Shown one piece after another: positions 1 through 64,000 of a stretch of DNA of 64,000 nt (positions within the stretch are counted from its first letter, which is position 1; the number at the start of each line of letters is the position of its first letter). A program made the position numbers and the translations under genes. This stretch comes from Carnobacterium funditum DSM 5970 (GTDB lineage Bacteria > Bacillota > Bacilli > Lactobacillales > Carnobacteriaceae). Location of the stretch: positions 806,001 to 870,000 of the forward strand of contig NZ_JQLL01000001.1 in the NCBI RefSeq assembly GCF_000744185.1, written 5' to 3'. Below the pieces are notes generated by a model. The model saw only the letters and a program-made list of their open reading frames with translations, had not been told where the DNA came from and did no database searches.

Positions 1-1685
1 AACATGTTCGAAATGCCCACCAAAAAGGTGATATTCATTATCATGATTTAGATTATCACCCTTACTCTCCTATGACAAACTGCTGTTTAATTGATTTTAA
101 GCATATGTTATCCGAAGGATTTAAAATTGGTAATGCTGAAGTCGAAAGTCCAAAATCTATTCAAACAGCAGCTGCTCAAATGGCTCAAATAATAGCCAAT
201 GTTGCTTCTAGTCAGTATGGTGGGTGCAGTGCTGATCGAATTGATGAAGTTCTAGCTCCTTATGCAAAACTCAATTTTAAAAAACACTTAACTGAATCCA
301 TTAAATGGATTGATCATTCTGAAAAAAGAGAAAAATATGCTCTTCAAGCAACAAAAAAAGATATTTATGATGCTATGCAAAGCCTAGAATATGAAATCAA
401 TACTCTTTTCTCTTCTCAAGGACAGACGCCTTTTACTACTCTGGGATTTGGTTTAGGAACAGACTGGTACGCTAAAGAAATTCAACAAGCCATTCTTTCT
501 GTTCGGATAAAAGGACTTGGTAAAGAAAAAAGAACAGCTATTTTCCCTAAATTAGTTTTCACATTAAAAAAGGGTATCAATCTTAATGAATCAGATCCTA
601 ATTATAGTATTAAACAACTTGCAGTTGCCTGTGCGACCCAAAGAATGTACCCGGATGTTTTGATGTACGATAAGCTTAAAGAAATAACTGGAAGTTTTAA
701 AGCACCTATGGGATGCCGCTCATTTTTACAAGGTTGGCAAGATGAGAATGGAACAGAAGTCAATTCTGGTCGAATGAACTTAGGTGTCGTTACATTGAAT
801 CTACCGCGTATTGCTCTTGAATCAAATAATAATATGGATAAATTTTGGACAATTTTAGAAGAACGATTATCTATCTGTAAAGATGCCCTTATTTATAGAA
901 TCAATCGAACCAAAGAAGCTCTTCCAAGTAGTGCCCCTATCCTTTATCAATATGGTGCTTTTGGTAAGAGATTAGATAAAGATGAATCCGTGAATGAAGT
1001 ATTCAAAAATAGACGTGCAACGATATCTCTTGGATACATTGGCCTTTATGAAGTGGCTACTGTATTTTATGGTGCCGAATGGGAAGATATTCCTTTAGCT
1101 AAAGAATTCACTTTGACTGTCTTAAAACAACTAAAAGAACATGCAGATATATGGGGTAACCTCTATGGTTATCACTTCAGTGTTTATTCTACCCCTAGTG
1201 AAAGTTTAACCGATCGTTTTTGCCGGTTAGATACAGAAAAATTCGGTGTTATTCCTGATATTACTGAGAAAGAATATTATACTAATAGTTTTCATTTTGA
1301 TGTTAGAAAAAAACCAACTCCATTTGAAAAACTAGACTTCGAAAAAGATTACGCTAAATTAACAAGTGGTGGATTTATTCATTATTGCGAATATCCTAAT
1401 ATGCGTCAAAATCCTAAAGCTTTAGAAGCTGTATGGGATTACGCATATGATAGAATAGGCTACCTCGGAACAAATACACCTATTGATCATTGCTACCAGT
1501 GTGGTTTTACCGGTGATTTCGATCCAACTGAAAAAGGCTTTAAGTGCCCTGAGTGCAATAATTGCAACCCTAAAACATGTGATGTAGTAAAGCGAACTTG
1601 TGGTTATCTAGGTAATCCGCAAGCAAGACCAATGGTTCAGGGTCGACACAAAGAAATCACTTCTCGTGTTAAACATATTAACTAA
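1..1685 (+). CDS. nrdD: Anaerobic ribonucleoside-triphosphate reductase, 3' part
   Basis: Class III glycyl-radical enzyme that reduces NTPs to dNTPs without oxygen. The gene enters from the left edge: the frame is open from base 3, so the first ATG in the window (72) is not the true start; about 561 residues of a normal 700-plus are present. Visible hallmarks are the NCCLID segment, the MGCRSFLQGW active-site cysteine segment, two C-terminal CxxC pairs that bind zinc, and the glycyl-radical loop TCGYLGN with its glycine codon at 1602-1604. nrdG follows after 29 bases, as expected for an nrdDG operon. Identity is certain; only the 5' end is missing. Confidence 0.97.
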   Translation, partial: HVRNAHQKGDIHYHDLDYHPYSPMTNCCLIDFKHMLSEGFKIGNAEVESPKSIQTAAAQMAQIIANVASSQYGGCSADRIDEVLAPYAKLNFKKHLTESIKWIDHSEKREKYALQATKKDIYDAMQSLEYEINTLFSSQGQTPFTTLGFGLGTDWYAKEIQQAILSVRIKGLGKEKRTAIFPKLVFTLKKGINLNESDPNYSIKQLAVACATQRMYPDVLMYDKLKEITGSFKAPMGCRSFLQGWQDENGTEVNSGRMNLGVVTLNLPRIALESNNNMDKFWTILEERLSICKDALIYRINRTKEALPSSAPILYQYGAFGKRLDKDESVNEVFKNRRATISLGYIGLYEVATVFYGAEWEDIPLAKEFTLTVLKQLKEHADIWGNLYGYHFSVYSTPSESLTDRFCRLDTEKFGVIPDITEKEYYTNSFHFDVRKKPTPFEKLDFEKDYAKLTSGGFIHYCEYPNMRQNPKALEAVWDYAYDRIGYLGTNTPIDHCYQCGFTGDFDPTEKGFKCPECNNCNPKTCDVVKRTCGYLGNPQARPMVQGRHKEITSRVKHIN

Positions 1686-1714
1686 TTACACAATCAATCT
1701 GGAGGAACAATAAA

Positions 1715-2278
1715 ATGAGAAATCCAAAGCCAAAAGAATGGTTATCAAAAGACTATAGTAAAATGAAAGTTGCTGATTATAAACCCTTTATTTTTGTTGA
1801 TGGTGAAGGTGTTCGTTGCAGTTTATATGTAAGTGGTTGTTTATTTGCATGTAAAGGATGTTACAATAAAATTGCACAAAATTTTGATTATGGTTATTAT
1901 TACACTAAAGAATTAGAATATAAAATTTTAGAGGATCTAAATCAACCATATGTACAAGGTCTCACTCTTCTTGGTGGAGAACCTTTTTTGAATACAGAAA
2001 TTGTTAATCCTTTATCAAAACGGATAAAAAAAGAATTTGGGAAGTCCAAAGACATTTGGGCTTGGACTGGTTATACGTGGGAAGAATTGATGCTAGAATC
2101 AGAAGACAAGCTTGAACTGCTTTCTTACATGGATGTTCTAATTGATGGTCGTTTTGAAATAAATAAACGTGATTTAACTCTTCAGTTCAGAGGTAGTTCA
2201 AATCAAAGGATTATCGATGTTCAAAAATCTTTAGATTCTAAAACCGTCATCTTATGGACTAGTGAGATAACCATTTAA
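1715..2278 (+). CDS. nrdG: Anaerobic ribonucleotide reductase activating protein
   Basis: Radical-SAM activase that uses a [4Fe-4S] cluster and S-adenosylmethionine to put the glycyl radical on NrdD. The cluster motif CxxxCxxC is at Cys42, Cys46 and Cys49, and a TLLGGEPF segment provides the SAM-binding GGE motif. At 187 residues it is slightly longer than the usual 150-170, which is common in lactobacillales. GGAGG lies 9 bases before the ATG. It follows nrdD and is presumably co-transcribed. No strong hairpin follows its stop; the next gene has its own promoter. Confidence 0.96.
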   Translation: MRNPKPKEWLSKDYSKMKVADYKPFIFVDGEGVRCSLYVSGCLFACKGCYNKIAQNFDYGYYYTKELEYKILEDLNQPYVQGLTLLGGEPFLNTEIVNPLSKRIKKEFGKSKDIWAWTGYTWEELMLESEDKLELLSYMDVLIDGRFEINKRDLTLQFRGSSNQRIIDVQKSLDSKTVILWTSEITI

Positions 2279-2318
2279 ATTAAATATTTCAAAAAAATTG
2301 TAGCTCAATGTATATCAC

Positions 2319-2347
2319 TTGAATTGTGAACACGATGTGTCTATAAT
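2319..2347 (+). promoter_or_regulatory. SigA-type promoter of the GlsB-like gene
   Basis: TTGAAT (2319-2324), a 17-base spacer and TATAAT (2342-2347). Downstream, the untranslated leader contains a TAATAG unit repeated three times (about 2346-2366) before an AAAGGAGG ribosome site and the ATG at 2401. Confidence 0.8.
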
Positions 2348-2400
2348 AGTAATAGTAATAGTAATATTACTTATTTATTTAGTAAAAGGAGGAAATTATA

Positions 2401-2649
2401 ATGGGATTTATTTGGTCACTTATCGTAGGCGGTATTTTAGGAGCCATAGCAGGAATGATTTTAGGTAAAGACGTACCAGGAGGTATCATTGGTAACATTA
2501 TTGTAGGATTTATCGGTTCATGGATTGGTTCTTCATTATTTGGTAGCTTTGGACCTGTCATTGGTGGATTTGCTATTATACCTGCATTAATTGGTGCTGT
2601 AGCTCTAATCTTCATCTTTTCACTTATCATGGGAAGACGTAAAGGTTAA
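2401..2649 (+). CDS. GlsB/YeaQ/YmgE family small membrane protein
   Basis: An 82-residue, glycine-rich, very hydrophobic protein with three predicted membrane helices and a short basic C-terminus. The N-terminal pattern GGILGAIAGMILG and the later GGIIGNIIVGFIGSWIG match the transglycosylase-associated/GlsB family, linked to general and alkaline stress in Gram-positives; the molecular function is not established. It is monocistronic, with a consensus promoter at 2319-2347, a strong AAAGGAGG site and a terminator right after it. An antisense frame over the same bases is a shadow. Confidence 0.88.
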   Translation: MGFIWSLIVGGILGAIAGMILGKDVPGGIIGNIIVGFIGSWIGSSLFGSFGPVIGGFAIIPALIGAVALIFIFSLIMGRRKG

Positions 2650-2667
2650 TTGTGTTTTATGATTTAA

Positions 2668-2712
2668 TAAAAACTCTTTGAGAAAATTTCTCAAAGAGTT
2701 TTTATTTTTAAT
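2668..2712 (+). terminator. Rho-independent terminator
   Basis: Near-perfect inverted repeat built on AACTCTTTGAGAAA and its complement, followed by TTTTTATTTTTAATTTTT, about 20 bases after the GlsB-like gene. Confidence 0.88.
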
Positions 2713-2739
2713 TTTTGATACAAAAAAAGGGGAGTTATT

Positions 2740-3189
2740 ATGTCATTAGAGCAATACTCGGTTATTATAAATGCTCCACTTAAAAAATCCATAAAAATAA
2801 TAAATGATCCTAATTTTTGGTTACCTTTTTTACCAGGATTTAATCAACTTACGTCTGTTTCTGATTGTACTTATTTGGTAGACCTCTTTTTATCCTTAGG
2901 GTCAGTCGCACGCAAAACATTATTAACCTTTCATTTTGAAACGAAAACGAAAACAAAAACTAACAACGTTCACTTTACTTTTTCTTCAACAAATAAACAC
3001 ATATCAGGTCTTGGCGAACTAAGTATTTATCAGTATTCTAAAAACAAAATACAATTAAAAGTTTCCTTAGACCTTCGCTTGAAAGGAAGAAAGAGTTTGC
3101 TTTTTACTCCGCTCTTACCTTCTGTGAAAAAAACGTGGGCCAAAAATATTTTAAATGAAGTGAAAAACTCCTTAGAAAGTGAACAATAA
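2740..3189 (+). CDS. SRPBCC (START/CoxG-like) fold protein, function unknown
   Basis: A 149-residue soluble protein. The start (YSVIINAPLKKSIKIINDPNFWLPFLPG) has the layout of SRPBCC proteins: a beta strand, then an APxxxxxxxxNDPxxWxxxxPG helix-loop. The central run KTKTKTK comes from a short ACGAAA-type DNA repeat at about 2940-2960. SRPBCC proteins bind hydrophobic ligands, but nothing here identifies one. A GGGGAG site lies 8 bases before the ATG, and the gene ends in a strong terminator shared with the convergent ileS. The family call is from pattern only. Confidence 0.6.
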   Translation: MSLEQYSVIINAPLKKSIKIINDPNFWLPFLPGFNQLTSVSDCTYLVDLFLSLGSVARKTLLTFHFETKTKTKTNNVHFTFSSTNKHISGLGELSIYQYSKNKIQLKVSLDLRLKGRKSLLFTPLLPSVKKTWAKNILNEVKNSLESEQ

Positions 3190-3256
3190 AAAAACTCCTT
3201 GCAAAGTAATTTAGAAAGAAAAGAAATTTCTGCTAATTACCTACAAGGAGTTTTTA
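3190..3256. terminator. Terminator between convergent genes
   Basis: Long hairpin whose outer arms are AAAAAACTCCTTG (3190-3202) and CAAGGAGTTTTT (3244-3255), extended inward by GTAATT/AATTAC and AGAAA/TTTCT. A-tract on one side and T-tract on the other suit termination in both directions. Confidence 0.88.
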
Positions 3257-3285
3257 TGTCTCTTTTTTTAATGAGTCACCTTACT

Positions 3286-6066
3286 TTATTGCTCTGGTAC
3301 TAAAGCCTCTGGAAAATTTTCTAATACAATTCCTGCACACCGTTCGCAAAGAGTCGGAGCTGTAGCATTTGTTCCTACATCTTCTTTAATCGCACGACAT
3401 CTTTCACAAGTCTCACCGTGGGCATGTTCTACTAGGATAGCTAAAGAATCAAATTGTAAGGCTGTTTCTGGTGCATCCTTTTTATCTCCTACAATTTGTA
3501 AGTCTGATACAATCAATAATTGTTCAATATTGCTATTTAATGATGTAAATAAATCTCTTGTAGGTGCAGTAGGATAAATAGTTAGCTTCGCTTCAAATGA
3601 TTTACCAATCTTTTTATCATTACGCGCCTCTTCTAATGCTTTTTGAACATCTTGACGAATAGCCATAAATGCATTCCACATATCCATTAATTCTGCTTCA
3701 TTTTCATAAGATTTAACTTGTGGCATTTCAGCTAGTTGAACAAAATCTTCTTTTTCATCCAATAAGCTCCATATTTCTTCTGCTGTATGAGGTAAAATTG
3801 GCGTTAATAATTTAGTCAATTTAACAAGCACTTCGTTGAATACAGTTTGCATCGCTCTACGCTCGTATGAATTTTCTGATTCAATATAAACAACATCTTT
3901 TGCAAAATCTAAATAAAACTGAGATAGATCAACTGTGCAGAAATTATTAATTAATTGATAAATAGCTGGAAATTCATATTTTTCGAAGTTCATTTCCACT
4001 TTTTCAACAAGCTGATTTAAACGGACCATCATATACTTATCAACTGAACGTAAGTCATGGAATTCAATAGCATGATTCTCAGCTTTAAAATCAGATGTAT
4101 TCGCTAATAAAAAACGCATGGTGTTGCGAATTTTACGATATACTTCTGAAACCTGTTTTAAAATCTCGTCACTTACACGTACATCTGCTTGAGAATCAAC
4201 ACTAGCAACCCAAAGACGAATAATATCAGCACCCATTTGTTTGGTTACTTTGTCAGGAGACATCGTATTACCAAGTGATTTACTCATTTTACGTCCTTCA
4301 CCATCTAATACCATTCCTTGAGACAGTACCGTTTTATAAGGTGCTACACCATTAATAGCGATACTTGTTGTAATACTAGAGTTAAACCAACCGCGATACT
4401 GATCAGATCCTTCTAGATACATATCTGCTGGGAATGATAAATTAGCTCTTTCTTTTAAGACTGCTTCATGAGAAGATCCGGAATCAAACCAAACATCCAT
4501 GATATCTTTTTCTTTGGTAAAGATATTATTAGGACTAGACGGATGTGTAAATCCTGCTGGCAACAAATCAACGGCTGCTCGTTCAAACCAAACATTGGAA
4601 CCGAACTCCCCAAATAATTTTGCAACATGGTCTGTTGTTTCTGGTGTGATAATTGGTTCATTGTCTTCACCATAAAAAATAGGCAACGGTACACCCCACG
4701 CACGTTGACGAGAAATAACCCAATCGCCACGATCACGTACCATATTATATAGACGTTGCATACCCCATTGTTGTGTCCAATTCACCTTTTTAATAGCTTC
4801 CAAAATTTGTTCTCTAAAAAGATCTATAGAAGCGAACCATTGAGGTGTCGCACGGAAAATAACCGGTTTTTTTGTACGCCAATCATGAGGATAACTATGC
4901 ATAAAGAAGTCTAAACTGAGTAAAGAACCATTTTCTTTTAAGATATCGGTAATTAATTTGTTTCCCTTATCATAAAATACACCCTCTAAACCAGGAGCTT
5001 CATCTGTAAAGCATCCTCTATCATCAATTGGTGACAAGACGCCTAATTTATATTTCTGCCCAACAATGTAGTCATCATCCCCATGTCCAGGAGCCGTATG
5101 AACTAGTCCAGTACCAGCATCTAATGTAACGTGGTCTCCCAATATAACTAAAGATGTCCGATCATACATTGGATGTTGAACAGTCATATATTCCATATCT
5201 TTCCCTTTAAGTTCACTAATAATTTCTACGTCTTCCCAACCAATTTCTTGAGCAACCGTATCTAGTAATTCTTTTGCAAGAATATATTTTTTCCCATCTG
5301 CTAAGACCGTAACATACTCATAATCTGGGTGAACAGTAATCGCTAAGTTAGATGGAATAGTCCAAGGCGTGGTGGTCCAAATAATAAGCGATGTGGATTC
5401 ATCAACTAATCCCTTACCGTCAACAATTTTAAAAGCAATATAGATACTTGGAGATTTAACGTCTTTATACTCAATTTCTGCTTCTGCTAGTGCGGATTCA
5501 CTTGAAGGAGACCAATAAATTGGTTTTAATCCTTTGTAGATATACCCTTTTTCGGCCATTTTACCAAAAACACGAATTTGTGCTTCTTCATAATCAGGAT
5601 TCAACGTAACATAAGGATTATCCCATTCACCAGCAACACCTAAACGCTTAAAATCATCCCGTTGCTTATTAATTTGTTCCCAAGCATACTCTTCACATAG
5701 TTCACGAAACTTGGCAATAGACATTTCTTTACGCTTAACACCTTTATTGGTCAAAGCTTGTTCAATGGGCAACCCATGTGTATCCCATCCAGGTACATAA
5801 GGAGAACGAAAGCCCGTCATTGATTTGTATCGCACAATAATATCTTTGCTAATTTTATTCAATGCATGCCCGATATGGATATTTCCATTAGCATACGGAG
5901 GGCCATCATGTAAAATAAAAGCAGGTTTTTCTTTATTTAATTCTTGACGTTGACCATAAATGTCTTTATCTTCCCATTCTTTTTGCCATTCAATTTCACG
6001 TACTGGTAAATTCCCACGCATTGGAAAAGCTGTTTTCCCTAATTGTAATGTTTCCTTCATTTTCAT
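3286..6066 (-). CDS. ileS: Isoleucyl-tRNA synthetase
   Basis: Charges tRNA-Ile with isoleucine; class I synthetase of 926 residues, full bacterial length. HIGH is at residues 64-67 after DGPPYANGN; the KMSKS loop ([11 protein letters not shown]) is near residue 595; the CP1 editing domain lies between, with its WTTTPWT motif. The C-terminus has a zinc ribbon with CERC pairs. GGAGG lies 8 bases before the ATG. An isoleucine T-box leader precedes it, so expression should rise when uncharged tRNA-Ile accumulates. It stands last in the dcw-divIVA series, the usual place in lactobacillales and bacilli. Confidence 0.98.
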
Positions 6067-6140
6067 TACTTATTCCTCCATTTTTATCGTTATAATTTTT
6101 TTATGGCATACTGTTTCCTACTTAAAAAACACAAATTTAG

Positions 6141-6376
6141 TGTACAAAAAAACACTTCACCCCTTAAAAGGGACGAAGTGACTTCGTGATACCACCCAAG
6201 TTCAGGAAATGAATGTTATTTTTATTCCTCTCAAGTAATTGGTAACGGTTATCAACCGGCTGATCTTACTAGCGTTTTCAAATCAGCACTCTTGGAAGAT
6301 CTTACAATAGAAGGTACTGTTAGACTTTCACCATATTCTAACTCGCTAATAAGTATTGTATTGCTTTCTATTCCAA
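6141..6376 (-). promoter_or_regulatory. T-box leader of ileS, isoleucine specifier
   Basis: Reading the minus strand, the leader holds GGGTGGTATCACG (the T-box core that pairs with the tRNA acceptor end), then a terminator hairpin with arms CACTTCGTCCC and GGGGTGAAGTG followed by seven T (about 6145-6180). In stem I, GGAA and TTCC and then TACAATA and TATTGTA pair around a loop containing ATC, an isoleucine codon at 6298-6300. A GGTGAAAG apical segment is also present. The leader begins almost at the divIVA stop codon, so its promoter must lie in the divIVA 3' end or transcription reads through. Confidence 0.93.
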
Positions 6377-6390
6377 TCATAGTTTTAAAT

Positions 6391-7020
6391 TTATGGTAAT
6401 TCTATTGCAGGCGTTATGCCTTCAGTATTTTGATTATCTTTATTTTTTGATTCATCTTCTTTAGTAGCTGATTCCATTTTCTCTTCATAACTTTCTTTTT
6501 GTTTCATTTCAGAAAGCAATTCTTTTAAAGTTGGTATTTCTAACGCTTCTTCTTGTGAAGGCTTTAAAATATCTTCCCATTCTTCATTTTTCACCATTTC
6601 TAATTGTGACTCCATCATTAATTGTAATCGTTGTTTAAAGATTCTACTTTGCTTTCTTAACTCATCAGTTTCAGTTGTAATTTTCTTTGCCTTGGCAACT
6701 GCTTCATCAAGTAAACGATCCGCATTTTTCCCTGCTTCTAAACCTATTAGTTCCGCTTCTTTTACTGCATTTTCTTTTAACCGATCAGCAGCATCTTGAG
6801 CAACAATAATAGATTTATTTAATGCATCTTGTAAATTATTATAATGCGTTACTTTTTCTTCAGAAAATTTTAGATTTTTTTCTAATTCACGATTTTCTTT
6901 TAGAACCATTTCATAATCTTTAATAATTTGATCCAAATAATCATTCACTTCATCTTGGTCATATCCACGCATCTTTACAGGGAACTCTTTATTATGTATA
7001 TCTAAAGGAGTTAACACCAT
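6391..7020 (-). CDS. divIVA: Cell division initiation protein DivIVA
   Basis: Coiled-coil protein that binds curved membrane at the septum and poles and recruits division or wall proteins. The conserved membrane-binding N-terminus is LTPLDIHNKEF followed by GYDQDEVNDYLD; two long charged helical stretches follow (about residues 30-70 and 75-150), then a disordered acidic/lysine-rich tail. At 209 residues it is a normal size. GGAGGTG lies 6 bases before the ATG. It ends the dcw-linked series, directly next to the ileS T-box. Confidence 0.95.
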   Translation of the reverse strand: MVLTPLDIHNKEFPVKMRGYDQDEVNDYLDQIIKDYEMVLKENRELEKNLKFSEEKVTHYNNLQDALNKSIIVAQDAADRLKENAVKEAELIGLEAGKNADRLLDEAVAKAKKITTETDELRKQSRIFKQRLQLMMESQLEMVKNEEWEDILKPSQEEALEIPTLKELLSEMKQKESYEEKMESATKEDESKNKDNQNTEGITPAIELP

Positions 7021-7097
7021 TTAAGACACCTCCATCATCTGATTTTTTTATCTTTGCTTCGACGTTTAATGATTCATTACTAGAATACCTAATTAGT

Positions 7098-7880
7098 TTA
7101 TTTATGCAAGATTCCAAATTTTATACGCCATTTATCTTTTTTTGTTTTACCTACTATTTCTTGGACTTGTAATCTGCCAAATCCTCGTATAGAAACAATA
7201 TCTAAGATTCCTAATTCAAAATCTGGTTGAGTTATTTCTGACCAATTTAATTTAATTTTTCCGGACTCAATCATTTGTTTTGAACGTTGTCTAGAAATAT
7301 TAAACAGACTAGCTATAATTGTATCTAGACGCATAGAAGACACTGTCTCTTGCACTATTGTCCAATTATCAATTGGTTTCAAAATATCTAAATAAGTTTT
7401 TTTTATTAATCTAATGGAGACATTTCCTATTTTTTCAACTTGATTTTGAACAAATGGCTTCATACTCTCTCCAATAAAAAACTGCCATCGTTCTCCATCA
7501 GAAATGATGTCTCCAAAATAATCTCTTTTTAAACCTGTTGAAAGCAATGTACCAAGGATTTTTCCATGCGATAATTTTGTGAATTTGATTGGATAACGTA
7601 TTTCAAAAAGAGCTACTTCGAAATCATCTTGTGTCGGTATAAAATATTCTGGACAAATATAAATCCTATTTCTTTCAGCAGCTTGATAACCGCCGAAAGA
7701 ATAGATTTTTATGCCACTTCTTTTCCCTACAATTGTTTCAATTATATAAGCCTGTCTTGGATCTAAAAAATTTGTTAAATAAGGCGTATATTGATCTTCA
7801 CATTCTCTAATCCAATCGGTAACTTGATCGATAAAAGGACGTTCTTCTTTCCTGAAATGTTGATAAACATTTTCTATCAT
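7098..7880 (-). CDS. ylmH: RNA-binding protein YlmH (S4 domain)
   Basis: About 260 residues. The C-terminal S4 RNA-binding domain shows the pattern MRLDTIIASLFNISRQRSKQMIESGKIKLNW; the N-terminal part is the usual YlmH domain (YRKEE-like start, YIICPEYF segment). Family members associate with ribosomes or RNA and in Bacillus are linked to ribosome rescue; in streptococci the gene is next to divIVA and affects septation. The ATG at 7880 is preceded by AGGAGG at 7 bases; a TTG one codon earlier is less likely. Between yggT and divIVA as in related genomes. Confidence 0.93.
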   Translation of the reverse strand: MIENVYQHFRKEERPFIDQVTDWIRECEDQYTPYLTNFLDPRQAYIIETIVGKRSGIKIYSFGGYQAAERNRIYICPEYFIPTQDDFEVALFEIRYPIKFTKLSHGKILGTLLSTGLKRDYFGDIISDGERWQFFIGESMKPFVQNQVEKIGNVSIRLIKKTYLDILKPIDNWTIVQETVSSMRLDTIIASLFNISRQRSKQMIESGKIKLNWSEITQPDFELGILDIVSIRGFGRLQVQEIVGKTKKDKWRIKFGILHK

Positions 7881-7896
7881 CAAAATACCTCCTTGG

Positions 7897-8187
7897 TCAG
7901 AAGCTTAGAATTAATCTTACAATTATTTGATAAAATGAAAACAATCCTCTTTGTGCTAAGTTTAAAACGACTATCGCTACTATTCCAGAAACACTAATCA
8001 TACCTATTGGTGGGATGAAACGTCTAAAAAAACCTAGATAGGGCTCACAAACTCGCACCAAAATTTGACCAATTTTTGATTGATAAGCTCCTGGAAACCA
8101 AGACATTAGTATATAAATAATGATAAGGGTCGAATAAGCTTGAATCAATCTCGACAAAATAAGGTAAATTAAATATAATATATCCAT
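7897..8187 (-). CDS. yggT: YggT/YlmG family membrane protein
   Basis: A 96-residue protein with two hydrophobic helices (about residues 5-30 and 65-90) around a conserved SWFPGAYQSKIGQILVRVCEPYLGFFRRFIPP loop, the family signature. YggT/YlmG proteins sit next to sepF and divIVA in most Firmicutes and are thought to help membrane or septum organisation; no biochemical activity is established. The gene lies 23 bases after sepF with GGAG upstream, in the same transcription unit. Confidence 0.93.
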   Translation of the reverse strand: MDILYLIYLILSRLIQAYSTLIIIYILMSWFPGAYQSKIGQILVRVCEPYLGFFRRFIPPIGMISVSGIVAIVVLNLAQRGLFSFYQIIVRLILSF

Positions 8188-8210
8188 AACGTTTAGCGTA
8201 CTCCTCTTTT

Positions 8211-8684
8211 CTAATATAATTCTTTTTCACGCATAATATCAGTTAACGTACCGTCAATACTCACATTCTCAGGAGTACATAAGAATATCTCATCACCAAT
8301 GCGCTGAATATCCCCACCTAATGCGTAGACAGTTCCTGTTAAAAAATCTACAATTCTTTTCGCTTGTTCTTCATCCATCCGAACAAAGTTCAGCACAACT
8401 GACTGATCTTCCAACAAAATATCAGCTATCCCTTGTACTTCTGAGTATACTCGAGGTTCAAGAATAGTGATTTTAGCTTGTTTTGATGTGGGCTGCTGAT
8501 TAAATGGCACCACTTTATTATTTATTTTCTCTCGCTTAGTGTTGATAATAGGAACTGTTTGATTAACATTCTTCCTATTTTCCCCACCTTTAGAAAAGGA
8601 GGGAGATTCTTGAGTAGGTGTTGGATCAAACTCGTCTTCTCCATCTAGTTCAAAAAAACGATTAAATCTATTCTTCATTCCCAT
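8211..8684 (-). CDS. sepF: Cell division protein SepF
   Basis: Membrane anchor and bundler for FtsZ. The N-terminus MGMKNRFNRFFELDGEDE is the amphipathic membrane-binding helix plus acidic stretch; a disordered linker follows; the globular SepF domain (from about residue 72, ILEPRVYSEVQGIADILLEDQSVVLNF) ends with a typical LCTPENVSIDG segment. At 157 residues it has the normal length. GGGGG lies 6 bases before the ATG. It sits between yggS and yggT. Confidence 0.96.
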   Translation of the reverse strand: MGMKNRFNRFFELDGEDEFDPTPTQESPSFSKGGENRKNVNQTVPIINTKREKINNKVVPFNQQPTSKQAKITILEPRVYSEVQGIADILLEDQSVVLNFVRMDEEQAKRIVDFLTGTVYALGGDIQRIGDEIFLCTPENVSIDGTLTDIMREKELY

Positions 8685-8722
8685 TTTAATCCCCCTTAAT
8701 GAATAAATGGCGGTAACACGAT

Positions 8723-9403
8723 TTAATTACTCTTGAAAAATGAGGAACCTATTCGAATATAAGTCGCCCCTTCTTCAATAGCAATTTGGTAGTCTCCACT
8801 CATACCCATACTGAGTTCTGTACATGGAGCGTAAGGCAATTTTTTTTTTGCTATCTGTTCCTGACAGATTTTCAATCTTGAAAAAACGGATCGAATAACC
8901 GTTTCATCCCCTAACAATGGAGCCATCGTCATTAAACCGATTATTTTAATTTTAGGATAATCAGCTAATTGTGTAATGAATTCTTCTAATTTATCAGGAT
9001 GTATCCCACTTTTAGAATTTTCTCCACTAATGTTGACTTGTACAAAACAAGCTATACTATTTTCTGCTCTTTTTTCAATTTCTTTTGCTAAGGATAAGCG
9101 GTCCAGAGAATGTAAAAAATCAATACGATTAATAATCTCTTTTACTTTTCTCGTTTGTAAATTCCCAATAAAATGCCAAGTTATATTTTGGTTATTCAAT
9201 TCATTTTGCTTTTCAAGTAATCCTTCAGGTCGATTCTCCGCTAAATGATTAAATCCTTCTTGAATAATCTCTTTTGTTAGTTGAATTGGACTATTTTTAA
9301 TTACTGCAACAACTTGAACAGTAGAACTTTTCCGTTCTCCTTTTTTCAAAGCTTGATTAAATTTTCCTTCAAACTGAGAAACATTTTCTTTTATATTAAT
9401 CAT
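8723..9403 (-). CDS. yggS: PLP homeostasis protein, YggS/PROSC family
   Basis: Binds pyridoxal 5'-phosphate and buffers its free pool; no enzymatic activity is known in the family. The 226-residue TIM-barrel chain has the expected motifs: AENRPEGLLEK, WHFIGNLQTRK, FVQVNISGENSKSG and LSMGMSGDYQIAIEEGATYIRIGSSFF. The PLP lysine is Lys36 in VVAVIKN, where the family more often has AVSKT. The gene begins 5 bases after the ftsZ stop, which suggests translational coupling; its own ribosome site is weak. Confidence 0.94.
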   Translation of the reverse strand: MINIKENVSQFEGKFNQALKKGERKSSTVQVVAVIKNSPIQLTKEIIQEGFNHLAENRPEGLLEKQNELNNQNITWHFIGNLQTRKVKEIINRIDFLHSLDRLSLAKEIEKRAENSIACFVQVNISGENSKSGIHPDKLEEFITQLADYPKIKIIGLMTMAPLLGDETVIRSVFSRLKICQEQIAKKKLPYAPCTELSMGMSGDYQIAIEEGATYIRIGSSFFKSN

Positions 9404-9408
9404 CTAAT

Positions 9409-10671
9409 TTACTTGCGACGTCTTCTGAAAAATGGTGGTGTATCAAGATTTTCATCTTCAGATTTATGTCCACGTTCTTGTTTTTCTTCACGTTTAAAAA
9501 GATCGAATTCGGACTTATCTTTTTCAGAACCTGATTCTGATTGTGAATTAGAAAAGTTTTGTTCACGAACATTAGGTTCTTTGCGAATATCCCAATCACC
9601 AAAAGGATCTTTTGAAGCTCTTGCTTGTGCTCCCTCTCCACGTTTTTGCGAATCGCTTGAGTCTATGCTACGGTTTCTTCCTGAAGATTTAGGACGTGTT
9701 TCTGTTTTTTTAGTTGTATCAATACCTGTAGCAATGACCGTTACAATAACTTCGTCACCTAAATTTTCATTGATAGATGTCCCAAAAATAATGTTTACTT
9801 CTGTTGTAGAAGCTGAAGAAACAATATCTGAAGCATCTTGGGCTTCATATAACGTTAAATCTGAACCACCAGTTATGTTTAATAAGACTGATTCAGCTCC
9901 GTCAATAGAAACCTCAAGTAATGGAGAAGAGATTGCTTTCTTCGTAGCTTCAGCTGTTCTATTCTCCCCACTAGCCATACCGATTCCCATTAATGCTGAA
10001 CCTTTATTTTCCATTACTGTTTTAACGTCTGCGAAATCTAAGTTTACATACCCTGGTGCAGTTATTAAATCGGATATGCCTTGTACTCCTTGACGTAATA
10101 CATTATCAGCTTCATGAAAAGCTTCAAGCATTGGTGTCTTTTTGTCGACGATTTCCAATAGACGATTATTAGATATGATAACTAATGTATCCACGTGCTC
10201 TTTCATCTGAGCAACACCCTCAGCAGCAAAACGCCCACGTTTAGGTCCTTCGAAAGTAAATGGTCGAGTAATCACTCCCACTGTCAACGCACCTTGTTCT
10301 TTTGCAATACGTGCTACGATAGCTGCGGCTCCAGTACCTGTTCCTCCGCCCATACCTGCCGTAACAAATATCATATCAGCGCCTCTCAACGCATCAGCAA
10401 TTTGTTCTTCACTCTCTTCTGCTGCTTTACGCCCAATCTCAGGATTAGCACCTGCTCCTAATCCACGAGTAAGTTTAGGTCCTAATTGTATTTTCACTTC
10501 TGCGTTTGATCCAGCTAATGCCTGCACATCTGTATTGGCTACGATAAATTCTACGCCCTTAACACCTTCGTCGATCATACGGTTAACAGCATTATTCCCT
10601 GCTCCACCAACACCGATCACTTTTATAATTGCTCCATTATTCATCGGGTTTGTATCAAATTCTAAATCCAT
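9409..10671 (-). CDS. ftsZ: Cell division GTPase FtsZ
   Basis: Tubulin-like GTPase that builds the Z ring. It has [16 protein letters not shown] at the N-terminus, the GGGTGTGAA nucleotide signature, and [18 protein letters not shown] disordered acidic linker ends in [11 protein letters not shown], the FtsA/SepF-binding tail plus basic C-terminal residues. I place the start at the ATG at 10671 (420 residues) because AGGAGG lies 7 bases upstream; a TTG seven codons earlier overlaps that ribosome site. Directly after ftsA and before yggS. Confidence 0.98.
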
Positions 10672-10704
10672 TCCATTTCCTCCTAATGACAAAGTCTACT
10701 GTAT

Positions 10705-12042
10705 TTAATCAAAAAAATTCGAGAAAAAACTTTTAGCTTTATAAACCAAGCTGTCTTCTTTACGTTTTTCTTGTTTCTTCGGTTTCTCATTGTATTGTTG
10801 TTCTTGTTCTTCGTATTCAGGTATTTGGTTTTGGTTTTGGTTTTGTCTTAGTGTACTATCGTTTTCATCAACTGGTCTTTGGTTCAATGAATAGCCTTTT
10901 ATAATTTGATGAATATCATCCAAACGTGATTCATAATTTACTAAACCAATACTTGTCGTAAATGTTGGATAGCGCATCCCCATTTGATCAGGAACATAGA
11001 GTTTGACATTAATTCCAAACATATCTTCTGCTAAATCAACAATTCCCGGAAGTGCAGCAGCTCCCCCAGTTAATATAATTCCTCCTGGCAAATCACGCGC
11101 TTCTACGAAATCTAGTTCAGTTTTAATTTTTTCGAAAATCTGAACTAAGCGTGCTTCGATAATTTCTGATAAATATTTTTCATCTACATTCACTGGTTTA
11201 TTTTGTCCGATAACATCTACCGGAAATTCTTCATCGGATGAAGCTTCTTCTGGAAGTGCATAACCATAATCACGTTTAATCCTTTCGGCATTTTCAAAAG
11301 AAGTATTTAAAACAACAGATATATCTTTTGTTACGTATTCTCCACCTTCTTGGTTAGCGTAAACGAATTTTAGCTGATTATCATGCATAACTGATGCTGT
11401 AGTCTGTCCACCACCCATATCAATTAAGATAGTACCGAAATCACTCTCTCCTTTTGACATAGCTATGCTGCTTGTAGCTAGTGGCTGTAGGACAATATCT
11501 TCAATCTGTAGTCCAGCTTTTTCAACACACTTCTTTGTATTGTGAATGATGGTTTTTGGACCCGTAATCATAGTAGCATGCATCTCTAATCTAACACCAA
11601 TCATTCCACGAGGATCTTTAATTCCATCAAAACCATCCACGATAAATTCCTCTGGTAAGATAGCCAAAATTTCTTTTTCTGGTGGAACTGATTTCACCAT
11701 GGTAGCAGATAATACATTTTGTACATCATTTTTTGTTATCTCTTTATTTTCGCCAGAAACAGCAATCATGCCATAACAGGGTTCAATTTCAATATTATTT
11801 CCTGGAATACCAACAATCACTTTGTTAATCTCAACGTTTGCTTTTTGTTCTGCTTGCTTAATAGCTTTTTTTATTGAATTAACCGTTTTATCAATATCAA
11901 CGATAATCCCGCGACTTAAACCTTCTGATTTTTCATTTCCTACTCCAATAATATTCATTTCACCGTTAATAAATTCAGCTACAACGACTTTTATTGAAGT
12001 GGTTCCAATATCTAGACTTACATACATTCCAGTATTTTTCAT
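10705..12042 (-). CDS. ftsA: Cell division protein FtsA
   Basis: Actin-like ATPase that tethers FtsZ to the membrane. The phosphate-binding loop LDIGTTSIKVVVAE is at residues 10-23 and the second actin motif is IDMGGGQTTASV. The 445-residue chain ends with the amphipathic membrane-targeting helix (KAKSFFSNFFD). The C-terminal linker has a QNQNQNQ repeat encoded by tandem TTTTGG units on the plus strand (about 10830-10850). AGGAGG stands 9 bases before the ATG. The 158-base gap to divIB may contain a promoter. Confidence 0.97.
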   Translation of the reverse strand: MKNTGMYVSLDIGTTSIKVVVAEFINGEMNIIGVGNEKSEGLSRGIIVDIDKTVNSIKKAIKQAEQKANVEINKVIVGIPGNNIEIEPCYGMIAVSGENKEITKNDVQNVLSATMVKSVPPEKEILAILPEEFIVDGFDGIKDPRGMIGVRLEMHATMITGPKTIIHNTKKCVEKAGLQIEDIVLQPLATSSIAMSKGESDFGTILIDMGGGQTTASVMHDNQLKFVYANQEGGEYVTKDISVVLNTSFENAERIKRDYGYALPEEASSDEEFPVDVIGQNKPVNVDEKYLSEIIEARLVQIFEKIKTELDFVEARDLPGGIILTGGAAALPGIVDLAEDMFGINVKLYVPDQMGMRYPTFTTSIGLVNYESRLDDIHQIIKGYSLNQRPVDENDSTLRQNQNQNQIPEYEEQEQQYNEKPKKQEKRKEDSLVYKAKSFFSNFFD

Positions 12043-12105
12043 TCATTGAAACCTCCTTATACTTCATTTTCAGTTTTTATTTTTAGTTTATAATACTTAT
12101 ATTTG

Positions 12106-12114
12106 ATTTTACCA
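12106..12114 (-). promoter_or_regulatory. Possible extended -10 promoter for ftsA
   Basis: Minus-strand TGGTAAAAT, an extended -10 element, inside the unusually long (158 bp) divIB-ftsA gap and about 65 bases before the ftsA start. No good -35 is visible. Separate ftsAZ promoters are known in other Gram-positives. Confidence 0.4.
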
Positions 12115-12200
12115 TATCGGTACTTAATTTACGAAGGTTTTAATAGCATTCTTAAATTCTTATTTCCGGCAAATTTTCTTTAATTATTACTTATTCTTCT

Positions 12201-13076
12201 TTAATCATCGTTCTCTTTTTTTATTTCAGGAGGAACCGATTCAAATGGTAAAAAATAAATACCTACTTCTATATTTATTGTTCCTTTTTCTTTACCAATT
12301 TTTCGAACAATATCTGGGTAATAAGCCATTTTCCTAGCAAATGATGTAATAGATGCAATTACCTGGTTTCCATCGTTCATATACATTTTTATTAAATATG
12401 GATCAGTTTTACTTGGTGTGTATTCAACTTCTGATACACTATTATGGATATTTTCTTTAAGTAAATGATACTGATCAAGCATTTCATTTAATACTTTTCC
12501 TTCTTTGAAATGAATAAATATAGGCTGATTTCCGATTGAAACTTTTCTACTTTCATTTACAATTTTTCCGTTTTCGAGAATATTATAATAAGCATCATTG
12601 TTCTCTAAATAAGCTACCGTTTTATATTCTGTAATAACTAATTCATAAGAATTTACACTATCAAACTTTAAATCCATCGATTTCACCTGGGATAGTTGTT
12701 TTTTTACTAGCGTTTCTTTTTCTTTTCTTAAAAAGAATGTTTCCCACAAAGAATCACCAGACTTAATTTGACTAGCATCAATCACAGCTTGATCTGTAAC
12801 TTCACTAGCACCACTAACACTGATTTTCCCAATTTTACTTAGCGGTGTTATAAAATACACGACTACTAAAATTGCAAATGAAAATAACAAAAGTAACAAA
12901 ATCAATCGTTGTTGCATTTTTTTACGACGTTTTTCTTTTAATTTAGGTAATTTATCTTCCAATGAATGATTTCTTTTTTTCTGTTCTGCTTTTTTTCCAC
13001 GTATTTTATTTTTCCAAGAAGACGATTGCGCAGACAATTTTTTCTTCTGTTTAGTTGAATCTTGTTTTTCCGTCAT
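12201..13076 (-). CDS. divIB: Division protein DivIB/FtsQ
   Basis: Bitopic membrane component of the divisome that stabilises FtsL and the septal transpeptidase complex. It has a long, lysine-rich cytoplasmic N-terminus (about 55 residues), one membrane helix (RLILLLLLFSFAILVVVYFI), then an extracellular POTRA domain starting ISVSGASEVTDQAVI and the beta domain. I choose the ATG at 13076 (291 residues), with AGAGGAG about 7 bases upstream; an ATG seven codons earlier has no ribosome site. The typical gram-positive form sits between murG and ftsA. Confidence 0.95.
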   Translation of the reverse strand: MTEKQDSTKQKKKLSAQSSSWKNKIRGKKAEQKKRNHSLEDKLPKLKEKRRKKMQQRLILLLLLFSFAILVVVYFITPLSKIGKISVSGASEVTDQAVIDASQIKSGDSLWETFFLRKEKETLVKKQLSQVKSMDLKFDSVNSYELVITEYKTVAYLENNDAYYNILENGKIVNESRKVSIGNQPIFIHFKEGKVLNEMLDQYHLLKENIHNSVSEVEYTPSKTDPYLIKMYMNDGNQVIASITSFARKMAYYPDIVRKIGKEKGTINIEVGIYFLPFESVPPEIKKENDD

Positions 13077-13100
13077 ACGCTGTTCTCCTCTTATCATTTT

Positions 13101-14201
13101 TTAACGTGTAATGTCTTTTATAATTTGTATTAAATAATCAGCAGCTTTAGGTAATCCTAGTTTTCCAGCTGCATCTGCCATATTTTTTCTTGCATCTTCA
13201 TGTAGCATTAACTCATCAATTGCTTCTGTTAACTGTTTCCCATTCAATTCTTTTTCAGTTATCATTTTAGCGGCTCCACGTTTAGTTAAACTCTCAGCGT
13301 TTCTTGTTTGGTGATCATTGGTTACATAAGGACTAGGAATTAAAATACTCGGTAGACCTAAAGCTGTTAGTTCTGCTAGTGTTGTTGCACCACTTCTAGA
13401 GACTACTAATTCAACGTTTGCAAAAACTTCAGGCATATTTTCAATATATGGAACAACCGAAATAGACTGAATATTTTGTAGTTGTGTTTCAACTTGTTCC
13501 TTAATCGCTTCGTAATGAATATCTCCAGTCGCAAACAACACTTGATAGTTTTTATTTTTTAGCTCTGGTAAGGCCTCAAGGAAAGCTTGATTTAAACTTC
13601 TAGCACCACGGCTTCCACCAAAAATTAAAACAGTTGGCTGATCGGCAACTAAATGATAATCTTTTAAAATAGATGATGGTTTTATACCTACTACTTCTTG
13701 TGCTCTCGGATTTCCTGTATAGTTAACTTTTTCTGAGTACTTACTGAATTCCGCTTGGGCTTCTTCAAAACACACGGCAATCTTGGTTACATAGCGAGCC
13801 AAAAATTTATTTGTCACACCTGCTACACTATTTTGCTCATGAATGATCGTTGGAATTTTTAATTTTGAAGCCGCATAAATTACTGGTGCACAAACATAGC
13901 CACCAGTACCGATAACAACATCCGGCCTAAATTCTTTAATTATTTTTTTAGATTTTTTAATACTTGTGATAAATAATTGTATTGTTTTCAAATTACTAAT
14001 AGAAATCGAACGTTTAAATCCTTGTATTTCAATTGATTTAAACGGAATATTGGCATTTCTAACAATTTTGCTTTCTAATCCTTTTTCTGTTCCTACATAC
14101 AAAATTTCAGTAGCAGGATCTAACTGTTTCAATCTCTTAATTAAAGCTAGAGCAGGATAGATGTGTCCACCTGTTCCACCGCCAGATAATAAAATTTTCA
14201 T
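13101..14201 (-). CDS. murG: UDP-GlcNAc transferase MurG
   Basis: Adds GlcNAc to undecaprenyl-pyrophosphoryl-MurNAc-pentapeptide to make lipid II on the inner membrane face. The glycine-rich donor loops LSGGGTGGHIYPALAL and FGGSRGARSLN are intact, and the VVSRSGATTLAELTALGLPSILIP segment matches the GT28 C-terminal domain. Length (366) is normal. The ribosome site is poor (only CTGG-like), with a 14-bp palindrome between the murD stop and this start, so translation may depend on coupling to murD. Confidence 0.97.
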   Translation of the reverse strand: MKILLSGGGTGGHIYPALALIKRLKQLDPATEILYVGTEKGLESKIVRNANIPFKSIEIQGFKRSISISNLKTIQLFITSIKKSKKIIKEFRPDVVIGTGGYVCAPVIYAASKLKIPTIIHEQNSVAGVTNKFLARYVTKIAVCFEEAQAEFSKYSEKVNYTGNPRAQEVVGIKPSSILKDYHLVADQPTVLIFGGSRGARSLNQAFLEALPELKNKNYQVLFATGDIHYEAIKEQVETQLQNIQSISVVPYIENMPEVFANVELVVSRSGATTLAELTALGLPSILIPSPYVTNDHQTRNAESLTKRGAAKMITEKELNGKQLTEAIDELMLHEDARKNMADAAGKLGLPKAADYLIQIIKDITR

Positions 14202-14208
14202 TTTAGGT

Positions 14209-14222
14209 CAGACCAGTTGGTC
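14209..14222 (-). repeat. Palindrome at the murD-murG junction
   Basis: AGACCAGTTGGTCT, arms AGACCA and TGGTCT with no proper loop, spans the murD stop and the place where a murG ribosome site would be expected. It could mask or set initiation at murG, or be chance. Confidence 0.45.
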
Positions 14223-15604
14223 TACTCCTCCTCTTCTTTTATTTCATCGACTAATTGCTCAATTGCGTCGATAAATGCATCACCACGCACTTCAAAACTA
14301 CGGTATTGATCCCAACTCGCACAAGCTGGTGATAGCAAGATAACTTCTCCTCGTTCACTTAAGTCAAATGCAACAGGTACTGCAGACTCTACATTTTGAA
14401 CAAATTTAATGTGCTGAATCCCAGCTTTTTCACCTGTTTTCGCTAATTTTGCTGCTGCCTCTCCAAAAACAACTAACGCTTTCACTTTTTTTAGTTCTGG
14501 AATTAATTCATCAAAATCATTCCCTCTATCCAGACCTCCAGCGAGTAAAATAATCGGTACATTAAAGCCTCTTAATGCATTTTCTGTAGCCAAGCTATTA
14601 GTAGCTTTTGAATCATTATAAAAACGTCTTTCCTGAAATTCTTTAACAAATTGAGTTCTATGCTTCACACCTTTAAATTGTTCAAGACACTCCCTTATTC
14701 TCCCGTTTTTCTGTCCCAATAATTTTGTTGCAGCAATTGCTGCCATGGCATTCTCTACATTGTGCTCGCCGGGTACCAATATAGAAGTTTTATTCATAAT
14801 CGGTTCATTTTGATAATAAATAACATCGTTTTCTAAATAAACGCCATTTTCTAAATGTTCATATCGTGAAAAAGGGATAATTTGAGCTTTGCTCATTTTT
14901 GCCAATTCTCTTAATTCAGGCTGATCCCAATTAATAATTAAAAAATCAGATGCGCTTTGATTTTCAGTTATTCTTATTTTGGCATGAACATATTCATCTC
15001 TCGATCCATGATAGTCAAGATGCGCTGAATAGATATTTGTGATGATTGCGATATGGGGCCTTAATTCTGTTATTCCCATCAACTGAAAACTAGATAATTC
15101 CATAATAATTTCATCACTTGCTGAAGCTGTTTGGGCTACCAGACTAGCTGGAGTCCCAATGTTCCCAGCAACATAAGCGTGTCCTTTTTCACGACCTTTA
15201 TTTAAAATATCTGCAATCATAGTAGTTGTCGTTGTTTTTCCATTTGTACCAGTAATCCCTACTAATATACTTTCAGAAACTTCATAGGCAAGTTCGACTT
15301 CTGTGATAACTGGTATTCCTTTTTCAATAGCACGCACAATAATCGGATTGGTGTACATAATTCCCGGATTTTTTACAACCCATTCAAAATCTTCATCAAG
15401 TAATTCTACAGGGTGCCCTCCTGTCACTACTCGGATCCCGGATTCTAGCAATTCTTGTGCTTCAGGGTTTTCATCAAAATTTTTATAATCATTAACTGTT
15501 ACCAATGCTCCCAATGAATGAAGCAATTTGGCAGCATTCACACCACTTAAAGCTAGTCCTAAAACTAACACTTTAGTATTTTCGTATCGTTTAATTTTTT
15601 TCAT
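14222..15604 (-). CDS. murD: UDP-MurNAc-L-alanine:D-glutamate ligase
   Basis: Adds D-glutamate to UDP-MurNAc-Ala in the cytoplasm using ATP. Visible are the N-terminal Rossmann segment VLVLGLALSGVNAAKLL, the P-loop GITGTNGKTTTTTMI, the central YSAHLDYH and the C-terminal LSPACASWDQYRSFEVRG. I start it at the ATG at 15604 (460 residues) with AAGAGG 7 bases upstream; the in-frame TTG six codons earlier overlaps that site. It follows mraY and precedes murG. Confidence 0.97.
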   Translation of the reverse strand: MKKIKRYENTKVLVLGLALSGVNAAKLLHSLGALVTVNDYKNFDENPEAQELLESGIRVVTGGHPVELLDEDFEWVVKNPGIMYTNPIIVRAIEKGIPVITEVELAYEVSESILVGITGTNGKTTTTTMIADILNKGREKGHAYVAGNIGTPASLVAQTASASDEIIMELSSFQLMGITELRPHIAIITNIYSAHLDYHGSRDEYVHAKIRITENQSASDFLIINWDQPELRELAKMSKAQIIPFSRYEHLENGVYLENDVIYYQNEPIMNKTSILVPGEHNVENAMAAIAATKLLGQKNGRIRECLEQFKGVKHRTQFVKEFQERRFYNDSKATNSLATENALRGFNVPIILLAGGLDRGNDFDELIPELKKVKALVVFGEAAAKLAKTGEKAGIQHIKFVQNVESAVPVAFDLSERGEVILLSPACASWDQYRSFEVRGDAFIDAIEQLVDEIKEEEE

Positions 15605-15648
15605 CTTCAAACCTCTTTTCAACAGAGTTTTTCACCTATTATTTTATT

Positions 15649-16614
15649 TTAAAAAATTAACCAGAGACTTAATGCTGCTGTAACAAGACTGATAAACCAA
15701 AATGTTAAAACGACACGCCATTCACTCCAACCACTCATTTCAAAATGATGATGGATTGGGCTCATTTTAAATACTCTTTTTCCTGTTAGTTTAAACGAAG
15801 TTACTTGGATCATAACACTGGCCGTCTCGATTACAAAGATTAACCCAATTAGAAGTAATGACCACTCTTGTTTTAATAAAATAGATACTGCTGCCAATCC
15901 ACCGCCTAATGCTAATGAACCAACATCTCCCATAAAAATTTTTGCAGGTTTTTTATTAAAGAAGAAAAATCCTACTAACCCTCCAATAATCGTTAAACAA
16001 AAAATTAACACATCTGTTTGTTGCTGTTGCCAAGCAATGACTGCATAGGCTGTATAGGCTATACCTGCTGTGCCGGCAACTAAACCATCTAACCCATCAG
16101 TTAAGTTAACCGCATTGGAAAATCCTACTAGCCAAAATAAAACAAAAATGCCATATAACCATCCTAAATGGATTGTACCTATAAAAGGAATCGCTAAATT
16201 AGTTGAAAGTTCACTCAATTGATAAACAACAAAAAACAAGATTCCACCGACTACCTGTCCGATTAATTTTTGCTTAGAAGTTAAACCTAAATTTCGTTTT
16301 CTGAAAATCTTAATAAAGTCATCTAAAAAACCAAGTAGACCATAAAGTAAGGTGATAAATAACAATAACATTAAACTTATTGTTAAACTTTTCTGCCAAA
16401 TGCCAACCCAAACAGTTGAAATGACAGCCGCTATCAGGAAAACAGCACCACCCATTGTTGGTGTCCCAGTTTTAACTTCATGCCATTTTGGACCTTCATC
16501 TCTTGTTGTTTGCCCTAATTGTTTCGTTCTAAAATAGCCAATGACAATTGGCATTGCCATAATAGTCAGTGCAAAACTGCTAACCCACGGCAATAACATT
16601 TCTGTCCAATACAT
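15649..16614 (-). CDS. mraY: Phospho-MurNAc-pentapeptide translocase
   Basis: Integral membrane enzyme that transfers phospho-MurNAc-pentapeptide to undecaprenyl phosphate, giving lipid I. Family marks in this 321-residue protein are KWHEVKTGTPTMGGAVF, FSNAVNLTDGLDGLV (Asp-rich catalytic loop), FMGDVGSLALGG and the histidine motif SPIHHHFEMSGW. About ten membrane helices are predicted. AGGAG precedes the ATG by 9 bases. Twelve bases separate it from murE. Confidence 0.97.
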   Translation of the reverse strand: MYWTEMLLPWVSSFALTIMAMPIVIGYFRTKQLGQTTRDEGPKWHEVKTGTPTMGGAVFLIAAVISTVWVGIWQKSLTISLMLLLFITLLYGLLGFLDDFIKIFRKRNLGLTSKQKLIGQVVGGILFFVVYQLSELSTNLAIPFIGTIHLGWLYGIFVLFWLVGFSNAVNLTDGLDGLVAGTAGIAYTAYAVIAWQQQQTDVLIFCLTIIGGLVGFFFFNKKPAKIFMGDVGSLALGGGLAAVSILLKQEWSLLLIGLIFVIETASVMIQVTSFKLTGKRVFKMSPIHHHFEMSGWSEWRVVLTFWFISLVTAALSLWLIF

Positions 16615-16626
16615 ACTTAATCGCTC

Positions 16627-18105
16627 CTAAATTTCTTTAATTTTTAGTTTAATAGCTTCTTTTGCTTCTTCAACATCATCAAAGTGATGTTTTTTAGTTC
16701 CGATAATTTGGTAATCTTCATGTCCTTTTCCTGCAATTAAAATTATATCATCCGCAACTGCTTGATTCACAGCTGTTTGAATAGCTTTTCTACGGTCTAG
16801 AATCATTTGGTAGGTTCCAACTTTTAAGTTGATAACCATTTCATCAAGAATTTCTTGCGGATCTTCAGTTCTTGGATTGTCAGAAGTAAATATAACATAA
16901 TCCGCATGTGAAAAGGCTACTTCTGCCATGATTGGTCTTTTCGTCCGATCTCGATCTCCACCGCATCCAACTATACAATAAACTTTACCGGTTTTAATTT
17001 CATTTACCGCATCCAAAACATTTAGTAATCCATCAGGTGTATGAGCATAGTCCACAATAGCTGTGAAGTCTTGTTTACCTTGTACAACTTCAAATCGGCC
17101 TCTTACTCCTTGAATTTCTTCCATTGAGTCAATAATACCAGCTAAGTTCATTCCTGAAGCATAGGCAGCTGCAATTGCAGCTAATGCATTGGAGACATTA
17201 AATTTACCAATCATCTGCATATGAACAGGATATTCTTTTTCTTGGAATAATAATGTAAAGCTAGTTCCTTTATTGGTTGTTTTTAAATCAAGCGCTCTAA
17301 AGTCTGCTGGTACATCAATACCATATGAATAGATTTGAGCTGCTGTTTTATTTTGATAGCTTCTACCAACAGAATCATCAACATTTAAAATAGCATATTT
17401 AGGTTTTGCATTTTGGTAACTATTCCCTAATTGAGAAAAAAGCAATTCTTTTGCATGCGCATATTCTTCCATTGTATGGTGATACTCCAAATGATCTTGA
17501 CTCAAATTTGTAAAAATAGCGATATCAAAATCTATTCCCCATACTCTTCCTTGTACTAAAGAATGAGAAGACACTTCCATAGCACATGTAGTCACACCTG
17601 CATGATTCATTGCACTTAATGTTTTTTGTAAGGTAATGCTGTCTGGCGTCGTGTTTTTAGTTGAGAGTATCTCATCATTAATACGTCTATACATCGTTCC
17701 AATAACACCTGTTATTTCTCTGTTATTTCTAAAAATTTGATCTAACAAATGAGTAACCGTTGTTTTACCGTTTGTACCCGTTACTCCGATGACTCGCAAT
17801 TTTTGACTAGGATGCTGGTAGAAGCAATCTGCTAAAATAGCCATAGCTTTTGTAGTATCTGCCACATAAATCACCGGTACAGATACGTTTATTTTTTTAC
17901 TAGCCACAATCAAAGTGGCTCCTTTATTAACCGCTTCTTCAACCAACTTATGCCCATCTTGCACCGAACCCACAATACAAATAAATAAGGAGTCTTGTTC
18001 AATTTCTCGTGTATCTTGGGTTATTTTAGAGATAGATAGTTCTTGAGGAATATTGACAGATGCACCTTTAACAATAAGTGATGCGATTAATTCGATTGCT
18101 TTCAT
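16627..18105 (-). CDS. murE: UDP-MurNAc-tripeptide ligase MurE, probably meso-DAP specific
   Basis: Adds the third amino acid to UDP-MurNAc-L-Ala-D-Glu. The P-loop is GVTGTNGKTTVTHLL and the carbamylated-lysine region is near YHHTMEEYAHAK. The substrate motif near residue 400 reads DNPR (FTSDNPRTEDP), the form found in meso-diaminopimelate ligases; L-lysine ligases of Staphylococcus and Streptococcus have other residues after DN or DD. The ATG at 18105 (492 residues) has AAGGTGG upstream; a GTG three codons earlier is less likely. Confidence 0.96.
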   Translation of the reverse strand: MKAIELIASLIVKGASVNIPQELSISKITQDTREIEQDSLFICIVGSVQDGHKLVEEAVNKGATLIVASKKINVSVPVIYVADTTKAMAILADCFYQHPSQKLRVIGVTGTNGKTTVTHLLDQIFRNNREITGVIGTMYRRINDEILSTKNTTPDSITLQKTLSAMNHAGVTTCAMEVSSHSLVQGRVWGIDFDIAIFTNLSQDHLEYHHTMEEYAHAKELLFSQLGNSYQNAKPKYAILNVDDSVGRSYQNKTAAQIYSYGIDVPADFRALDLKTTNKGTSFTLLFQEKEYPVHMQMIGKFNVSNALAAIAAAYASGMNLAGIIDSMEEIQGVRGRFEVVQGKQDFTAIVDYAHTPDGLLNVLDAVNEIKTGKVYCIVGCGGDRDRTKRPIMAEVAFSHADYVIFTSDNPRTEDPQEILDEMVINLKVGTYQMILDRRKAIQTAVNQAVADDIILIAGKGHEDYQIIGTKKHHFDDVEEAKEAIKLKIKEI

Positions 18106-18119
18106 AGTTTCCACCTTTT

Positions 18120-20297
18120 CTATTCTTGAGGAGAAGCTAATGTAACAGTAATTGTTTCTTCATTCTGCATATTAACTTGAGGCATGAGACTCTGTTCAAC
18201 TACATACCCTTCTCCTTTAAATGTAAATTTTATTCCAGTAATTTCAGACACTTTTAAAACATCATTCTTTGACCAACCTGCCATATCAGGCATTGTCATA
18301 GCTCCATTTGTCATTAGCATAATCCGTTGATCTTCAATAATTATTTTTTGAGACACTGGCAGTTGCTGTACTATTGTATCACCATTTCCAATAACGGTCA
18401 CATTTAACTTTAATTCATCTAATTTTTCTAATGCCCCTTCTTTAGTCAGATCCGTTACTTTTGGCATTTCTACTTGATTTACATCTTGATTTTTTGATTC
18501 ATCAGTTAAATGTTGGTATTCAAGAGCTCGTTTCATAACAGGATTAAAAACGGCTTTAACTACATCACTTCCAATTACTGAAGAGTCCTTAATTGTTGGT
18601 TGTTGCACCGTTACATATAGCACCACTTTAGGATCATCAGCTGGTGCCATTCCAACAACTGAATAAACATAATTGTTTCCTCCGCTATAATACTCCTTTG
18701 TGTCAGGATTTACAATTTGAGCCGTCCCTGTTTTGGCTGCAATTTTGTGCCCCTCTATTTTATAGCCTTGTCCAGTACCATTTTCACTGTATACTACTTC
18801 TTTTAAATAATTCAAAGCTTGATCAGCTGCTTCTTTAGAAATGGGTTCATCTACAATTTCAGGGTCAAATACGGTTTCTTTTCCTGTCAATGGATCAACA
18901 ATTTTACTTATAAATTGTGGCTTCATCATTTTGCCTTCATTTGCTACGGCTGAATAAGCTTGCATCATCTGAACAACAGTTACTGTCAATCCTTGTCCGA
19001 ATGAAGTATTGGCTTTCTCAAGTGGCCACATATAAGGATTAGAGCCATCTTGTTCATTTGGCAGACCGGTAGATGTGGACTTTCCTATACCGAATTTATC
19101 CATATATTCTTTCCAAGTTTCTGTTCCCATTTTTTCCATTAAGGTTACAAAAGCTACGTTACTTGATCGTTCTAACCCTTCTAAGAAGCTAATTTGACCC
19201 CAACCATTTACATTGTGATCATTTACTATGCCTCCTTCGATTTTTTTAGAACCTGACATATAGGTTTCGTTAGGATTAAATACTCCTTCGTTGATAGCTG
19301 CTGCAAGTGTTAATACTTTCATTGTAGATCCTGGTTCAAAAGTACTTTCGACTAGTAAATTCTGCCATAAATCTCCAATTCCTTCTTTAGTCGTCCCATT
19401 AAATGATGGTCTTTGAGAAGCAGCTATGATCGCACCTGTTTCCGGATTCATCAGCGTAGCTGTCATACCCACTGGTTTATATTTGTCATTAACCTCAGTC
19501 ATAACACTTTCTAAATAAACTTGCATTCTTTTATCCAAAGTTAAATAAATATCTTTACCATCCACTGGCTCAGTAGACTTCACAGAAGAATTAGGTAAAA
19601 CATAACCAAAACTATCTTTCTGGTACTCGATAGAACCATCTTTACCCGTCAACACATCATTAAAAGCTTGTTCTATACCCATTAAGCCAATTAAATCGGC
19701 ATTTGATGAATGTTCGCTTATCTCACCGTCCTCATTTGTCGGCAATTCAGCGTAACCAACTATATGCGACGCAAAAATACCATTTGGATACAATCGAGTC
19801 GGCGTTTCATCAAAAATAATTCCTGGTAGTTTTTCTTCTTCTATTGCTGATTTTATATCATATGTTAATTTTTTACCTGCAGAACCAAATTCAACCTGAC
19901 TCAAATCTTTTTGCTTTAATTTTTTTAAAATATCAGCTTCACTCATAGCGATATGCTTGGCTAGAGCTACAGCTGTTTTTTGTTTATTCACCACATATTG
20001 AGGTTTATCAGGAGAATTTGACCATTTATCTGTTAAGATAGCGATTAACGAATAAGAAGTAGCGTCCATAGCAATAGGGTTGCCGCCCATATCATAAATG
20101 GCTCCCCTGTTTGCTTCGAGTACGCTACTTCTTGTATAGAGGTTATTAACATTTTGAGACAAATCTTCTCCGTTAATTTCTCCTTTTACCATAATATAAG
20201 TAAAACGTCCTACAAATACCAAAAATGTAAATAAGGTAACGAAAAAAAGCAGGATCGTAATTTTCTTTCTATTCTTTAAAGGGTTTTTATTTTTCAT
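18120..20297 (-). CDS. pbpB: Septal class B penicillin-binding protein (PBP2x/PbpB type)
   Basis: Division-specific D,D-transpeptidase that crosslinks septal peptidoglycan. It has one N-terminal membrane helix (about 13-37), a dimerisation domain with the RGAIYD motif, then the transpeptidase triads S324-TMK, S378-SN and K522-TG. The C-terminal 110 residues contain two PASTA repeats (MPKVTDLTKEGALEKL and MPDMAGWSKNDVL), as in PBP2x. 725 residues is typical. It overlaps ftsL by 4 bases (ATGA), indicating coupled translation. Confidence 0.97.
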   Translation of the reverse strand: MKNKNPLKNRKKITILLFFVTLFTFLVFVGRFTYIMVKGEINGEDLSQNVNNLYTRSSVLEANRGAIYDMGGNPIAMDATSYSLIAILTDKWSNSPDKPQYVVNKQKTAVALAKHIAMSEADILKKLKQKDLSQVEFGSAGKKLTYDIKSAIEEEKLPGIIFDETPTRLYPNGIFASHIVGYAELPTNEDGEISEHSSNADLIGLMGIEQAFNDVLTGKDGSIEYQKDSFGYVLPNSSVKSTEPVDGKDIYLTLDKRMQVYLESVMTEVNDKYKPVGMTATLMNPETGAIIAASQRPSFNGTTKEGIGDLWQNLLVESTFEPGSTMKVLTLAAAINEGVFNPNETYMSGSKKIEGGIVNDHNVNGWGQISFLEGLERSSNVAFVTLMEKMGTETWKEYMDKFGIGKSTSTGLPNEQDGSNPYMWPLEKANTSFGQGLTVTVVQMMQAYSAVANEGKMMKPQFISKIVDPLTGKETVFDPEIVDEPISKEAADQALNYLKEVVYSENGTGQGYKIEGHKIAAKTGTAQIVNPDTKEYYSGGNNYVYSVVGMAPADDPKVVLYVTVQQPTIKDSSVIGSDVVKAVFNPVMKRALEYQHLTDESKNQDVNQVEMPKVTDLTKEGALEKLDELKLNVTVIGNGDTIVQQLPVSQKIIIEDQRIMLMTNGAMTMPDMAGWSKNDVLKVSEITGIKFTFKGEGYVVEQSLMPQVNMQNEETITVTLASPQE

Positions 20298-20680
20298 TTA
20301 ATGACATTCCTTACATTAGCTTCATTCATTTTTAGCCCTTGATTATTAGCAATTTTATATATCCGATCGTACCTAGAAAGCTCTTGTACCTCTTGTTTCA
20401 AATTATTGTTTATTGTCGTTGTACTTACGATTGAAGTTTTGGTATCTTGTAAGGCACGATTTATACTTGCCACATTAATCTCTAAAGAGATACTAACAGC
20501 AATTAAGGTGAAGGCTATAGTCATAATCATTCCAATCAACATCTTTTCTGTTCTAGTTACAATTGATTTTCCGGGAATAGGTTTATGTATCGGGCTATTT
20601 GTTTGTTTTGGTGTGGCAAGTGGCGACTGTAGAGGCATTTCCACTTCAACATTTCTAGCTAGATTACTATTTAACGACAT
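20294..20680 (-). CDS. ftsL: Cell division protein FtsL
   Basis: Small bitopic divisome protein that activates septal synthesis with DivIC and DivIB. This 128-residue chain has a cytoplasmic tail, one helix (about 48-70) and an extracellular coiled coil ending YDRIYKIANNQGLKMNEANVRNV, the recognisable FtsL heptad/tail pattern. Sequence conservation is low in this family, so position between rsmH and the PBP gene carries much of the call. AAGGAAG precedes the ATG. Confidence 0.93.
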   Translation of the reverse strand: MSLNSNLARNVEVEMPLQSPLATPKQTNSPIHKPIPGKSIVTRTEKMLIGMIMTIAFTLIAVSISLEINVASINRALQDTKTSIVSTTTINNNLKQEVQELSRYDRIYKIANNQGLKMNEANVRNVIK

Positions 20681-20717
20681 TTAGATAACTTCCTTTCTAA
20701 CCTCTATTTTCAAATTT

Positions 20718-21668
20718 TCATTTCCTTTGCTTCTCTACCACTCTTAATTTTGCACTTCTAGCTCGATTATTTATCTCCAATTCATCTTTGCTTGGTAAAA
20801 TTGGTTTTCGAGTAATCAATTTTAATTCTGGTAAGTATTCTTCAGGAATAACTGGTAACCCTCTTGGTGTTTCTTGACCCTTAGCGTATTCTCTAAACAT
20901 TGATTTTACAATTCGATCTTCTAACGAATGAAAAGTAATTGCGCTAATTCTGCCTCCTACTTTTAATAAGCTGATTGCTTCTTCAAGGGAGTCTTCTACT
21001 GAAGATAACTCATCATTCACAGCAATTCTTATCGCTTGAAAGACACGTTTTGCAGGATGGCCACCTTTTCTTCTAGCTGGTGCAGGAATACCTCTTTTAA
21101 TGATTTCAACTAGTTCCCCAGTTGTTTCAATTGTTTTTTCTTCTCGTGCTGCTTCGATCTTTCGGGCAATACTTTTAGAAAATTTTTCTTCCCCATAACG
21201 GTAAAAAATTCTTACTAAATCTTGATAAGTCCAAGAATTAACAACTTCTTTAGCTGTCAACGGTGCATCCGTATCCATCCTCATATCTAATGGGGCATCT
21301 TGATGATAGCTAAAACCTCTTTCAGCTTCATCCAGTTGTGGTGATGAAACGCCTAAATCATAAAATATTCCATCTACTTCAAGTACTCCTTGAGCATTCA
21401 ACTCTTCTTTTATAAAACGAAAATTAGATTTGATAAATGTGACCATCCCTTTTTCGACATAATCAGCTAACCGGATTTCAGCATTTTCAATTGCTCTTGT
21501 ATCTTGATCAAAAGCATATAAATGACCGTTTTCGTTTAATTGAGAAAGCAAGTATTCACTGTGTCCGGCTCCTCCTAATGTGCAGTCAACATAAATTCCA
21601 TCCGGAACAATAGATAAATTATCTACTGTTTCATGGAGTAAGACTGTTTCATGATTAAATTCTGTCAT
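20718..21668 (-). CDS. rsmH: 16S rRNA (cytosine-1402-N4)-methyltransferase
   Basis: Methylates N4 of C1402 in the ribosomal P site using S-adenosylmethionine; formerly mraW. The N-terminus [13 protein letters not shown] and the SAM-binding [16 protein letters not shown] are family signatures, as are GISSPQLD-like [16 protein letters not shown] and [12 protein letters not shown] near the C-terminus. At 316 residues it is full length. AGGTGGGG lies 5 bases before the ATG. Second gene of the mraZ operon. Confidence 0.97.
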
Positions 21669-21718
21669 TTTTTCCCCACCTAGCTTTTATACTAATTTTT
21701 TAGTCAATCGTTAACGTT

Positions 21719-22150
21719 TTAAAAACCAAAATCTATCATATTTTCGGCAATCTCATCAAATGATTCTTCCGCTTCAGCCGAAAAAGCATTCCATTTTGTT
21801 TCGCTCCAAATTTCGATGCGATCGGAGACCCCTACAACGTGACAGATTTTCTGTAAATCTGCGTGTTCTCTTAATGTTTGAGGTATATTAATTCTTCCTT
21901 GTTTATCTAATTCACATTCTGTTGCTGCTGAATAAAAGAATCTTGTAAATGCCCGAGCTTCTTTTTTAGCTAATGGGAGTTGTTTTAATTTTTCTTCAAG
22001 TATAGACCATTCGTTTTTGGGGTAACCAAATAAACATCCATCTAAACCTCTTGTTAAAATGAAAGTCGTTCCTAAGTCATTACGAAACTTAGCTGGCATA
22101 ATTAAGCGGCCTTTGGCATCAATATTGTGCTTATATTCACCCATCAACAT
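21719..22150 (-). CDS. mraZ: Transcriptional regulator MraZ
   Basis: DNA-binding regulator of its own operon, the first gene of the dcw cluster. The canonical start [23 protein letters not shown] fixes the ATG at 22150 (143 residues, the standard MraZ length); a longer upstream frame would translate straight through the operator repeats and is rejected. Two AbrB-like SpoVT domains are visible, the second around [32 protein letters not shown] precedes the ATG by about 8 bases. Confidence 0.96.
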
Positions 22151-22179
22151 ATCTATACTCACCTCACCATCAATAGATG

Positions 22180-22216
22180 ATTTTAGTCTACCACATTGCC
22201 CCACTTTCCACCACAA
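22180..22216 (-). promoter_or_regulatory. MraZ operator (three 10-bp repeats) with candidate -10
   Basis: On the minus strand 22216-22187 is exactly three 10-base units, TTGTGGTGGA, AAGTGGGGCA and ATGTGGTAGA, each with GTGG in phase. MraZ proteins bind such in-phase GTGG/TGGG repeats upstream of mraZ. A candidate -10, TAAAAT (22185-22180), follows directly, so bound MraZ would cover the promoter. The repeats end 37 bases before the mraZ ATG. No convincing -35 is seen. Confidence 0.8.
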
Positions 22217-22327
22217 CTAAACGATACATTTCAAAAAAAAATGAGTATTGAAATATTTGTTAGTTATTTGTCTTAATAGACGGTAATAATAGAAGAATTT
22301 TAAAGTGGTGACTTCTCCCAAATAACA

Positions 22328-22371
22328 GACAAAAAAGCAGCAAGATGGTTTGAAAATCCATCCTACTGCTT
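22328..22371 (-). terminator. Terminator after the DUF3397 gene
   Basis: Minus-strand hairpin AAGCAGTAGGATGG / CCATCTTGCTGCTT followed by TTTTTTGTCTG; the arm begins inside the stop codon region of the DUF3397 gene. It separates that gene from the mraZ operon. The 150 bases between 22217 and 22370 hold only this hairpin and the mraZ upstream sequence. Confidence 0.85.
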
Positions 22372-22753
22372 AAGAAATCGTTAGTTTATTTATAATATTG
22401 GCTCCTACTAACAAGTAATAGGTGAAAAAAGAAAATATGAATACAAAACGCCAATACGTTTTAAAAAATTGGCTGTAAATAATTTCCCCTTTTTTGTAGG
22501 CTATGAGTATTGCAATACCCATTCCTAAACTAAGTATAAAAATTAAAAAGTAAGAGAAAATAGATTTTCCAAAAGTTTGAATGCTTAATATCTGTATACC
22601 CATCATTAAATAAGGAACTATTAAGTCTGCAAGTTTAATGTTTATTTGTTGATTTCTAAAATGGCGATTAACACTTTCACTAAAAAAATAAAGCAATACA
22701 ATCGGTATAAAATAAAGCACTATATCTGATATTTCAAACATTGCTCCATTCAA
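22370..22753 (-). CDS. DUF3397 family membrane protein
   Basis: A 127-residue protein with four hydrophobic helices and a YKKGEIIYSQFFKTYWRF segment, matching the DUF3397 family, which in bacilli and lactobacilli lies between rpmF and mraZ as here. Function is unknown. GGAG lies 7 bases before a TTG at 22753; the first in-frame ATG is four codons later and sits too far from that site, so a TTG start is preferred. Confidence 0.8.
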   Translation of the reverse strand: MNGAMFEISDIVLYFIPIVLLYFFSESVNRHFRNQQINIKLADLIVPYLMMGIQILSIQTFGKSIFSYFLIFILSLGMGIAILIAYKKGEIIYSQFFKTYWRFVFIFSFFTYYLLVGANIINKLTIS

Positions 22754-22935
22754 GATGATTCTCCTTTCGATTTGTAAAATGATAAGGCTATTTTTAATCG
22801 ACTATATTTATGGATGTTTACTCAGTTAAACCTCTTATCCAATTTACCTTAAATTAGTTTTTTTGTATACAATTAAAAAAATAGCTAACAACTAAATCAA
22901 ATTTGTTAGTACTAATTTTTTATTTTTTCCCAAAG

Positions 22936-22974
22936 CAAAACACCCTTGAGCCATGGTCTCAAAGGTGTTTTTAA
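22936..22974 (-). terminator. Terminator after rpmF
   Basis: Minus-strand hairpin AAACACCTTTGAG-ACCATGG-CTCAAGGGTGTTTT with a T-rich end, 25 bases past the rpmF stop. Confidence 0.85.
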
Positions 22975-22998
22975 CATTATCTCAAGATACTGTTAGGA

Positions 22999-23178
22999 TT
23001 ATGCTTCTTTGCTTACTACTTCTTTACCATCGTAATGGCCACATGCTGCACAAACGTGATGACTTTTTTTCAATTCACCACAGTTAGGACACGCATTCAT
23101 GCCTGGCACTTCTAATTTAAAATGCGTACGACGTCTGTTTTTCTTAGCTTTTGATGTTCTTCTTTTTGGTACTGCCAT
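22999..23178 (-). CDS. rpmF: 50S ribosomal protein L32
   Basis: Hand translation of this short frame gives 59 residues beginning [20 protein letters not shown], the invariant start of L32, followed by a zinc-ribbon pair CPNC and CAAC. AGGAGGTG precedes the ATG by 6 bases and a terminator follows. It lies downstream of the yceD/DUF177 gene, the near-universal yceD-rpmF pairing. It is the cysteine-containing (zinc-binding) form of L32, which matters where a zinc-free paralogue also exists. Confidence 0.97.
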
Positions 23179-23250
23179 TCTCTACACCTCCTTAAAATTT
23201 CTTCTGTTCTTCATTTGATAGCTTGAAAAGAGAAGATTTAAGCTCTATTC

Positions 23251-23811
23251 TCACTTCTTATCATCAGATTCATTTTTAAATAAATCTTTCAAACCTGCAA
23301 AACGAGGATCCAAAGTTTCAGCTTTTTGTTCTGTTTTTTCTGATATAAAATCTCGTTCAGACATAACAACCCAATCGTTTCCACTAGGCATTTTATTTTC
23401 CTGTGCTTCTTCTTCAGTGAAGACCTGAATTGGAATATTTAACAATACCGCATCTTCAATTGCCTCTGATAAGTCGATCCAGTCATTCTCTAATTGAATA
23501 ATCGTTCCTTCTTCTTCGTCAATTTCGCGACTCGTTATATGTTCTGGAATATAAATCTCGTCTACCTCTAAAGATAGAGGTATTAATACTGGTTCTAATG
23601 ATCTTGCGGAAGGTAGCGTCACATTTAATGAAACAACCATATGAAGCAAGATCTCGTTTTCTTGAACGATTAGATTTCCTTCCAAAAGAATTGGAGATAC
23701 ATCTAAAATTTCTTTATTCCTCTTTATCAAGGATTTTTTCAAATCAACTGTTTCAGAGAAAATAAGCGGTTCAAAGCGGTATTTTTGCAATTCGTTTAAT
23801 GACCATTTCAT
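23251..23811 (-). CDS. yceD: YceD/DUF177 family protein
   Basis: A 186-residue acidic soluble protein that normally accompanies rpmF and has been connected with 23S rRNA processing or accumulation in plants and bacteria. Typical features are the central strand pattern EGNLIVQENEILLHMVVSLNVTLPSARSLEPV and the DPRFAGLKDLF tail. In many family members that central region holds cysteines; here there are none. Encoded 72 bases before rpmF in the same direction. Confidence 0.9.
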   Translation of the reverse strand: MKWSLNELQKYRFEPLIFSETVDLKKSLIKRNKEILDVSPILLEGNLIVQENEILLHMVVSLNVTLPSARSLEPVLIPLSLEVDEIYIPEHITSREIDEEEGTIIQLENDWIDLSEAIEDAVLLNIPIQVFTEEEAQENKMPSGNDWVVMSERDFISEKTEQKAETLDPRFAGLKDLFKNESDDKK

Positions 23812-23938
23812 TTTTCATCACTCCTAAAGCAACAAAGGTAATTATACTAGTCAATCATACCTTTGTCAACGTATTTTACCTTACACTAAAAAGCATGCAA
23901 TCCTTGTTTTCACATATCTTTTCATAAAAAACCCAAAA

Positions 23939-25135
23939 CTAATCCCATATTAATGGTTGTCGCCGATAATCTTGTTGTATTATTGCTTGTGTATATCCTA
24001 AATTATAAATCTCGCCTGCTTTAATATCTAATCCCCATAGAGAAGCATTTTTTTGATTGATATTATTGAGTATAGGTAATTCCACAGTTTTCTTTATTTG
24101 ATTTAAATAAGTCTGACCGGTTTTATTAAAACCTAATATATGAATTGCTTTTGGTGAGTCTAACTGCGGATTTATTTCAGATTCTTTAATATTTAATAAT
24201 ATATACACACATAAACGCTGTAACCTAACCCAAGTATAGCGTTTATTTTTTACTAATGAAATAAAATCTTTAAAGTTTTTAGCTTCTTTAACTTTTTCTT
24301 TTAACCGGTACTCAATTCCTTCTTTCATTTGATAGATTAAATGCAATTCATTGATTGATTGATTAATCAATTGATATTTAAGATACGACCAATAATTTTC
24401 CCACGTTATCCACTCAGCATTTGCTAACAACTCATAACTAGACTCCGGTAAAACTTCTTTCAAGGCTACCAATGAGTTTCTTTGACTAGGATTAGTGCTC
24501 AACTCTTTACGAATGGCTGTAGCGCTAGCTATTTTTTGAGTATGCTTTATTTTTGTATCATGATACTCGGCTTCTTTTCGTTTAATGGGGTACAATCTCA
24601 TCGGATCAGAATACTTAGCATTTTCTTTTGCATAAGCTAGGCCTAAAATAGTATTCGGTGAAGTTAGGTTAAGTGCCGTGTTTGGAATTAATTCCTGCAT
24701 TATTTGATTCATTTGAAAAGCGTAACTAGTCCCATCATTTTTCAGTTCATTAAAACGTTCCTCAATTACTGTTTCTTTTTGACTAAGTATCTTTGTCATA
24801 TCGAAATAATCGATAGCCTTACCCGTCTCAGCTCCAAAGCACAAATCATTACAACCCAAAGCCTGAAGTAAAGCTACCCCTCCTTTAGCGAAATAGTCGG
24901 CTGGTTGAACACTAAAAGAGACAGGTAATTCAACCACCAAATCAGCTCCCTGGGATAAAGCCATCTCTGCACGTGTCCATTTATCTACAATTGCGGGTTC
25001 GCCCCTTTGTAAAAAGTTTCCACTCATTACTACAATGACTACCTCTGCATTCGTTTTTTCTTTTGCTTGTTGGATATGATAAAGATGGCCATTATGAAAT
25101 GGATTGTATTCTACAATAACACCGCAACTTTTCAT
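23939..25135 (-). CDS. tmcAL: tRNA(Met) cytidine acetate ligase (YlbM/TmcAL)
   Basis: Forms N4-acetylcytidine at the wobble position of elongator tRNA-Met from acetate and ATP. The N-terminal nucleotidyltransferase motif is GVIVEYNPFHNGHLYHIQQ (HxGH type); VVIVVMSGNFLQRGEPAIVDKWTRAEMAL and LCFGAETG are family markers. At 398 residues it is of normal size. GAGGATG precedes the ATG. It follows recQ by 14 bases and is probably co-transcribed with it. Confidence 0.94.
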   Translation of the reverse strand: MKSCGVIVEYNPFHNGHLYHIQQAKEKTNAEVVIVVMSGNFLQRGEPAIVDKWTRAEMALSQGADLVVELPVSFSVQPADYFAKGGVALLQALGCNDLCFGAETGKAIDYFDMTKILSQKETVIEERFNELKNDGTSYAFQMNQIMQELIPNTALNLTSPNTILGLAYAKENAKYSDPMRLYPIKRKEAEYHDTKIKHTQKIASATAIRKELSTNPSQRNSLVALKEVLPESSYELLANAEWITWENYWSYLKYQLINQSINELHLIYQMKEGIEYRLKEKVKEAKNFKDFISLVKNKRYTWVRLQRLCVYILLNIKESEINPQLDSPKAIHILGFNKTGQTYLNQIKKTVELPILNNINQKNASLWGLDIKAGEIYNLGYTQAIIQQDYRRQPLIWD

Positions 25136-25149
25136 TTTTCATCCTCACT

Positions 25150-26919
25150 TCAAATTGTAACTTTAATCTCTTTTAGCGCTTCAAGAAATACTGAACCATA
25201 CTTTTCTAGTTTATTTTCCCCTACACCTTTAACCAAAAGTAATTCACTTTCAGTCTGAGGTACTAACTGACACATTTGTCTTAAGGTCTCATCTGAAAAA
25301 ATAACATACGGAGGTACTTTTTGCAAGGTTGCTAAACCCTTTCGAATTTCTCGTAAACGATCGAATAAACTATCATCAATGGCTACTTTTTGTGCTTTTT
25401 GTGCTTGTTTACGAGTAACATTACTTTTCCCTTTCAACACTGATGCCCCTTTTTCAGTAATCCTTAATAAAGGGTATTGTCCATCTGTTGGGATCAAAAA
25501 TTTTTCTGCAGTTAAGTAATCAATGAGCTGCGTAACTTCTTTTTGTGGTACTCCATTCATCAAACCATATGTTGATAGTTCTTCAAATTTCCATTGTTTA
25601 ATTTTTTGATCTTTTGAGCCTGTCAAAACCTTCATAACCATAGATTTACCAAACGTTTCTCCCATCCGCTTAACACAAGATAAAACCTTTTGAGTATCTT
25701 TGGTGATATCAATAGCTTCTCGTTCGTCTAAACAATTGCTACAGTGGCCACATTCGTTGCATTCATCCCCAAAATATCGAACAATATAAGATTGTAAGCA
25801 CATCTGTGTTGAACCATATTGGGCCATTTCTCTTACCTTAGTATATTCTAATTTTTTATGTTCCTCATCCATATCTGATTGCTCAACAAAATAATATTGA
25901 ATCTGTATATCTTGTGGTGAGAATAATAAAATTGCATCGCTTGGTAGCCCATCTCGTCCTGCACGACCAGCTTCTTGATAATAAGCTTCAATATTTTTAG
26001 GTATCTGATAATGGATAACAAAGCGTACATTACTTTTGTCAATGCCCATTCCAAAAGCATTTGTTGCCACCATTACTGTTATTTCATCATAAAGAAATTT
26101 TTCTTGCCATTCATTTCGTTCGTGTTCTTTCATGCCACCGTGATACTTACCTGCTAGTATTTTTTTTGATTGTAGTAATTCATAAATTCGTTCAACCTCT
26201 TTGCGAGTGCTTACATAAATAATACCGGATTGACCTTCATTTATTTTCAAATAATCTAATAGATATCGATTACGCTCTTGTCCTTTCACCACTTGAAAAG
26301 CTAGATTATTGCGCACAAAACCAGTATTAACAAGGTTTCCTTCGTTTATATCCAATAAATTGATTATGTCGTTAGACACAAGCGGTGTCGCAGTTGCAGT
26401 TAAAGCTAAAATAGTTGGACGATAAGAAAAGTGTTGAATCGTCTCACATAAAGACAAATAACTTGGCCTAAAATCATGCCCCCATTGGGAAATGCAGTGG
26501 GCTTCATCTATTGCAATCAATGAAACTTTAATAGATTGCATAAGATAAAAAATTTCTTCTGTTTGAAATCGTTCGGGAGCTACATAAACCAATTTGTATT
26601 CTCCGTCACTAGCTTTTTTTAAGCGTTCATTCATCTCTTGAGATGATAGTGTACTATTTAAAAATGTGGCGGGTATACCTAGTTCTGTCAAAGCATCTAC
26701 TTGGTCTTTCATTAAAGAAATTAAAGGTGAAATGACAATTGTAATTCCATCAAATAGTAGAGCAGGAATTTGATAACATATCGATTTCCCTCCACCTGTA
26801 GGCATAATAGCTAAAGAATCTTTCCCATTTAAAATGTTTTCAATTACTTCAGTTTGTCCAGTTCTAAACTCGTTAAATCCATATATTTCACTCAATAATT
26901 GTCGGGCTTTTTCTAGCAT
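25150..26919 (-). CDS. recQ: ATP-dependent DNA helicase RecQ
   Basis: 3'-5' superfamily 2 helicase for recombination and replication-fork repair. Motif I is MPTGGGKSICYQIP, the DEAH box sits in IDEAHCISQWGHDFRPSY, and motif VI is GRAGRDG. The zinc-binding domain (CLQSY...CNECGHCSNC) and the C-terminal HRDC domain (about 515-589, LFDRLREIRKGLA) are both present, so this is the full-length 589-residue form. GGAGGG stands before the ATG. Confidence 0.97.
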   Translation of the reverse strand: MLEKARQLLSEIYGFNEFRTGQTEVIENILNGKDSLAIMPTGGGKSICYQIPALLFDGITIVISPLISLMKDQVDALTELGIPATFLNSTLSSQEMNERLKKASDGEYKLVYVAPERFQTEEIFYLMQSIKVSLIAIDEAHCISQWGHDFRPSYLSLCETIQHFSYRPTILALTATATPLVSNDIINLLDINEGNLVNTGFVRNNLAFQVVKGQERNRYLLDYLKINEGQSGIIYVSTRKEVERIYELLQSKKILAGKYHGGMKEHERNEWQEKFLYDEITVMVATNAFGMGIDKSNVRFVIHYQIPKNIEAYYQEAGRAGRDGLPSDAILLFSPQDIQIQYYFVEQSDMDEEHKKLEYTKVREMAQYGSTQMCLQSYIVRYFGDECNECGHCSNCLDEREAIDITKDTQKVLSCVKRMGETFGKSMVMKVLTGSKDQKIKQWKFEELSTYGLMNGVPQKEVTQLIDYLTAEKFLIPTDGQYPLLRITEKGASVLKGKSNVTRKQAQKAQKVAIDDSLFDRLREIRKGLATLQKVPPYVIFSDETLRQMCQLVPQTESELLLVKGVGENKLEKYGSVFLEALKEIKVTI

Positions 26920-26960
26920 GTGTTAACCCTCCGTTTTTCATTATATTCTCTTAATAGATT

Positions 26961-27002
26961 AAAAAAACAGAAAAATCAGTTTCGATTCTCCTGTTTTTTA
27001 CT
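26961..27002 (-). terminator. Terminator of the yqeG-methyltransferase operon
   Basis: Minus-strand hairpin AAAAAACAGGAGAATC-GAAACT-GATTTTTCTGTTTTTTT, between the methyltransferase gene and recQ. Confidence 0.85.
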
Positions 27003-27048
27003 CTGTTGAAGCTATTATTATTTAATCAACTTTAATGACTAAACATTT

Positions 27049-27783
27049 TTATTTTGTACATGCAAAAAACCAGCGTACTGATTCTTTTTTTACCTCAGAA
27101 TCACCAAAATCAGAATAAACTTCGATAGAAGTGAACCCAGCTTTTCCAAGCATATCACAATAGGCTTCTAATGGGTAGGTCCGTTCTTTATGTGTTTCAT
27201 CAAAACGTTCATACAGATTAATACCTTTATCGTAAACAAAAAAGGTTAAATCGTGCTCAATAGAATATCTTTCCTCTCCTGAGTAACTTTGCCAAAGAAA
27301 ACTAATTTCTTCTGATTGGTCATTATACATATAGCCGGGGAAAATTTCGTCCATTTGATAAGTGGAATGAACATCAAAAAGAAATGTTCCATCTGAACTT
27401 AAGATTTTAGATACCTCTTTAAAGACATCTAAGACTGCATTTTCATTTGGCATATAACAGATAGAATCTGAAAAACAAGTAACAGCTTCAAACTCTCCTG
27501 CTTCAGATAAATCCAACATGTTGCCTTCAATTAAAGGCAAACGAACCCCAGCTGACAACGCTCGCTCGTTTGCAAGACTGAGCATATTTGGAGACAAATC
27601 CAGCCCTGTTACGTTATAACCACGTTTTTTCAATGTCACTGCTAAAGCTCCAGTCCCACATGCTAGTTCTAATAGTTTTTGACCGTTATTATTAAGTTGT
27701 TGGTCAACGAAGTGGCCCCAACGTTCATAAAGCGAGTCATCCATAATTGCATCATAGACTTGAGCAAAAGTTTGATAGCTCAT
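27049..27783 (-). CDS. SAM-dependent methyltransferase (YqeM-like)
   Basis: A 244-residue class I methyltransferase. Motif I is LLELACGTGALAVTLKKRGYNVTGLDLS; the YDAIMDDSLYERW N-terminus is typical of the YqeM group found at this place in bacilli and lactobacilli. The substrate is not known. It starts 5 bases after rsfS, and the operon terminator follows. Confidence 0.9.
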   Translation of the reverse strand: MSYQTFAQVYDAIMDDSLYERWGHFVDQQLNNNGQKLLELACGTGALAVTLKKRGYNVTGLDLSPNMLSLANERALSAGVRLPLIEGNMLDLSEAGEFEAVTCFSDSICYMPNENAVLDVFKEVSKILSSDGTFLFDVHSTYQMDEIFPGYMYNDQSEEISFLWQSYSGEERYSIEHDLTFFVYDKGINLYERFDETHKERTYPLEAYCDMLGKAGFTSIEVYSDFGDSEVKKESVRWFFACTK

Positions 27784-27788
27784 TTTTT

Positions 27789-28145
27789 TTAGACCATCTC
27801 TGTGATGTCAACTAAGGGTGCATCACTCCATAATTTTTCAAGATTATAAAATGCACGCTCTGAATAGTGGAATACGTGAACGACAACATCCCCTAAATCA
27901 ATTAATAACCATTTTGCTGAATCTCGACCTTCAACACGTTTTACTTCATAGCCTGTTTTTTGTGTTTGGCTAATAATTTCGTCTGCTATAGCTTGAACTT
28001 GTTTTTCGCTATTCCCATGCATTATAACAAAATAGTCTGCTAAAATCGAAATTTCTCTAACGTCCATAGCCATAATGTCTTCTGCCCGTTTATCATCTGC
28101 AGCCTTTACTACTAATTCTAATAATTTTTCGCTTGTTGCTGTCAT
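27789..28145 (-). CDS. rsfS: Ribosomal silencing factor RsfS
   Basis: Binds L14 of the large subunit and blocks subunit joining during starvation. The 118-residue chain has the family core DVREISILADYFVIMHGNSEKQVQAIADEI and the DWVLIDLGDVVVHVF-type segment, here KWLLIDLGDVVVHVFHYSERAFYNLEKLW. It lies 10 bases after yqeK in the conserved nadD-yqeK-rsfS order. Confidence 0.97.
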   Translation of the reverse strand: MTATSEKLLELVVKAADDKRAEDIMAMDVREISILADYFVIMHGNSEKQVQAIADEIISQTQKTGYEVKRVEGRDSAKWLLIDLGDVVVHVFHYSERAFYNLEKLWSDAPLVDITEMV

Positions 28146-28155
28146 GTTGTTCCTC

Positions 28156-28764
28156 CTAATTTTTTGCTACCCACGCATTATACGTCTCAATAGCCTTTGG
28201 GTAAATCTTTCTTTTTTTTGAAATTAAATGTTGCAATATATGTTCTGTTTCAAATGCAACAGCCAGTGTTAAATTACTTATCGCTAATTTCCTAGCTTTA
28301 TCTACTCCAGGAAAATCACGTCCTGGCTCAATATAATCTGCGACATAAATAATTTGTTCTAGCATGCTCATCTTAGAAGAACCAACTGTATGATGACGAA
28401 TAGCATTTAATATCTCTTCATCTTGTATACGCAATTCTTTTTTTACTAAAATCGCTCCTACTGGTCCATGCCAAATTTCGCTGCCGTATTGTAGTAAATC
28501 TAGATCTAAATTTGCACTAATAATTAAATCATGCATCTCTTGCGGATCTCGTTCCTTAGCGTAATCATGAGTTAAAGCAGCAATGCTTGCTGCCTCGATC
28601 GAATCATTATAACGTTGAGCTAATTCAACAGCAACTTTTTCAACCCCAAGAACATGTTCAAATCGCTTTTGGCTCATTTTTGATTGGACTTTTTCAAGTA
28701 GCTCACTTCTAGTAAATTGGATGTAGTTATTACTATAAGATATGTCAGTTGATTTTATCATCAT
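28156..28764 (-). CDS. yqeK: HD-domain diadenosine tetraphosphatase YqeK
   Basis: Symmetrical Ap4A hydrolase family of metal-dependent HD phosphohydrolases. Histidine/aspartate motifs are RFEHVLGVEKVA, ALTHDYAKERD, IWHGPVGAIL and IRHHTVGSSKMSMLEQIIYVADYIEPGRDF. I start at the ATG at 28764 (202 residues) because GAAGGGA lies about 10 bases upstream; that start overlaps the end of nadD by 20 bases. A longer version from 28785 has no ribosome site. Confidence 0.93.
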   Translation of the reverse strand: MMIKSTDISYSNNYIQFTRSELLEKVQSKMSQKRFEHVLGVEKVAVELAQRYNDSIEAASIAALTHDYAKERDPQEMHDLIISANLDLDLLQYGSEIWHGPVGAILVKKELRIQDEEILNAIRHHTVGSSKMSMLEQIIYVADYIEPGRDFPGVDKARKLAISNLTLAVAFETEHILQHLISKKRKIYPKAIETYNAWVAKN

Positions 28765-29407
28765 GTTGATATAATCCCTTCTCATAAATGTACTCTAAGG
28801 TTCGATTTGGAATCAAATACTGTACAGTACAATTCATTTTTATTTTCTTTCTCAACATGGTTGAACTGATATCTATTAATGGAACATCCACCCAAATAAT
28901 AGGATACTCAGTTGCTAAGGCATAACCAGGACGATTCACTCCTACAAACTGGATTAATTGAAGTAATTTATCAATTTCATACCATTTAGGTAAGTATTCA
29001 ACCATATCCCCTCCGATAACAAAATAATAATCTGTATCAGGATGTTGTTCAATTAACTGAATCATTGTATCATAGGTGAAACTCTTTCCACCTCGTTCGA
29101 TTTCATTTCGTTCAATATTAAAATAAGGATTATCTTGAATTGCTGCCTCAACCATTTTCAAACGATGATTGGCATCTATTGCCTCTTTCCCATCACGATG
29201 TGGTGGATTAGCACTTGGCATAAAATACATCTTCTCTAAATCAAGTTGTTGACAAACTTGATCAGCGACTATTAAGTGGCCAACATGAGGGGGATTAAAC
29301 GTTCCGCCTAAAATCCCTACTTTTTTTCGTTCAATTCCCAAAGGAGCCGTTTCCATCAATGCCTCTGCTTGATTAAAAAAAATAGTTGGCCTTTTCAAAA
29401 CAATCAC
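28745..29407 (-). CDS. nadD: Nicotinate-nucleotide adenylyltransferase
   Basis: Makes deamido-NAD from nicotinate mononucleotide and ATP. The signature GILGGTFNPPHVGHL is at about residues 32-46 and the C-terminal ISSTMLRKKI motif is present. The start is uncertain: there is a GTG at 29407 or a TTG at 29398, both just behind AGGAAAGG, and no nearby ATG has a ribosome site. Either gives about 217-220 residues. It overlaps yqeK at its 3' end. Confidence 0.95.
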   Translation of the reverse strand: MIVLKRPTIFFNQAEALMETAPLGIERKKVGILGGTFNPPHVGHLIVADQVCQQLDLEKMYFMPSANPPHRDGKEAIDANHRLKMVEAAIQDNPYFNIERNEIERGGKSFTYDTMIQLIEQHPDTDYYFVIGGDMVEYLPKWYEIDKLLQLIQFVGVNRPGYALATEYPIIWVDVPLIDISSTMLRKKIKMNCTVQYLIPNRTLEYIYEKGLYQHDDKIN

Positions 29408-29421
29408 CTTTCCTCACAAAA

Positions 29422-29742
29422 TTATTTTTTTCTTTTTGCTGGTACTTTCATTGAAATCCGTTGGTATTTTTCTTGTGTAGAAGGCTGAAATAAAACAATC
29501 ACACGACCAATTATTTGAACAGCCTTACACCCTAACTCTGTCTCAATTTTGTTTGCTACTTCCTCAACTGCTTCATCTGTATTTTGTAGTAAATTAATTT
29601 TGATTAATTCTCTTTTTTCAAGAGCTTCCCCTATTTGAACAATAACTTCTTTATTTAGACCATTTTTCCCAATCTGAAAAATTGGATCCAAGTGATGTGC
29701 CTTGCTTCTTAAAAAACGCTTTTGTTTTCCTGTTAAATCCAT
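29422..29742 (-). CDS. yhbY: CRM-domain ribosome assembly protein YhbY/YqeI
   Basis: Small RNA-binding protein that associates with pre-50S particles. The CRM core reads LTGKQKRFLRSKAHHLDPIFQIGKNGLNKEVI, with the GxxG-type loop, and ends AVQIIGRVIVLFQPS. The ATG at 29742 with GGAGTGA 4 bases upstream gives 106 residues, the usual 95-110; an upstream extension of 30 codons is not supported by length or by a ribosome site. Between yqeH and nadD as in Bacillus. Confidence 0.95.
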   Translation of the reverse strand: MDLTGKQKRFLRSKAHHLDPIFQIGKNGLNKEVIVQIGEALEKRELIKINLLQNTDEAVEEVANKIETELGCKAVQIIGRVIVLFQPSTQEKYQRISMKVPAKRKK

Positions 29743-29783
29743 TTTCTCACTCCAGTTAAATCGATCTCTCGATTCTAATTTTA

Positions 29784-30914
29784 TTAAATCAATGATTTCC
29801 TTATAATAACGTCTACACCTTTTGGAGCCCACCCAGCTATTATTGCTCCAGGTTCATTAATTGTAACCCATCCTAAGCCCGCAAAAACAATATCGGCTTT
29901 TTCTTTAACAGTAAACTCAAAACGAACCAATTCTGGAAAGCCCATGACTTCATCTTCACGAGGAGGTTGCAATAATTTCCCTACTTGTTTTTGATACAAT
30001 TCATCTGCTTTTTCTAGTTTAGTTCTATGAATTTTTAAGTCATTTGATGTAAAACAAGTAAAAGACCTTTTATCGCCTTTCAAGTAATCAAAACGTGCGA
30101 CACCACCAAAAAATAATGTTTGTCCCTCATTTAGCTGATAAACCATTGGCTTGATTTCTTTTTTTGGTGCAATTAATTTCAAATCCTTATCTCCTAAAAC
30201 ATGGGCCATCTGGTGGCGATGTATAATGCCGGGAGTGTCAATTAAGAATTTCCCATCTTCTAACGGTATTTCAATTCTGTCTAATGTTGTTCCTGGAAAT
30301 TGGGAAGTTGTAATTAAATCTTGTACCCCCGCAGTCATATTGATAATTTGATTGATAAGAGTTGATTTCCCTACATTTGTTACTCCTACTACAAAAACAT
30401 CCCGTCCTTTGCGATGTTTTTCAATAATAGCTAGTAAATTTTCCATTTCTTTAGGCTTAACAGCACTTGTCAAGACAACGTCTTCTGGACGCAATCCCTC
30501 TTCAAAAGCTCTCTCACGTAACCATTGTGTCATTTTACCTCGTTTTAAAGATTTAGGTAATAAATCAACTTTATTCCCTACTAAAAGAACAGGGTTATCT
30601 CCAACAAAACGGTGCAATCCTGGAATCATGCTGCCGTTGAAATCAAAAATATCAATGACGTTTATAATCAGTGCATCCTTTGTTCCTAGTTCATTTAACA
30701 ATTTCAAGAAGTCGTCATCGGTTAAATGGACATCTTGAATTTCATTGTAGTGACGTAATCTGAAGCAACGTTGACAATAGACTTCGTTTTTTTCTAAACC
30801 TTTTTTCAGTGCAGATTCTGGTGTATAACCAGATTGATCTTTATCGACTGTCTGTATAACTGCTCCACAGCCAATGCACCGTAATTCTTCTTCATTCATT
30901 AATTCTTTCGTCAT
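29784..30914 (-). CDS. yqeH: Ribosome biogenesis GTPase YqeH
   Basis: Circularly permuted GTPase needed for 30S assembly. An N-terminal zinc finger (CIGCGAV...CQRC) is followed by the permuted G motifs: NKVDLLPKS (G4) comes before the P-loop GVTNVGKSTLIN (G1) and the DTPGI motif (G3). 376 residues is standard. GGGGGAAG lies 7 bases before the ATG. The start overlaps the end of yqeG by 23 bases, suggesting coupled translation. Confidence 0.97.
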   Translation of the reverse strand: MTKELMNEEELRCIGCGAVIQTVDKDQSGYTPESALKKGLEKNEVYCQRCFRLRHYNEIQDVHLTDDDFLKLLNELGTKDALIINVIDIFDFNGSMIPGLHRFVGDNPVLLVGNKVDLLPKSLKRGKMTQWLRERAFEEGLRPEDVVLTSAVKPKEMENLLAIIEKHRKGRDVFVVGVTNVGKSTLINQIINMTAGVQDLITTSQFPGTTLDRIEIPLEDGKFLIDTPGIIHRHQMAHVLGDKDLKLIAPKKEIKPMVYQLNEGQTLFFGGVARFDYLKGDKRSFTCFTSNDLKIHRTKLEKADELYQKQVGKLLQPPREDEVMGFPELVRFEFTVKEKADIVFAGLGWVTINEPGAIIAGWAPKGVDVIIRKSLI

Positions 30915-31437
30915 GTAATGACTTCCCCCATCTCATGTCTGGATCTTTTTTAATCAAATAATTCATAATATGCAATTCCATATAACGATTAAGTTTTGTA
31001 TTCCAAGCATCACTGTCGATGATAGGCTTTACTAGTACTGTACGAATGCCCGCTAAATTAGCGCCCCATATATCAGTCATAATCTGATCTCCAACCATCA
31101 AAATATCTTCTTTAGGAAGATTTAATTTTGATTCTGCTTTTTTAAATCCAATTATTGTCGGTTTTATAGCTCTAGAAACATAGTCTAAATCTAAGGTTTT
31201 TGCTACTCTCTCAACACGATGTGCACTATTATTTGACAGTATAATAACTGGGATACCTGCATCTTTCATTACTTGGATCCACTGTATCAGTTCTTGGGTA
31301 CCGTCAGGGTTATCCCAGGCAATCAGAGTATTATCTAAATCTGTTAGAACAGCTTTTACATTTTGTTTTTTTAATTGTTCAGGTGTTAAGTGATATATAG
31401 CTTCTATCATCCATGTTGGTTTAAATATATTCAGCAT
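30892..31437 (-). CDS. yqeG: HAD-family phosphatase YqeG (class IIIA)
   Basis: A 181-residue HAD phosphatase. The nucleophile motif is LTDLDNTLIAWD (DxDxT), motif II is VIILSNNS and the acidic motif is MVGDQIMTDIWGANLAGI. Substrate is unknown in bacteria; a eukaryotic relative dephosphorylates phosphatidylglycerophosphate. First gene of the yqeG-yqeH-yhbY-nadD-yqeK-rsfS operon. GGGAG precedes its ATG. Confidence 0.94.
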   Translation of the reverse strand: MLNIFKPTWMIEAIYHLTPEQLKKQNVKAVLTDLDNTLIAWDNPDGTQELIQWIQVMKDAGIPVIILSNNSAHRVERVAKTLDLDYVSRAIKPTIIGFKKAESKLNLPKEDILMVGDQIMTDIWGANLAGIRTVLVKPIIDSDAWNTKLNRYMELHIMNYLIKKDPDMRWGKSLHDERINE

Positions 31438-31454
31438 AGTTTCTCCCTACTCAT

Positions 31455-31486
31455 TAAAATAGGAGTACTTTTCCAGTACTCCTTCT
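31455..31486 (-). terminator. Hairpin between dapG and yqeG
   Basis: Minus-strand AGGAGTAC-TGGAAAA-GTACTCCT followed by ATTTTAAT. The stem is good but the T-tract is short, so it may be a weak terminator of dapG or an attenuator ahead of yqeG. Confidence 0.6.
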
Positions 31487-31537
31487 AGTTTACTATCTAA
31501 TCAATTATACGTTAAAACCATGAAATAGCAATCAAAC

Positions 31538-32755
31538 TCAATTGTTTTTAGTTTGATTCTCATTTTGTAAAAAGACAGCATGCAGTGAATTAACAGCAAT
31601 CCTTAAGTTGGCTTCCGCTACTAGAATCCATACAGTCGTATAACTATCTGCCGATTGATAGATAGGTACGCGATTATTGGCTAAAGTTGTCACGATTTTT
31701 GAAACAATTCCTGGTACACCTGTGATACCTGCTCCAACAATTGCAACTTTTGCACAGTTTTCTATACAAGTATATGAAACGGCTTGTTTTTCAAATAGCG
31801 CTTGAGCATCTTCTAAAGCTGTTTGAGGCAACGTAAAAATAATATGATCTGGAAAAATATTAATGAAATCAACGCTAATCTGTAATAAAGCTAGTGACGT
31901 AAAGATTTTTTCCTGCATCTCATAATCAGCTTCAACCTTAAACTGTACTAAGTTTGGAACATGAGCAATTCCAGTAACCTGACGATAATGTTCTATTTGA
32001 CTTTCGATATGTGTCACTAACGTCCCTGTGTTCGTAACTGGTTGGTTCGTTGATCGGATACGCAAGGGTATTCCAGCTTGCATTGCAATTTCAACAGCTC
32101 GAGGATCAATTACTTTTGCTCCTTCATGTGCCATATTACTAACTTCTCGATAGCTTACAACTTCTAGAAATTGTGCATTATCAACTAGACGAGGATCGGC
32201 AGTCATCATCCCTGAAACATCTGTAAAAATGTCAATACTTTCAGCCCCAAAAGAAGCACCTAAAAAAGCTGCAGTTGTATCGCTTCCACCACGCCCAATT
32301 GTGGTGATATGTCCACTTTCACTCACTCCTTGGAAACCCGTAACTACAACAACATCATTCAATTTAAAAAAATTAGTAATGGCAGTTTTATCTATTCTTT
32401 TTACTTTAGCGTTGCCAAAATCTTCGTTAGTAATAATTCCAGCATCCTGACCCGTTAAACCAACTGCTGCTATTCCCTTTTTCTTTAAACCATTAGTAAA
32501 AACAGCTGTGGAAATTGTTTCTCCCACTGAAAGCAGCATATCTTTTTCGCGTAAATCTAAATAACTACGATTTCCACCAATTAGTGAAAGTAAAGAATCA
32601 GTGGCATACGGATCTCCTAAACGTCCAATAGCTGAAACAACTACAATAACTTTATATCCTAAAGAAATAGCATGAACAATATGTTTTTCTGCTGCAGCAC
32701 GACTTTTTTCGTCTTTAACGGATGTTCCGCCAAATTTTTGAACCAAAATTTTCAT
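31538..32755 (-). CDS. dapG: Aspartate kinase, DapG (diaminopimelate-sensitive) type
   Basis: Phosphorylates aspartate, the first step to lysine, diaminopimelate, threonine and methionine. The N-terminus MKILVQKFGGTSVKD and GRLGDPYATDSLLSLIGG closely match Bacillus aspartokinase I; TTIGRGGSDTTAAFLGA is the kinase signature, and two ACT domains follow (FKVEADYEMQEKIF and AIVGAGITGVPGIVSK). I choose the ATG at 32755 (405 residues) with AAAGGATGG upstream; an upstream extension of 20 codons is unlike the family. It has its own promoter and supplies the precursor MurE needs. Confidence 0.93.
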   Translation of the reverse strand: MKILVQKFGGTSVKDEKSRAAAEKHIVHAISLGYKVIVVVSAIGRLGDPYATDSLLSLIGGNRSYLDLREKDMLLSVGETISTAVFTNGLKKKGIAAVGLTGQDAGIITNEDFGNAKVKRIDKTAITNFFKLNDVVVVTGFQGVSESGHITTIGRGGSDTTAAFLGASFGAESIDIFTDVSGMMTADPRLVDNAQFLEVVSYREVSNMAHEGAKVIDPRAVEIAMQAGIPLRIRSTNQPVTNTGTLVTHIESQIEHYRQVTGIAHVPNLVQFKVEADYEMQEKIFTSLALLQISVDFINIFPDHIIFTLPQTALEDAQALFEKQAVSYTCIENCAKVAIVGAGITGVPGIVSKIVTTLANNRVPIYQSADSYTTVWILVAEANLRIAVNSLHAVFLQNENQTKNN

Positions 32756-32854
32756 TATATACCATCCTTTAAAGTTACATCTTTTAAAAAAATAAGACTC
32801 ATTCTTTGAATTCACTACCTTAATTATTTATTTGTTATCTATCCGTTCATTTTT

Positions 32855-32883
32855 ATTATAACGAAGTCTTATACATTATTCAA
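32855..32883 (-). promoter_or_regulatory. SigA-type promoter of dapG
   Basis: Minus-strand TTGAAT (32883-32878), 17-base spacer, TATAAT (32860-32855), about 100 bases before the dapG ATG. The leader is too short for a lysine riboswitch. Confidence 0.82.
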
Positions 32884-32918
32884 TAAAGTGATAGGTGGTA
32901 AACTAATTTTATTTTTCA

Positions 32919-32927
32919 TGGTATACT
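32919..32927 (+). promoter_or_regulatory. Extended -10 promoter of cutC
   Basis: TGGTATACT, an extended -10 with TG at 32919-32920 and TATACT at 32922-32927; the -35 region is poor. It is divergent from the dapG promoter and 37 bases before the cutC ATG. Confidence 0.6.
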
Positions 32928-32963
32928 TTAACAAATATTTGTAAAAAAATGGAGAGTGAAAGA

Positions 32964-33605
32964 ATGTTTCTTAAAGAAGTTTGTCTTGAAAATTATACAT
33001 CTGTTCCATCAGCTATTGCCAAGGGTGCACATCGAGTCGAACTGTGTGATTATTTATCTTGCGGTGGGACAACACCTAGTAAGGGAGTGATGCAAGAAAC
33101 CTTAGCTTATTGTAGCGAACATTCTGTTCCTGTGATGACAATTATCCGTCCACGTTGTGGAAATTTTGTTTACAATGATGTTGAATTAAAAATAATGGGC
33201 TATGATATCATTGAAGCTAGAAACCTTGGATTAGATGGAATTGTAGTGGGCTGTTTAGATGAAAACAATTGGTTAGATGAAGATGCAATGGAACAAATTT
33301 TGGAAGAATCTTATGGATTACAAGTTACTTTTCACATGGCTTTTGATACGATTTCCGACGAGCGTCAATTTGAAGCTATCGATTGGTTAGTTGAGCATGG
33401 CGTACAACGTATCTTAACACATGGAGGAACAGCTGATCAGCCTATCGAAACAACTTTGTTCCATTTAAAAAAATTAGTTGATTATGCAAAAGATAGAATA
33501 GTCATTATGCCAGGAGGCGGAATAACAGATGAGAATGCTCAAGCTGTTATCGATTTCTTAGGTGTCAATGAAATTCACGGGAGCAAGATTTTAGGAAAAC
33601 TATAA
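32964..33605 (+). CDS. cutC: CutC family protein
   Basis: A 213-residue TIM-barrel protein of the CutC family, named for copper homeostasis although the direct role in copper handling is disputed. Family segments are VELCDYLSCGGTTPSKGVM, MTIIRPRCGNFVYND, FHMAFDTISDERQF and ILTHGGTA followed by IVIMPGGGITDENA. The ATG at 32964 lies 7 bases after GGAGAG; the earlier ATG at 32949 overlaps that site. Single gene with its own promoter and terminator. Confidence 0.93.
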   Translation: MFLKEVCLENYTSVPSAIAKGAHRVELCDYLSCGGTTPSKGVMQETLAYCSEHSVPVMTIIRPRCGNFVYNDVELKIMGYDIIEARNLGLDGIVVGCLDENNWLDEDAMEQILEESYGLQVTFHMAFDTISDERQFEAIDWLVEHGVQRILTHGGTADQPIETTLFHLKKLVDYAKDRIVIMPGGGITDENAQAVIDFLGVNEIHGSKILGKL

Positions 33606-33610
33606 TATGA

Positions 33611-33675
33611 ATCAAAAAACGAATCCTTGTAGTTACATGTCTAGCAGAGATTCGTTTTTTGATTCGTTTTTTTAA
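33611..33675 (+). terminator. Terminator of cutC
   Basis: Arms AAAAAACGAATC (33615-33626) and GATTCGTTTTTT (33649-33660) with a partly paired 22-base loop; a second copy of GATTCGTTTTTTT follows at once. Confidence 0.85.
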
Positions 33676-33689
33676 CAGAAGTAAAAAAT

Positions 33690-34125
33690 TAATAGAAAAG
33701 AAGTCTCCATCCATCTAAACACGAACTCCTGAATCTGTGCTAACAACTTCTTTAACCGTCCTATCAGGATATAGTTTTAAAATGACCTTTTTATATCTTT
33801 TCAATTTCAATTCTGGATAAGAACCAAAATAGTAGGACAGCACTACTTAAGAAAGTTTCGTACGTATCATGTTTATTGGCCAACTCTTAGCGAACAAGAA
33901 ATGATGGAATTAATTTTGAGCGATAGAGTTCATGTAAAAGAACTTTTCCCCCATCATTTTACCTGCTAAACAAGTATCCATTTCCTCACGGGAATGAATA
34001 AGTCTAAAATATTTTCCTTGAATAAAGAACAATAACCTAAACGGTATGCTTAAATCGTTGACATTGCAAAGAAGAAAAGAAAGTTCCAAAACATATTTCT
34101 GAACTTGCACTCTGAAACTCTATTT
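33690..34125 (-). pseudogene. Degenerate coding remnants, unidentified
   Basis: The 730 bases between cutC and yktA carry no intact gene. Minus-strand translation of about 33850-33735 gives a clean protein-like run of some 40 codons (GSYPELKLKRYKKVILKLY then PDRTVKEVVSTDSGVRV) ended by TAG, with MDGDF beyond it. On the plus strand 33850-33968 reads about 38 codons (TYHVYWPTLSEQEMMELILS then DRVHVKELFP) before a stop. I recognise neither. They look like pieces of one or two lost genes. The 66-codon minus frame at 33910-34110 is not convincing. The remaining sequence to 34280 shows nothing. Confidence 0.35.
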
Positions 34126-34283
34126 CTTCGATACTAGTAAAAATATTTCTGTAAAAGATACTACGAATGATTCAGGTAGAATTATAAGTTTAAAAACTAT
34201 ATTATACTCATTTTATTCTAAGCTGGATTATTCTAATTTAATTTCAATTATTATTTAGTCATGTTTGATTTTAGAATCTCAAA

Positions 34284-34326
34284 CAAAAAAATAAAGAATA
34301 AGCTAGTTTAACTAAGCTCATTCTCT
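34284..34326 (-). terminator. Terminator after yktA
   Basis: Minus-strand GAATGAGCTTAG-TTAA-ACTAGCTTATTC followed by TTTATTTTTTT. Confidence 0.85.
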
Positions 34327-34334
34327 ATCTTTTA

Positions 34335-34568
34335 TCAGTCTTGCAATAATTCAAAAATCTCAATTGCAACTAAATCTAAATCATCAAATTGATAAACTTG
34401 ATGTGTTGAACTGTCTTCTAATTCAAAAGTAGTAGTCTTAGCATCATAGGAAATCAGGCAGCGTTCATTGCCTTCTTTTTCAAATCTACGAACTTGAACT
34501 TCACTATCTTTATCTTCTAGCATAGCTTCCAATCGGCGAATAATTGCCTGTAATTGTGAAGGTTTCAT
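34335..34568 (-). CDS. DUF1797 family protein (YktA)
   Basis: A 77-residue acidic protein. The pattern QLQAIIRRLEAMLE, then FEKEGNERCLISYD, then DDLDLVAIEIFELLQD matches the small DUF1797/YktA family of Firmicutes, of unknown function. It has its own terminator and an AAAGGGG site ahead of the ATG. It lies between a degenerate region and a dehydrogenase gene, without an obvious operon. Confidence 0.85.
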   Translation of the reverse strand: MKPSQLQAIIRRLEAMLEDKDSEVQVRRFEKEGNERCLISYDAKTTTFELEDSSTHQVYQFDDLDLVAIEIFELLQD

Positions 34569-34736
34569 GATCTCGTACCCCTTTCAAACTTGGCTCAGTC
34601 ACTATTTTAACAGATTTTTCTTTAAAAGACAGCAAAGTTATCCTTTTTTCTTAAAATAATTTCAATTTTTCAATTAAACAACCTATCTTTTAGAATCCTA
34701 GATGCTCTTAGACTGCTTAAAAATCATCATTAAGAT

Positions 34737-35612
34737 TTATCTTTTCCCTTCTGGCCACCACAGTTTAATAAATGCTTGAGTTCCATCATTTGCATAACCT
34801 TCCGTTTCTAGTCTTTCATACAACTGCTGGGCTAAAGCTGTAAAAGGTAGATCTATATTCATTTTATTGGCTTCATTTAAGGCAATCTTCAAATCCTTCA
34901 CAAAATGTTTTACAAAAAAACCTGGTGAAAAATCTTCGTTTAAAATTCTAGGACCATAATTTACTAATGACCAGTTACTAGCACTACCACCACTTACCGT
35001 ATCAATAACTCTTTCTAAATTTAAGTTCGCTGCTTCAGCATAAACCAACATTTCTGTCATACCTGTCATAGTTCCGGCTACCATAATTTGATTGGCCATT
35101 TTTGTATGTTGTCCCTTACCCGCTGAACCCTGTAAATTCACTTTACTTGAAAATACAGTTAGAATAGGTTCAATTATTTCAAATGCTTCTTTATCTCCAC
35201 CAACCATAACAGTTAATGTTCCTTTTTGCGCACCCAAATCTCCACCAGAAACTGGAGCATCTAATACAGGTATATTTCTTTTTTCCCCTTCTTTATATAA
35301 CTTAACAGCTAAAGTAGGAGTGCTAGTAGTCATATCTATTAGAATATGATTGGATGTTGCTGTTTGGAAAACTCCATTTTCCCCTAAGTACGTTTCTTCT
35401 ACGTCAGTGGGATACCCCACAATCGTAATAACAACTTCACTTTTTTTAGTCACCACTGCAGGATTTTCACACCAAACAGCACCAAGAAAAACTAATTCAT
35501 CTGTTTTACTCTTTGTTCTATTGTAAACATTTACTTCATATCCAGCTTTAAGTAAGTGTTTCACGATGGAGCTACCCATTACGCCTGTTCCTATAAAGCC
35601 AATTTTTTTCAT
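34737..35612 (-). CDS. NAD(P)-dependent beta-hydroxyacid dehydrogenase
   Basis: Member of the 3-hydroxyisobutyrate / 2-hydroxy-3-oxopropionate (tartronate semialdehyde) reductase family. The Rossmann motif IGFIGTGVMGSSIVKHL opens the protein; LDAPVSGGDLGAQKGTLTVMVGG is the substrate-binding signature, and the catalytic lysine is in GKGQHTKMANQIMVAG. I start at the ATG at 35612 (291 residues), with GGAAGGAGTGG upstream. Substrate cannot be told from sequence, and the neighbours give no clue. Confidence 0.88.
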   Translation of the reverse strand: MKKIGFIGTGVMGSSIVKHLLKAGYEVNVYNRTKSKTDELVFLGAVWCENPAVVTKKSEVVITIVGYPTDVEETYLGENGVFQTATSNHILIDMTTSTPTLAVKLYKEGEKRNIPVLDAPVSGGDLGAQKGTLTVMVGGDKEAFEIIEPILTVFSSKVNLQGSAGKGQHTKMANQIMVAGTMTGMTEMLVYAEAANLNLERVIDTVSGGSASNWSLVNYGPRILNEDFSPGFFVKHFVKDLKIALNEANKMNIDLPFTALAQQLYERLETEGYANDGTQAFIKLWWPEGKR

Positions 35613-35740
35613 TTTTATAACCACTCCTTCCAGATAAAATAACATTAATAGTATAACATTTTAGATAAAAAACTAATATATTAAACGTTTTTATTAATCA
35701 GCTTTATTATTAGAGATTAATGGTTTGTGGAATTTAACAA

Positions 35741-36766
35741 TCACCTTATTTTAGCTTGTTGTCTATAGAAATCTAGCCATATTTTCGCTAGTCTTTCTTC
35801 TGAATAAATCTTACTTCCGGCAATTGATTTTTGAACTAAATCTTGATAATAGTCTGAGCTAGACATCATTTTTCTAATTATTTTCTTCATCTCTTTTCGA
35901 TCAGATGCTGGTTCATAGTAACCTTCTAATATGGGCAAGTACAAAGCCAAATCCCTCAAAATAACCGGTTTATCACAAGAGAAAGCTTCTAAAATACACA
36001 TTGGAAAAAGTTCATCGAAAGATGGCAATAAAAAGACATCTGCTAGGTTATAATAGCTACACATATCTTCTCTATTTATTATTCCAGGGAACCATAGATT
36101 TTCAGGTGATTGTTCTATTAATTTATTGAATTTATCATAACCATCTGTTATTTTTCCAAATGAAAACCCACCTAACCATATGAATTGTACTTCTGGCATC
36201 TCTTTTGCAAGTTTGATAAAATCAAGTACTCCTTTACGCTCTTGAATTTGTCCAGCTCCCAAAACTACAAATTTATTTTCTGGAATATCTAGACTATCTC
36301 TTTTTTTCTTCATTTTTTCTGCTTCTATAGGATAAAACTTTTCTTTTGAAACAAAATTCGGAATATAGGAGATATTCTCTGTCACTATTCCATAATTTGT
36401 CAATTCTTCAATAAACGAAGGATTGACTACAACTAAATGATCCATTCGTTTATAAAATGTAACGATATAGCTATAAAATAACGATTCTATCCAACTAGGC
36501 AAATGAATACTCCCTTTTAAAGTGGACGGCAAAAAATGCACGTACCCAATTCGTCTACCAAACCTTTTTTTAAAAAAAGTACTCAAAAAAAATGTAGGAT
36601 TAATCGTGTGATAATGACTAATGTCTGTTTTATAGTACTGATTAATTTTAACTTCCAACTCTTTTGCATGATACTTTCTCAACAAATTGATTAGTTCTGA
36701 ATAAGCACTACCTACCCCTTGTCCAGCTACCTTATCTGCAGAAGAAAACATTGTTATTCGTATCAT
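35741..36766 (-). CDS. Glycolipid glycosyltransferase, CpoA/LafB-like
   Basis: A 341-residue GT-B transferase (GT4 type). The N-terminus MIRITMFSSADKVAGQGVGSAY, the VVVNPSFIEEL segment and the EX7E motif ELFPMCILE resemble streptococcal CpoA and Listeria LafB, which add a second sugar to monoglucosyl-diacylglycerol to make the lipoteichoic-acid anchor. It follows the putative first-sugar enzyme by 24 bases, which supports this role. Whether the sugar is galactose or glucose cannot be decided. GAGGAG precedes the ATG. Confidence 0.8.
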   Translation of the reverse strand: MIRITMFSSADKVAGQGVGSAYSELINLLRKYHAKELEVKINQYYKTDISHYHTINPTFFLSTFFKKRFGRRIGYVHFLPSTLKGSIHLPSWIESLFYSYIVTFYKRMDHLVVVNPSFIEELTNYGIVTENISYIPNFVSKEKFYPIEAEKMKKKRDSLDIPENKFVVLGAGQIQERKGVLDFIKLAKEMPEVQFIWLGGFSFGKITDGYDKFNKLIEQSPENLWFPGIINREDMCSYYNLADVFLLPSFDELFPMCILEAFSCDKPVILRDLALYLPILEGYYEPASDRKEMKKIIRKMMSSSDYYQDLVQKSIAGSKIYSEERLAKIWLDFYRQQAKIR

Positions 36767-36790
36767 GATTATTTCTCCTCTTTTATCTTT

Positions 36791-37978
36791 TTATCGTTGT
36801 TTTAAAAGAATCGCTAACTTTTTTTCATCATCATATTGTCGAATCATTTCTTTGTAAAATTGTATCACTTTTTCTCCAAATAATTCTGATGATAACATTT
36901 CAAATAAACTTTCTCGGTTTTTTTCTATATTTTCAGTATTTATATTTAACGTTTTTTCCGTCAAGCACTGATAAATAGTATTCGCTAATTCTTCATCATT
37001 TTTAAAAGTTGCTCCAAAATCCCCATTATGAGTCAACATTTCTGTGTACTCATTGTGTCTTGCCACAATATTTGTTCCAGATGCTATCGACTCAATATAT
37101 GTTAATCCTTGTGATTCCGAATCAGAAGCGCTTACGAATAAATCAGCAGCTTGGTAGTAGGCTTGTACTTGAGAATTTTCTACTTCTCCTACGAAAAAAA
37201 TTGACTTGGTCAGATTTAACTCTTGCACTAAACGTTCCAGTTCTTGCTTTTCTGGACCATCTCCAACAATAAGTAACTTTGTTGCCGGCTTTTTAATTAA
37301 GACTTCTGGCATAGCTGTAATAAGACTATCAATACTCTTTTCTTTAGCAACTCTCCCCAAAGATAAAAGCAAAGGTACCTCGCTACTAAAAGACAACTCT
37401 GTCCGTATATCTCTTGTTGTTTTTTTAAAAAAATTTTCTAAAATAATTCCAGTAGGTATAATTACTATCTTTGAAGTAACGTCATAATTTAATAATTGAC
37501 GTGCTGCTTTTTTACTCGGTGCTATAATACCAGTAGATTTATTACAAAATAATTTTGAAGCAATTTTAACATGATTCGGACGAAGAATTTTTCCTTTTCC
37601 AATGTAATGAAGATAATCTTCATACATTGTGTGGTAAGTATGGACACATGGAATTTTTAGTTGGTGTGCAATATATTTACCAGTTAGTCCCAGACTAAAT
37701 TCTGTTTGAGTGTGAATGATATCTAAGCCTTGTTCTCTAGCTATTTTGACTGCTCGATGCAAACCTTTTATTGCAATTCGACGATCTTGAAATGAAAAAA
37801 AAGGTAAACTTGGCAATCGGATAATCCCTTCCTCGTTATCTTTCACTTTAGGATCAGTAGTAGTAAAAATGATGACAACATGTCCTTGTCGCTCAAGTTC
37901 TCTTTTTAATGCCTCTATCGAACTTGCTACTCCGCTTATTTGTGGAAAATAAGTATCAGTAAAAATTCCAACTTTCAT
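36791..37978 (-). CDS. 1,2-diacylglycerol 3-glucosyltransferase (LafA/alMGS-like)
   Basis: A 395-residue GT4 enzyme. The start MKVGIFTDTYFPQISGVASSIEAL, the HTQTEFSLGLTGKYIA and HTYHTMYEDYLHYI segments and the EX7E motif ESQGLTYIE are typical of alpha-monoglucosyl-diacylglycerol synthases, which transfer glucose from UDP-glucose to diacylglycerol at the inner membrane face. With the next gene it would form a two-step glycolipid anchor pathway. AAAGGGGTG precedes the ATG. Its 780-bp upstream gap contains a decayed gene. Confidence 0.84.
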   Translation of the reverse strand: MKVGIFTDTYFPQISGVASSIEALKRELERQGHVVIIFTTTDPKVKDNEEGIIRLPSLPFFSFQDRRIAIKGLHRAVKIAREQGLDIIHTQTEFSLGLTGKYIAHQLKIPCVHTYHTMYEDYLHYIGKGKILRPNHVKIASKLFCNKSTGIIAPSKKAARQLLNYDVTSKIVIIPTGIILENFFKKTTRDIRTELSFSSEVPLLLSLGRVAKEKSIDSLITAMPEVLIKKPATKLLIVGDGPEKQELERLVQELNLTKSIFFVGEVENSQVQAYYQAADLFVSASDSESQGLTYIESIASGTNIVARHNEYTEMLTHNGDFGATFKNDEELANTIYQCLTEKTLNINTENIEKNRESLFEMLSSELFGEKVIQFYKEMIRQYDDEKKLAILLKQR

Positions 37979-38255
37979 TTAATTTCACCCCTTTGTTTGA
38001 TTATACTTCGTTTTATGTAAAAACATAAATATTAGCCTTTATATAATCAAAAAACCTTGAAATAGATTACATTTTCAAAAATAGTTCTACGTTTACTAAC
38101 ATTGCTGGAAAAGATTAGTCTTCAATTATTCGTATTTTTGAACTTATTGTCTGATGCTATTTCTATTAATCTTCAGTTTCATATTAAATATGAAATAATC
38201 CAGTTCTCATAATTCAATAAATTTCTACAACAATAAACAACTCAATTAAGAAAGT

Positions 38256-38668
38256 TAATTTTAATACCTCTTATTTCCCCATTAGAATAACGGCATTACA
38301 ACAAAGATAATAAAAGGTATTTTTAAGATAAGGAAAATATTTTCTTGAGGTTTTGATACGTATTTCTATAATAAAGAGACTTCCTTACTTATCTCTCTAC
38401 TTGAAGTTTCTTTTAATTCATTGTAATTATTTTCTTAAACCGCTTTAATAATCGATTAATAGCGCTGATAAGTAGTAGTTGATATTACACCGTAGACTAA
38501 CATTGCAGATACAATGGTGGATTCAAAGCGCTATCCGAACATAAAATAGTAGGAGCGAGTTTTATATTCCCCGCCATTATATTGACCGTGTTTAATAAAA
38601 TTGCATTTGAATTGACTATTTACATCTTGAATATCTAGTATTTCTAGACTATCCTTTGAAGTAGTCAA
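38256..38668 (-). pseudogene. Decayed small membrane protein gene
   Basis: One minus-strand frame from a TTG at 38668 (preceded at 5 bases by AAGAAGGA) reads protein-like for over 130 codons but has at least four internal stops: FMFG*RFES, YQRY*SII, KAV*ENN and VSLL*KYV, ending around FVVMPLF*. If the stops are read as substitutions, two membrane helices (VSAMLVYGVISTTTY and FLILKIPFIIFVVMPLF) flank a charged helix. I do not recognise the family. The rest of the 37979-38757 gap, apart from a 9-bp inverted repeat (ends at 38667 and 38725), shows nothing. Confidence 0.4.
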
Positions 38669-38750
38669 GTGAGTCCTTCTTAGTTGTAAGTTTTCGTCGA
38701 CTATTATTTTACAGGAGAACTCACTTGTTTTCTATTTATATTTAAAGAAC

Positions 38751-38836
38751 ATAAAAAATGACGCTAGTGATTCTTTCACCAACGTCATATATACAACCAA
38801 AAAACGTTGAAATCAAAAGATTTCAACGTTTTTTAC
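38751..38836 (-). terminator. Two tandem terminators after ptsI
   Basis: First, directly after the ptsI stop, minus-strand ACGTTGAAATC-TTTT-GATTTCAACGTTTTTT (38833-38802). Second, ATGACGTTGGTGA-AAGAA-TCACTAGCGTCATTTTTT (38788-38753). Both have a strong stem and a T-tract. Confidence 0.88.
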
Positions 38837-38837
38837 T

Positions 38838-40559
38838 TTATTTTGTATATTCTTCAACTAGGCTAACGACTTCTTCAGCTGTATCACAATCATTGATTGC
38901 TTTATCTGCTAATTCAGCCATTTTTGTTGAGTCTAAACGTTTCATTAAGCTACGTGTTTTCAAAATGCTTGATGAACTCATCGAAAACTCGTCAAGTCCA
39001 AGTCCTATCAATAATGGTACTGCGGTTTGATCTCCAGCCATTTCTCCACACATACCTGTCCATTTGCCTTCTTTGTGAGAGGCATCAATCACGGTTTTAA
39101 TTAAACGTAGTATTGATGGATTATATGGTTGATACAAGTAAGAAACTCGTTCATTCATGCGATCTGCTGCCATAGTATATTGAATCAAATCATTGGTTCC
39201 AATACTGAAGAAATCTACTTCTTTAGCAAATTTATCGGCAAGTACAGCTGCAGCAGGAATCTCAATCATGATACCGACTTCAATATCATCTGAAACAGCA
39301 ATGCCTTCATTTTCTAATTTTTCTTTCTCTCCTAGCAACATAGCTTTAGCTTTACGGAATTCTCCTAAAGTTGCAATCATTGGGAACATGATACGCAATT
39401 TACCAAAAACAGAAGCACGCAATAATGCACGCAATTGTGTTTTAAACATTTCTGGTTCTGTTAGGCAGATACGAATTGCACGGTATCCTAAAAACGGATT
39501 CATCTCATGAGGCAGTGTTAGATAAGCGAGTTCTTTATCTCCACCGATATCCATTGTTCTAACAACAACTGATTTGTCTCCCATACCTTCTAAGATAGTT
39601 TTATAGGCTTCAAATTGAGCTTCTTCAGTTGGGAAGTCAGGTGAATCCATATAAAGGAACTCAGTACGGTACAACCCAATAGCTTCTCCACCATTATCTT
39701 TAACCCCAACTAAGTCTTTAGGTGTTCCAATATTGGCAGCTAGTTCAATATGTTTCCCATCAGCAGTATATGTTTTTTCATTTTTCAACTTATTCCATTC
39801 TACTTTTTGAGCTGCAAATTGTTTTGCTTTTTCTTCGTAAGCAGAAATATCAGTCTCATCTGGATGAACTAATACGTCACCTTCTAGACCATCTACAATA
39901 ATGTTGTCTCCTTCTTTAACTAAATCTGTTATAGTTTTAGTTCCAACAATTGCTGGAATTTCAAGAGAACGTGCCATAATTGCTGAGTGAGAAGTCCGCC
40001 CGCCAATATCTGTTACAAAAGCTTTTACATATTTACGGTTTAATTGAGCTGTGTCACTTGGAGTTAAGTCATGTGCGATAACGATTACTTCTTCATCAAT
40101 CATTGATGGGTTGGGTAACCTTACCCCTAAAAGATGACTCAATATACGCTTTGTAACGTCTTTAATGTCAGCAGCACGTTCTTGCATGTAAGGATTGTCT
40201 TCCATCCCTTCAAAGATACCGATAAACATATCTGTTACTTCTTTAAGTGCGCTTTCAGCATTTACTTTATTATCGCTTATGTTACTTTCGATACTCCCAA
40301 TTAACTCAGGATCAGAAAGAACCATCAAATGTGCATCAAAAACTTGAGCTTCTTTTTCGCCTAAAGCTTCAGCAGCTTTAGAACGAATCAGCTCAAGTTC
40401 TTGCTTAGCTTTATTTAAGGCATTTTTTAAACGGTCTATTTCTGAATCAGAATTTTCAACTGAGATTTTGTCGAAAGATAAATTGGGCTGAACAAGAAGA
40501 TAAGCTTTTGCTGTAGCAATGCCGTCACTTGCTGCAATCCCTTTTAATTTTTCAACCAT
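38838..40559 (-). CDS. ptsI: PTS enzyme I
   Basis: Phosphoenolpyruvate:protein phosphotransferase, the first phosphorelay enzyme for PTS sugar uptake; passes phosphate from PEP to HPr. The phospho-histidine is His191 in [14 protein letters not shown]; the PEP-binding domain shows [11 protein letters not shown] and [18 protein letters not shown]. 573 residues is full length. It starts within the TAATG that ends ptsH, so translation is coupled. Two terminators follow. Confidence 0.98.
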
Positions 40560-40825
40560 TACTCAGCTAAACCTTCTTTCTTCATTGTTTCTTCGATGCT
40601 TGAGATTGCTTCTGCTTCATCAGTACCATTTGCACTAATAACAACTTCTGCACCTTGGCCAACGCCTAATGACATTACACCCATGATAGATTTTAAGTTT
40701 ACAGATTTACCTTTGTATTCAAGATTGATATCTGAGCTAAATTTACTAGCTGTTTGTACCAATAAAGTTGCTGGACGTGCATGAATCCCTGTTTCAGCTA
40801 TTACATGAAAATCGCGTTTTTCCAT
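40559..40825 (-). CDS. ptsH: Phosphocarrier protein HPr
   Basis: 88-residue phosphocarrier between enzyme I and the sugar-specific EIIs. His15 lies in TGIHARPAT. The regulatory serine Ser46 is in [13 protein letters not shown], the site phosphorylated by HPr kinase in Firmicutes for CcpA-dependent catabolite control. AAAGGAG lies about 9 bases before the ATG. The 190-base upstream gap probably holds the ptsHI promoter, but no site there is clear. Confidence 0.98.
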
Positions 40826-41015
40826 TATGTTTGATCTCCTTTTAATAAAAAATAATTTTATGAGGGTTCTCTCTATAGTAGTTGTTTTCCAAACAGTTTT
40901 GTTTAAAGAACACGCTATTTAAAAATAACCCTTACATCTTCATAGGTTACCATTTTTAATAAGATTCTACAACTACTTTCTTTTTTTTCTTTGTATCATG
41001 TTGTTTATTACCAGT

Positions 41016-41216
41016 TTATTCGATTGAATTATAATGATAACTAACTTCACCATAGTGGTTTGCTTTGCCAATAATCGAATTTTTTTTTGGATGATTTAAC
41101 CAGATTTCTCTGAACTTCATAAAATCCTCTTTTTTTATAATGATTTCTTCCATTTCGCCTCTTACTAACTTCTCAACATTTTCTTCAATTTGACTATTAT
41201 CCATTTTAGTTGTCAT
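41016..41216 (-). CDS. Small hypothetical protein divergent from clpE
   Basis: A 66-residue charged protein without membrane helix or signal. The N-terminal half is acidic (IEENVEKLVRGEMEEIII); the C-terminal part contains FREIWLNHPKKNSIIGKANHYGEVSY. I do not recognise a named family. AGAAGGGG lies 1-2 bases before the first ATG and 13 before the next one (41204), so the start is unclear. Base composition and residue mix are compatible with a real gene. Confidence 0.6.
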   Translation of the reverse strand: MTTKMDNSQIEENVEKLVRGEMEEIIIKKEDFMKFREIWLNHPKKNSIIGKANHYGEVSYHYNSIE

Positions 41217-41294
41217 TCCCCTTCTAAAGTGAAATCCTTATTTAATAAATGTTTATTGTACTCTAACTTTTTGATAAAAGATAGAACAATTCAC

Positions 41295-41349
41295 TTGAAT
41301 GTCAGACAAGGTCAGTGTATAATAAAAAACAAGGTCAGGGAAGGTCAAA
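41295..41349 (+). promoter_or_regulatory. clpE promoter with two CtsR operators
   Basis: TTGAAT (41295-41300), 17-base spacer, TATAAT (41318-41323). Two CtsR-type heptad direct repeats overlap it: TGTCAGACAAGGTCAGT (41300-41316) fills the spacer, and GGTCAGGGAAGGTCAAA (41333-41349) lies just past the start point. Each has two heptads separated by three bases, as in the CtsR consensus. This predicts heat-inducible repression by CtsR, encoded elsewhere. Confidence 0.87.
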
Positions 41350-41404
41350 CACAAAAACCATCTTCTATACCTTAAAAATTAATCATCGAAAGGTTGTGTG
41401 CTAT

Positions 41405-43642
41405 ATGTTATGCCAAAATTGTCATCAACAAGATGCAACTATTCATTTATATACAAATATGAATGGTCAAAAAGGCCAATTAGATATCTGCCAAAATTGT
41501 TACCGTTTATTAAAGGAAGCAAACAGTAAAGGAACTAGTCAAAATAATCGCCAAACTCCACAAGATCCTTTTGGTTTAGGTAATTTAGATGATTTTTTCC
41601 GTTCTATAAATTCGCCTAAACAGAATGATCAAAATTTCGAACCTACTCAAAATATTCATAGTGGTGGGAGCGGACAACCTCCTACAAATAAAATAACTGG
41701 CCTCTTAGGAGAATATGGTACGAATGTAACTGATTTAGCAAGAAATGGTGCTATCGATCCTATTATTGGTCGCAATAAAGAAATTGAGCGTGTGATTGAA
41801 ATCTTGAATCGTCGTACAAAGAATAATCCCGTTTTAATCGGTGAACCAGGTGTTGGTAAAACAGCTGTAGTAGAAGGTTTAGCTCTAAAAATTGTAAATG
41901 CTGAAGTACCTGAAAAATTAATGAATAAAGAAGTTATTCAATTAGATGTTGCCTCTTTAGTACAAGGAACTGGTGTCCGAGGACAATTTGAAGAACGGAT
42001 GCAGCAATTAATGGATGAAATGAAAAAAAATCCAAAAATCATTCTTTTTATAGATGAAGTTCACGAAATTGTAGGGGCCGGCAGTGCAGAGGGTAGTATG
42101 GATGCGGGGAATATGTTAAAACCAGCTTTAGCACGTGGTGAACTACAAATGGTTGGAGCTACTACTCTAAAAGAATATCGTACTATTGAAAAAGACGCAG
42201 CTTTAGAGCGACGTTTACAACCTGTCCGCGTAAGTGAACCTTCAGTAGACGAAACCATTGATATTCTAAAAGGTATCCAAAACAAATACGAGGAGTATCA
42301 CCAAGTAACTTACACTGATGAAGCAATCCGGGATGCTGTTCTTTTATCTAACCGATATATTCAGGATCGTTTCTTACCAGATAAAGCTATTGATTTACTT
42401 GATGAATCTGGTTCTAAAAAGAACTTGACGATTCAAGTAGTTGATCCAAAAGTTATTGAGGATAAAATTGCTGAAGCTGCTCAACAAAAACAAGTAGCTT
42501 TAAAGAAAGAAGATTATGAAAAAGCTGCGTTCTATCGTGATCAAGCAGTAAAATTTTCAGCTATGCGCGATAAACAAACTATTCAGTCCGAGGAACGTCC
42601 TATTGTCACGGAAAAAGATATGGTTCATATCATTGAAACTAAAACCAATATACCAGTGGGTGAACTTAAAGAAAAAGAACAAACACAACTTCGTAGCTTA
42701 GAAACTGACTTGCGTAAACATGTCATTGGACAAAATCAAGCAATCGAAAAAATTTCTAAAGCTATCCGCAGAAGTCGTATCGGTTTGAATAAAAAAAATC
42801 GCCCGATTGGATCATTTTTATTCGTCGGGCCAACAGGTGTTGGTAAAACAGAATTAGCTAAACAACTAGCTTTAGAGCTCTTTGGCAACAAAGAGGCTTA
42901 TATTCGCTTTGATATGAGCGAATACATGGAGAAACACAGCGTCTCTAAATTAATTGGTTCCCCTCCAGGATATGTAGGCTATGACGAAGCAGGACAACTA
43001 ACTGAGAAAGTTCGTCATAATCCATACAGTATTTTGCTCTTAGATGAAATTGAAAAAGCACATCCAGATGTTTTACACATGTTTTTACAAATTTTGGAAG
43101 ATGGTCGTCTAACTGACGCACAAGGTCGTACCGTTAGTTTCGAAGATACCATAATTATTATGACTAGTAATGCTGGTAGTGGTTCAATAGAAGCAAATGT
43201 TGGTTTTGCAGCCGCTAAAGGTAATCAAAAATCCGTGTTAAATCATTTGACTGATTTCTTTAAGCCAGAATTCATTAACCGTTTTGATGCAATTGTTGAA
43301 TTTAATTCCTTAAAACAAGAACACCTACTTGTAATTGTTGACTTGATGTTACAAGATGTTAACGATATGCTTAAAGATCAGGGAATTAGTATAAAAGCTG
43401 ATGAACTTGCTAAGAAAAAATTAGTTGAACTAGGATACGATCCTCAACTAGGAGCTCGACCATTACGTCGCATCATTCAAGAACAAATAGAAGATCGCAT
43501 TGCTGATTTTTATATTGATTACCCAGAAATCAAAAAATTAGCAGCTTCAATTAATGAATATGATGAGATTATCGTAACATCTGAACAAGACATCACTTCA
43601 ATAACAAAGGCAAATCAAACTACTAACGAAACGGCTAAATAA
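41405..43642 (+). CDS. clpE: ATP-dependent Clp protease ATPase ClpE
   Basis: HSP100 unfoldase that feeds ClpP and is part of the heat and misfolding response. The N-terminal zinc finger has CQNC pairs near residues 3-6 and 34-37, the ClpE mark. AAA1 has [13 protein letters not shown]; a UVR domain ([17 protein letters not shown]) lies between; AAA2 has [13 protein letters not shown] and the ClpP-facing C-terminus. The ATG at 41405 (745 residues) puts the zinc finger at the extreme N-terminus; upstream codons overlap the promoter and operators. A hairpin follows. Confidence 0.97.
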
Positions 43643-43655
43643 ATTTTATTCATTC

Positions 43656-43692
43656 AAAAAACTGTTTAGACGATATTCTAGACAGTCTTTGA
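43656..43692 (+). terminator. Probable terminator of clpE
   Basis: ACTGTTTAGA-CGATAT-TCTAGACAGT with a modest T-rich tail. Confidence 0.65.
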
Positions 43693-43757
43693 TTATATAT
43701 TTCAGAATAATTTTTCTGTTTTTTATATTGTATTCTGTTTCACTCAATTAATATGCT

Positions 43758-43786
43758 TTGAATTTACTAACTATTAATTATATAAT
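43758..43786 (+). promoter_or_regulatory. SigA-type promoter of the DUF1827 gene
   Basis: TTGAAT (43758-43763), 17-base spacer, TATAAT (43781-43786), 37 bases before the ATG. Confidence 0.82.
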
Positions 43787-43823
43787 GGCCTTAATATAAT
43801 AGATTTAAAAAAGAGGTGAAAAA

Positions 43824-44105
43824 ATGAAGCTTATTGACGTTACCAATAGCCATATAGATTTAGTAACCGAGCAATTAGGAAGTACTGATGCAAACTTTAT
43901 TAAAGTTTATACATTAGGTCCGACAACTATAATTTTTTCGGGAGCTCCTACTCATGAAGATGTTCTTTTATTAAACAATCACCGTAATATAAAGAATACA
44001 GAGATTCAATACGCCATTGAGAATATTTTAGAGGCGGAACTTAATCAAGTAGATATTTTACACGCTCCTAACATCGTTGAATTATCCATACAAGTAGAAC
44101 AATAA
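43824..44105 (+). CDS. DUF1827 family protein
   Basis: A 93-residue soluble protein matching the DUF1827 family of lactobacillales (MKLIDVTNSHIDLVTEQLGSTD, then VYTLGPTTIIFSGAPTHEDVLL). No function is established. Good GAGGTG site, own consensus promoter and a shared terminator with prfC, so it is a single-gene unit. Confidence 0.85.
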   Translation: MKLIDVTNSHIDLVTEQLGSTDANFIKVYTLGPTTIIFSGAPTHEDVLLLNNHRNIKNTEIQYAIENILEAELNQVDILHAPNIVELSIQVEQ

Positions 44106-44136
44106 TTATTTCTTTTTTCCCCTTCCTTTATAAATT

Positions 44137-44281
44137 GGCTAGGACATAAATATTTTCCACAAAAAAAATTGTCTTCTTCCTTTAAAGTTAAATAGAAATA
44201 TAAAAAAATACACTCCCACTAATGAGTAAATAATTCATTAGTTTTGGGAGTGTATTTTTTTAAGGACTTTTTGTCCTAGCC
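44137..44281. terminator. Nested palindrome and bidirectional terminator
   Basis: Outer inverted repeat GGCTAGGACA (44137-44146) and TGTCCTAGCC (44272-44281) encloses a long hairpin with arms AAAAAAATACACTCCCA and TGGGAGTGTATTTTTTT and inner CTAATGA/TCATTAG. It lies between two converging genes and serves both. The outer ends resemble the GGCTGGGACA/TGTCCCAGCC ends of interspersed intergenic elements in related genera. Confidence 0.75.
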
Positions 44282-44294
44282 CCTTATTTCATTT

Positions 44295-45878
44295 TTAAAG
44301 CAACGATGTCAATTCTACATTTGGATACTTATCTGCAAACCAGTGCATAGCAAATTTGTTTTCAAATAAGAATAAAGGTTGATCATAACGATCGCGAACA
44401 AGTAAATTTCGACTAGATGACATACTTGTATCCAATTGTTCTGGCTTAATCCAACGTGCAATTTTATTCCCTATTGGAGTCATAATCACTTCTGACTTGT
44501 ATTCATGTAGCATCCTATACTGGAAAACTTCAAATTGTAATTGTCCTACTGCTCCCAGAATATAGTCTTCTGTATGGAACGTTTTATACAGTTGAATCGC
44601 TCCCTCTTGTACTAATTGTTGAACACCTTTATGAAAAGATTTTTGTTTCATTACATTTTTTGCTGAAACTTTCATAAAAATTTCAGGTGTAAATTGCGGT
44701 AATTTTTCAAACTCAATATTTTTTTTTCCTTCAAAAATAGTATCACCAATTTGAAAATTACCTGTATCATACAAGCCAATAATATCTCCTGCAACTGCTC
44801 GTTGAACTGTTTCACGGCTCTCAGCCATAAATTGAGTTGAGTTAGATAGTTTTATTTTCTTATTCGTTCTAGCAAGCGTTACATCCATTCCGCGTTCAAA
44901 TTCGCCTGAGCAAATTCGAATGAACGCAATACGGTCACGGTGAGCGGGATTCATGTTTGCTTGTATTTTAAAGATGAAACCTGAAAAATCATCTGCTGTT
45001 GCTGGGATTTTATCGCCTGCCACATCTTTATGAGAAGATGGACTAGGTGCAAAATTCAGAAAAGTATTTAAAAAAGTTTCGACTCCGAAATTAGTTAAAG
45101 CAGATCCAAAAAATACTGGTGTTAATTGTCCAGTTAGAATTTTTTCTTCGGAAAACTTATTTCCTGCTTCATTTAATAACTCGATATCCTCTATCGCTTC
45201 ATCATATAGAGAAGATTTTTTTATAGGATGATCTCCTTCTATTTTACCTTCTGCATTTAATTCAACGATTTTTTCTCCGTCTTTCCCATTTATTTCAGGA
45301 TGATGAATTTCAATCTTTTTATTGTAGTTATCATATAGCCCTAACAAACCTCTTCCCATTCCAATAGGCCAGTTCATAGGATAAGAATCAATTTCCAACA
45401 CTTCTTCAAGTTCTTCTAGTAATTCCAATGGTTCTTTGCCATCGCGGTCAAGCTTATTAATAAAAGTAAAAATTGGAATGCCACGCATGCGACAAACTTG
45501 GAATAATTTCTTAGTTTGAGGTTCAATCCCTTTCCCGCTATCAATAACCATTACTGCACTGTCCACAGCCATTAACGTTCTATACGTATCTTCTGAAAAA
45601 TCTTCATGCCCAGGCGTATCTAGAATATTAATTTTCTTGCCTTGATAGTCGAATTGCATAACTGAACTAGTAACGGATATGCCACGTTGTTTTTCAATTT
45701 CCATCCAGTCAGAAGTTGCAAATTTACCTGTTTTTTTACCTTTCACTGTCCCTGCTTGGCGGATTGCTCCACCAAATAATAAGAGTTGTTCAGTGATTGT
45801 TGTTTTCCCAGCATCCGGATGGGAGATAATCGCAAAAGTTTTTCTTGATTCTACTTCGTCTTTTAATTTCTGTTCCAT
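44295..45878 (-). CDS. prfC: Peptide chain release factor 3
   Basis: GTPase that removes RF1/RF2 from the ribosome after termination. Translational-GTPase motifs are [23 protein letters not shown] (G1), the switch region ending [28 protein letters not shown] (G3) and [13 protein letters not shown] (G4). The ATG at 45878 (527 residues) has GAGGGA 7 bases upstream; the ATG five codons earlier has none. The region 45898-46010 shows no clear promoter. Confidence 0.97.
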
Positions 45879-46010
45879 ATTATTATCCCTCATTTAAATC
45901 ATTATTTAGTCTTTTTATTTACTGGCATGCAGTTACAAGTCAATACCCTTTTCTGTAGAACTCTTCCTTAACTATAATCTAAATAATTATAGCACACTCA
46001 TCAAGATTTT

Positions 46011-46528
46011 TTATTTATTATTAAATCTATATTTCATTGCATAACCCTTTTTCGACCAACTATTCTTTTTATCTCCTTCTTTTAATCTGTTAAAATAATG
46101 TTCTTAACCTTCTTTATAGACTACTATCGCTTGCTCTTCACGAACTAGTTCTTCTTCGACTAATACATCATCAGCAAATAGATAGGCTAATGTACATCCA
46201 TATTGATTTTCTTTTTCTTAAGTAGGTTCATATCTAATAGCTCATTTTTTCCCATTAAATAGTCTGATAAACATTCTTTTGATTCTTTTCCGAATAGTTG
46301 AGTTGCACCAGTCTTAGCTATCGTACTTTCAGAAGTATTCATTAAAAATAGACGTATTTTTTGACTTTCTCCATTTTGATTAAATATAATCGTATCCCCA
46401 TTTATCACTCTTTCTAATTCTATCGATAATCCTTTAGCTTCTAATTCCACTAATGAATTCGTGTTTGGAGAATCTAAAACAAAATAACTTCCTATCATAG
46501 AAAGAAGTACCGCTATAATACCTAACAT
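46011..46528 (-). pseudogene. Broken staphylococcal-nuclease-like (thermonuclease) gene
   Basis: The first 113 codons read a signal peptide/anchor (LGIIAVLLSMIGSYFVL) and the SNase start RVINGDTIIFNQNGESQKIRLFLMNTSES with TQLFGKES, then stop early at 46187. Shifting one base continues the family sequence: YGCTLAYLFADDVLVEEELV followed by EEQAIVVYKEG, then a TAA, then NSWSKKGYAMKYRFN like the typical C-terminus. So at least one frameshift and one nonsense change. The intact enzyme would be a secreted or anchored Ca-dependent nuclease. GAGG precedes the original ATG. Confidence 0.85.
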
Positions 46529-46719
46529 TATTTTTCCTCAAGTTCTTCACTTCCTATTAATAGGTAACTTCACTTTTTCAATCATTATCATATTACACCT
46601 ATCATATGGTAACAACCCGCTTTTCTATTGTAATACAAAAAACTTCTTGACGAAAGATTGAACCAAATAAAGATAGTTTCAATCATTAATTAGTTTCTTT
46701 TCAGTTACTATGCGTAAAA

Positions 46720-46760
46720 TAAAGAAGGAGGAAAGGACAAATGTCCCTTCCTCCTTTCCT
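46720..46760 (-). terminator. Terminator of nox
   Basis: Minus-strand AAGGAGGAAGGGACA-TT-TGTCCTTTCCTCCTT followed by CTTTATTTT. Confidence 0.85.
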
Positions 46761-46785
46761 TCGATTCTAAAAATAGTATCCTAAA

Positions 46786-48144
46786 TTATTTTTCAGCTAA
46801 TTTTCTTTCTTGTTCTACTGCTGCTTGAGCTAATATATTCAAGTAGTTCCAAGGACGGTCAAAGTGAGGCTGGAAGAAGAAATCAACGTATGCTAAATCT
46901 TCAATAGTCATTTTATTTTGAATAGCTAAAGAAAGAGTGTTAGCAGATTGTGTTACATCATATTTAGACATAATTTGTCCACCAACGATGCGATTTGTTC
47001 CCACTTCATAGACCAATTGCATTAAAACTTCTTCAGTGGTCGGCATAAATTCCGGACGATAATTATCTTTAACCAAAACAGAACGAACATCTAAATCAAA
47101 ATGTGGTGCGCCACTAGTAGTTACTCCTGTTGAACCAATATTAAACCCAAATAAATATAAACCAGATGTTGATTGAGTTCCTCTGTATTTAACTTTTGGT
47201 TCTACAATATTTTTCCCTACCAGTGTTCCCATACGAACAGCATTCGTTGCTAAAGGAATATAAGCATGTCCACCATTTGGATTATAGTTTACTGCACAGC
47301 TATCTCCTGCAGCATAAATATCAGAATTACTTGTTCTCATGTAATCATCTACAATAATTGCTCCGTTTGGTAACATATCTACTTTACCTTTTAATAAATC
47401 GTTATTAGGACGGAATCCTACGCACAAAACAACTAAATCTGCTTCATACTCACCTTTGGGAGTTACAACAGACACAACTTCACCAGCTTCATTAGCATTA
47501 AAGCCATTTACTGTTTGGTTCAACGCCATTTTAATGCCACGTTTTTGCAAATCTGCTTCTAATACGTCTGTAAATTCTTTATCTAAATATTTATTTAAAA
47601 TTCGGTCTAAACCATCGATTAGTGTTACCTCTTTACCAGACTCAGCAAAAGCTTCAACTAACTCGATACCAATATATCCACCACCAACTATTGTGATTTT
47701 TTTAGCATCTTTTGATTTAGCAATTAATTCATTTGCTTGATTATAATTTTTGCACAATAAAATATTTTTATGATCAATACCAGGAATAGGTGGGATAATT
47801 GGCCAAGAACCTGTAGTGTTAACTAACTTATCATACGATTCTTCAAATACTTCACCTGTTTTAATATTTTCAACAACTATTTTTTTAGCAACTGTATCAA
47901 TTTCTTTAACATTGTGTTCCATTTTCACTGTTGCACCCATAGCTGTTAATTCTTCAGGGTTTGAATAAAATAGCCCTGCTGGGTCTTTTACTACACCACC
48001 GACGTATAGTGCAATTCCACATGATAAAAATGAGATATTATCATTACGTTCAAAAACTGCTACTTTTGCTGAAGGGTTTTCATTTAGAATTGTTTTTACC
48101 GCTGATGTCCCAGCATGAGTACAGCCAATTACGATTACTTTCAT
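46786..48144 (-). CDS. nox: NADH oxidase, water-forming
   Basis: Flavoprotein that oxidises NADH with O2 to give water, regenerating NAD in fermenting lactobacillales. The start MKVIVIGCTHAGTSAVKTIL carries the FAD Rossmann motif; the redox-active cysteine is Cys42 in NISFLSCGIALYVGG; the NADH-binding motif is ITIVGGGYIGIELVEAFA. The 452-residue length is standard. AGGAGG precedes the ATG. A coenzyme-A-disulfide reductase is the main alternative in this family, but overall sequence favours Nox. Confidence 0.93.
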   Translation of the reverse strand: MKVIVIGCTHAGTSAVKTILNENPSAKVAVFERNDNISFLSCGIALYVGGVVKDPAGLFYSNPEELTAMGATVKMEHNVKEIDTVAKKIVVENIKTGEVFEESYDKLVNTTGSWPIIPPIPGIDHKNILLCKNYNQANELIAKSKDAKKITIVGGGYIGIELVEAFAESGKEVTLIDGLDRILNKYLDKEFTDVLEADLQKRGIKMALNQTVNGFNANEAGEVVSVVTPKGEYEADLVVLCVGFRPNNDLLKGKVDMLPNGAIIVDDYMRTSNSDIYAAGDSCAVNYNPNGGHAYIPLATNAVRMGTLVGKNIVEPKVKYRGTQSTSGLYLFGFNIGSTGVTTSGAPHFDLDVRSVLVKDNYRPEFMPTTEEVLMQLVYEVGTNRIVGGQIMSKYDVTQSANTLSLAIQNKMTIEDLAYVDFFFQPHFDRPWNYLNILAQAAVEQERKLAEK

Positions 48145-48237
48145 GTTGTAATTCCTCCTATTATTAACTTTTTATTGGATTTGTTTAATAAAATTAACAC
48201 CATTTAATTGGTATTATTCTTCACCAAACACAATTAA

Positions 48238-48360
48238 ACTATATCACAATATATTTAAAAAAGGAAACTTAAAGAATTATTTCACTAAATAATATTAGTG
48301 ATTTAATGTCATTTAACTAATTTATTTCATTAAAACAAACATATTATTTCATTAAAATAA
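48238..48360 (-). promoter_or_regulatory. nox upstream region: extended -10 plus repeat array
   Basis: On the minus strand TGATATAGT (48246-48238) is an extended -10. Upstream of it lie three plus-strand copies of TTATTTCAYTAAA at 48277, 48322 and 48344; the last two are 22 bases apart. The first copy is one half of a palindrome TCACTAA-N6-TTAGTGA (48282-48301). The arrangement suggests a DNA-binding regulator of nox; I cannot name it. Confidence 0.5.
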
Positions 48361-48406
48361 GCATCAAAAAGAAAGATATCTTTCTTTTGGATGCTTATTT
48401 TAAGTA
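48352..48406. terminator. Palindromic terminator after the AI-2E-family gene
   Basis: AAGCATCAAAAAGAAAGATATCTTTCTTTTGGATGCTT with A- and T-rich flanks on both sides; nearly a complete palindrome. It serves the gene at 48442-49557 and insulates nox. Confidence 0.75.
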
Positions 48407-48441
48407 TATAGATACTATATTGAGTTTTTGGAAGAACTGTA

Positions 48442-49557
48442 TTACTTTTTATTGTCTTCGCCTTGTAAATTTTGGTGTCTCTTTTTTATATTTATCATAT
48501 CATGTAAATAGACAACTATCGTTTTTACAACTGCATAGAATGGCACACCTAAAATCATACCCAAAAGTCCAGCGAGATTTCCTGCAACTAATAAAATTAC
48601 AATAATAGTTAAGGGATGTATCGCTAATGTTTTTCCAATTACGTTTGGCGAAATGAAGTTACCGTCTATTTGTTGCACCACTAAGACAACTAATGCCACC
48701 AAAATTGCTTTTGTTGGAGAAATAGTTAAACCAATAATGACTGCAGGTGCTGCACCAATATAAGGACCAACATAAGGAATAATATTAGTAATTCCTGCTA
48801 TGATTCCTAGCAACAATGCATAAGGCATACCTATAATTAAGTAGCCAATGAACGTAAAGATCCCAACCATCAAACAAACCAATGATTGTCCACTAATATA
48901 CGAAGCAATCGTATTATTCATTTGACCAAGCAGCTCAATCATTTGTCCTCTAAATTCTTTTGGAAAAAATTTTGCTACTGCTGGTCGAAAATGTTGTCCG
49001 TCTTTAAACATATAAAACAGTATAATAGGAGCGGTAAATATAACAATAGTGGTATTCGCAACTGCTCCAAAAATTGAACCTACACTATTTGTAATTGCTG
49101 AAAAAACAATATTAGCTATATTTCCAATAGATAAATCTAATTTGTTCATTGATTTTTCTATATTAAAGTTTTTTAACCAAGGTTTTTGAATAATTTCTCT
49201 AGAATAATCTTCCAAGGACTTAATTAAGTCCGGGATATTAGAGATCAATTGCCCAATTTGATTAACTAAAATAGGAAGTACTGAAACAATCAAAATAACA
49301 ACTATTCCTAGAAATAAAAGCATAATAATTATAATGCCATACTTACGTTTTATGTTAGTTTTTCCCATTAAATTAATTATAGGATTCAAAAGATAGTACA
49401 AAAATCCTGCTACCAGTATCGGTGTAAACAACGTTGACACAAATGTTGTAATTGGTTGAAATATAAAATCAATCTTTGTTGACATAAAAATTAAAGTTGC
49501 TATAACTAATAGCCAGATAGACCAAAACATTAATTTTGATTTCCTGAAGAGTTCCAT
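48442..49557 (-). CDS. AI-2E family transporter
   Basis: A 371-residue membrane protein with about eight helices, including a conserved ITNIIPYVGPYIGAAPAVIIGL segment, the PFAM AI-2E family mark. Members range from autoinducer-2 exporters to Na+/H+ antiporters, so the substrate is open. AAAGGAGATGG precedes the ATG. The C-terminus is hydrophilic and charged. Transcribed alone; the upstream neighbour is a broken gene. Confidence 0.9.
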   Translation of the reverse strand: MELFRKSKLMFWSIWLLVIATLIFMSTKIDFIFQPITTFVSTLFTPILVAGFLYYLLNPIINLMGKTNIKRKYGIIIIMLLFLGIVVILIVSVLPILVNQIGQLISNIPDLIKSLEDYSREIIQKPWLKNFNIEKSMNKLDLSIGNIANIVFSAITNSVGSIFGAVANTTIVIFTAPIILFYMFKDGQHFRPAVAKFFPKEFRGQMIELLGQMNNTIASYISGQSLVCLMVGIFTFIGYLIIGMPYALLLGIIAGITNIIPYVGPYIGAAPAVIIGLTISPTKAILVALVVLVVQQIDGNFISPNVIGKTLAIHPLTIIVILLVAGNLAGLLGMILGVPFYAVVKTIVVYLHDMINIKKRHQNLQGEDNKK

Positions 49558-49573
49558 TTTTCCATCTCCTTTT

Positions 49574-50482
49574 TTATACTGAATCCATCATAGAGCTTAG
49601 TAAATAATTTCCAACTAATTTCTCCGTTACTTCTATTAAAAACCTATGAGTTCTTTCATTTGCATGGCTAGCATCGATTCCTGCACCGATTAACGCATGA
49701 CGAACATCTACTACTGTCTTTCAGATACAGAGTATTCATCCGTTTGTTGATTGTCACCAATAGCTCACATATCTACTACTAAATATTCTACTCCTTTTTC
49801 AAATATATTTGAGTTTCCTCCATATCCAATTTCTTCGTTATTAGAAATAAAAAATTGAGTTGTATAAGGTAATTCAATTTTTTCTTTCATTATTTTTTCT
49901 AAAAAATTTAATAATAGGGCTATACTTTCTTTATCATCAAGATGGCGGGATTTAATAGAGCCACTTTTTGTTACCTCTGTTCGAGGATCGAAATTAATAA
50001 AATCTCCGACTTCTATACCTAATTTTTTGTTTCTTCCTTACTTTGAGTTTTTCATCAATACGAATCTCCATATTTGTTTAATCTCTTTGAACTGTACCGG
50101 CTTCTTTATAGACGTCAACGCCTGTCTGATGTAAAAGAATTGTTCCTGTATACGTTTCTCCATGAGAAGTCTGAATAGTACAATATTCACCTTCAATCGC
50201 ATTATATCGAAACCCTCCAATCAGATTCATTTTCAAGCGACCATCCGGATTTATAGCCTGTACCATCGTTCCAAGTGTATCTACATGAGCGGTTACTAGA
50301 CGTTATTTTTGTGGTCTTTTCATTTAACAGTTCCTATTAAACTGCTTTTATTATTCTCATAAGCATCATATCCTAATTTTGTAAGGATTTGCTTTATTTC
50401 TTTTTATTATTTGACTCGTGTTTCCAGTTGGAGAAGGTATATTGGCTAAATATTTCATCTATCCAATTGTTTTATTATTCAT
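49574..50482 (-). pseudogene. Broken M42-family aminopeptidase
   Basis: An M42 metallopeptidase can be followed across frames on the minus strand: GGAGGTG and ATG at 50482, MNNKTIG*MKYLANIPSPTGN, frameshift, KQILTKLGYDAYENNKSSL, stop, LVTAHVDTLGTMVQAINPDG, then after another frameshift IEVGDFINFDPRTEV, RHLDDKESIALLLNFLE, NNEEIGYGGNSN, VVDM*AIGDNQQTDEYS, and finally RHALIGAGIDASHANERTH to the stop at 49574. Metal-ligand positions (AHVD, LDDKES, EE) are still recognisable. At least four lesions and an apparent deletion near the end; certainly inactive. Confidence 0.88.
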
Positions 50483-50628
50483 TATTTCACCTCCATCTTA
50501 CTGTTTTCATCATTATATGTTAGTGGTGATAGAAAATAAAGATTTATTCCTACCGTTCGTCTCCTCTAGAAACATCCTATTTTCTATGTTATTCTTAGAG
50601 CCAGAATAACGTAGAAAGAAGGTAAGTT

Positions 50629-51063
50629 ATGAATTATTTTTGGTCAACTGATTTAAATTCTACTATCTATAAAGATTCATTATCTATTCGAAACAAGGTT
50701 TTTGTAGATGAACAACAAGTACCACCAGAAATGGAAGTAGACGAATTTGAAACTCTAACCACATATGTAGTCGGCTATTTAGATTCAATTCCTGTTGTTA
50801 CTGCTAGACTTTTGCCAATGGATCAACGCACCTATAAGGTACAACGTGTAGCTGTTTTAAAAAACTACCGTGGCAAACAAATTGGCAAACAGATTATGGC
50901 TGAAATAGAACGCTTTGCGATTGAAAAAAAACGTGTTTCTTTAGTTTTAGGAGCTCAAGACCAAGCTATCGGATTTTATTCCTCTTTGGGTTATTCGATT
51001 AATAGTGAAGGCTATTTGGATGCAGGCATCCCTCATCACGATATGATTAAAAGCTTAGTTTAA
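50629..51063 (+). CDS. GNAT family N-acetyltransferase
   Basis: A 144-residue acetyl-CoA-dependent transferase. The acetyl-CoA loop is RVAVLKNYRGKQIGKQIMAEIE (RxxGxG/A form), preceded by LSIRNKVFVDEQQVPPEMEVDEFE, which is typical of the ElaA/YjcF group. The substrate is unknown. GAAGG lies about 6 bases before the ATG. It is an intact gene between two pseudogenes, with a terminator downstream. Confidence 0.88.
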   Translation: MNYFWSTDLNSTIYKDSLSIRNKVFVDEQQVPPEMEVDEFETLTTYVVGYLDSIPVVTARLLPMDQRTYKVQRVAVLKNYRGKQIGKQIMAEIERFAIEKKRVSLVLGAQDQAIGFYSSLGYSINSEGYLDAGIPHHDMIKSLV

Positions 51064-51097
51064 CCACGTTACTAGTTTAAACAATAAGATTTAAAAA

Positions 51098-51156
51098 TAA
51101 AAAATAATGATCATATTTCCCTATTAGAAAAGGAAATACGCTCGTTATTTTTTTAT
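51098..51156. terminator. Terminator after the GNAT gene
   Basis: AAAAATAATGATCATATTTCC / GGAAATACGCTCGTTATTTTTTT, imperfect stem with T-tract; could also have served the convergent mtnN pseudogene. Confidence 0.75.
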
Positions 51157-51173
51157 TTGCTCAATTCCACCAA

Positions 51174-51858
51174 TTAATCAACGAATTTTTCAACAAACAA
51201 CATCAATGTTTCTGCTGCAAGATTCCTATTTTTTCAAAACCTGCTTCTGCATTTTCACCTGCTATATCTGATAACCTTCTAATATTTATGAATGGAATAG
51301 CTTAGTGATAGGCTGTTTGATGAATAGCAGTCCTTCCATTTCTGCAGCTTTCGCAGTTGGAAATCATCTTCTAATTTCTTCTACTCTTTTTTTATCACTC
51401 ATAAAAGAATCTGCTGTAAGGATTAAAACCGCATATTATTTTTTGACTAGTATCTAATTCAACAAATACTTTAAGAGCAAGTTCACTATATTTATCATCT
51501 ACTTGGCAACTAGCTAGCATTTCTGGAACTTGTTCTAAAGTATAATTAAAAACAGTTGCATCGACATCGCAAAAAATTGATTCTGTTGAGATAACGATAT
51601 CCCAAATGCACAAAGAGCGATCCATCCCTCCTGCAAAACCAGTGTTTAAAATAAAGTCAGACGTAAACCGTTCTATTAAAATCGCTGTAGACAATGCAGT
51701 ATTCGCTTTACCAATTCTAGATTGAACTAAGACAATATCATTGCCATTTAATAATCCTTATTCGAATACCGCATTAGCAACTGTGATTTTTTCATTCCCA
51801 TCTTTTCTCGTAAAGACCTAACTTCTTCAGCCATTGCAGCAAAAATTGCGATTTTTAT
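51174..51858 (-). pseudogene. mtnN: Broken 5'-methylthioadenosine/S-adenosylhomocysteine nucleosidase
   Basis: Minus-strand segments match MTA/SAH nucleosidase in order: IKIAIFAAMAEEVRSLREKM, NEKITVANAVFE*GLLNGND, VLVQSRIGKANTALST, then an open stretch of 99 codons (FILNTGFAGGMDRSLCIWD, VDATVFNYTLEQVP), a frameshift, LTADSFMSDKKRVEEIRR*FP, AAEMEG, RRLSDIAGENAEAGFEK and LMLFVEKFVD. The start codon is ATA instead of ATG (51858-51856), and there are several frameshifts and stops. The intact enzyme recycles SAH and feeds LuxS; another copy elsewhere is likely. Confidence 0.88.
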
Positions 51859-51921
51859 TTTTTCAAACCTTCTTTCCTTATTTTTATTGTTCAACCAAAT
51901 TAGCGACTAACATCACACTTT

Positions 51922-52206
51922 TCAACTATCCTTTAGTCTCTTCACCTGATATTTTTTTCCTTCCGTTCTTTTAATTAGGATTTCTCGTTTTGTTTTTACT
52001 TTTTCCAAACGCCTATTTCTTTCATTCGGAATTAAATTAATTTTTTCAATAATCGATGGTCGATTTGATTCATAATAGATTTCAAAAACATCACCTAAAA
52101 CTACTTCATTAGGTAAATTCCATCTACTTATTTCAATTGGATCATTGCCATTATCAGGAATCAGTCGAGCAACATCTCCTTCTAATTCTTCTAAAATTAC
52201 TCGCAT
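51922..52206 (-). CDS. DUF3006 family protein
   Basis: 94 residues. The N-terminal two thirds (MRVILEELEGDVARLIPDNGND, then LPNEVVLGDVFEI) match DUF3006, a small beta-rich domain often encoded beside ComEC-like metallo-beta-lactamase proteins, exactly as here: it begins 3 bases after that gene stops, with AGGAGG inside the upstream gene end. The basic C-terminal tail (KVKTKREILIKRTEGKKYQVKRLK) could bind nucleic acid, but that is inference. Confidence 0.82.
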   Translation of the reverse strand: MRVILEELEGDVARLIPDNGNDPIEISRWNLPNEVVLGDVFEIYYESNRPSIIEKINLIPNERNRRLEKVKTKREILIKRTEGKKYQVKRLKDS

Positions 52207-52209
52207 TTT

Positions 52210-53220
52210 CTATTCCTCCTTTTCAGTTTCAACAATAAATGTTCCATCTTTATTAGCTTTTATCGTAATCGTTCCATTTTTTTCCGTTCCATAAATAGGA
52301 ATATTCATTTTGTTTAGTCGATCTACTGTTTCTAATCCCGGATGACGATAACCCTTGTTTTCACCTGCTGAATAAACACTAATTTCCGGATTTATGGCTT
52401 CTACCCATTCTTTACTTGTACTGGTTTCTGAACCATGATGACCCATTAAAAGTAAATCAGCGTTTAAATTTGCTCCATCTTTTATGATATTTTTTTCAAC
52501 ACGTGAAGACGCGTCTCCACTAAATAATCCACTGAAATTAGTAAATGAAACCTTAGTCACAATAGAATCATCATTTGGGTTGTTTCTTAACTCGGTCCCA
52601 GGATTTAGCACTTCTAGATAAAAAGGACCAACTTGATGTGTTTCTCCATTTTTTGGTTCAACATATTGTGTATTGCTATTTCCGATTGCATCCAGTACAC
52701 GTTCATAAATTTTACTGGTTGAATCATAGCCGTTCATCCATACTTCTTGAACATCATAATATTGCAAAATCAAATCGCCATATCCAATATGATCGGAATC
52801 ATTATGAGTGAAAATCAGTAAATCAATTTTCCCACCCGTTCCAATGTAGCGGTCTAAATAAGTCAAGATTTTTTTATCTTTATCTTCGTATCGACCCGTA
52901 TCAATTAAAATAGTTGTTCCATCATCCGATTGGAGTAACGTCGAAGATCCCTGACCTACATTTAAAAAATGAAATTGTGCATTCTGAACAATGCTTTGAT
53001 TATTATTATTTGTTTTTGTAGAATGATTTTGAAAAACAAGAATCCATTCTTCTTTAAATTGATTTATTTTTTCACTAATATAATTAACTGGCCTATCATT
53101 TCTCCCTAAAAACAATCCAATTGTAAAAGAAAAAAGAATAATAAAAATTAATGTCGCTACTTTCATTTGTCGATTTTTTTGTTTTTTTGTCAATTTTTTC
53201 TTTTTTTTCCGATAAACCAC
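52210..53220 (-). CDS. ComEC/Rec2-like metallo-beta-lactamase-fold hydrolase, membrane anchored
   Basis: A 336-residue protein: a lysine-rich cytoplasmic start, one membrane helix (about 20-40), a linker, then a metallo-beta-lactamase domain with FLNVGQGSSTLLQ, the metal motif FTHNDSDHIGYGD and LLMGHHGSETSTS. It corresponds to the C-terminal nuclease-like domain of ComEC without the channel. Proteins of this type are probably extracellular; the substrate is not established. GTG start with AAAGGA 10 bases upstream. Coupled to DUF3006. Confidence 0.88.
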   Translation of the reverse strand: MVYRKKKKKLTKKQKNRQMKVATLIFIILFSFTIGLFLGRNDRPVNYISEKINQFKEEWILVFQNHSTKTNNNNQSIVQNAQFHFLNVGQGSSTLLQSDDGTTILIDTGRYEDKDKKILTYLDRYIGTGGKIDLLIFTHNDSDHIGYGDLILQYYDVQEVWMNGYDSTSKIYERVLDAIGNSNTQYVEPKNGETHQVGPFYLEVLNPGTELRNNPNDDSIVTKVSFTNFSGLFSGDASSRVEKNIIKDGANLNADLLLMGHHGSETSTSKEWVEAINPEISVYSAGENKGYRHPGLETVDRLNKMNIPIYGTEKNGTITIKANKDGTFIVETEKEE

Positions 53221-53240
53221 TTTATTTCAATCCTTTACTA

Positions 53241-53272
53241 TTAAAAAAAACTTTCTAAAAAAAGAAAGTTGT
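53241..53272 (-). terminator. Terminator of mgtE
   Basis: Minus-strand AACTTTCT-TTTTTTT-AGAAAGTT followed by TTTTTT. Confidence 0.82.
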
Positions 53273-53318
53273 CTTTATTGATTTATTTTCAACTTTTTTT
53301 CTATTACCCCAAAAAAAA

Positions 53319-54683
53319 TTATATAAAAAACTTCATAAAATAAGCTGCAATATTAAAATAAATTAAGACACTTGTTAAATCACTTAGAGTCGATATAAAC
53401 GGTCCGCTTGCGACCGCGGGATCAAAACCTAGTCGATCCATTAAAATAGGAATCAAACTTCCTGCTAAATTGGCTACAATAATTGCAAAAAGCATCGCTG
53501 TTCCAATAACAAAACCTAGAATAAAGTTATCTTTCCAAATACCGATTACTAAAAAAATAGTAACTCCTGTTGTCAAACCTGTAACTACACCTGTTAAAAC
53601 TTCACTGATAACTAGACGACTAAAACTTTTGCTTTTGTCATCGTTGTCTGCTAATTTCCTAACCGCTACCGCTAATGATTGGGTTCCTGCATTACCAGCT
53701 GTACCAGTTATCAGAGATATAAAGACGGCTAAAATACTAGCTTCACTTACTAACACTTCATATCGACTGATTAACGATGCTGTTCCCATTCCTAGAAACA
53801 ATAACGTAATCAACCATGGCAACCGCTTTGAAGCTGCTATAAAGGGATTTTCAGATTGCTCGCCAACATCAACACCGGCCAAACCGGAGTAATCACTTGC
53901 GGCTTCTTCATCGATAACGTCAATAATATCATCAACCGTGATGACGCCTAAAAGATAATCATCTTTATCTACCACGGGAACAGCTAAGAAGTTGTAATCC
54001 CGAATAGTTTTAGCAACATCGTTTTGATCATCTGTTACATTTACTGAGATAGGACGATCTCCCATTACATCCGAAACTAATTCATCGTCTTCATGAGTAA
54101 TTAAATCCCTCAAAGAAATAACACCTACAAGTTTTTCAGCAGTATCTATCACATATATGTAATAAATGGTCTCTGTATCTAAAGCTTTGCTTTTTAAGAT
54201 ATGCATAGCGTCTTGAATTGTTTGTGTCGCCTCCACTGAAACATATTCAGTTGTCATAATCGAACCTGCTGTCTCATCTTCATAATGAAGCAGTTCTTTT
54301 ATTTCATTTGCATTATCGGCGGTCATCATATTTAAATACTTACGTAAATCTACTTTTTCTAATTGATTTAAAATGTCTACCGCATTATCCGTATACATCT
54401 CACTCAACATGTCAGCCGCGTATTGAGGATCCATTTCTTTTAAATAAACTTCAACAGACTCTTCATCTTCTTCCAGAATTTCAAACATATCCGCCATTTC
54501 TTTTGGTGAAAGGTAAAAATACATTCGCTTTCTTTCTTCTTCCGTTAATGACAAATAATATTGACCTTGTTCATAAGCATGTAAGGATAAAAATTCGAAA
54601 CGAAATTCTTCTAATTTTTTTTCTTCTAAATAAAGCTTCAATAAAGCTAATTTTCCTTCCATTTCTAATTGTGCTTCATTCAA
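53319..54683 (-). CDS. mgtE: Magnesium transporter MgtE
   Basis: Mg2+ channel/transporter. The N domain (LSPKEMADMFEILEEDEE, DPQYAADMLSEM) is followed by two CBS domains (about 140-255, with AVPVVDKDDYLLGVITVDDIIDVI) that sense magnesium, then five membrane helices with the pore motif TGTAGNAGTQSLAV and SGPFISTLSDLTSVLIYF. 454 residues is normal. GGAG stands 12 bases before the ATG. It is 28 bases after rluD and probably in the same operon. Confidence 0.96.
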   Translation of the reverse strand: MNEAQLEMEGKLALLKLYLEEKKLEEFRFEFLSLHAYEQGQYYLSLTEEERKRMYFYLSPKEMADMFEILEEDEESVEVYLKEMDPQYAADMLSEMYTDNAVDILNQLEKVDLRKYLNMMTADNANEIKELLHYEDETAGSIMTTEYVSVEATQTIQDAMHILKSKALDTETIYYIYVIDTAEKLVGVISLRDLITHEDDELVSDVMGDRPISVNVTDDQNDVAKTIRDYNFLAVPVVDKDDYLLGVITVDDIIDVIDEEAASDYSGLAGVDVGEQSENPFIAASKRLPWLITLLFLGMGTASLISRYEVLVSEASILAVFISLITGTAGNAGTQSLAVAVRKLADNDDKSKSFSRLVISEVLTGVVTGLTTGVTIFLVIGIWKDNFILGFVIGTAMLFAIIVANLAGSLIPILMDRLGFDPAVASGPFISTLSDLTSVLIYFNIAAYFMKFFI

Positions 54684-54711
54684 TAATAAGGCTCCTTTCT
54701 AAAAGGCAATT

Positions 54712-55608
54712 CTATCCATTATTATGTTTGAGCCATTCTGATATATCTTCGGGATAGTCTGCTTCTAATACAATTTTTTTGTGTGTGAAAGGATGGATAA
54801 AATCTAATTCACGACAATGTAAAGCTTGTCTTTTTATCCATTCATTTTTTTCTCCACCGTAAAGATCATCACCCATCAATGGGAAACCAATATGCGCAAA
54901 ATGAACACGTATTTGATGAGTTCTTCCCGTATGCAATTGGACATCTACTAAAGTTGCTTGATTATACCTTTCCTTTACCCAATATTCAGTCAAAGCTGTT
55001 TTACCTTTTGGATGAACGATTCTTCTAATAATGGAGTCTTCTGGTCTACCAATTGGAGCTTCTATTTTCCCATGTAATTCATCTGTTATTTTCCCAGTTA
55101 CTAGAGCAACATACTTTTTATGTAATTGCTTTAATTTCAGCTCTTTGTCTAATAAAGCATGAGCATAACCATGTTTAGCAAACAGCATCAAACCGGTTGT
55201 ATCCCGATCTAAACGTGTAACAATGTGGATGACCTGATCAATATAATTTTCGCGTACGTAATATCCTTTTACACGATTGGCCATGGTACCTTTTGGATGA
55301 ACCTTTGAAGGAATTGAAGCTACACCGTAAGGTTTATTGACAATTAAAAAGTGTGCATCTTCATAAATAATATCAATTGGAATATCGATAGGCATGGTCG
55401 TATCATAACCTTTTTCATCTGGTATGGTGATGTCTACTTGATCCTTGTCTTCAAGATAATATACGGCATTCTCTTCGCGGTGATTAACTTCAATTTTCCC
55501 ACCTTGAAATTTTATTTTTGCTAGTAATCCTCTCGAAATTCCTTTTGTTCTTAAAAACGTTTTTACTTGTTGTTTTTCCGATGACTCATAAATCCAATTA
55601 AACTTCAT
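54712..55608 (-). CDS. RluA/RluD-family rRNA/tRNA pseudouridine synthase
   Basis: Corresponds by position to Bacillus yjbO. The catalytic aspartate is in HIVTRLDRDTTGLMLFAKHGYAHALL; the QLHTGRTHQIRVHFAHIGFPLMGDDLYGG segment is also diagnostic. An N-terminal S4-like region (LRTKGISRGLLAKIKFQGGKIEVN) is present. I use the ATG at 55608 (298 residues), which overlaps nadK by 11 bases; GGAG lies 12 bases upstream. The RNA position modified cannot be inferred. Confidence 0.92.
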   Translation of the reverse strand: MKFNWIYESSEKQQVKTFLRTKGISRGLLAKIKFQGGKIEVNHREENAVYYLEDKDQVDITIPDEKGYDTTMPIDIPIDIIYEDAHFLIVNKPYGVASIPSKVHPKGTMANRVKGYYVRENYIDQVIHIVTRLDRDTTGLMLFAKHGYAHALLDKELKLKQLHKKYVALVTGKITDELHGKIEAPIGRPEDSIIRRIVHPKGKTALTEYWVKERYNQATLVDVQLHTGRTHQIRVHFAHIGFPLMGDDLYGGEKNEWIKRQALHCRELDFIHPFTHKKIVLEADYPEDISEWLKHNNG

Positions 55609-56410
55609 ATTTATTTTTCGCTCCAATAAACGCGTCTTCTACTCTACTCCAAAAATGTGTATGCCGATAACGAGCAAAATGAATACGCTCCTCTGCTATA
55701 CAATATTGTAATTCAACGATATTTTTTTCAGATGATGATAATTGATCGACAGTCAGTACAAATCCATCTGTTGTAACGGGTCTTATTCGTATCCACTCAT
55801 CTGGTGCTACTATCATTGGCGAACTTAACGTCCTGAAAACTCGATTATTAATAGATGCTATCTCTGCTAACTGAATAGCTTCCAGTCTAGGATGAATAAT
55901 CGCTCCTCCAACTGATTTATTGTATCCAGTTGAACCTGTAGGAGTTGAAACACAAAGTCCATCCCCTCTAAATCTTTCAAATAGCTCATCCTTAACAAAC
56001 ACGTCACAAACCATCGTCCCATCTACACGTTTCATTGTCGATTCATTCAATGCTAAAAAATGAGAAGGCTCTTTTTTCCCTTGATAACTCACTTTGATGT
56101 CTAATAATGGATAACTGATGCTTTCTCCTTTATCTTCAATTAAGCTTGCTACTAAATCTGGAAGTTCATAATCACGCCAGTCCGTATAAAAACCTAGGTG
56201 TCCTGTATGCACTCCGACAAAACGTATTTGATTTAACAGGTGTGCATAACGATGGAAAGCTGATAGCAATGTTCCATCTCCACCTATTGTGATAACTAAA
56301 TTAGGGTTTTTATTATCTATCTGAATCCCCTTTTCAACCAACATTATTCGTAACTCGGCTACTAATATTAGGGACTTTTCGTTATTATTATGAACAATAG
56401 CTATTCTCAC
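55598..56410 (-). CDS. nadK: NAD kinase
   Basis: Makes NADP from NAD and ATP. The motif ITIGGDGTLLSAFHRY, the NEST motif in FLALNESTMKR and the glycine loop CVSTPTGSTGYNKSVGGAIIHP are intact over 270 residues. It uses a GTG start at 56410 with AGGAGG 8 bases upstream. It follows relQ by 37 bases and overlaps the pseudouridine synthase gene; the same order is found in Bacillus (yjbM-yjbN-yjbO). Confidence 0.96.
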   Translation of the reverse strand: MRIAIVHNNNEKSLILVAELRIMLVEKGIQIDNKNPNLVITIGGDGTLLSAFHRYAHLLNQIRFVGVHTGHLGFYTDWRDYELPDLVASLIEDKGESISYPLLDIKVSYQGKKEPSHFLALNESTMKRVDGTMVCDVFVKDELFERFRGDGLCVSTPTGSTGYNKSVGGAIIHPRLEAIQLAEIASINNRVFRTLSSPMIVAPDEWIRIRPVTTDGFVLTVDQLSSSEKNIVELQYCIAEERIHFARYRHTHFWSRVEDAFIGAKNKYEV

Positions 56411-56447
56411 AACTCTTTCCTCCTATCCTAAAGCAATTAACTTGTAT

Positions 56448-57110
56448 TCATTTAGCATTCTTATGTTTAATTTTTTTTGATTTATCTCGTTGGTTATGTG
56501 AAAACATTTGTTGTGCTTCTTGAATTTCTTCTCTAATTTGAGACATCTCTTCGTCTAGTTGAAAAACAGCTTCCGCAGCTCTTTTCAATCGAATCTTGAT
56601 ATCTTCTGGAAATTCACCTTGGTATTTATAATTTAAAGAGTGCTCAATGGTTGCCCAAAAATTCATTGAAAGTGTTCTTATTTGAACTTCAGCCAAAATT
56701 ATTTTTTCGCCTTCAATGACTTGTACAGGATATTCAAATACAACATGATAAGAACGATAACCACTCTCTTTTTTATTTGTGATATAATCCCGTTCTTCTA
56801 TAATTTTAATATCGTTTCGATTTCTTAATAAACGAACTACTTCATGGATATCTTCCACGAATTGACACATAATTCTTAAACCAGCTATATCTTGCATATC
56901 TGTTTCCAAATGTTTTAATGGCACATTACGTAGTTTTGCTTTAGCTAAAATGCTATCTATCGGTTTTACTCGTCCAGTAACGAATTCAATCGGAGTGTGC
57001 AAATTTTCTTTTCCAAATTGTTTTCGAATCCCTTTTAATTTAACTTTCAATTCTTCTACTGCTTGTTGGTAGGGTATTAAAAAATCTTCCCAATTCATTT
57101 CTTCTTCCAT
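56448..57110 (-). CDS. relQ: Small alarmone synthetase RelQ (YjbM)
   Basis: Single-domain (p)ppGpp synthetase. The GTP/ATP-binding core shows VTGRVKPIDSILAKAK, MQDIAGLRIMCQFVEDI, KESGYRSYHVVFEYPV and AEVQIRTLSMNFWATIEHSLNYKY. There is no hydrolase, TGS or ACT domain, so alarmone made here must be removed by another enzyme. 220 residues is typical. The start may be the ATG at 57110 or four codons later; each has a purine-rich site upstream. Confidence 0.95.
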   Translation of the reverse strand: MEEEMNWEDFLIPYQQAVEELKVKLKGIRKQFGKENLHTPIEFVTGRVKPIDSILAKAKLRNVPLKHLETDMQDIAGLRIMCQFVEDIHEVVRLLRNRNDIKIIEERDYITNKKESGYRSYHVVFEYPVQVIEGEKIILAEVQIRTLSMNFWATIEHSLNYKYQGEFPEDIKIRLKRAAEAVFQLDEEMSQIREEIQEAQQMFSHNQRDKSKKIKHKNAK

Positions 57111-57211
57111 TATTTCAACCTTCTTTATCGCTCATTTTAACACTCGTTCACGTAAATATTGCATATATACCCATTTTAACATATACGGTTTAAAATAAGA
57201 AATAATCGAAA

Positions 57212-57241
57212 TTTACAAATATAAAATAAATATGCTATTCT
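57212..57241 (+). promoter_or_regulatory. Probable promoter of yjbK
   Basis: TTTACA (57212-57217), 18-base spacer ending in TGC, TATTCT (57236-57241); an extended -10. It is divergent from relQ. Confidence 0.55.
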
Positions 57242-57309
57242 ATTTGTGACTCGCTTTTTAAAGTTGACGGTACTATAGTTTAATTAAACTAGTTAAAGGA
57301 GTGAAAAAT

Positions 57310-57900
57310 ATGAGTGAAGAATTTGAAATAGAGTTTAAAAATAAATTGTCTGCTAAGGATTATTATAGGCTTCTTAATTATTATAAGGCTGAAGAAGGAG
57401 ACTTTTTTATACAAGAAAATCATTACTTTGATTCTACTCTCTGGGAGTTAAAAAAAATGCATGCTGGCTTAAGAATTAGAGTACTTGATGATACAGCTGA
57501 ATTAACACTTAAAACACCACTTAACAAACACTTATTAGAAACAACAGACTACTTATCAATTATTGAATCTGAAGATTTATTATTAAAAGATCAGATTTAT
57601 TTTACAGGTCATGTAGCAAGAAAACTAAGAGAACTAAATATTAATCCAAAAGATATGCATTTAATTGGCTCGCTTAAAACTAAACGTTTTGAAAAACAAA
57701 CTTCTGTGGGGTTAATCGTACTAGATCAAAGCTTTTATGGAGAACAAACAGATTTTGAATTAGAGTTCGAAGTACATGAAGCTCAAACCGGAGAAATCGC
57801 TTTTGATACTTTTTTAAAAAAGCATCAGTTAAAAAAAAATCGTTCAGAAAATAAAATTGTCAGGATGATCAATAATTCACTAAAAAATAAAGCTGAATAA
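57310..57900 (+). CDS. yjbK: CYTH domain protein YjbK
   Basis: 196 residues of the CYTH (triphosphate tunnel) superfamily. The N-terminal ExExK motif is EIEFKNKL; charged pairs in LRIRVLDDTAELTLKTP, KTKRFEK, LVLDQSFYGEQTDFELEFEV continue the tunnel pattern. The family binds triphosphates; a specific substrate is unknown, though it sits next to the alarmone synthetase as in Bacillus. ATG at 57310 with AAAGGAG 9 bases upstream; the GTG at 57301 overlaps that site. Confidence 0.92.
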   Translation: MSEEFEIEFKNKLSAKDYYRLLNYYKAEEGDFFIQENHYFDSTLWELKKMHAGLRIRVLDDTAELTLKTPLNKHLLETTDYLSIIESEDLLLKDQIYFTGHVARKLRELNINPKDMHLIGSLKTKRFEKQTSVGLIVLDQSFYGEQTDFELEFEVHEAQTGEIAFDTFLKKHQLKKNRSENKIVRMINNSLKNKAE

Positions 57901-57911
57901 AAAAATAGAAA

Positions 57912-57928
57912 TGTGACTAAAATGTGAC
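57912..57928 (+). promoter_or_regulatory. TGTGAC-N5-TGTGAC direct repeat upstream of yjbH
   Basis: Perfect hexamer repeat with 11-bp periodicity, ending 129 bases before the yjbH ATG. Its architecture is that of sites for OmpR-family response regulators such as WalR or PhoP. A related repeat is found at spxA (63624-63640). Confidence 0.45.
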
Positions 57929-58057
57929 TGCCACCCTTTTTTTAAAATCTAGTATGAGACTTATTGATACTATTTTTTTTGAATCTTTGATAAAATAAGT
58001 ATGTTGTAAATAAAACAACAATGTTTTTAATACTATACAAAGTAAAGGTGAAATAAG

Positions 58058-58726
58058 ATGTTATCAAGTACGCATTCCAGTAAAGGGAATCAATACAAAC
58101 AAGTGACAGAAATTTATTTGTTCATCAACCCTATTGGATCTGCATGTTATCAAGCGGAGAAAGGATTGTTGGACTTTATCGAGTCAAACGAAAAAAAAAT
58201 TCATTTCCACTTTATCCCTGTCCACAATTTCAAGACATTTTCTGATTACATGAAAGCAAAAAAATTACCCAAAAATGACTTAGATTTAAGAAACAAACAT
58301 TTCTTTCAAATCTACGAAGCGTGTCTAGCTTATGCCGCTGCATCAATGCAAGGTAAAAAGAAAGGCCGTATATTCTTAATGGCCTTACAACAAGCTATTG
58401 CGATTGACAATCAGCCCTTCTCACAAAAACTAGTTTATGAAACGGCCTTGAAATCTAATTTAGATATCCCTATGTTTTCTGAAGATAAACAATCAGAATT
58501 TGCTAAAACCGCTTTTGAAGCAGATCAGAAAGTAGCGCGTGAAATGCATGTTCTTTCTAACCCTTCTTGCGTCGTCTTCAATGATCAGAGCTCCAATCAC
58601 GGATTATTAATTGAAGAGGATATCAATTTTGAAACGCTACAAGCATTGTGCAATGAAGGCAAAGATAAGAATCAGCTAGCTTTTTCTGGTAGAAATAAAA
58701 AAAAGAATCATTTGTTTGTTCTTTAA
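58058..58726 (+). CDS. yjbH: ClpXP adaptor SpxH/YjbH, DsbA-like fold
   Basis: Thioredoxin-fold adaptor that presents Spx to ClpXP. EIYLFINPIGSACYQAEKG aligns with the DPLCPECW active-site region of the Bacillus protein, but only the second cysteine remains (Cys-x-x-Cys is replaced by GSAC), and the Cys/His-rich zinc N-terminus is missing. This matches lactobacillale homologues. 222 residues. AAAGGTG lies 9 bases before the ATG. Between yjbK and pepF, within 5 kb of its expected client spxA. Confidence 0.88.
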   Translation: MLSSTHSSKGNQYKQVTEIYLFINPIGSACYQAEKGLLDFIESNEKKIHFHFIPVHNFKTFSDYMKAKKLPKNDLDLRNKHFFQIYEACLAYAAASMQGKKKGRIFLMALQQAIAIDNQPFSQKLVYETALKSNLDIPMFSEDKQSEFAKTAFEADQKVAREMHVLSNPSCVVFNDQSSNHGLLIEEDINFETLQALCNEGKDKNQLAFSGRNKKKNHLFVL

Positions 58727-58790
58727 GTTAATAGCACGAAAAGTAACTATCCATTTAACTGTAGATATAAACGACTAATTTTTAATAGAT

Positions 58791-58829
58791 AAAAAGACCT
58801 TCAAATGAGTGGATTTGGAGGTTTTTTCA
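58791..58829 (+). terminator. Terminator of yjbH
   Basis: AAAAAGACCTTCAAAT-GAGTGG-ATTTGGAGGTTTTTT. Confidence 0.87.
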
Positions 58830-58859
58830 TCTGTTCATTGAACTATACCTTTTTATACG

Positions 58860-59042
58860 AAAAGAGGCTGGAACACAACCAAATGTTTCAGCCTCTTTCA
58901 CATATCAGAATTTTCATTCTGGAACGTGCTCCAAAAAGCAAATCCAATATCCACTTCACGAATAATGTTCGATGGTCTATGACCATCTTGCGCTTTTCCA
59001 TGAAGTAATTCGGGTCTAAACGCTTAATATCCCACTCCCTAA
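58860..59042. repeat. Possible interspersed intergenic element
   Basis: The first part is a hairpin GAGGCTGGAACA ... TGTTTCAGCCTC (58864-58898), of the GGCTGGGACA type. It is followed by about 140 bases up to the pepF stop whose minus-strand reading is protein-like (MEKRKMVIDHRTLFVKWILD then LLFGARSRMKILICERG) but lacks start, ribosome site and gene structure. I suspect a repeated element with spurious coding look rather than a gene. Confidence 0.4.
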
Positions 59043-59045
59043 TGA

Positions 59046-60872
59046 TTACAATTCACTATTTTTACTATCTGCAATAACTTCTAATTCATCTAGTCTTAAT
59101 TTGAATACCTCCATAGCTTCTTTGATATAAGTTTTTTTAGTCATATCTACCCCAGCTTTTTTCATCACATCGATTGGATAATCACTGCTTCCAGACTTCA
59201 AATAAGTTAAATAATTTTCTAAAGATTTACCTGAATCATCTTTTAAAATTTTACCAGCAAGTGCAGTGGCTGCTGAAAATCCTGTAGAATACTGATAGAC
59301 ATAATAATTATAATAAAAATGAGGTATTCTAGACCATTCATAAACGATTTCTAGATCTTCTGAAACAGATGGTCCATAATAGCGGTCGTTCAATTTTTTA
59401 TAGGCCTGATTTAAAAAGTCTGCAGTTAAGGGTGTACCTTTTGCTGATTCTTCATGTATAAAATGCTCAAATTCAGCAAACTGTGTTTGCCTGAAGATGG
59501 TTCCTTTAAAACCATCTAAATAATGGTTTAAAATGTACGCACGTACCTCAGGTTTTGTTTGAGTTCTCAACAAGTATTCCGTTAAAAGATTTTCATTCGT
59601 TGTCGAAGCTATTTCTGCTAGAAATATAGAATAATCACCATAAACGTACGGTTGATTTTTTCGTGTGAAATAACTATGAACACTATGACCTAGTTCATGA
59701 ACTAATGTGTAGAGATGATTTAATGAATCATGCCAATTTAATAAAATATAAGGATTTGTATCATAAGCACCAGATGAATAAGCTCCACTTCTTTTTCCTT
59801 CGTTTTCTATTACATCAATCCAACGATCATTAAAAGCTTTTTCTAACACAGACTGATACTCTTTACCTAATGGCTTTAAGGCTTCTAAAACTGTTTCTTT
59901 TGCCTCGTCATAAGTAAATTTAATACTAGCTTCTCCCATAATAGGTGTATACATATCATACATGTGTAATTCGCTAACCGAAAGAAGCCTTTTTCTTAAT
60001 GTTACATAACGATGGAGTAAATCAAGGTTATCATCAACTACCGTTAACAACGTATCATATACGGCTTCGGGTATGTGTCCAACAGACAGTGCTGCTTCAC
60101 GTGCCGAGCGATAATGATGGACAGATGCATTATAATTATGATACTTAACATGAGAGGATAATGTACTTGCAAACGTATTATTTAGTCCTTGATAAACGTT
60201 ATATAATGCTTTGAAACCTGCCTCTCTTAATGAACGATCTGTACTTTCCATTACTTGGCCATATACACCATGAGATAGTTGAATCGTATTTCCGTTCTTA
60301 TCATTTATAACTGGAAACTGAAGATCGGCATTATTTAAAACATTAAACGTCCGACTTGAAGCTCCAAATATTTCTCCCGCTCCAGCTAACAAAGATTCTG
60401 CCTCGGCTGTCAAAACATGTTTTCTAGTAGCTGTCAACTGATCAATAAAATGTTGATACATAGCTAAATCATTATTTTCTTTTAAAAATTCTGTTAGCTT
60501 TTCTTCTGGAATTTCTATTACTTCTGGTTCAAACCAAGATATAGACTCATTAATTTTTGTAGCTAGTGTAGATGCTTGGTCATACATTGCTTGGTATATG
60601 GTATTTGTTGTATCTTGATCATTTTTTAAATGAGCATACACATAAATAGTTTCCAATTGATTAGAAACATCTAAGATATATTGGATACTATTTAAAAAAA
60701 GCTCAGAACTTTTACTCAACTTCCCTTTAAAATCTGAAATACCGACTATTTTATTTTCTAATTCTTGATAAGATATAAAAAAATCTTCATCTGATTTAAA
60801 AATAACCTTTAAATTCCAACTCAACATTTCAGGTACTTCTTCACGTTTTGGTATTTTTTTAAATTCACTCAT
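59046..60872 (-). CDS. pepF: Oligoendopeptidase F
   Basis: Cytoplasmic M3B zinc metallopeptidase that cleaves peptides of about 7-17 residues. The zinc motif HEXXH is HELGHSVHSYF near residue 390, followed by the distal glutamate in SIFLAEIASTTNENLL. The ATG at 60872 (608 residues) has GGGAGGA 7 bases upstream; an ATG six codons earlier lacks a site. The pepF-coiA-mecA-spxA order is conserved across bacilli. Confidence 0.96.
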   Translation of the reverse strand: MSEFKKIPKREEVPEMLSWNLKVIFKSDEDFFISYQELENKIVGISDFKGKLSKSSELFLNSIQYILDVSNQLETIYVYAHLKNDQDTTNTIYQAMYDQASTLATKINESISWFEPEVIEIPEEKLTEFLKENNDLAMYQHFIDQLTATRKHVLTAEAESLLAGAGEIFGASSRTFNVLNNADLQFPVINDKNGNTIQLSHGVYGQVMESTDRSLREAGFKALYNVYQGLNNTFASTLSSHVKYHNYNASVHHYRSAREAALSVGHIPEAVYDTLLTVVDDNLDLLHRYVTLRKRLLSVSELHMYDMYTPIMGEASIKFTYDEAKETVLEALKPLGKEYQSVLEKAFNDRWIDVIENEGKRSGAYSSGAYDTNPYILLNWHDSLNHLYTLVHELGHSVHSYFTRKNQPYVYGDYSIFLAEIASTTNENLLTEYLLRTQTKPEVRAYILNHYLDGFKGTIFRQTQFAEFEHFIHEESAKGTPLTADFLNQAYKKLNDRYYGPSVSEDLEIVYEWSRIPHFYYNYYVYQYSTGFSAATALAGKILKDDSGKSLENYLTYLKSGSSDYPIDVMKKAGVDMTKKTYIKEAMEVFKLRLDELEVIADSKNSEL

Positions 60873-60928
60873 AGTATTGTCCTCCCTCAATTTAAATCCT
60901 TTTTAATCTTACCACATTATTCAATTAA

Positions 60929-62095
60929 TTAAAGAGAGTCCTTTTGGAAAGCTGCTAATTTTTCTTGTTCATTTTTATAACAATATGGCTTTTTTATCAA
61001 AACCCATTGGTTAGATTTATTTTTCTCTAAGATAGCTGATTCTATTAAGAGTTGAACGTAGAAATAAATAGGCTTTTTCTGTACTTCTAATGAAATCAAA
61101 GGCATCGGATGAAAGACTAGTGATTTATTTTTTATCATTTCATCTATTTGATTATCCAGTTCATTTAAAGTAATTACCGAATTAATTTTATTTGCAGTTA
61201 ACCATTTAAGTAAGATATATTTCCAAAAATGAGGCAGTGTTTTAATCGTTATTTGTCCTGGCACCTTGAAATAGACTTCTTTCGGAATAGAAATTAAAGA
61301 ATCACCATTTTGATAAATATATTTTTGAAAAGACACAATTTCAGGAGTTTGATACATTCGCCCTTGATTGAGAAAAAGATGACTTTGTATTAAATCTTTT
61401 GGCTGATAAAGATATTTTGTTTTTTTTGAATTTCTTTTAATTTTATCTATCATCATTAAAACCTCACTTAATTTAAAGTAATCTAAATTTATTAAGTAGC
61501 TATCATATACTATTCTTTGGGTTATATTTTTTTGTTGAATATTTGAATATAGATATATATTTTTTTTTGAGACATCTAAGAAAAACAGACTAGATGTTAG
61601 TTGGTTATCACTATATATAAAAAGACGTTGAAAAGCGGTTATCTTATCAGTAAGCTTAAATTGAGAACCAAGTATCCAAAAAACATCATAACCATTTTTT
61701 TTATACCCAGCTGTTCTCTTTTCCATTCTTTTTAGAGGCATTGAACTACATTGAAATTCGATAGCTATTATTCTTGTTTGATTTACCCAAACAAGTATAT
61801 CGGGTCGCTGATTTAAATTCGGTAGATAGGCTTCTAATTCGCATCTAAGCCCTTGTTTTATAAACCAATCATACAATATTTGCTTTCCTTGTAAGTGTTC
61901 TTTTGTTTCACCTTCTGAAAATAACCTGCAGTTAGTTTGATTGAAATGTGAAAAATGAGCTACCTTTAATACACCTTTTTTTAAAAATACACATTCTTTA
62001 CAATCAGGGCAATAATAAAGATTTCTTCCTCTTATTTCTTCATTCACTTTATTAGCATGGATAGTCTGGTTTTTACCATTTAAAGCTATTAACAT
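60929..62095 (-). CDS. coiA: Competence protein CoiA
   Basis: Competence-associated protein of the CoiA family, needed for recombination of incoming DNA in streptococci. A putative zinc knuckle (YYCPDCKECVFLKKG and HFSHFNQTNC) at the N-terminus is followed by a restriction-endonuclease-like core with HLQGKQILYDWFIKQG, RPDILVW and IAIEFQCSSMP, which has the D-ExQ catalytic pattern. ATG at 62095 (388 residues), GGAAG at 7 bases. A CIN-box-like TGCGGATA lies 33 bases upstream. Confidence 0.9.
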   Translation of the reverse strand: MLIALNGKNQTIHANKVNEEIRGRNLYYCPDCKECVFLKKGVLKVAHFSHFNQTNCRLFSEGETKEHLQGKQILYDWFIKQGLRCELEAYLPNLNQRPDILVWVNQTRIIAIEFQCSSMPLKRMEKRTAGYKKNGYDVFWILGSQFKLTDKITAFQRLFIYSDNQLTSSLFFLDVSKKNIYLYSNIQQKNITQRIVYDSYLINLDYFKLSEVLMMIDKIKRNSKKTKYLYQPKDLIQSHLFLNQGRMYQTPEIVSFQKYIYQNGDSLISIPKEVYFKVPGQITIKTLPHFWKYILLKWLTANKINSVITLNELDNQIDEMIKNKSLVFHPMPLISLEVQKKPIYFYVQLLIESAILEKNKSNQWVLIKKPYCYKNEQEKLAAFQKDSL

Positions 62096-62162
62096 GTAGT
62101 CACTTCCATTCATACGGTTTTACATAGTATCCGCAAAAAATGCTACATTTATAAACAAAAAA

Positions 62163-62212
62163 CAAAAAAAGCAATTTCCAGAAATTTAAATTTCTGGAAA
62201 TTGCTTTTTTAT
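62163..62212 (-). terminator. Terminator of mecA
   Basis: Perfect palindrome AGCAATTTCCAGAAATTT / AAATTTCTGGAAATTGCT flanked by A7 and T6. Confidence 0.9.
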
Positions 62213-62217
62213 AGGTT

Positions 62218-62892
62218 TTATTTAAAATAAAAACGACTTAATTCTAAAGCATTATTTTCCATTATCGCTTTACCGTGCTCTGCTAAAATCCCTTGAGTAA
62301 TAGGGGTTCTCTGCGCAAACTCTAGAGCTACTGTGATTTGATCTTCTACACTTCGTTCAGTCGTCTCTTCTGTAAAGAAGATTAAATAAAGAAAATAACT
62401 ATTTTTATACCAATAAAGTTTGGAAGTAGCATTGTCTAAATATAATTGTTTAGATAATGAGACCATATCTTCAAATTCATTAAATCTCAAAACCACTTCT
62501 TGAGTTTGTCTACTTGAATCATTTAGATATTCTTGATCAATATCTTGATCTTGATCATCATCATCATCTATTAATTGGTTTTTTATAAGTTGAGAAAATT
62601 CATTTGCTTCAAAATTACCGGATGCTGAAGAAAAATCAATATCTTCATTTAACGGACCACCCTTACTGATAAATAACTCTAATCCATTTCCATTTGGTAA
62701 AACTTGAAATGTAATAGCATCAGATTCCTGGAACTTTTCGTCTACATCCACTTCTTCTAAAATACTGTAAAAGAAATCTTCAATCTGTTTATGATTCCCT
62801 AAAAGATCTAAAAAGGTTATCCCTCTTTCTTCTAAATCAGTACTTTCAATAAGCACACGGATTGTATTCTCATTTATATGTTCCATCTCCAT
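62218..62892 (-). CDS. mecA: Adaptor protein MecA
   Basis: Adaptor that targets substrates such as competence regulators to ClpCP. The N-terminal binding domain starts MEMEHINENTIRVLIESTDLEERGITFLDLLGN; a very acidic linker (DDDDDQDQDIDQEY) precedes the C-terminal ClpC-binding domain. At 224 residues it is of normal size. A probable promoter TTTACA-16-TAAAAT lies at 62987-62960 and a perfect palindromic terminator follows. Confidence 0.95.
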   Translation of the reverse strand: MEMEHINENTIRVLIESTDLEERGITFLDLLGNHKQIEDFFYSILEEVDVDEKFQESDAITFQVLPNGNGLELFISKGGPLNEDIDFSSASGNFEANEFSQLIKNQLIDDDDDQDQDIDQEYLNDSSRQTQEVVLRFNEFEDMVSLSKQLYLDNATSKLYWYKNSYFLYLIFFTEETTERSVEDQITVALEFAQRTPITQGILAEHGKAIMENNALELSRFYFK

Positions 62893-62959
62893 AGTCCTAC
62901 ACCTCGCTTCTTAACTCCCTACTCACCTTGGTGATAATAAAGAATATTCATACTAACTA

Positions 62960-62987
62960 TTTTAAAGCAAATATATAAAATGTAAAG
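62960..62987 (-). promoter_or_regulatory. Probable promoter of mecA
   Basis: Minus-strand TTTACA (62987-62982), 16-base spacer, TAAAAT (62965-62960), about 68 bases before the mecA ATG. Confidence 0.55.
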
Positions 62988-63039
62988 ATAAATGTATTGA
63001 AAATAGTAATCTAATAGCAAAGTTTTGAAAAAATTTACA

Positions 63040-63090
63040 AAAAAAGAGATTGTCATAAAATAAATTTTAAGTGACAAACTCTCTTTGATT
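63040..63090 (-). terminator. Terminator of spxA
   Basis: Minus-strand AAAGAGAGTTTGTCA ... TGACAATCTCTTTTTTT with an AT-rich loop. Confidence 0.85.
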
Positions 63091-63100
63091 AAATTAATTT

Positions 63101-63499
63101 TTAGTAACCCACGATTCTTTGAGCTCGTAACAATTCGATTGCACGTACTTCTCTTGGCAAGAAACGACGAATTTCATCTTCATTATATCCTACTTGCAAT
63201 CTCTTTTCATCTACCATAATCGGACGACGCAACAATCCAGGATTTTCTTGAATCAGAGCAAAAAGTTCTTGAAGTGGTAATTCTTCCAAATCAATATTTA
63301 ACTCTTGAAAAGCCTTCGATCTTGTAGAAATAATCTCTTCAGTTCCATCTTCTGTCATTCGTAAAATAGATTTAATCTCAGGAATATCCAACGGCTCTGA
63401 AAAAATATTTCGTTCTTTGTAAGTAATGTTGTTTTCTTCTAGCCAAGCACGAGCCTTTCGACATGAAGTACAACTTGGTGATGTATAAATTGTAACCAT
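63101..63499 (-). CDS. spxA: Transcriptional regulator Spx
   Basis: ArsC-like protein that binds the RNA polymerase alpha C-terminal domain and redirects transcription under thiol stress. The redox switch C10-TS-C13 is intact, and [29 protein letters not shown] is the conserved C-terminal half. 132 residues, standard. AGGGGAG lies 8 bases before the ATG. It is turned over by YjbH-ClpXP, and yjbH is encoded close by. Own terminator and a promoter region with repeated TGAC units. Confidence 0.97.
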
Positions 63500-63587
63500 A
63501 TGTTATTCTCCCCTTTTTATTCGGATTGATCTAGTCAATAAATAGTAACTATTAATGGCACCTTTAACTTGCTAGCTTACTCTATTT

Positions 63588-63640
63588 ATTATATATCATA
63601 TTCCAAGAAATTACTACACTTTTCGTCATTTTTCCGTCAC
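63588..63640 (-). promoter_or_regulatory. spxA promoter region with 11-bp-spaced repeats
   Basis: Minus strand: GTGACG-N5-ATGACG (63640-63624), then after 5 bases TGTAGT, and a TATAAT at 63593-63588 without a good -35. Direct hexamers at 11-bp spacing ahead of a -35-less promoter suggest an OmpR-type activator. The rest of the 63500-63846 gap holds only this region and a terminator. Confidence 0.5.
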
Positions 63641-63785
63641 TTTTAAAAAATAAATAGACCTTTAAACTTGATTTTTTTTGTTTATTCGCATTAATAACCA
63701 AAAAAACGTTATATGATTAGCACTTACTATTTAAATGCAGATATTTATAATCATTATAATAAGATATTTTATAAAATGTAATAAT

Positions 63786-63838
63786 AAAAAAATACACCTT
63801 AAAATGAGACTTTCGTCTTCAAATTAACATGTATTTTG
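63786..63838 (-). terminator. Terminator of the oligopeptide-transporter gene
   Basis: Minus-strand stem AAAATACATGTTAATTTGAAGAC-GAAA-GTCTCATTTTAAGGTGTATTTTTTT. Confidence 0.87.
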
Positions 63839-63846
63839 ATATTTTT

Positions 63847-64000
63847 TCATTTCGTGTAATTCGCCTTTTTTTCTTGTAGTGCAGGAATATCTGATTCGCG
63901 ACAGTAAACGAAATGACCAGGAGTTATTTCTCTTAAAGCTTCTGGTTCGCTATTTACTTCTCTACGAATATAGGGTGTACGAATACGGTTACGTTCATAT
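63847..64000 (-). CDS. oppF: Oligopeptide ABC transporter ATP-binding protein, C-terminal end
   Basis: Only the last 50 codons are in the window; the gene enters from the right edge and ends at 63847. The tail reads EPEALREITPGHFVYCRES, the LREVxPGHFV ending of the oligopeptide/dipeptide transporter ATPase C-terminal domain. In Listeria and bacilli oppF stands immediately before spxA, which favours OppF over OppD. No nucleotide-binding motifs are visible here, so the call depends on the tail and on gene order. Confidence 0.7.
   Translation of the reverse strand, partial: YERNRIRTPYIRREVNSEPEALREITPGHFVYCRESDIPALQEKKANYTK

Follow-up and report, generated by a model that had tools for sequence, protein, structure and literature searches.

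Upstream of spxA and of yjbH, the genome of Carnobacterium funditum DSM 5970 carries pairs of TGAC units spaced exactly 11 bp apart. YjbH is the adaptor that targets Spx to ClpXP. Are these two repeats regulatory sites, and could one protein read both of them? The analysis started from a single stretch of 64,000 nucleotides (positions 806,001 to 870,000 of contig NZ_JQLL01000001.1), which is called the window below. A sequence-only reading of the window had pointed out both repeats and suggested a shared OmpR-type regulator. Its observation is confirmed, and its interpretation is partly supported.

Repeats and promoters of spxA and yjbH

The features of the two loci are as follows (window coordinates).

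63101..63499, minus strand: spxA open reading frame, 132 amino acids (NCBIfam Spx models, best E 1.5e-67; Pfam ArsC family)
63588..63593, minus strand: predicted -10 of spxA, TATAAT (sequence and conservation)
63611..63616, minus strand: hexamer TAGTAA where the -35 of spxA would lie, with a 17-bp spacer, inside a conserved block
63625..63641, minus strand: direct-repeat element of spxA, AGTGAC-GGAAA-AATGAC, predicted regulator site centred at -52 (sequence and conservation)
57301..57900, plus strand: CYTH-domain gene, ending 11 nt 5' of the yjbH element (Pfam PF01928)
57912..57928, plus strand: direct-repeat element of yjbH, TGTGAC-TAAAA-TGTGAC, predicted regulator site centred at -83 (sequence and conservation)
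57988..57996, plus strand: predicted extended -10 of yjbH, TGATAAAAT
58058..58726, plus strand: yjbH open reading frame, 222 amino acids, Spx adaptor of the Thioredoxin_5 family (Pfam PF13743, E 1.6e-49)

The last gene is of the Thioredoxin_5 family, which includes YjbH, and we take it to be yjbH. Between the coiA-like and mecA genes, a terminator-like palindrome with a 20-bp stem was called on both strands (62165-62210).

Written to include the flanking G, the spxA repeat is GTGACG-GAAAA-ATGACG (63640-63624, minus strand) and ends 124 bases 5' of the ATG. The hexamer 17 bp 5' of the TATAAT is TAGTAA, which is no sigma-A -35. The sequence-only reading had described a TATAAT without a normal -35, and this holds throughout the family: at the -35 place, 17 of the 18 promoters have TAG and one has TGG, and the -10 is TATAAT in 17 and TATACT in one. 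A GTAG tetramer (ATAG in two, GTGG in one) begins exactly 24 nt 5' of the TATAAT or TATACT in all 18 family promoters. The block that ends with this tetramer adjoins the second unit of the repeat and stands where a -35 would be, though it is not one.

In C. funditum, the -35 place (63613-63624, minus strand) holds a run of A and then a GGTAGT-like block, a feature whose spacing to the -10 is exact in 18 of 18 family promoters. By eye, this feature is also present in some order-level relatives that have no TGAC repeats at spxA. The spxA promoters of a second family (f6) have TTTACA where it would be.

Alignment of the upstream regions of relatives, a check that had been proposed with the sequence-only reading, shows elements conserved at both genes in two families. 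Using a degenerate pattern built from the sites, the pair was found in all 18 spxA upstream regions of the family. Unit spacing is exactly 11 bp, with the centre at -52 or -53 of the start predicted from the -10, in 16 of the 18. The two exceptions are L021, where the units are 10 bp apart, and L027, where the element is displaced upstream to -62 by an eye count, one turn away. The second unit reads TGAC in eight promoters (including L027), TGTC in six, TGGC in three and CGAC in one, so that the exact TGAC-N7-TGAC spelling occurs in 8 of 18. In the same-genus genome G001, Spx is 98% identical. In the second family, four of six spxA promoters examined keep TTGAC-N7-TGAC-RAAA; of the two exceptions, one (L200) precedes a gene that is only 52% identical and is not the best Spx match of its genome. 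In Listeria (family f7), the repeat was not seen by eye upstream of spxA. A further block, ATGTGAAC, lies some tens of bp upstream of the spxA repeats at L012, L013, L015, L016, L019, L022, L023 and L025; by eye it is not clear upstream of spxA in C. funditum DSM 5970.

The yjbH element ends 129 bases 5' of the ATG. A related element was found with a degenerate pattern in 18 of 18 upstream regions of the family and in all five regions examined among the six second-family genomes that have the gene. The spacing of 11 bp is exact in the 18 family elements. The family spelling is TGTGGC-N5-TGTTAC in 15 genomes, TATGGC-N5-TGTGAC in two and TGTGAC-N5-TGTGAC in C. funditum, which is thus the only one of the 18 with an exact TGAC-N7-TGAC at this gene. 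All five second-family elements read TGTG(A/T)C-N5-(T/C)GT(T/C)AC. Outside C. funditum the half-sites, mostly TGTGGC and TGTTAC, also allow a reading as a loose inverted repeat, TTGTGRC-N6-GTNACAA, which is perfect in L063.

The yjbH element lies 61-62 nt from the extended -10 in each of the 23 genomes compared from the two families (sd 0.49); these -10 hexamers are predictions, made with a pattern chosen after the alignment had been inspected. Over the same 23 genomes, the distance from the -10 to the ATG varies from 52 to 123 (sd 19.5). In 22 relatives measured, the stop codon of the upstream gene lies 6-203 nt from the element (6-55 if one short reading frame is left out). The element therefore does not travel with the CYTH gene, and the combination of a fixed distance to the -10 with variable distances to the ATG and to the upstream stop identifies it as a promoter element and not a CYTH leftover. 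A role as an RNA or terminator element of the CYTH gene could be imagined from C. funditum, where the repeat follows the CYTH stop by 11 nt and is itself followed by a T-run. Besides the distances, the element has no unusual fold (z -0.64) and no Rfam match, and we regard such a role as having a negligible chance of being correct.

Background frequency of the motif

Taken by itself, the bare pattern TGAC-N7-TGAC is near background and not beyond chance. It occurs twice in the window, where 1.07 matches are expected, and 29 of 100 shuffles gave at least two. Genome-wide there are 31 matches, compared with 23 for the backward-control pattern. The sequence-only reading had cautioned that two sites might be due to chance, and for the bare motif this caution was justified. 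What goes beyond chance is the conservation at fixed promoter spacing, together with the specificity of one flanked pattern. Because the elements are conserved, with phase-locked spacing in two families, a coincidence of common tetranucleotides is rejected as the explanation of the pair; we give it only a very slight probability. The conserved feature is the architecture and not the exact TGAC-N7-TGAC spelling.

In 18 genomes the flanked pattern GTGAC-N7-TGAC-N-AAA matches 16 times and its backward control twice, and the forward matches concentrate at spx genes. Nine are at spxA promoters (eight genomes, with two copies in G003) and one is at an spx paralog (G002), so that spx-type promoters make up 10 of the 16. 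One more is at an HlyD-like exporter gene (G010). The other five comprise three coding matches (two in G014, one in G011), one intergenic match (G016) and one where a reading frame ends (G008). Within the five genomes of the genus, all six matches are spx promoters. The intergenic match (L179, GTGACAAAATTTTGACTAAA) lies about 420 bp 5' of a gene with a signal-peptide-like start and may be a further target.

Other patterns differ in how specific they are. Over 703,002 background bases, counting both strands, the degenerate patterns derived from the sites themselves gave zero and one match; in 49 control upstream regions they gave none. The looser TGTGNC-N5-TGTNAC is hardly enriched: across 19 genomes it matches 44 times and its backward control 38 times; for the 12 family genomes the figures are 26 and 16, and 11 of the 26 are at yjbH and two at exporters. 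GTGNC-N5-TGTGNC-N-AA has eight matches in 18 genomes and 18 backward (14 of the latter in three genomes), and is therefore not enriched overall. Its eight matches are at three spx paralogs and one exporter, at three places in one intergenic stretch of one genus, and once in coding sequence. The strict TGTGAC-N5-TGTGAC-RAA finds only the exporter site in G010 (one match, none backward, 18 genomes).

Elements at spx paralogs and exporter genes

We examined seven promoters of spx paralogs. Three of them carry the element (two in G002, one in G003), centred at -51 or -52. One of these, TGTGACTAAAATGTGTC, is identical to the C. funditum yjbH element at 16 of 17 positions, and the G003 element is TGTGGC-N5-TGTGGC. 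The paralog promoters of C. funditum, G001 and G004 are without the element, and that of G013 has only a looser series of units.

The element is also present at promoters of an HlyD-like exporter gene, which was recognized by a weak Pfam match. It reads TGTGACRATTTTGTGAC in G005 and G010 and AATGACAAAAATGTGAC in G014, and the sites are centred at -105 and -81. Related exporter genes of G001-G004 and G024 have no element, and the exporter gene is absent from the C. funditum genome. In three genomes of one genus (G005, G010 and G014), intergenic 11-bp repeats of the TGTGTC/TGTGAC type were seen at L263, L264 and L265, the second of which is known as a pattern match alone. They lie antisense to a cggR-like frame; we take the flanking reading frames to resemble rpoN and cggR.

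With starts predicted near 63581 (minus strand) for spxA and 58003 (plus strand) for yjbH, the centres of the two main elements, -52 at spx and -83 at yjbH, are 31 bp apart. This is about three helical turns, and therefore both elements lie on the same face of the helix. In the 49 elements compared, the third base of the half-site is T (49 and 48 cases for the two halves) and the sixth is C (49 cases for either half), bases that the selection patterns themselves favour. A weight matrix made from the spxA sites scores the yjbH sites at only p 1e-4 to 0.03 per position. Owing to these weak scores, a single reader for both genes is not proven by sequence.

Two different regulators could account for these data. 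Both elements would then be true and conserved, with GTGAC-A-tract-TGNC at spxA and TGTGGC-N5-TGTTAC at yjbH read separately, and the exact match in C. funditum would be a coincidence of drift. The weak cross-scoring is in line with this, as are the background frequency of the bare motif and the restriction of the exact yjbH spelling to one of 18 genomes. However, half-site core, spacing and orientation are alike at the two genes, the spx paralogs of G002 and G003 have yjbH-like spellings at the spx position, and both spellings occur at exporter promoters. The paralogs and exporters help in bridging the spxA and yjbH spellings, and the offset of about three turns between the centres is a further link between the two genes. 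We consider separate readers rather unlikely.

Candidate readers and the proposed circuit

Direct repeats of 11 bp are a usual footprint of OmpR/PhoB-type regulators. Both elements have direct half-sites about 11 bp apart, as expected of such sites, and an inverted reading is possible for yjbH. A reader of the OmpR type, as suggested by the sequence-only reading, stands as the natural candidate. There are ten OmpR-type regulators in the C. funditum genome, and the three other genomes compared within the genus contain close orthologs (82-97%) of six of them. One of the six is WalR, which passes its NCBIfam cut-off. The other five common regulators we take from their sequences to be ResD/SrrA-like, CesR-like, PhoP-like, LisR/ArlR-like and VanR-like. 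The presumed ArlR/LisR-like regulator is L154, present in the four genus genomes compared.

The sequence-only reading had named WalR in particular, and this is not borne out. WalR/VicR boxes are TGTWAH-N5-TGTWAH, two hexamers forming 11-bp direct repeats, according to the available portion of the source (PMC4168254). The geometry of the elements here is the same, but the half-sites are (T/A)GTGAC, TGTGGC and similar. None of the 49 elements has TGTWAH in both half-sites, the pattern by which we judged membership of the WalR regulon. The second half-site alone fits in 15 of 18 family yjbH elements, where it is TGTTAC, and in one of five second-family ones; no tabulated half-site of spxA, the spx paralogs or the exporters fits. 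WalR, also called VicR, would as the reader be one instance of the shared OmpR-type regulator and would, through a relaxed TGTWAH-N5-TGTWAH, tie spx and yjbH to cell-wall homeostasis. It is present in the genus, and degenerate VicR sites have been footprinted in S. mutans (PMC4168254). Given the half-sites, we find this identification quite improbable.

Other response regulators were considered from their own sites. Of 24 pstS-like loci, 18 have TTTACA-N5-TTTACA on the coding strand, and the remaining six have no exact copy. We take these repeats at the pst promoters to be PhoP boxes. They are likewise 11-bp direct repeats in the same genomes, but the half-site TTTACA differs from those of spx and yjbH, and PhoP was set aside as the reader. 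Upstream of htrA, a different 11-bp direct repeat, TTCA-N7-TTCA, was seen in 16 of 18 family genomes (L216-L227 and L229-L232), which suggests a separate response regulator. In none of the 18 htrA upstream regions is there a TGTGAC pair at up to two mismatches, and a regulator of htrA (CssR/LisR type) was rejected as well. As judged from these sites, WalR, PhoP and the htrA regulator would all fit poorly as readers.

The gene cydA is a target of ResD/SrrA. It is present in seven of the 18 genomes, and in these no TGTGAC pair within three mismatches was found upstream of it; C. funditum is without cydA. We also looked for autoregulation. At the regulator loci of G000-G003 (35 loci) and part of those of G018 and G019, there was no convincing TGTGAC repeat. 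The matches at regulator loci all have two or three mismatches and are mostly without placement relative to genes. One of them, which lies close to the CesR-like gene and looks alike in two sister genomes, falls within a small reading frame.

Related control of Spx has been described in other species, and the comparisons below cover the available parts of the cited papers. In S. aureus, the OmpR-type regulator ArlR binds at the promoter of spx, and its mutation lowers the level of spx mRNA (PMC6455253). This resembles the arrangement proposed here in having an OmpR-type regulator at spx, and an ArlR/LisR-like protein is found in the four genus genomes compared. Unlike what we propose, yjbH mRNA is unchanged in the S. 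aureus arlRS mutant (PMC6455253). For LisR, no consensus had been identified as of 2014, according to the portion of the source that was available (PMC4132741). In B. subtilis, the envelope-stress two-component system CssRS acts on the degradation branch of Spx and YjbH via the anti-adaptor gene yirB, as described in the available part of the report (PMC6057675). There too a two-component system touches the Spx-YjbH pair, but the route is yirB, whereas the sites predicted here are at spx and yjbH themselves. Among the titles and abstract openings examined, we found none that describes such repeats at yjbH.

We propose that both repeats are sites of one OmpR/PhoB-type response regulator, which most likely activates spxA and yjbH, so that co-induction would limit Spx. 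We put the probability of this reading at roughly 0.6. A head-to-tail dimer of the regulator would occupy two TGTGAC-like half-sites 11 bp apart. The spxA site, at about -52, would place it just 5' of a promoter that has no sigma-A -35, which it would most likely activate. At yjbH it would sit at about -83, on the same helix face as at spxA, and most likely activate there also. Spx and the adaptor targeting it to ClpXP would then be induced together, and the Spx pulse would be limited. Such a feedback would sharpen or limit the Spx response; if the same protein instead repressed yjbH, the response would be reinforced.

Spx is best known for its control by proteolysis through YjbH. As a more tentative extension, one two-component system may set both the synthesis of Spx and its ClpXP-directed destruction, by way of paired sites, at -52 of spx genes and at -83 of yjbH. 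Some duplicated spx genes would have retained the element or acquired it again, and the circuit would be older than the divergence of two families within one order. The prediction is narrow: one response regulator and two promoters in C. funditum, with spx paralogs of some sister species sharing the element. If the site is conserved at both genes, the balance between the regulator and its adaptor would itself be under the control of an external signal.
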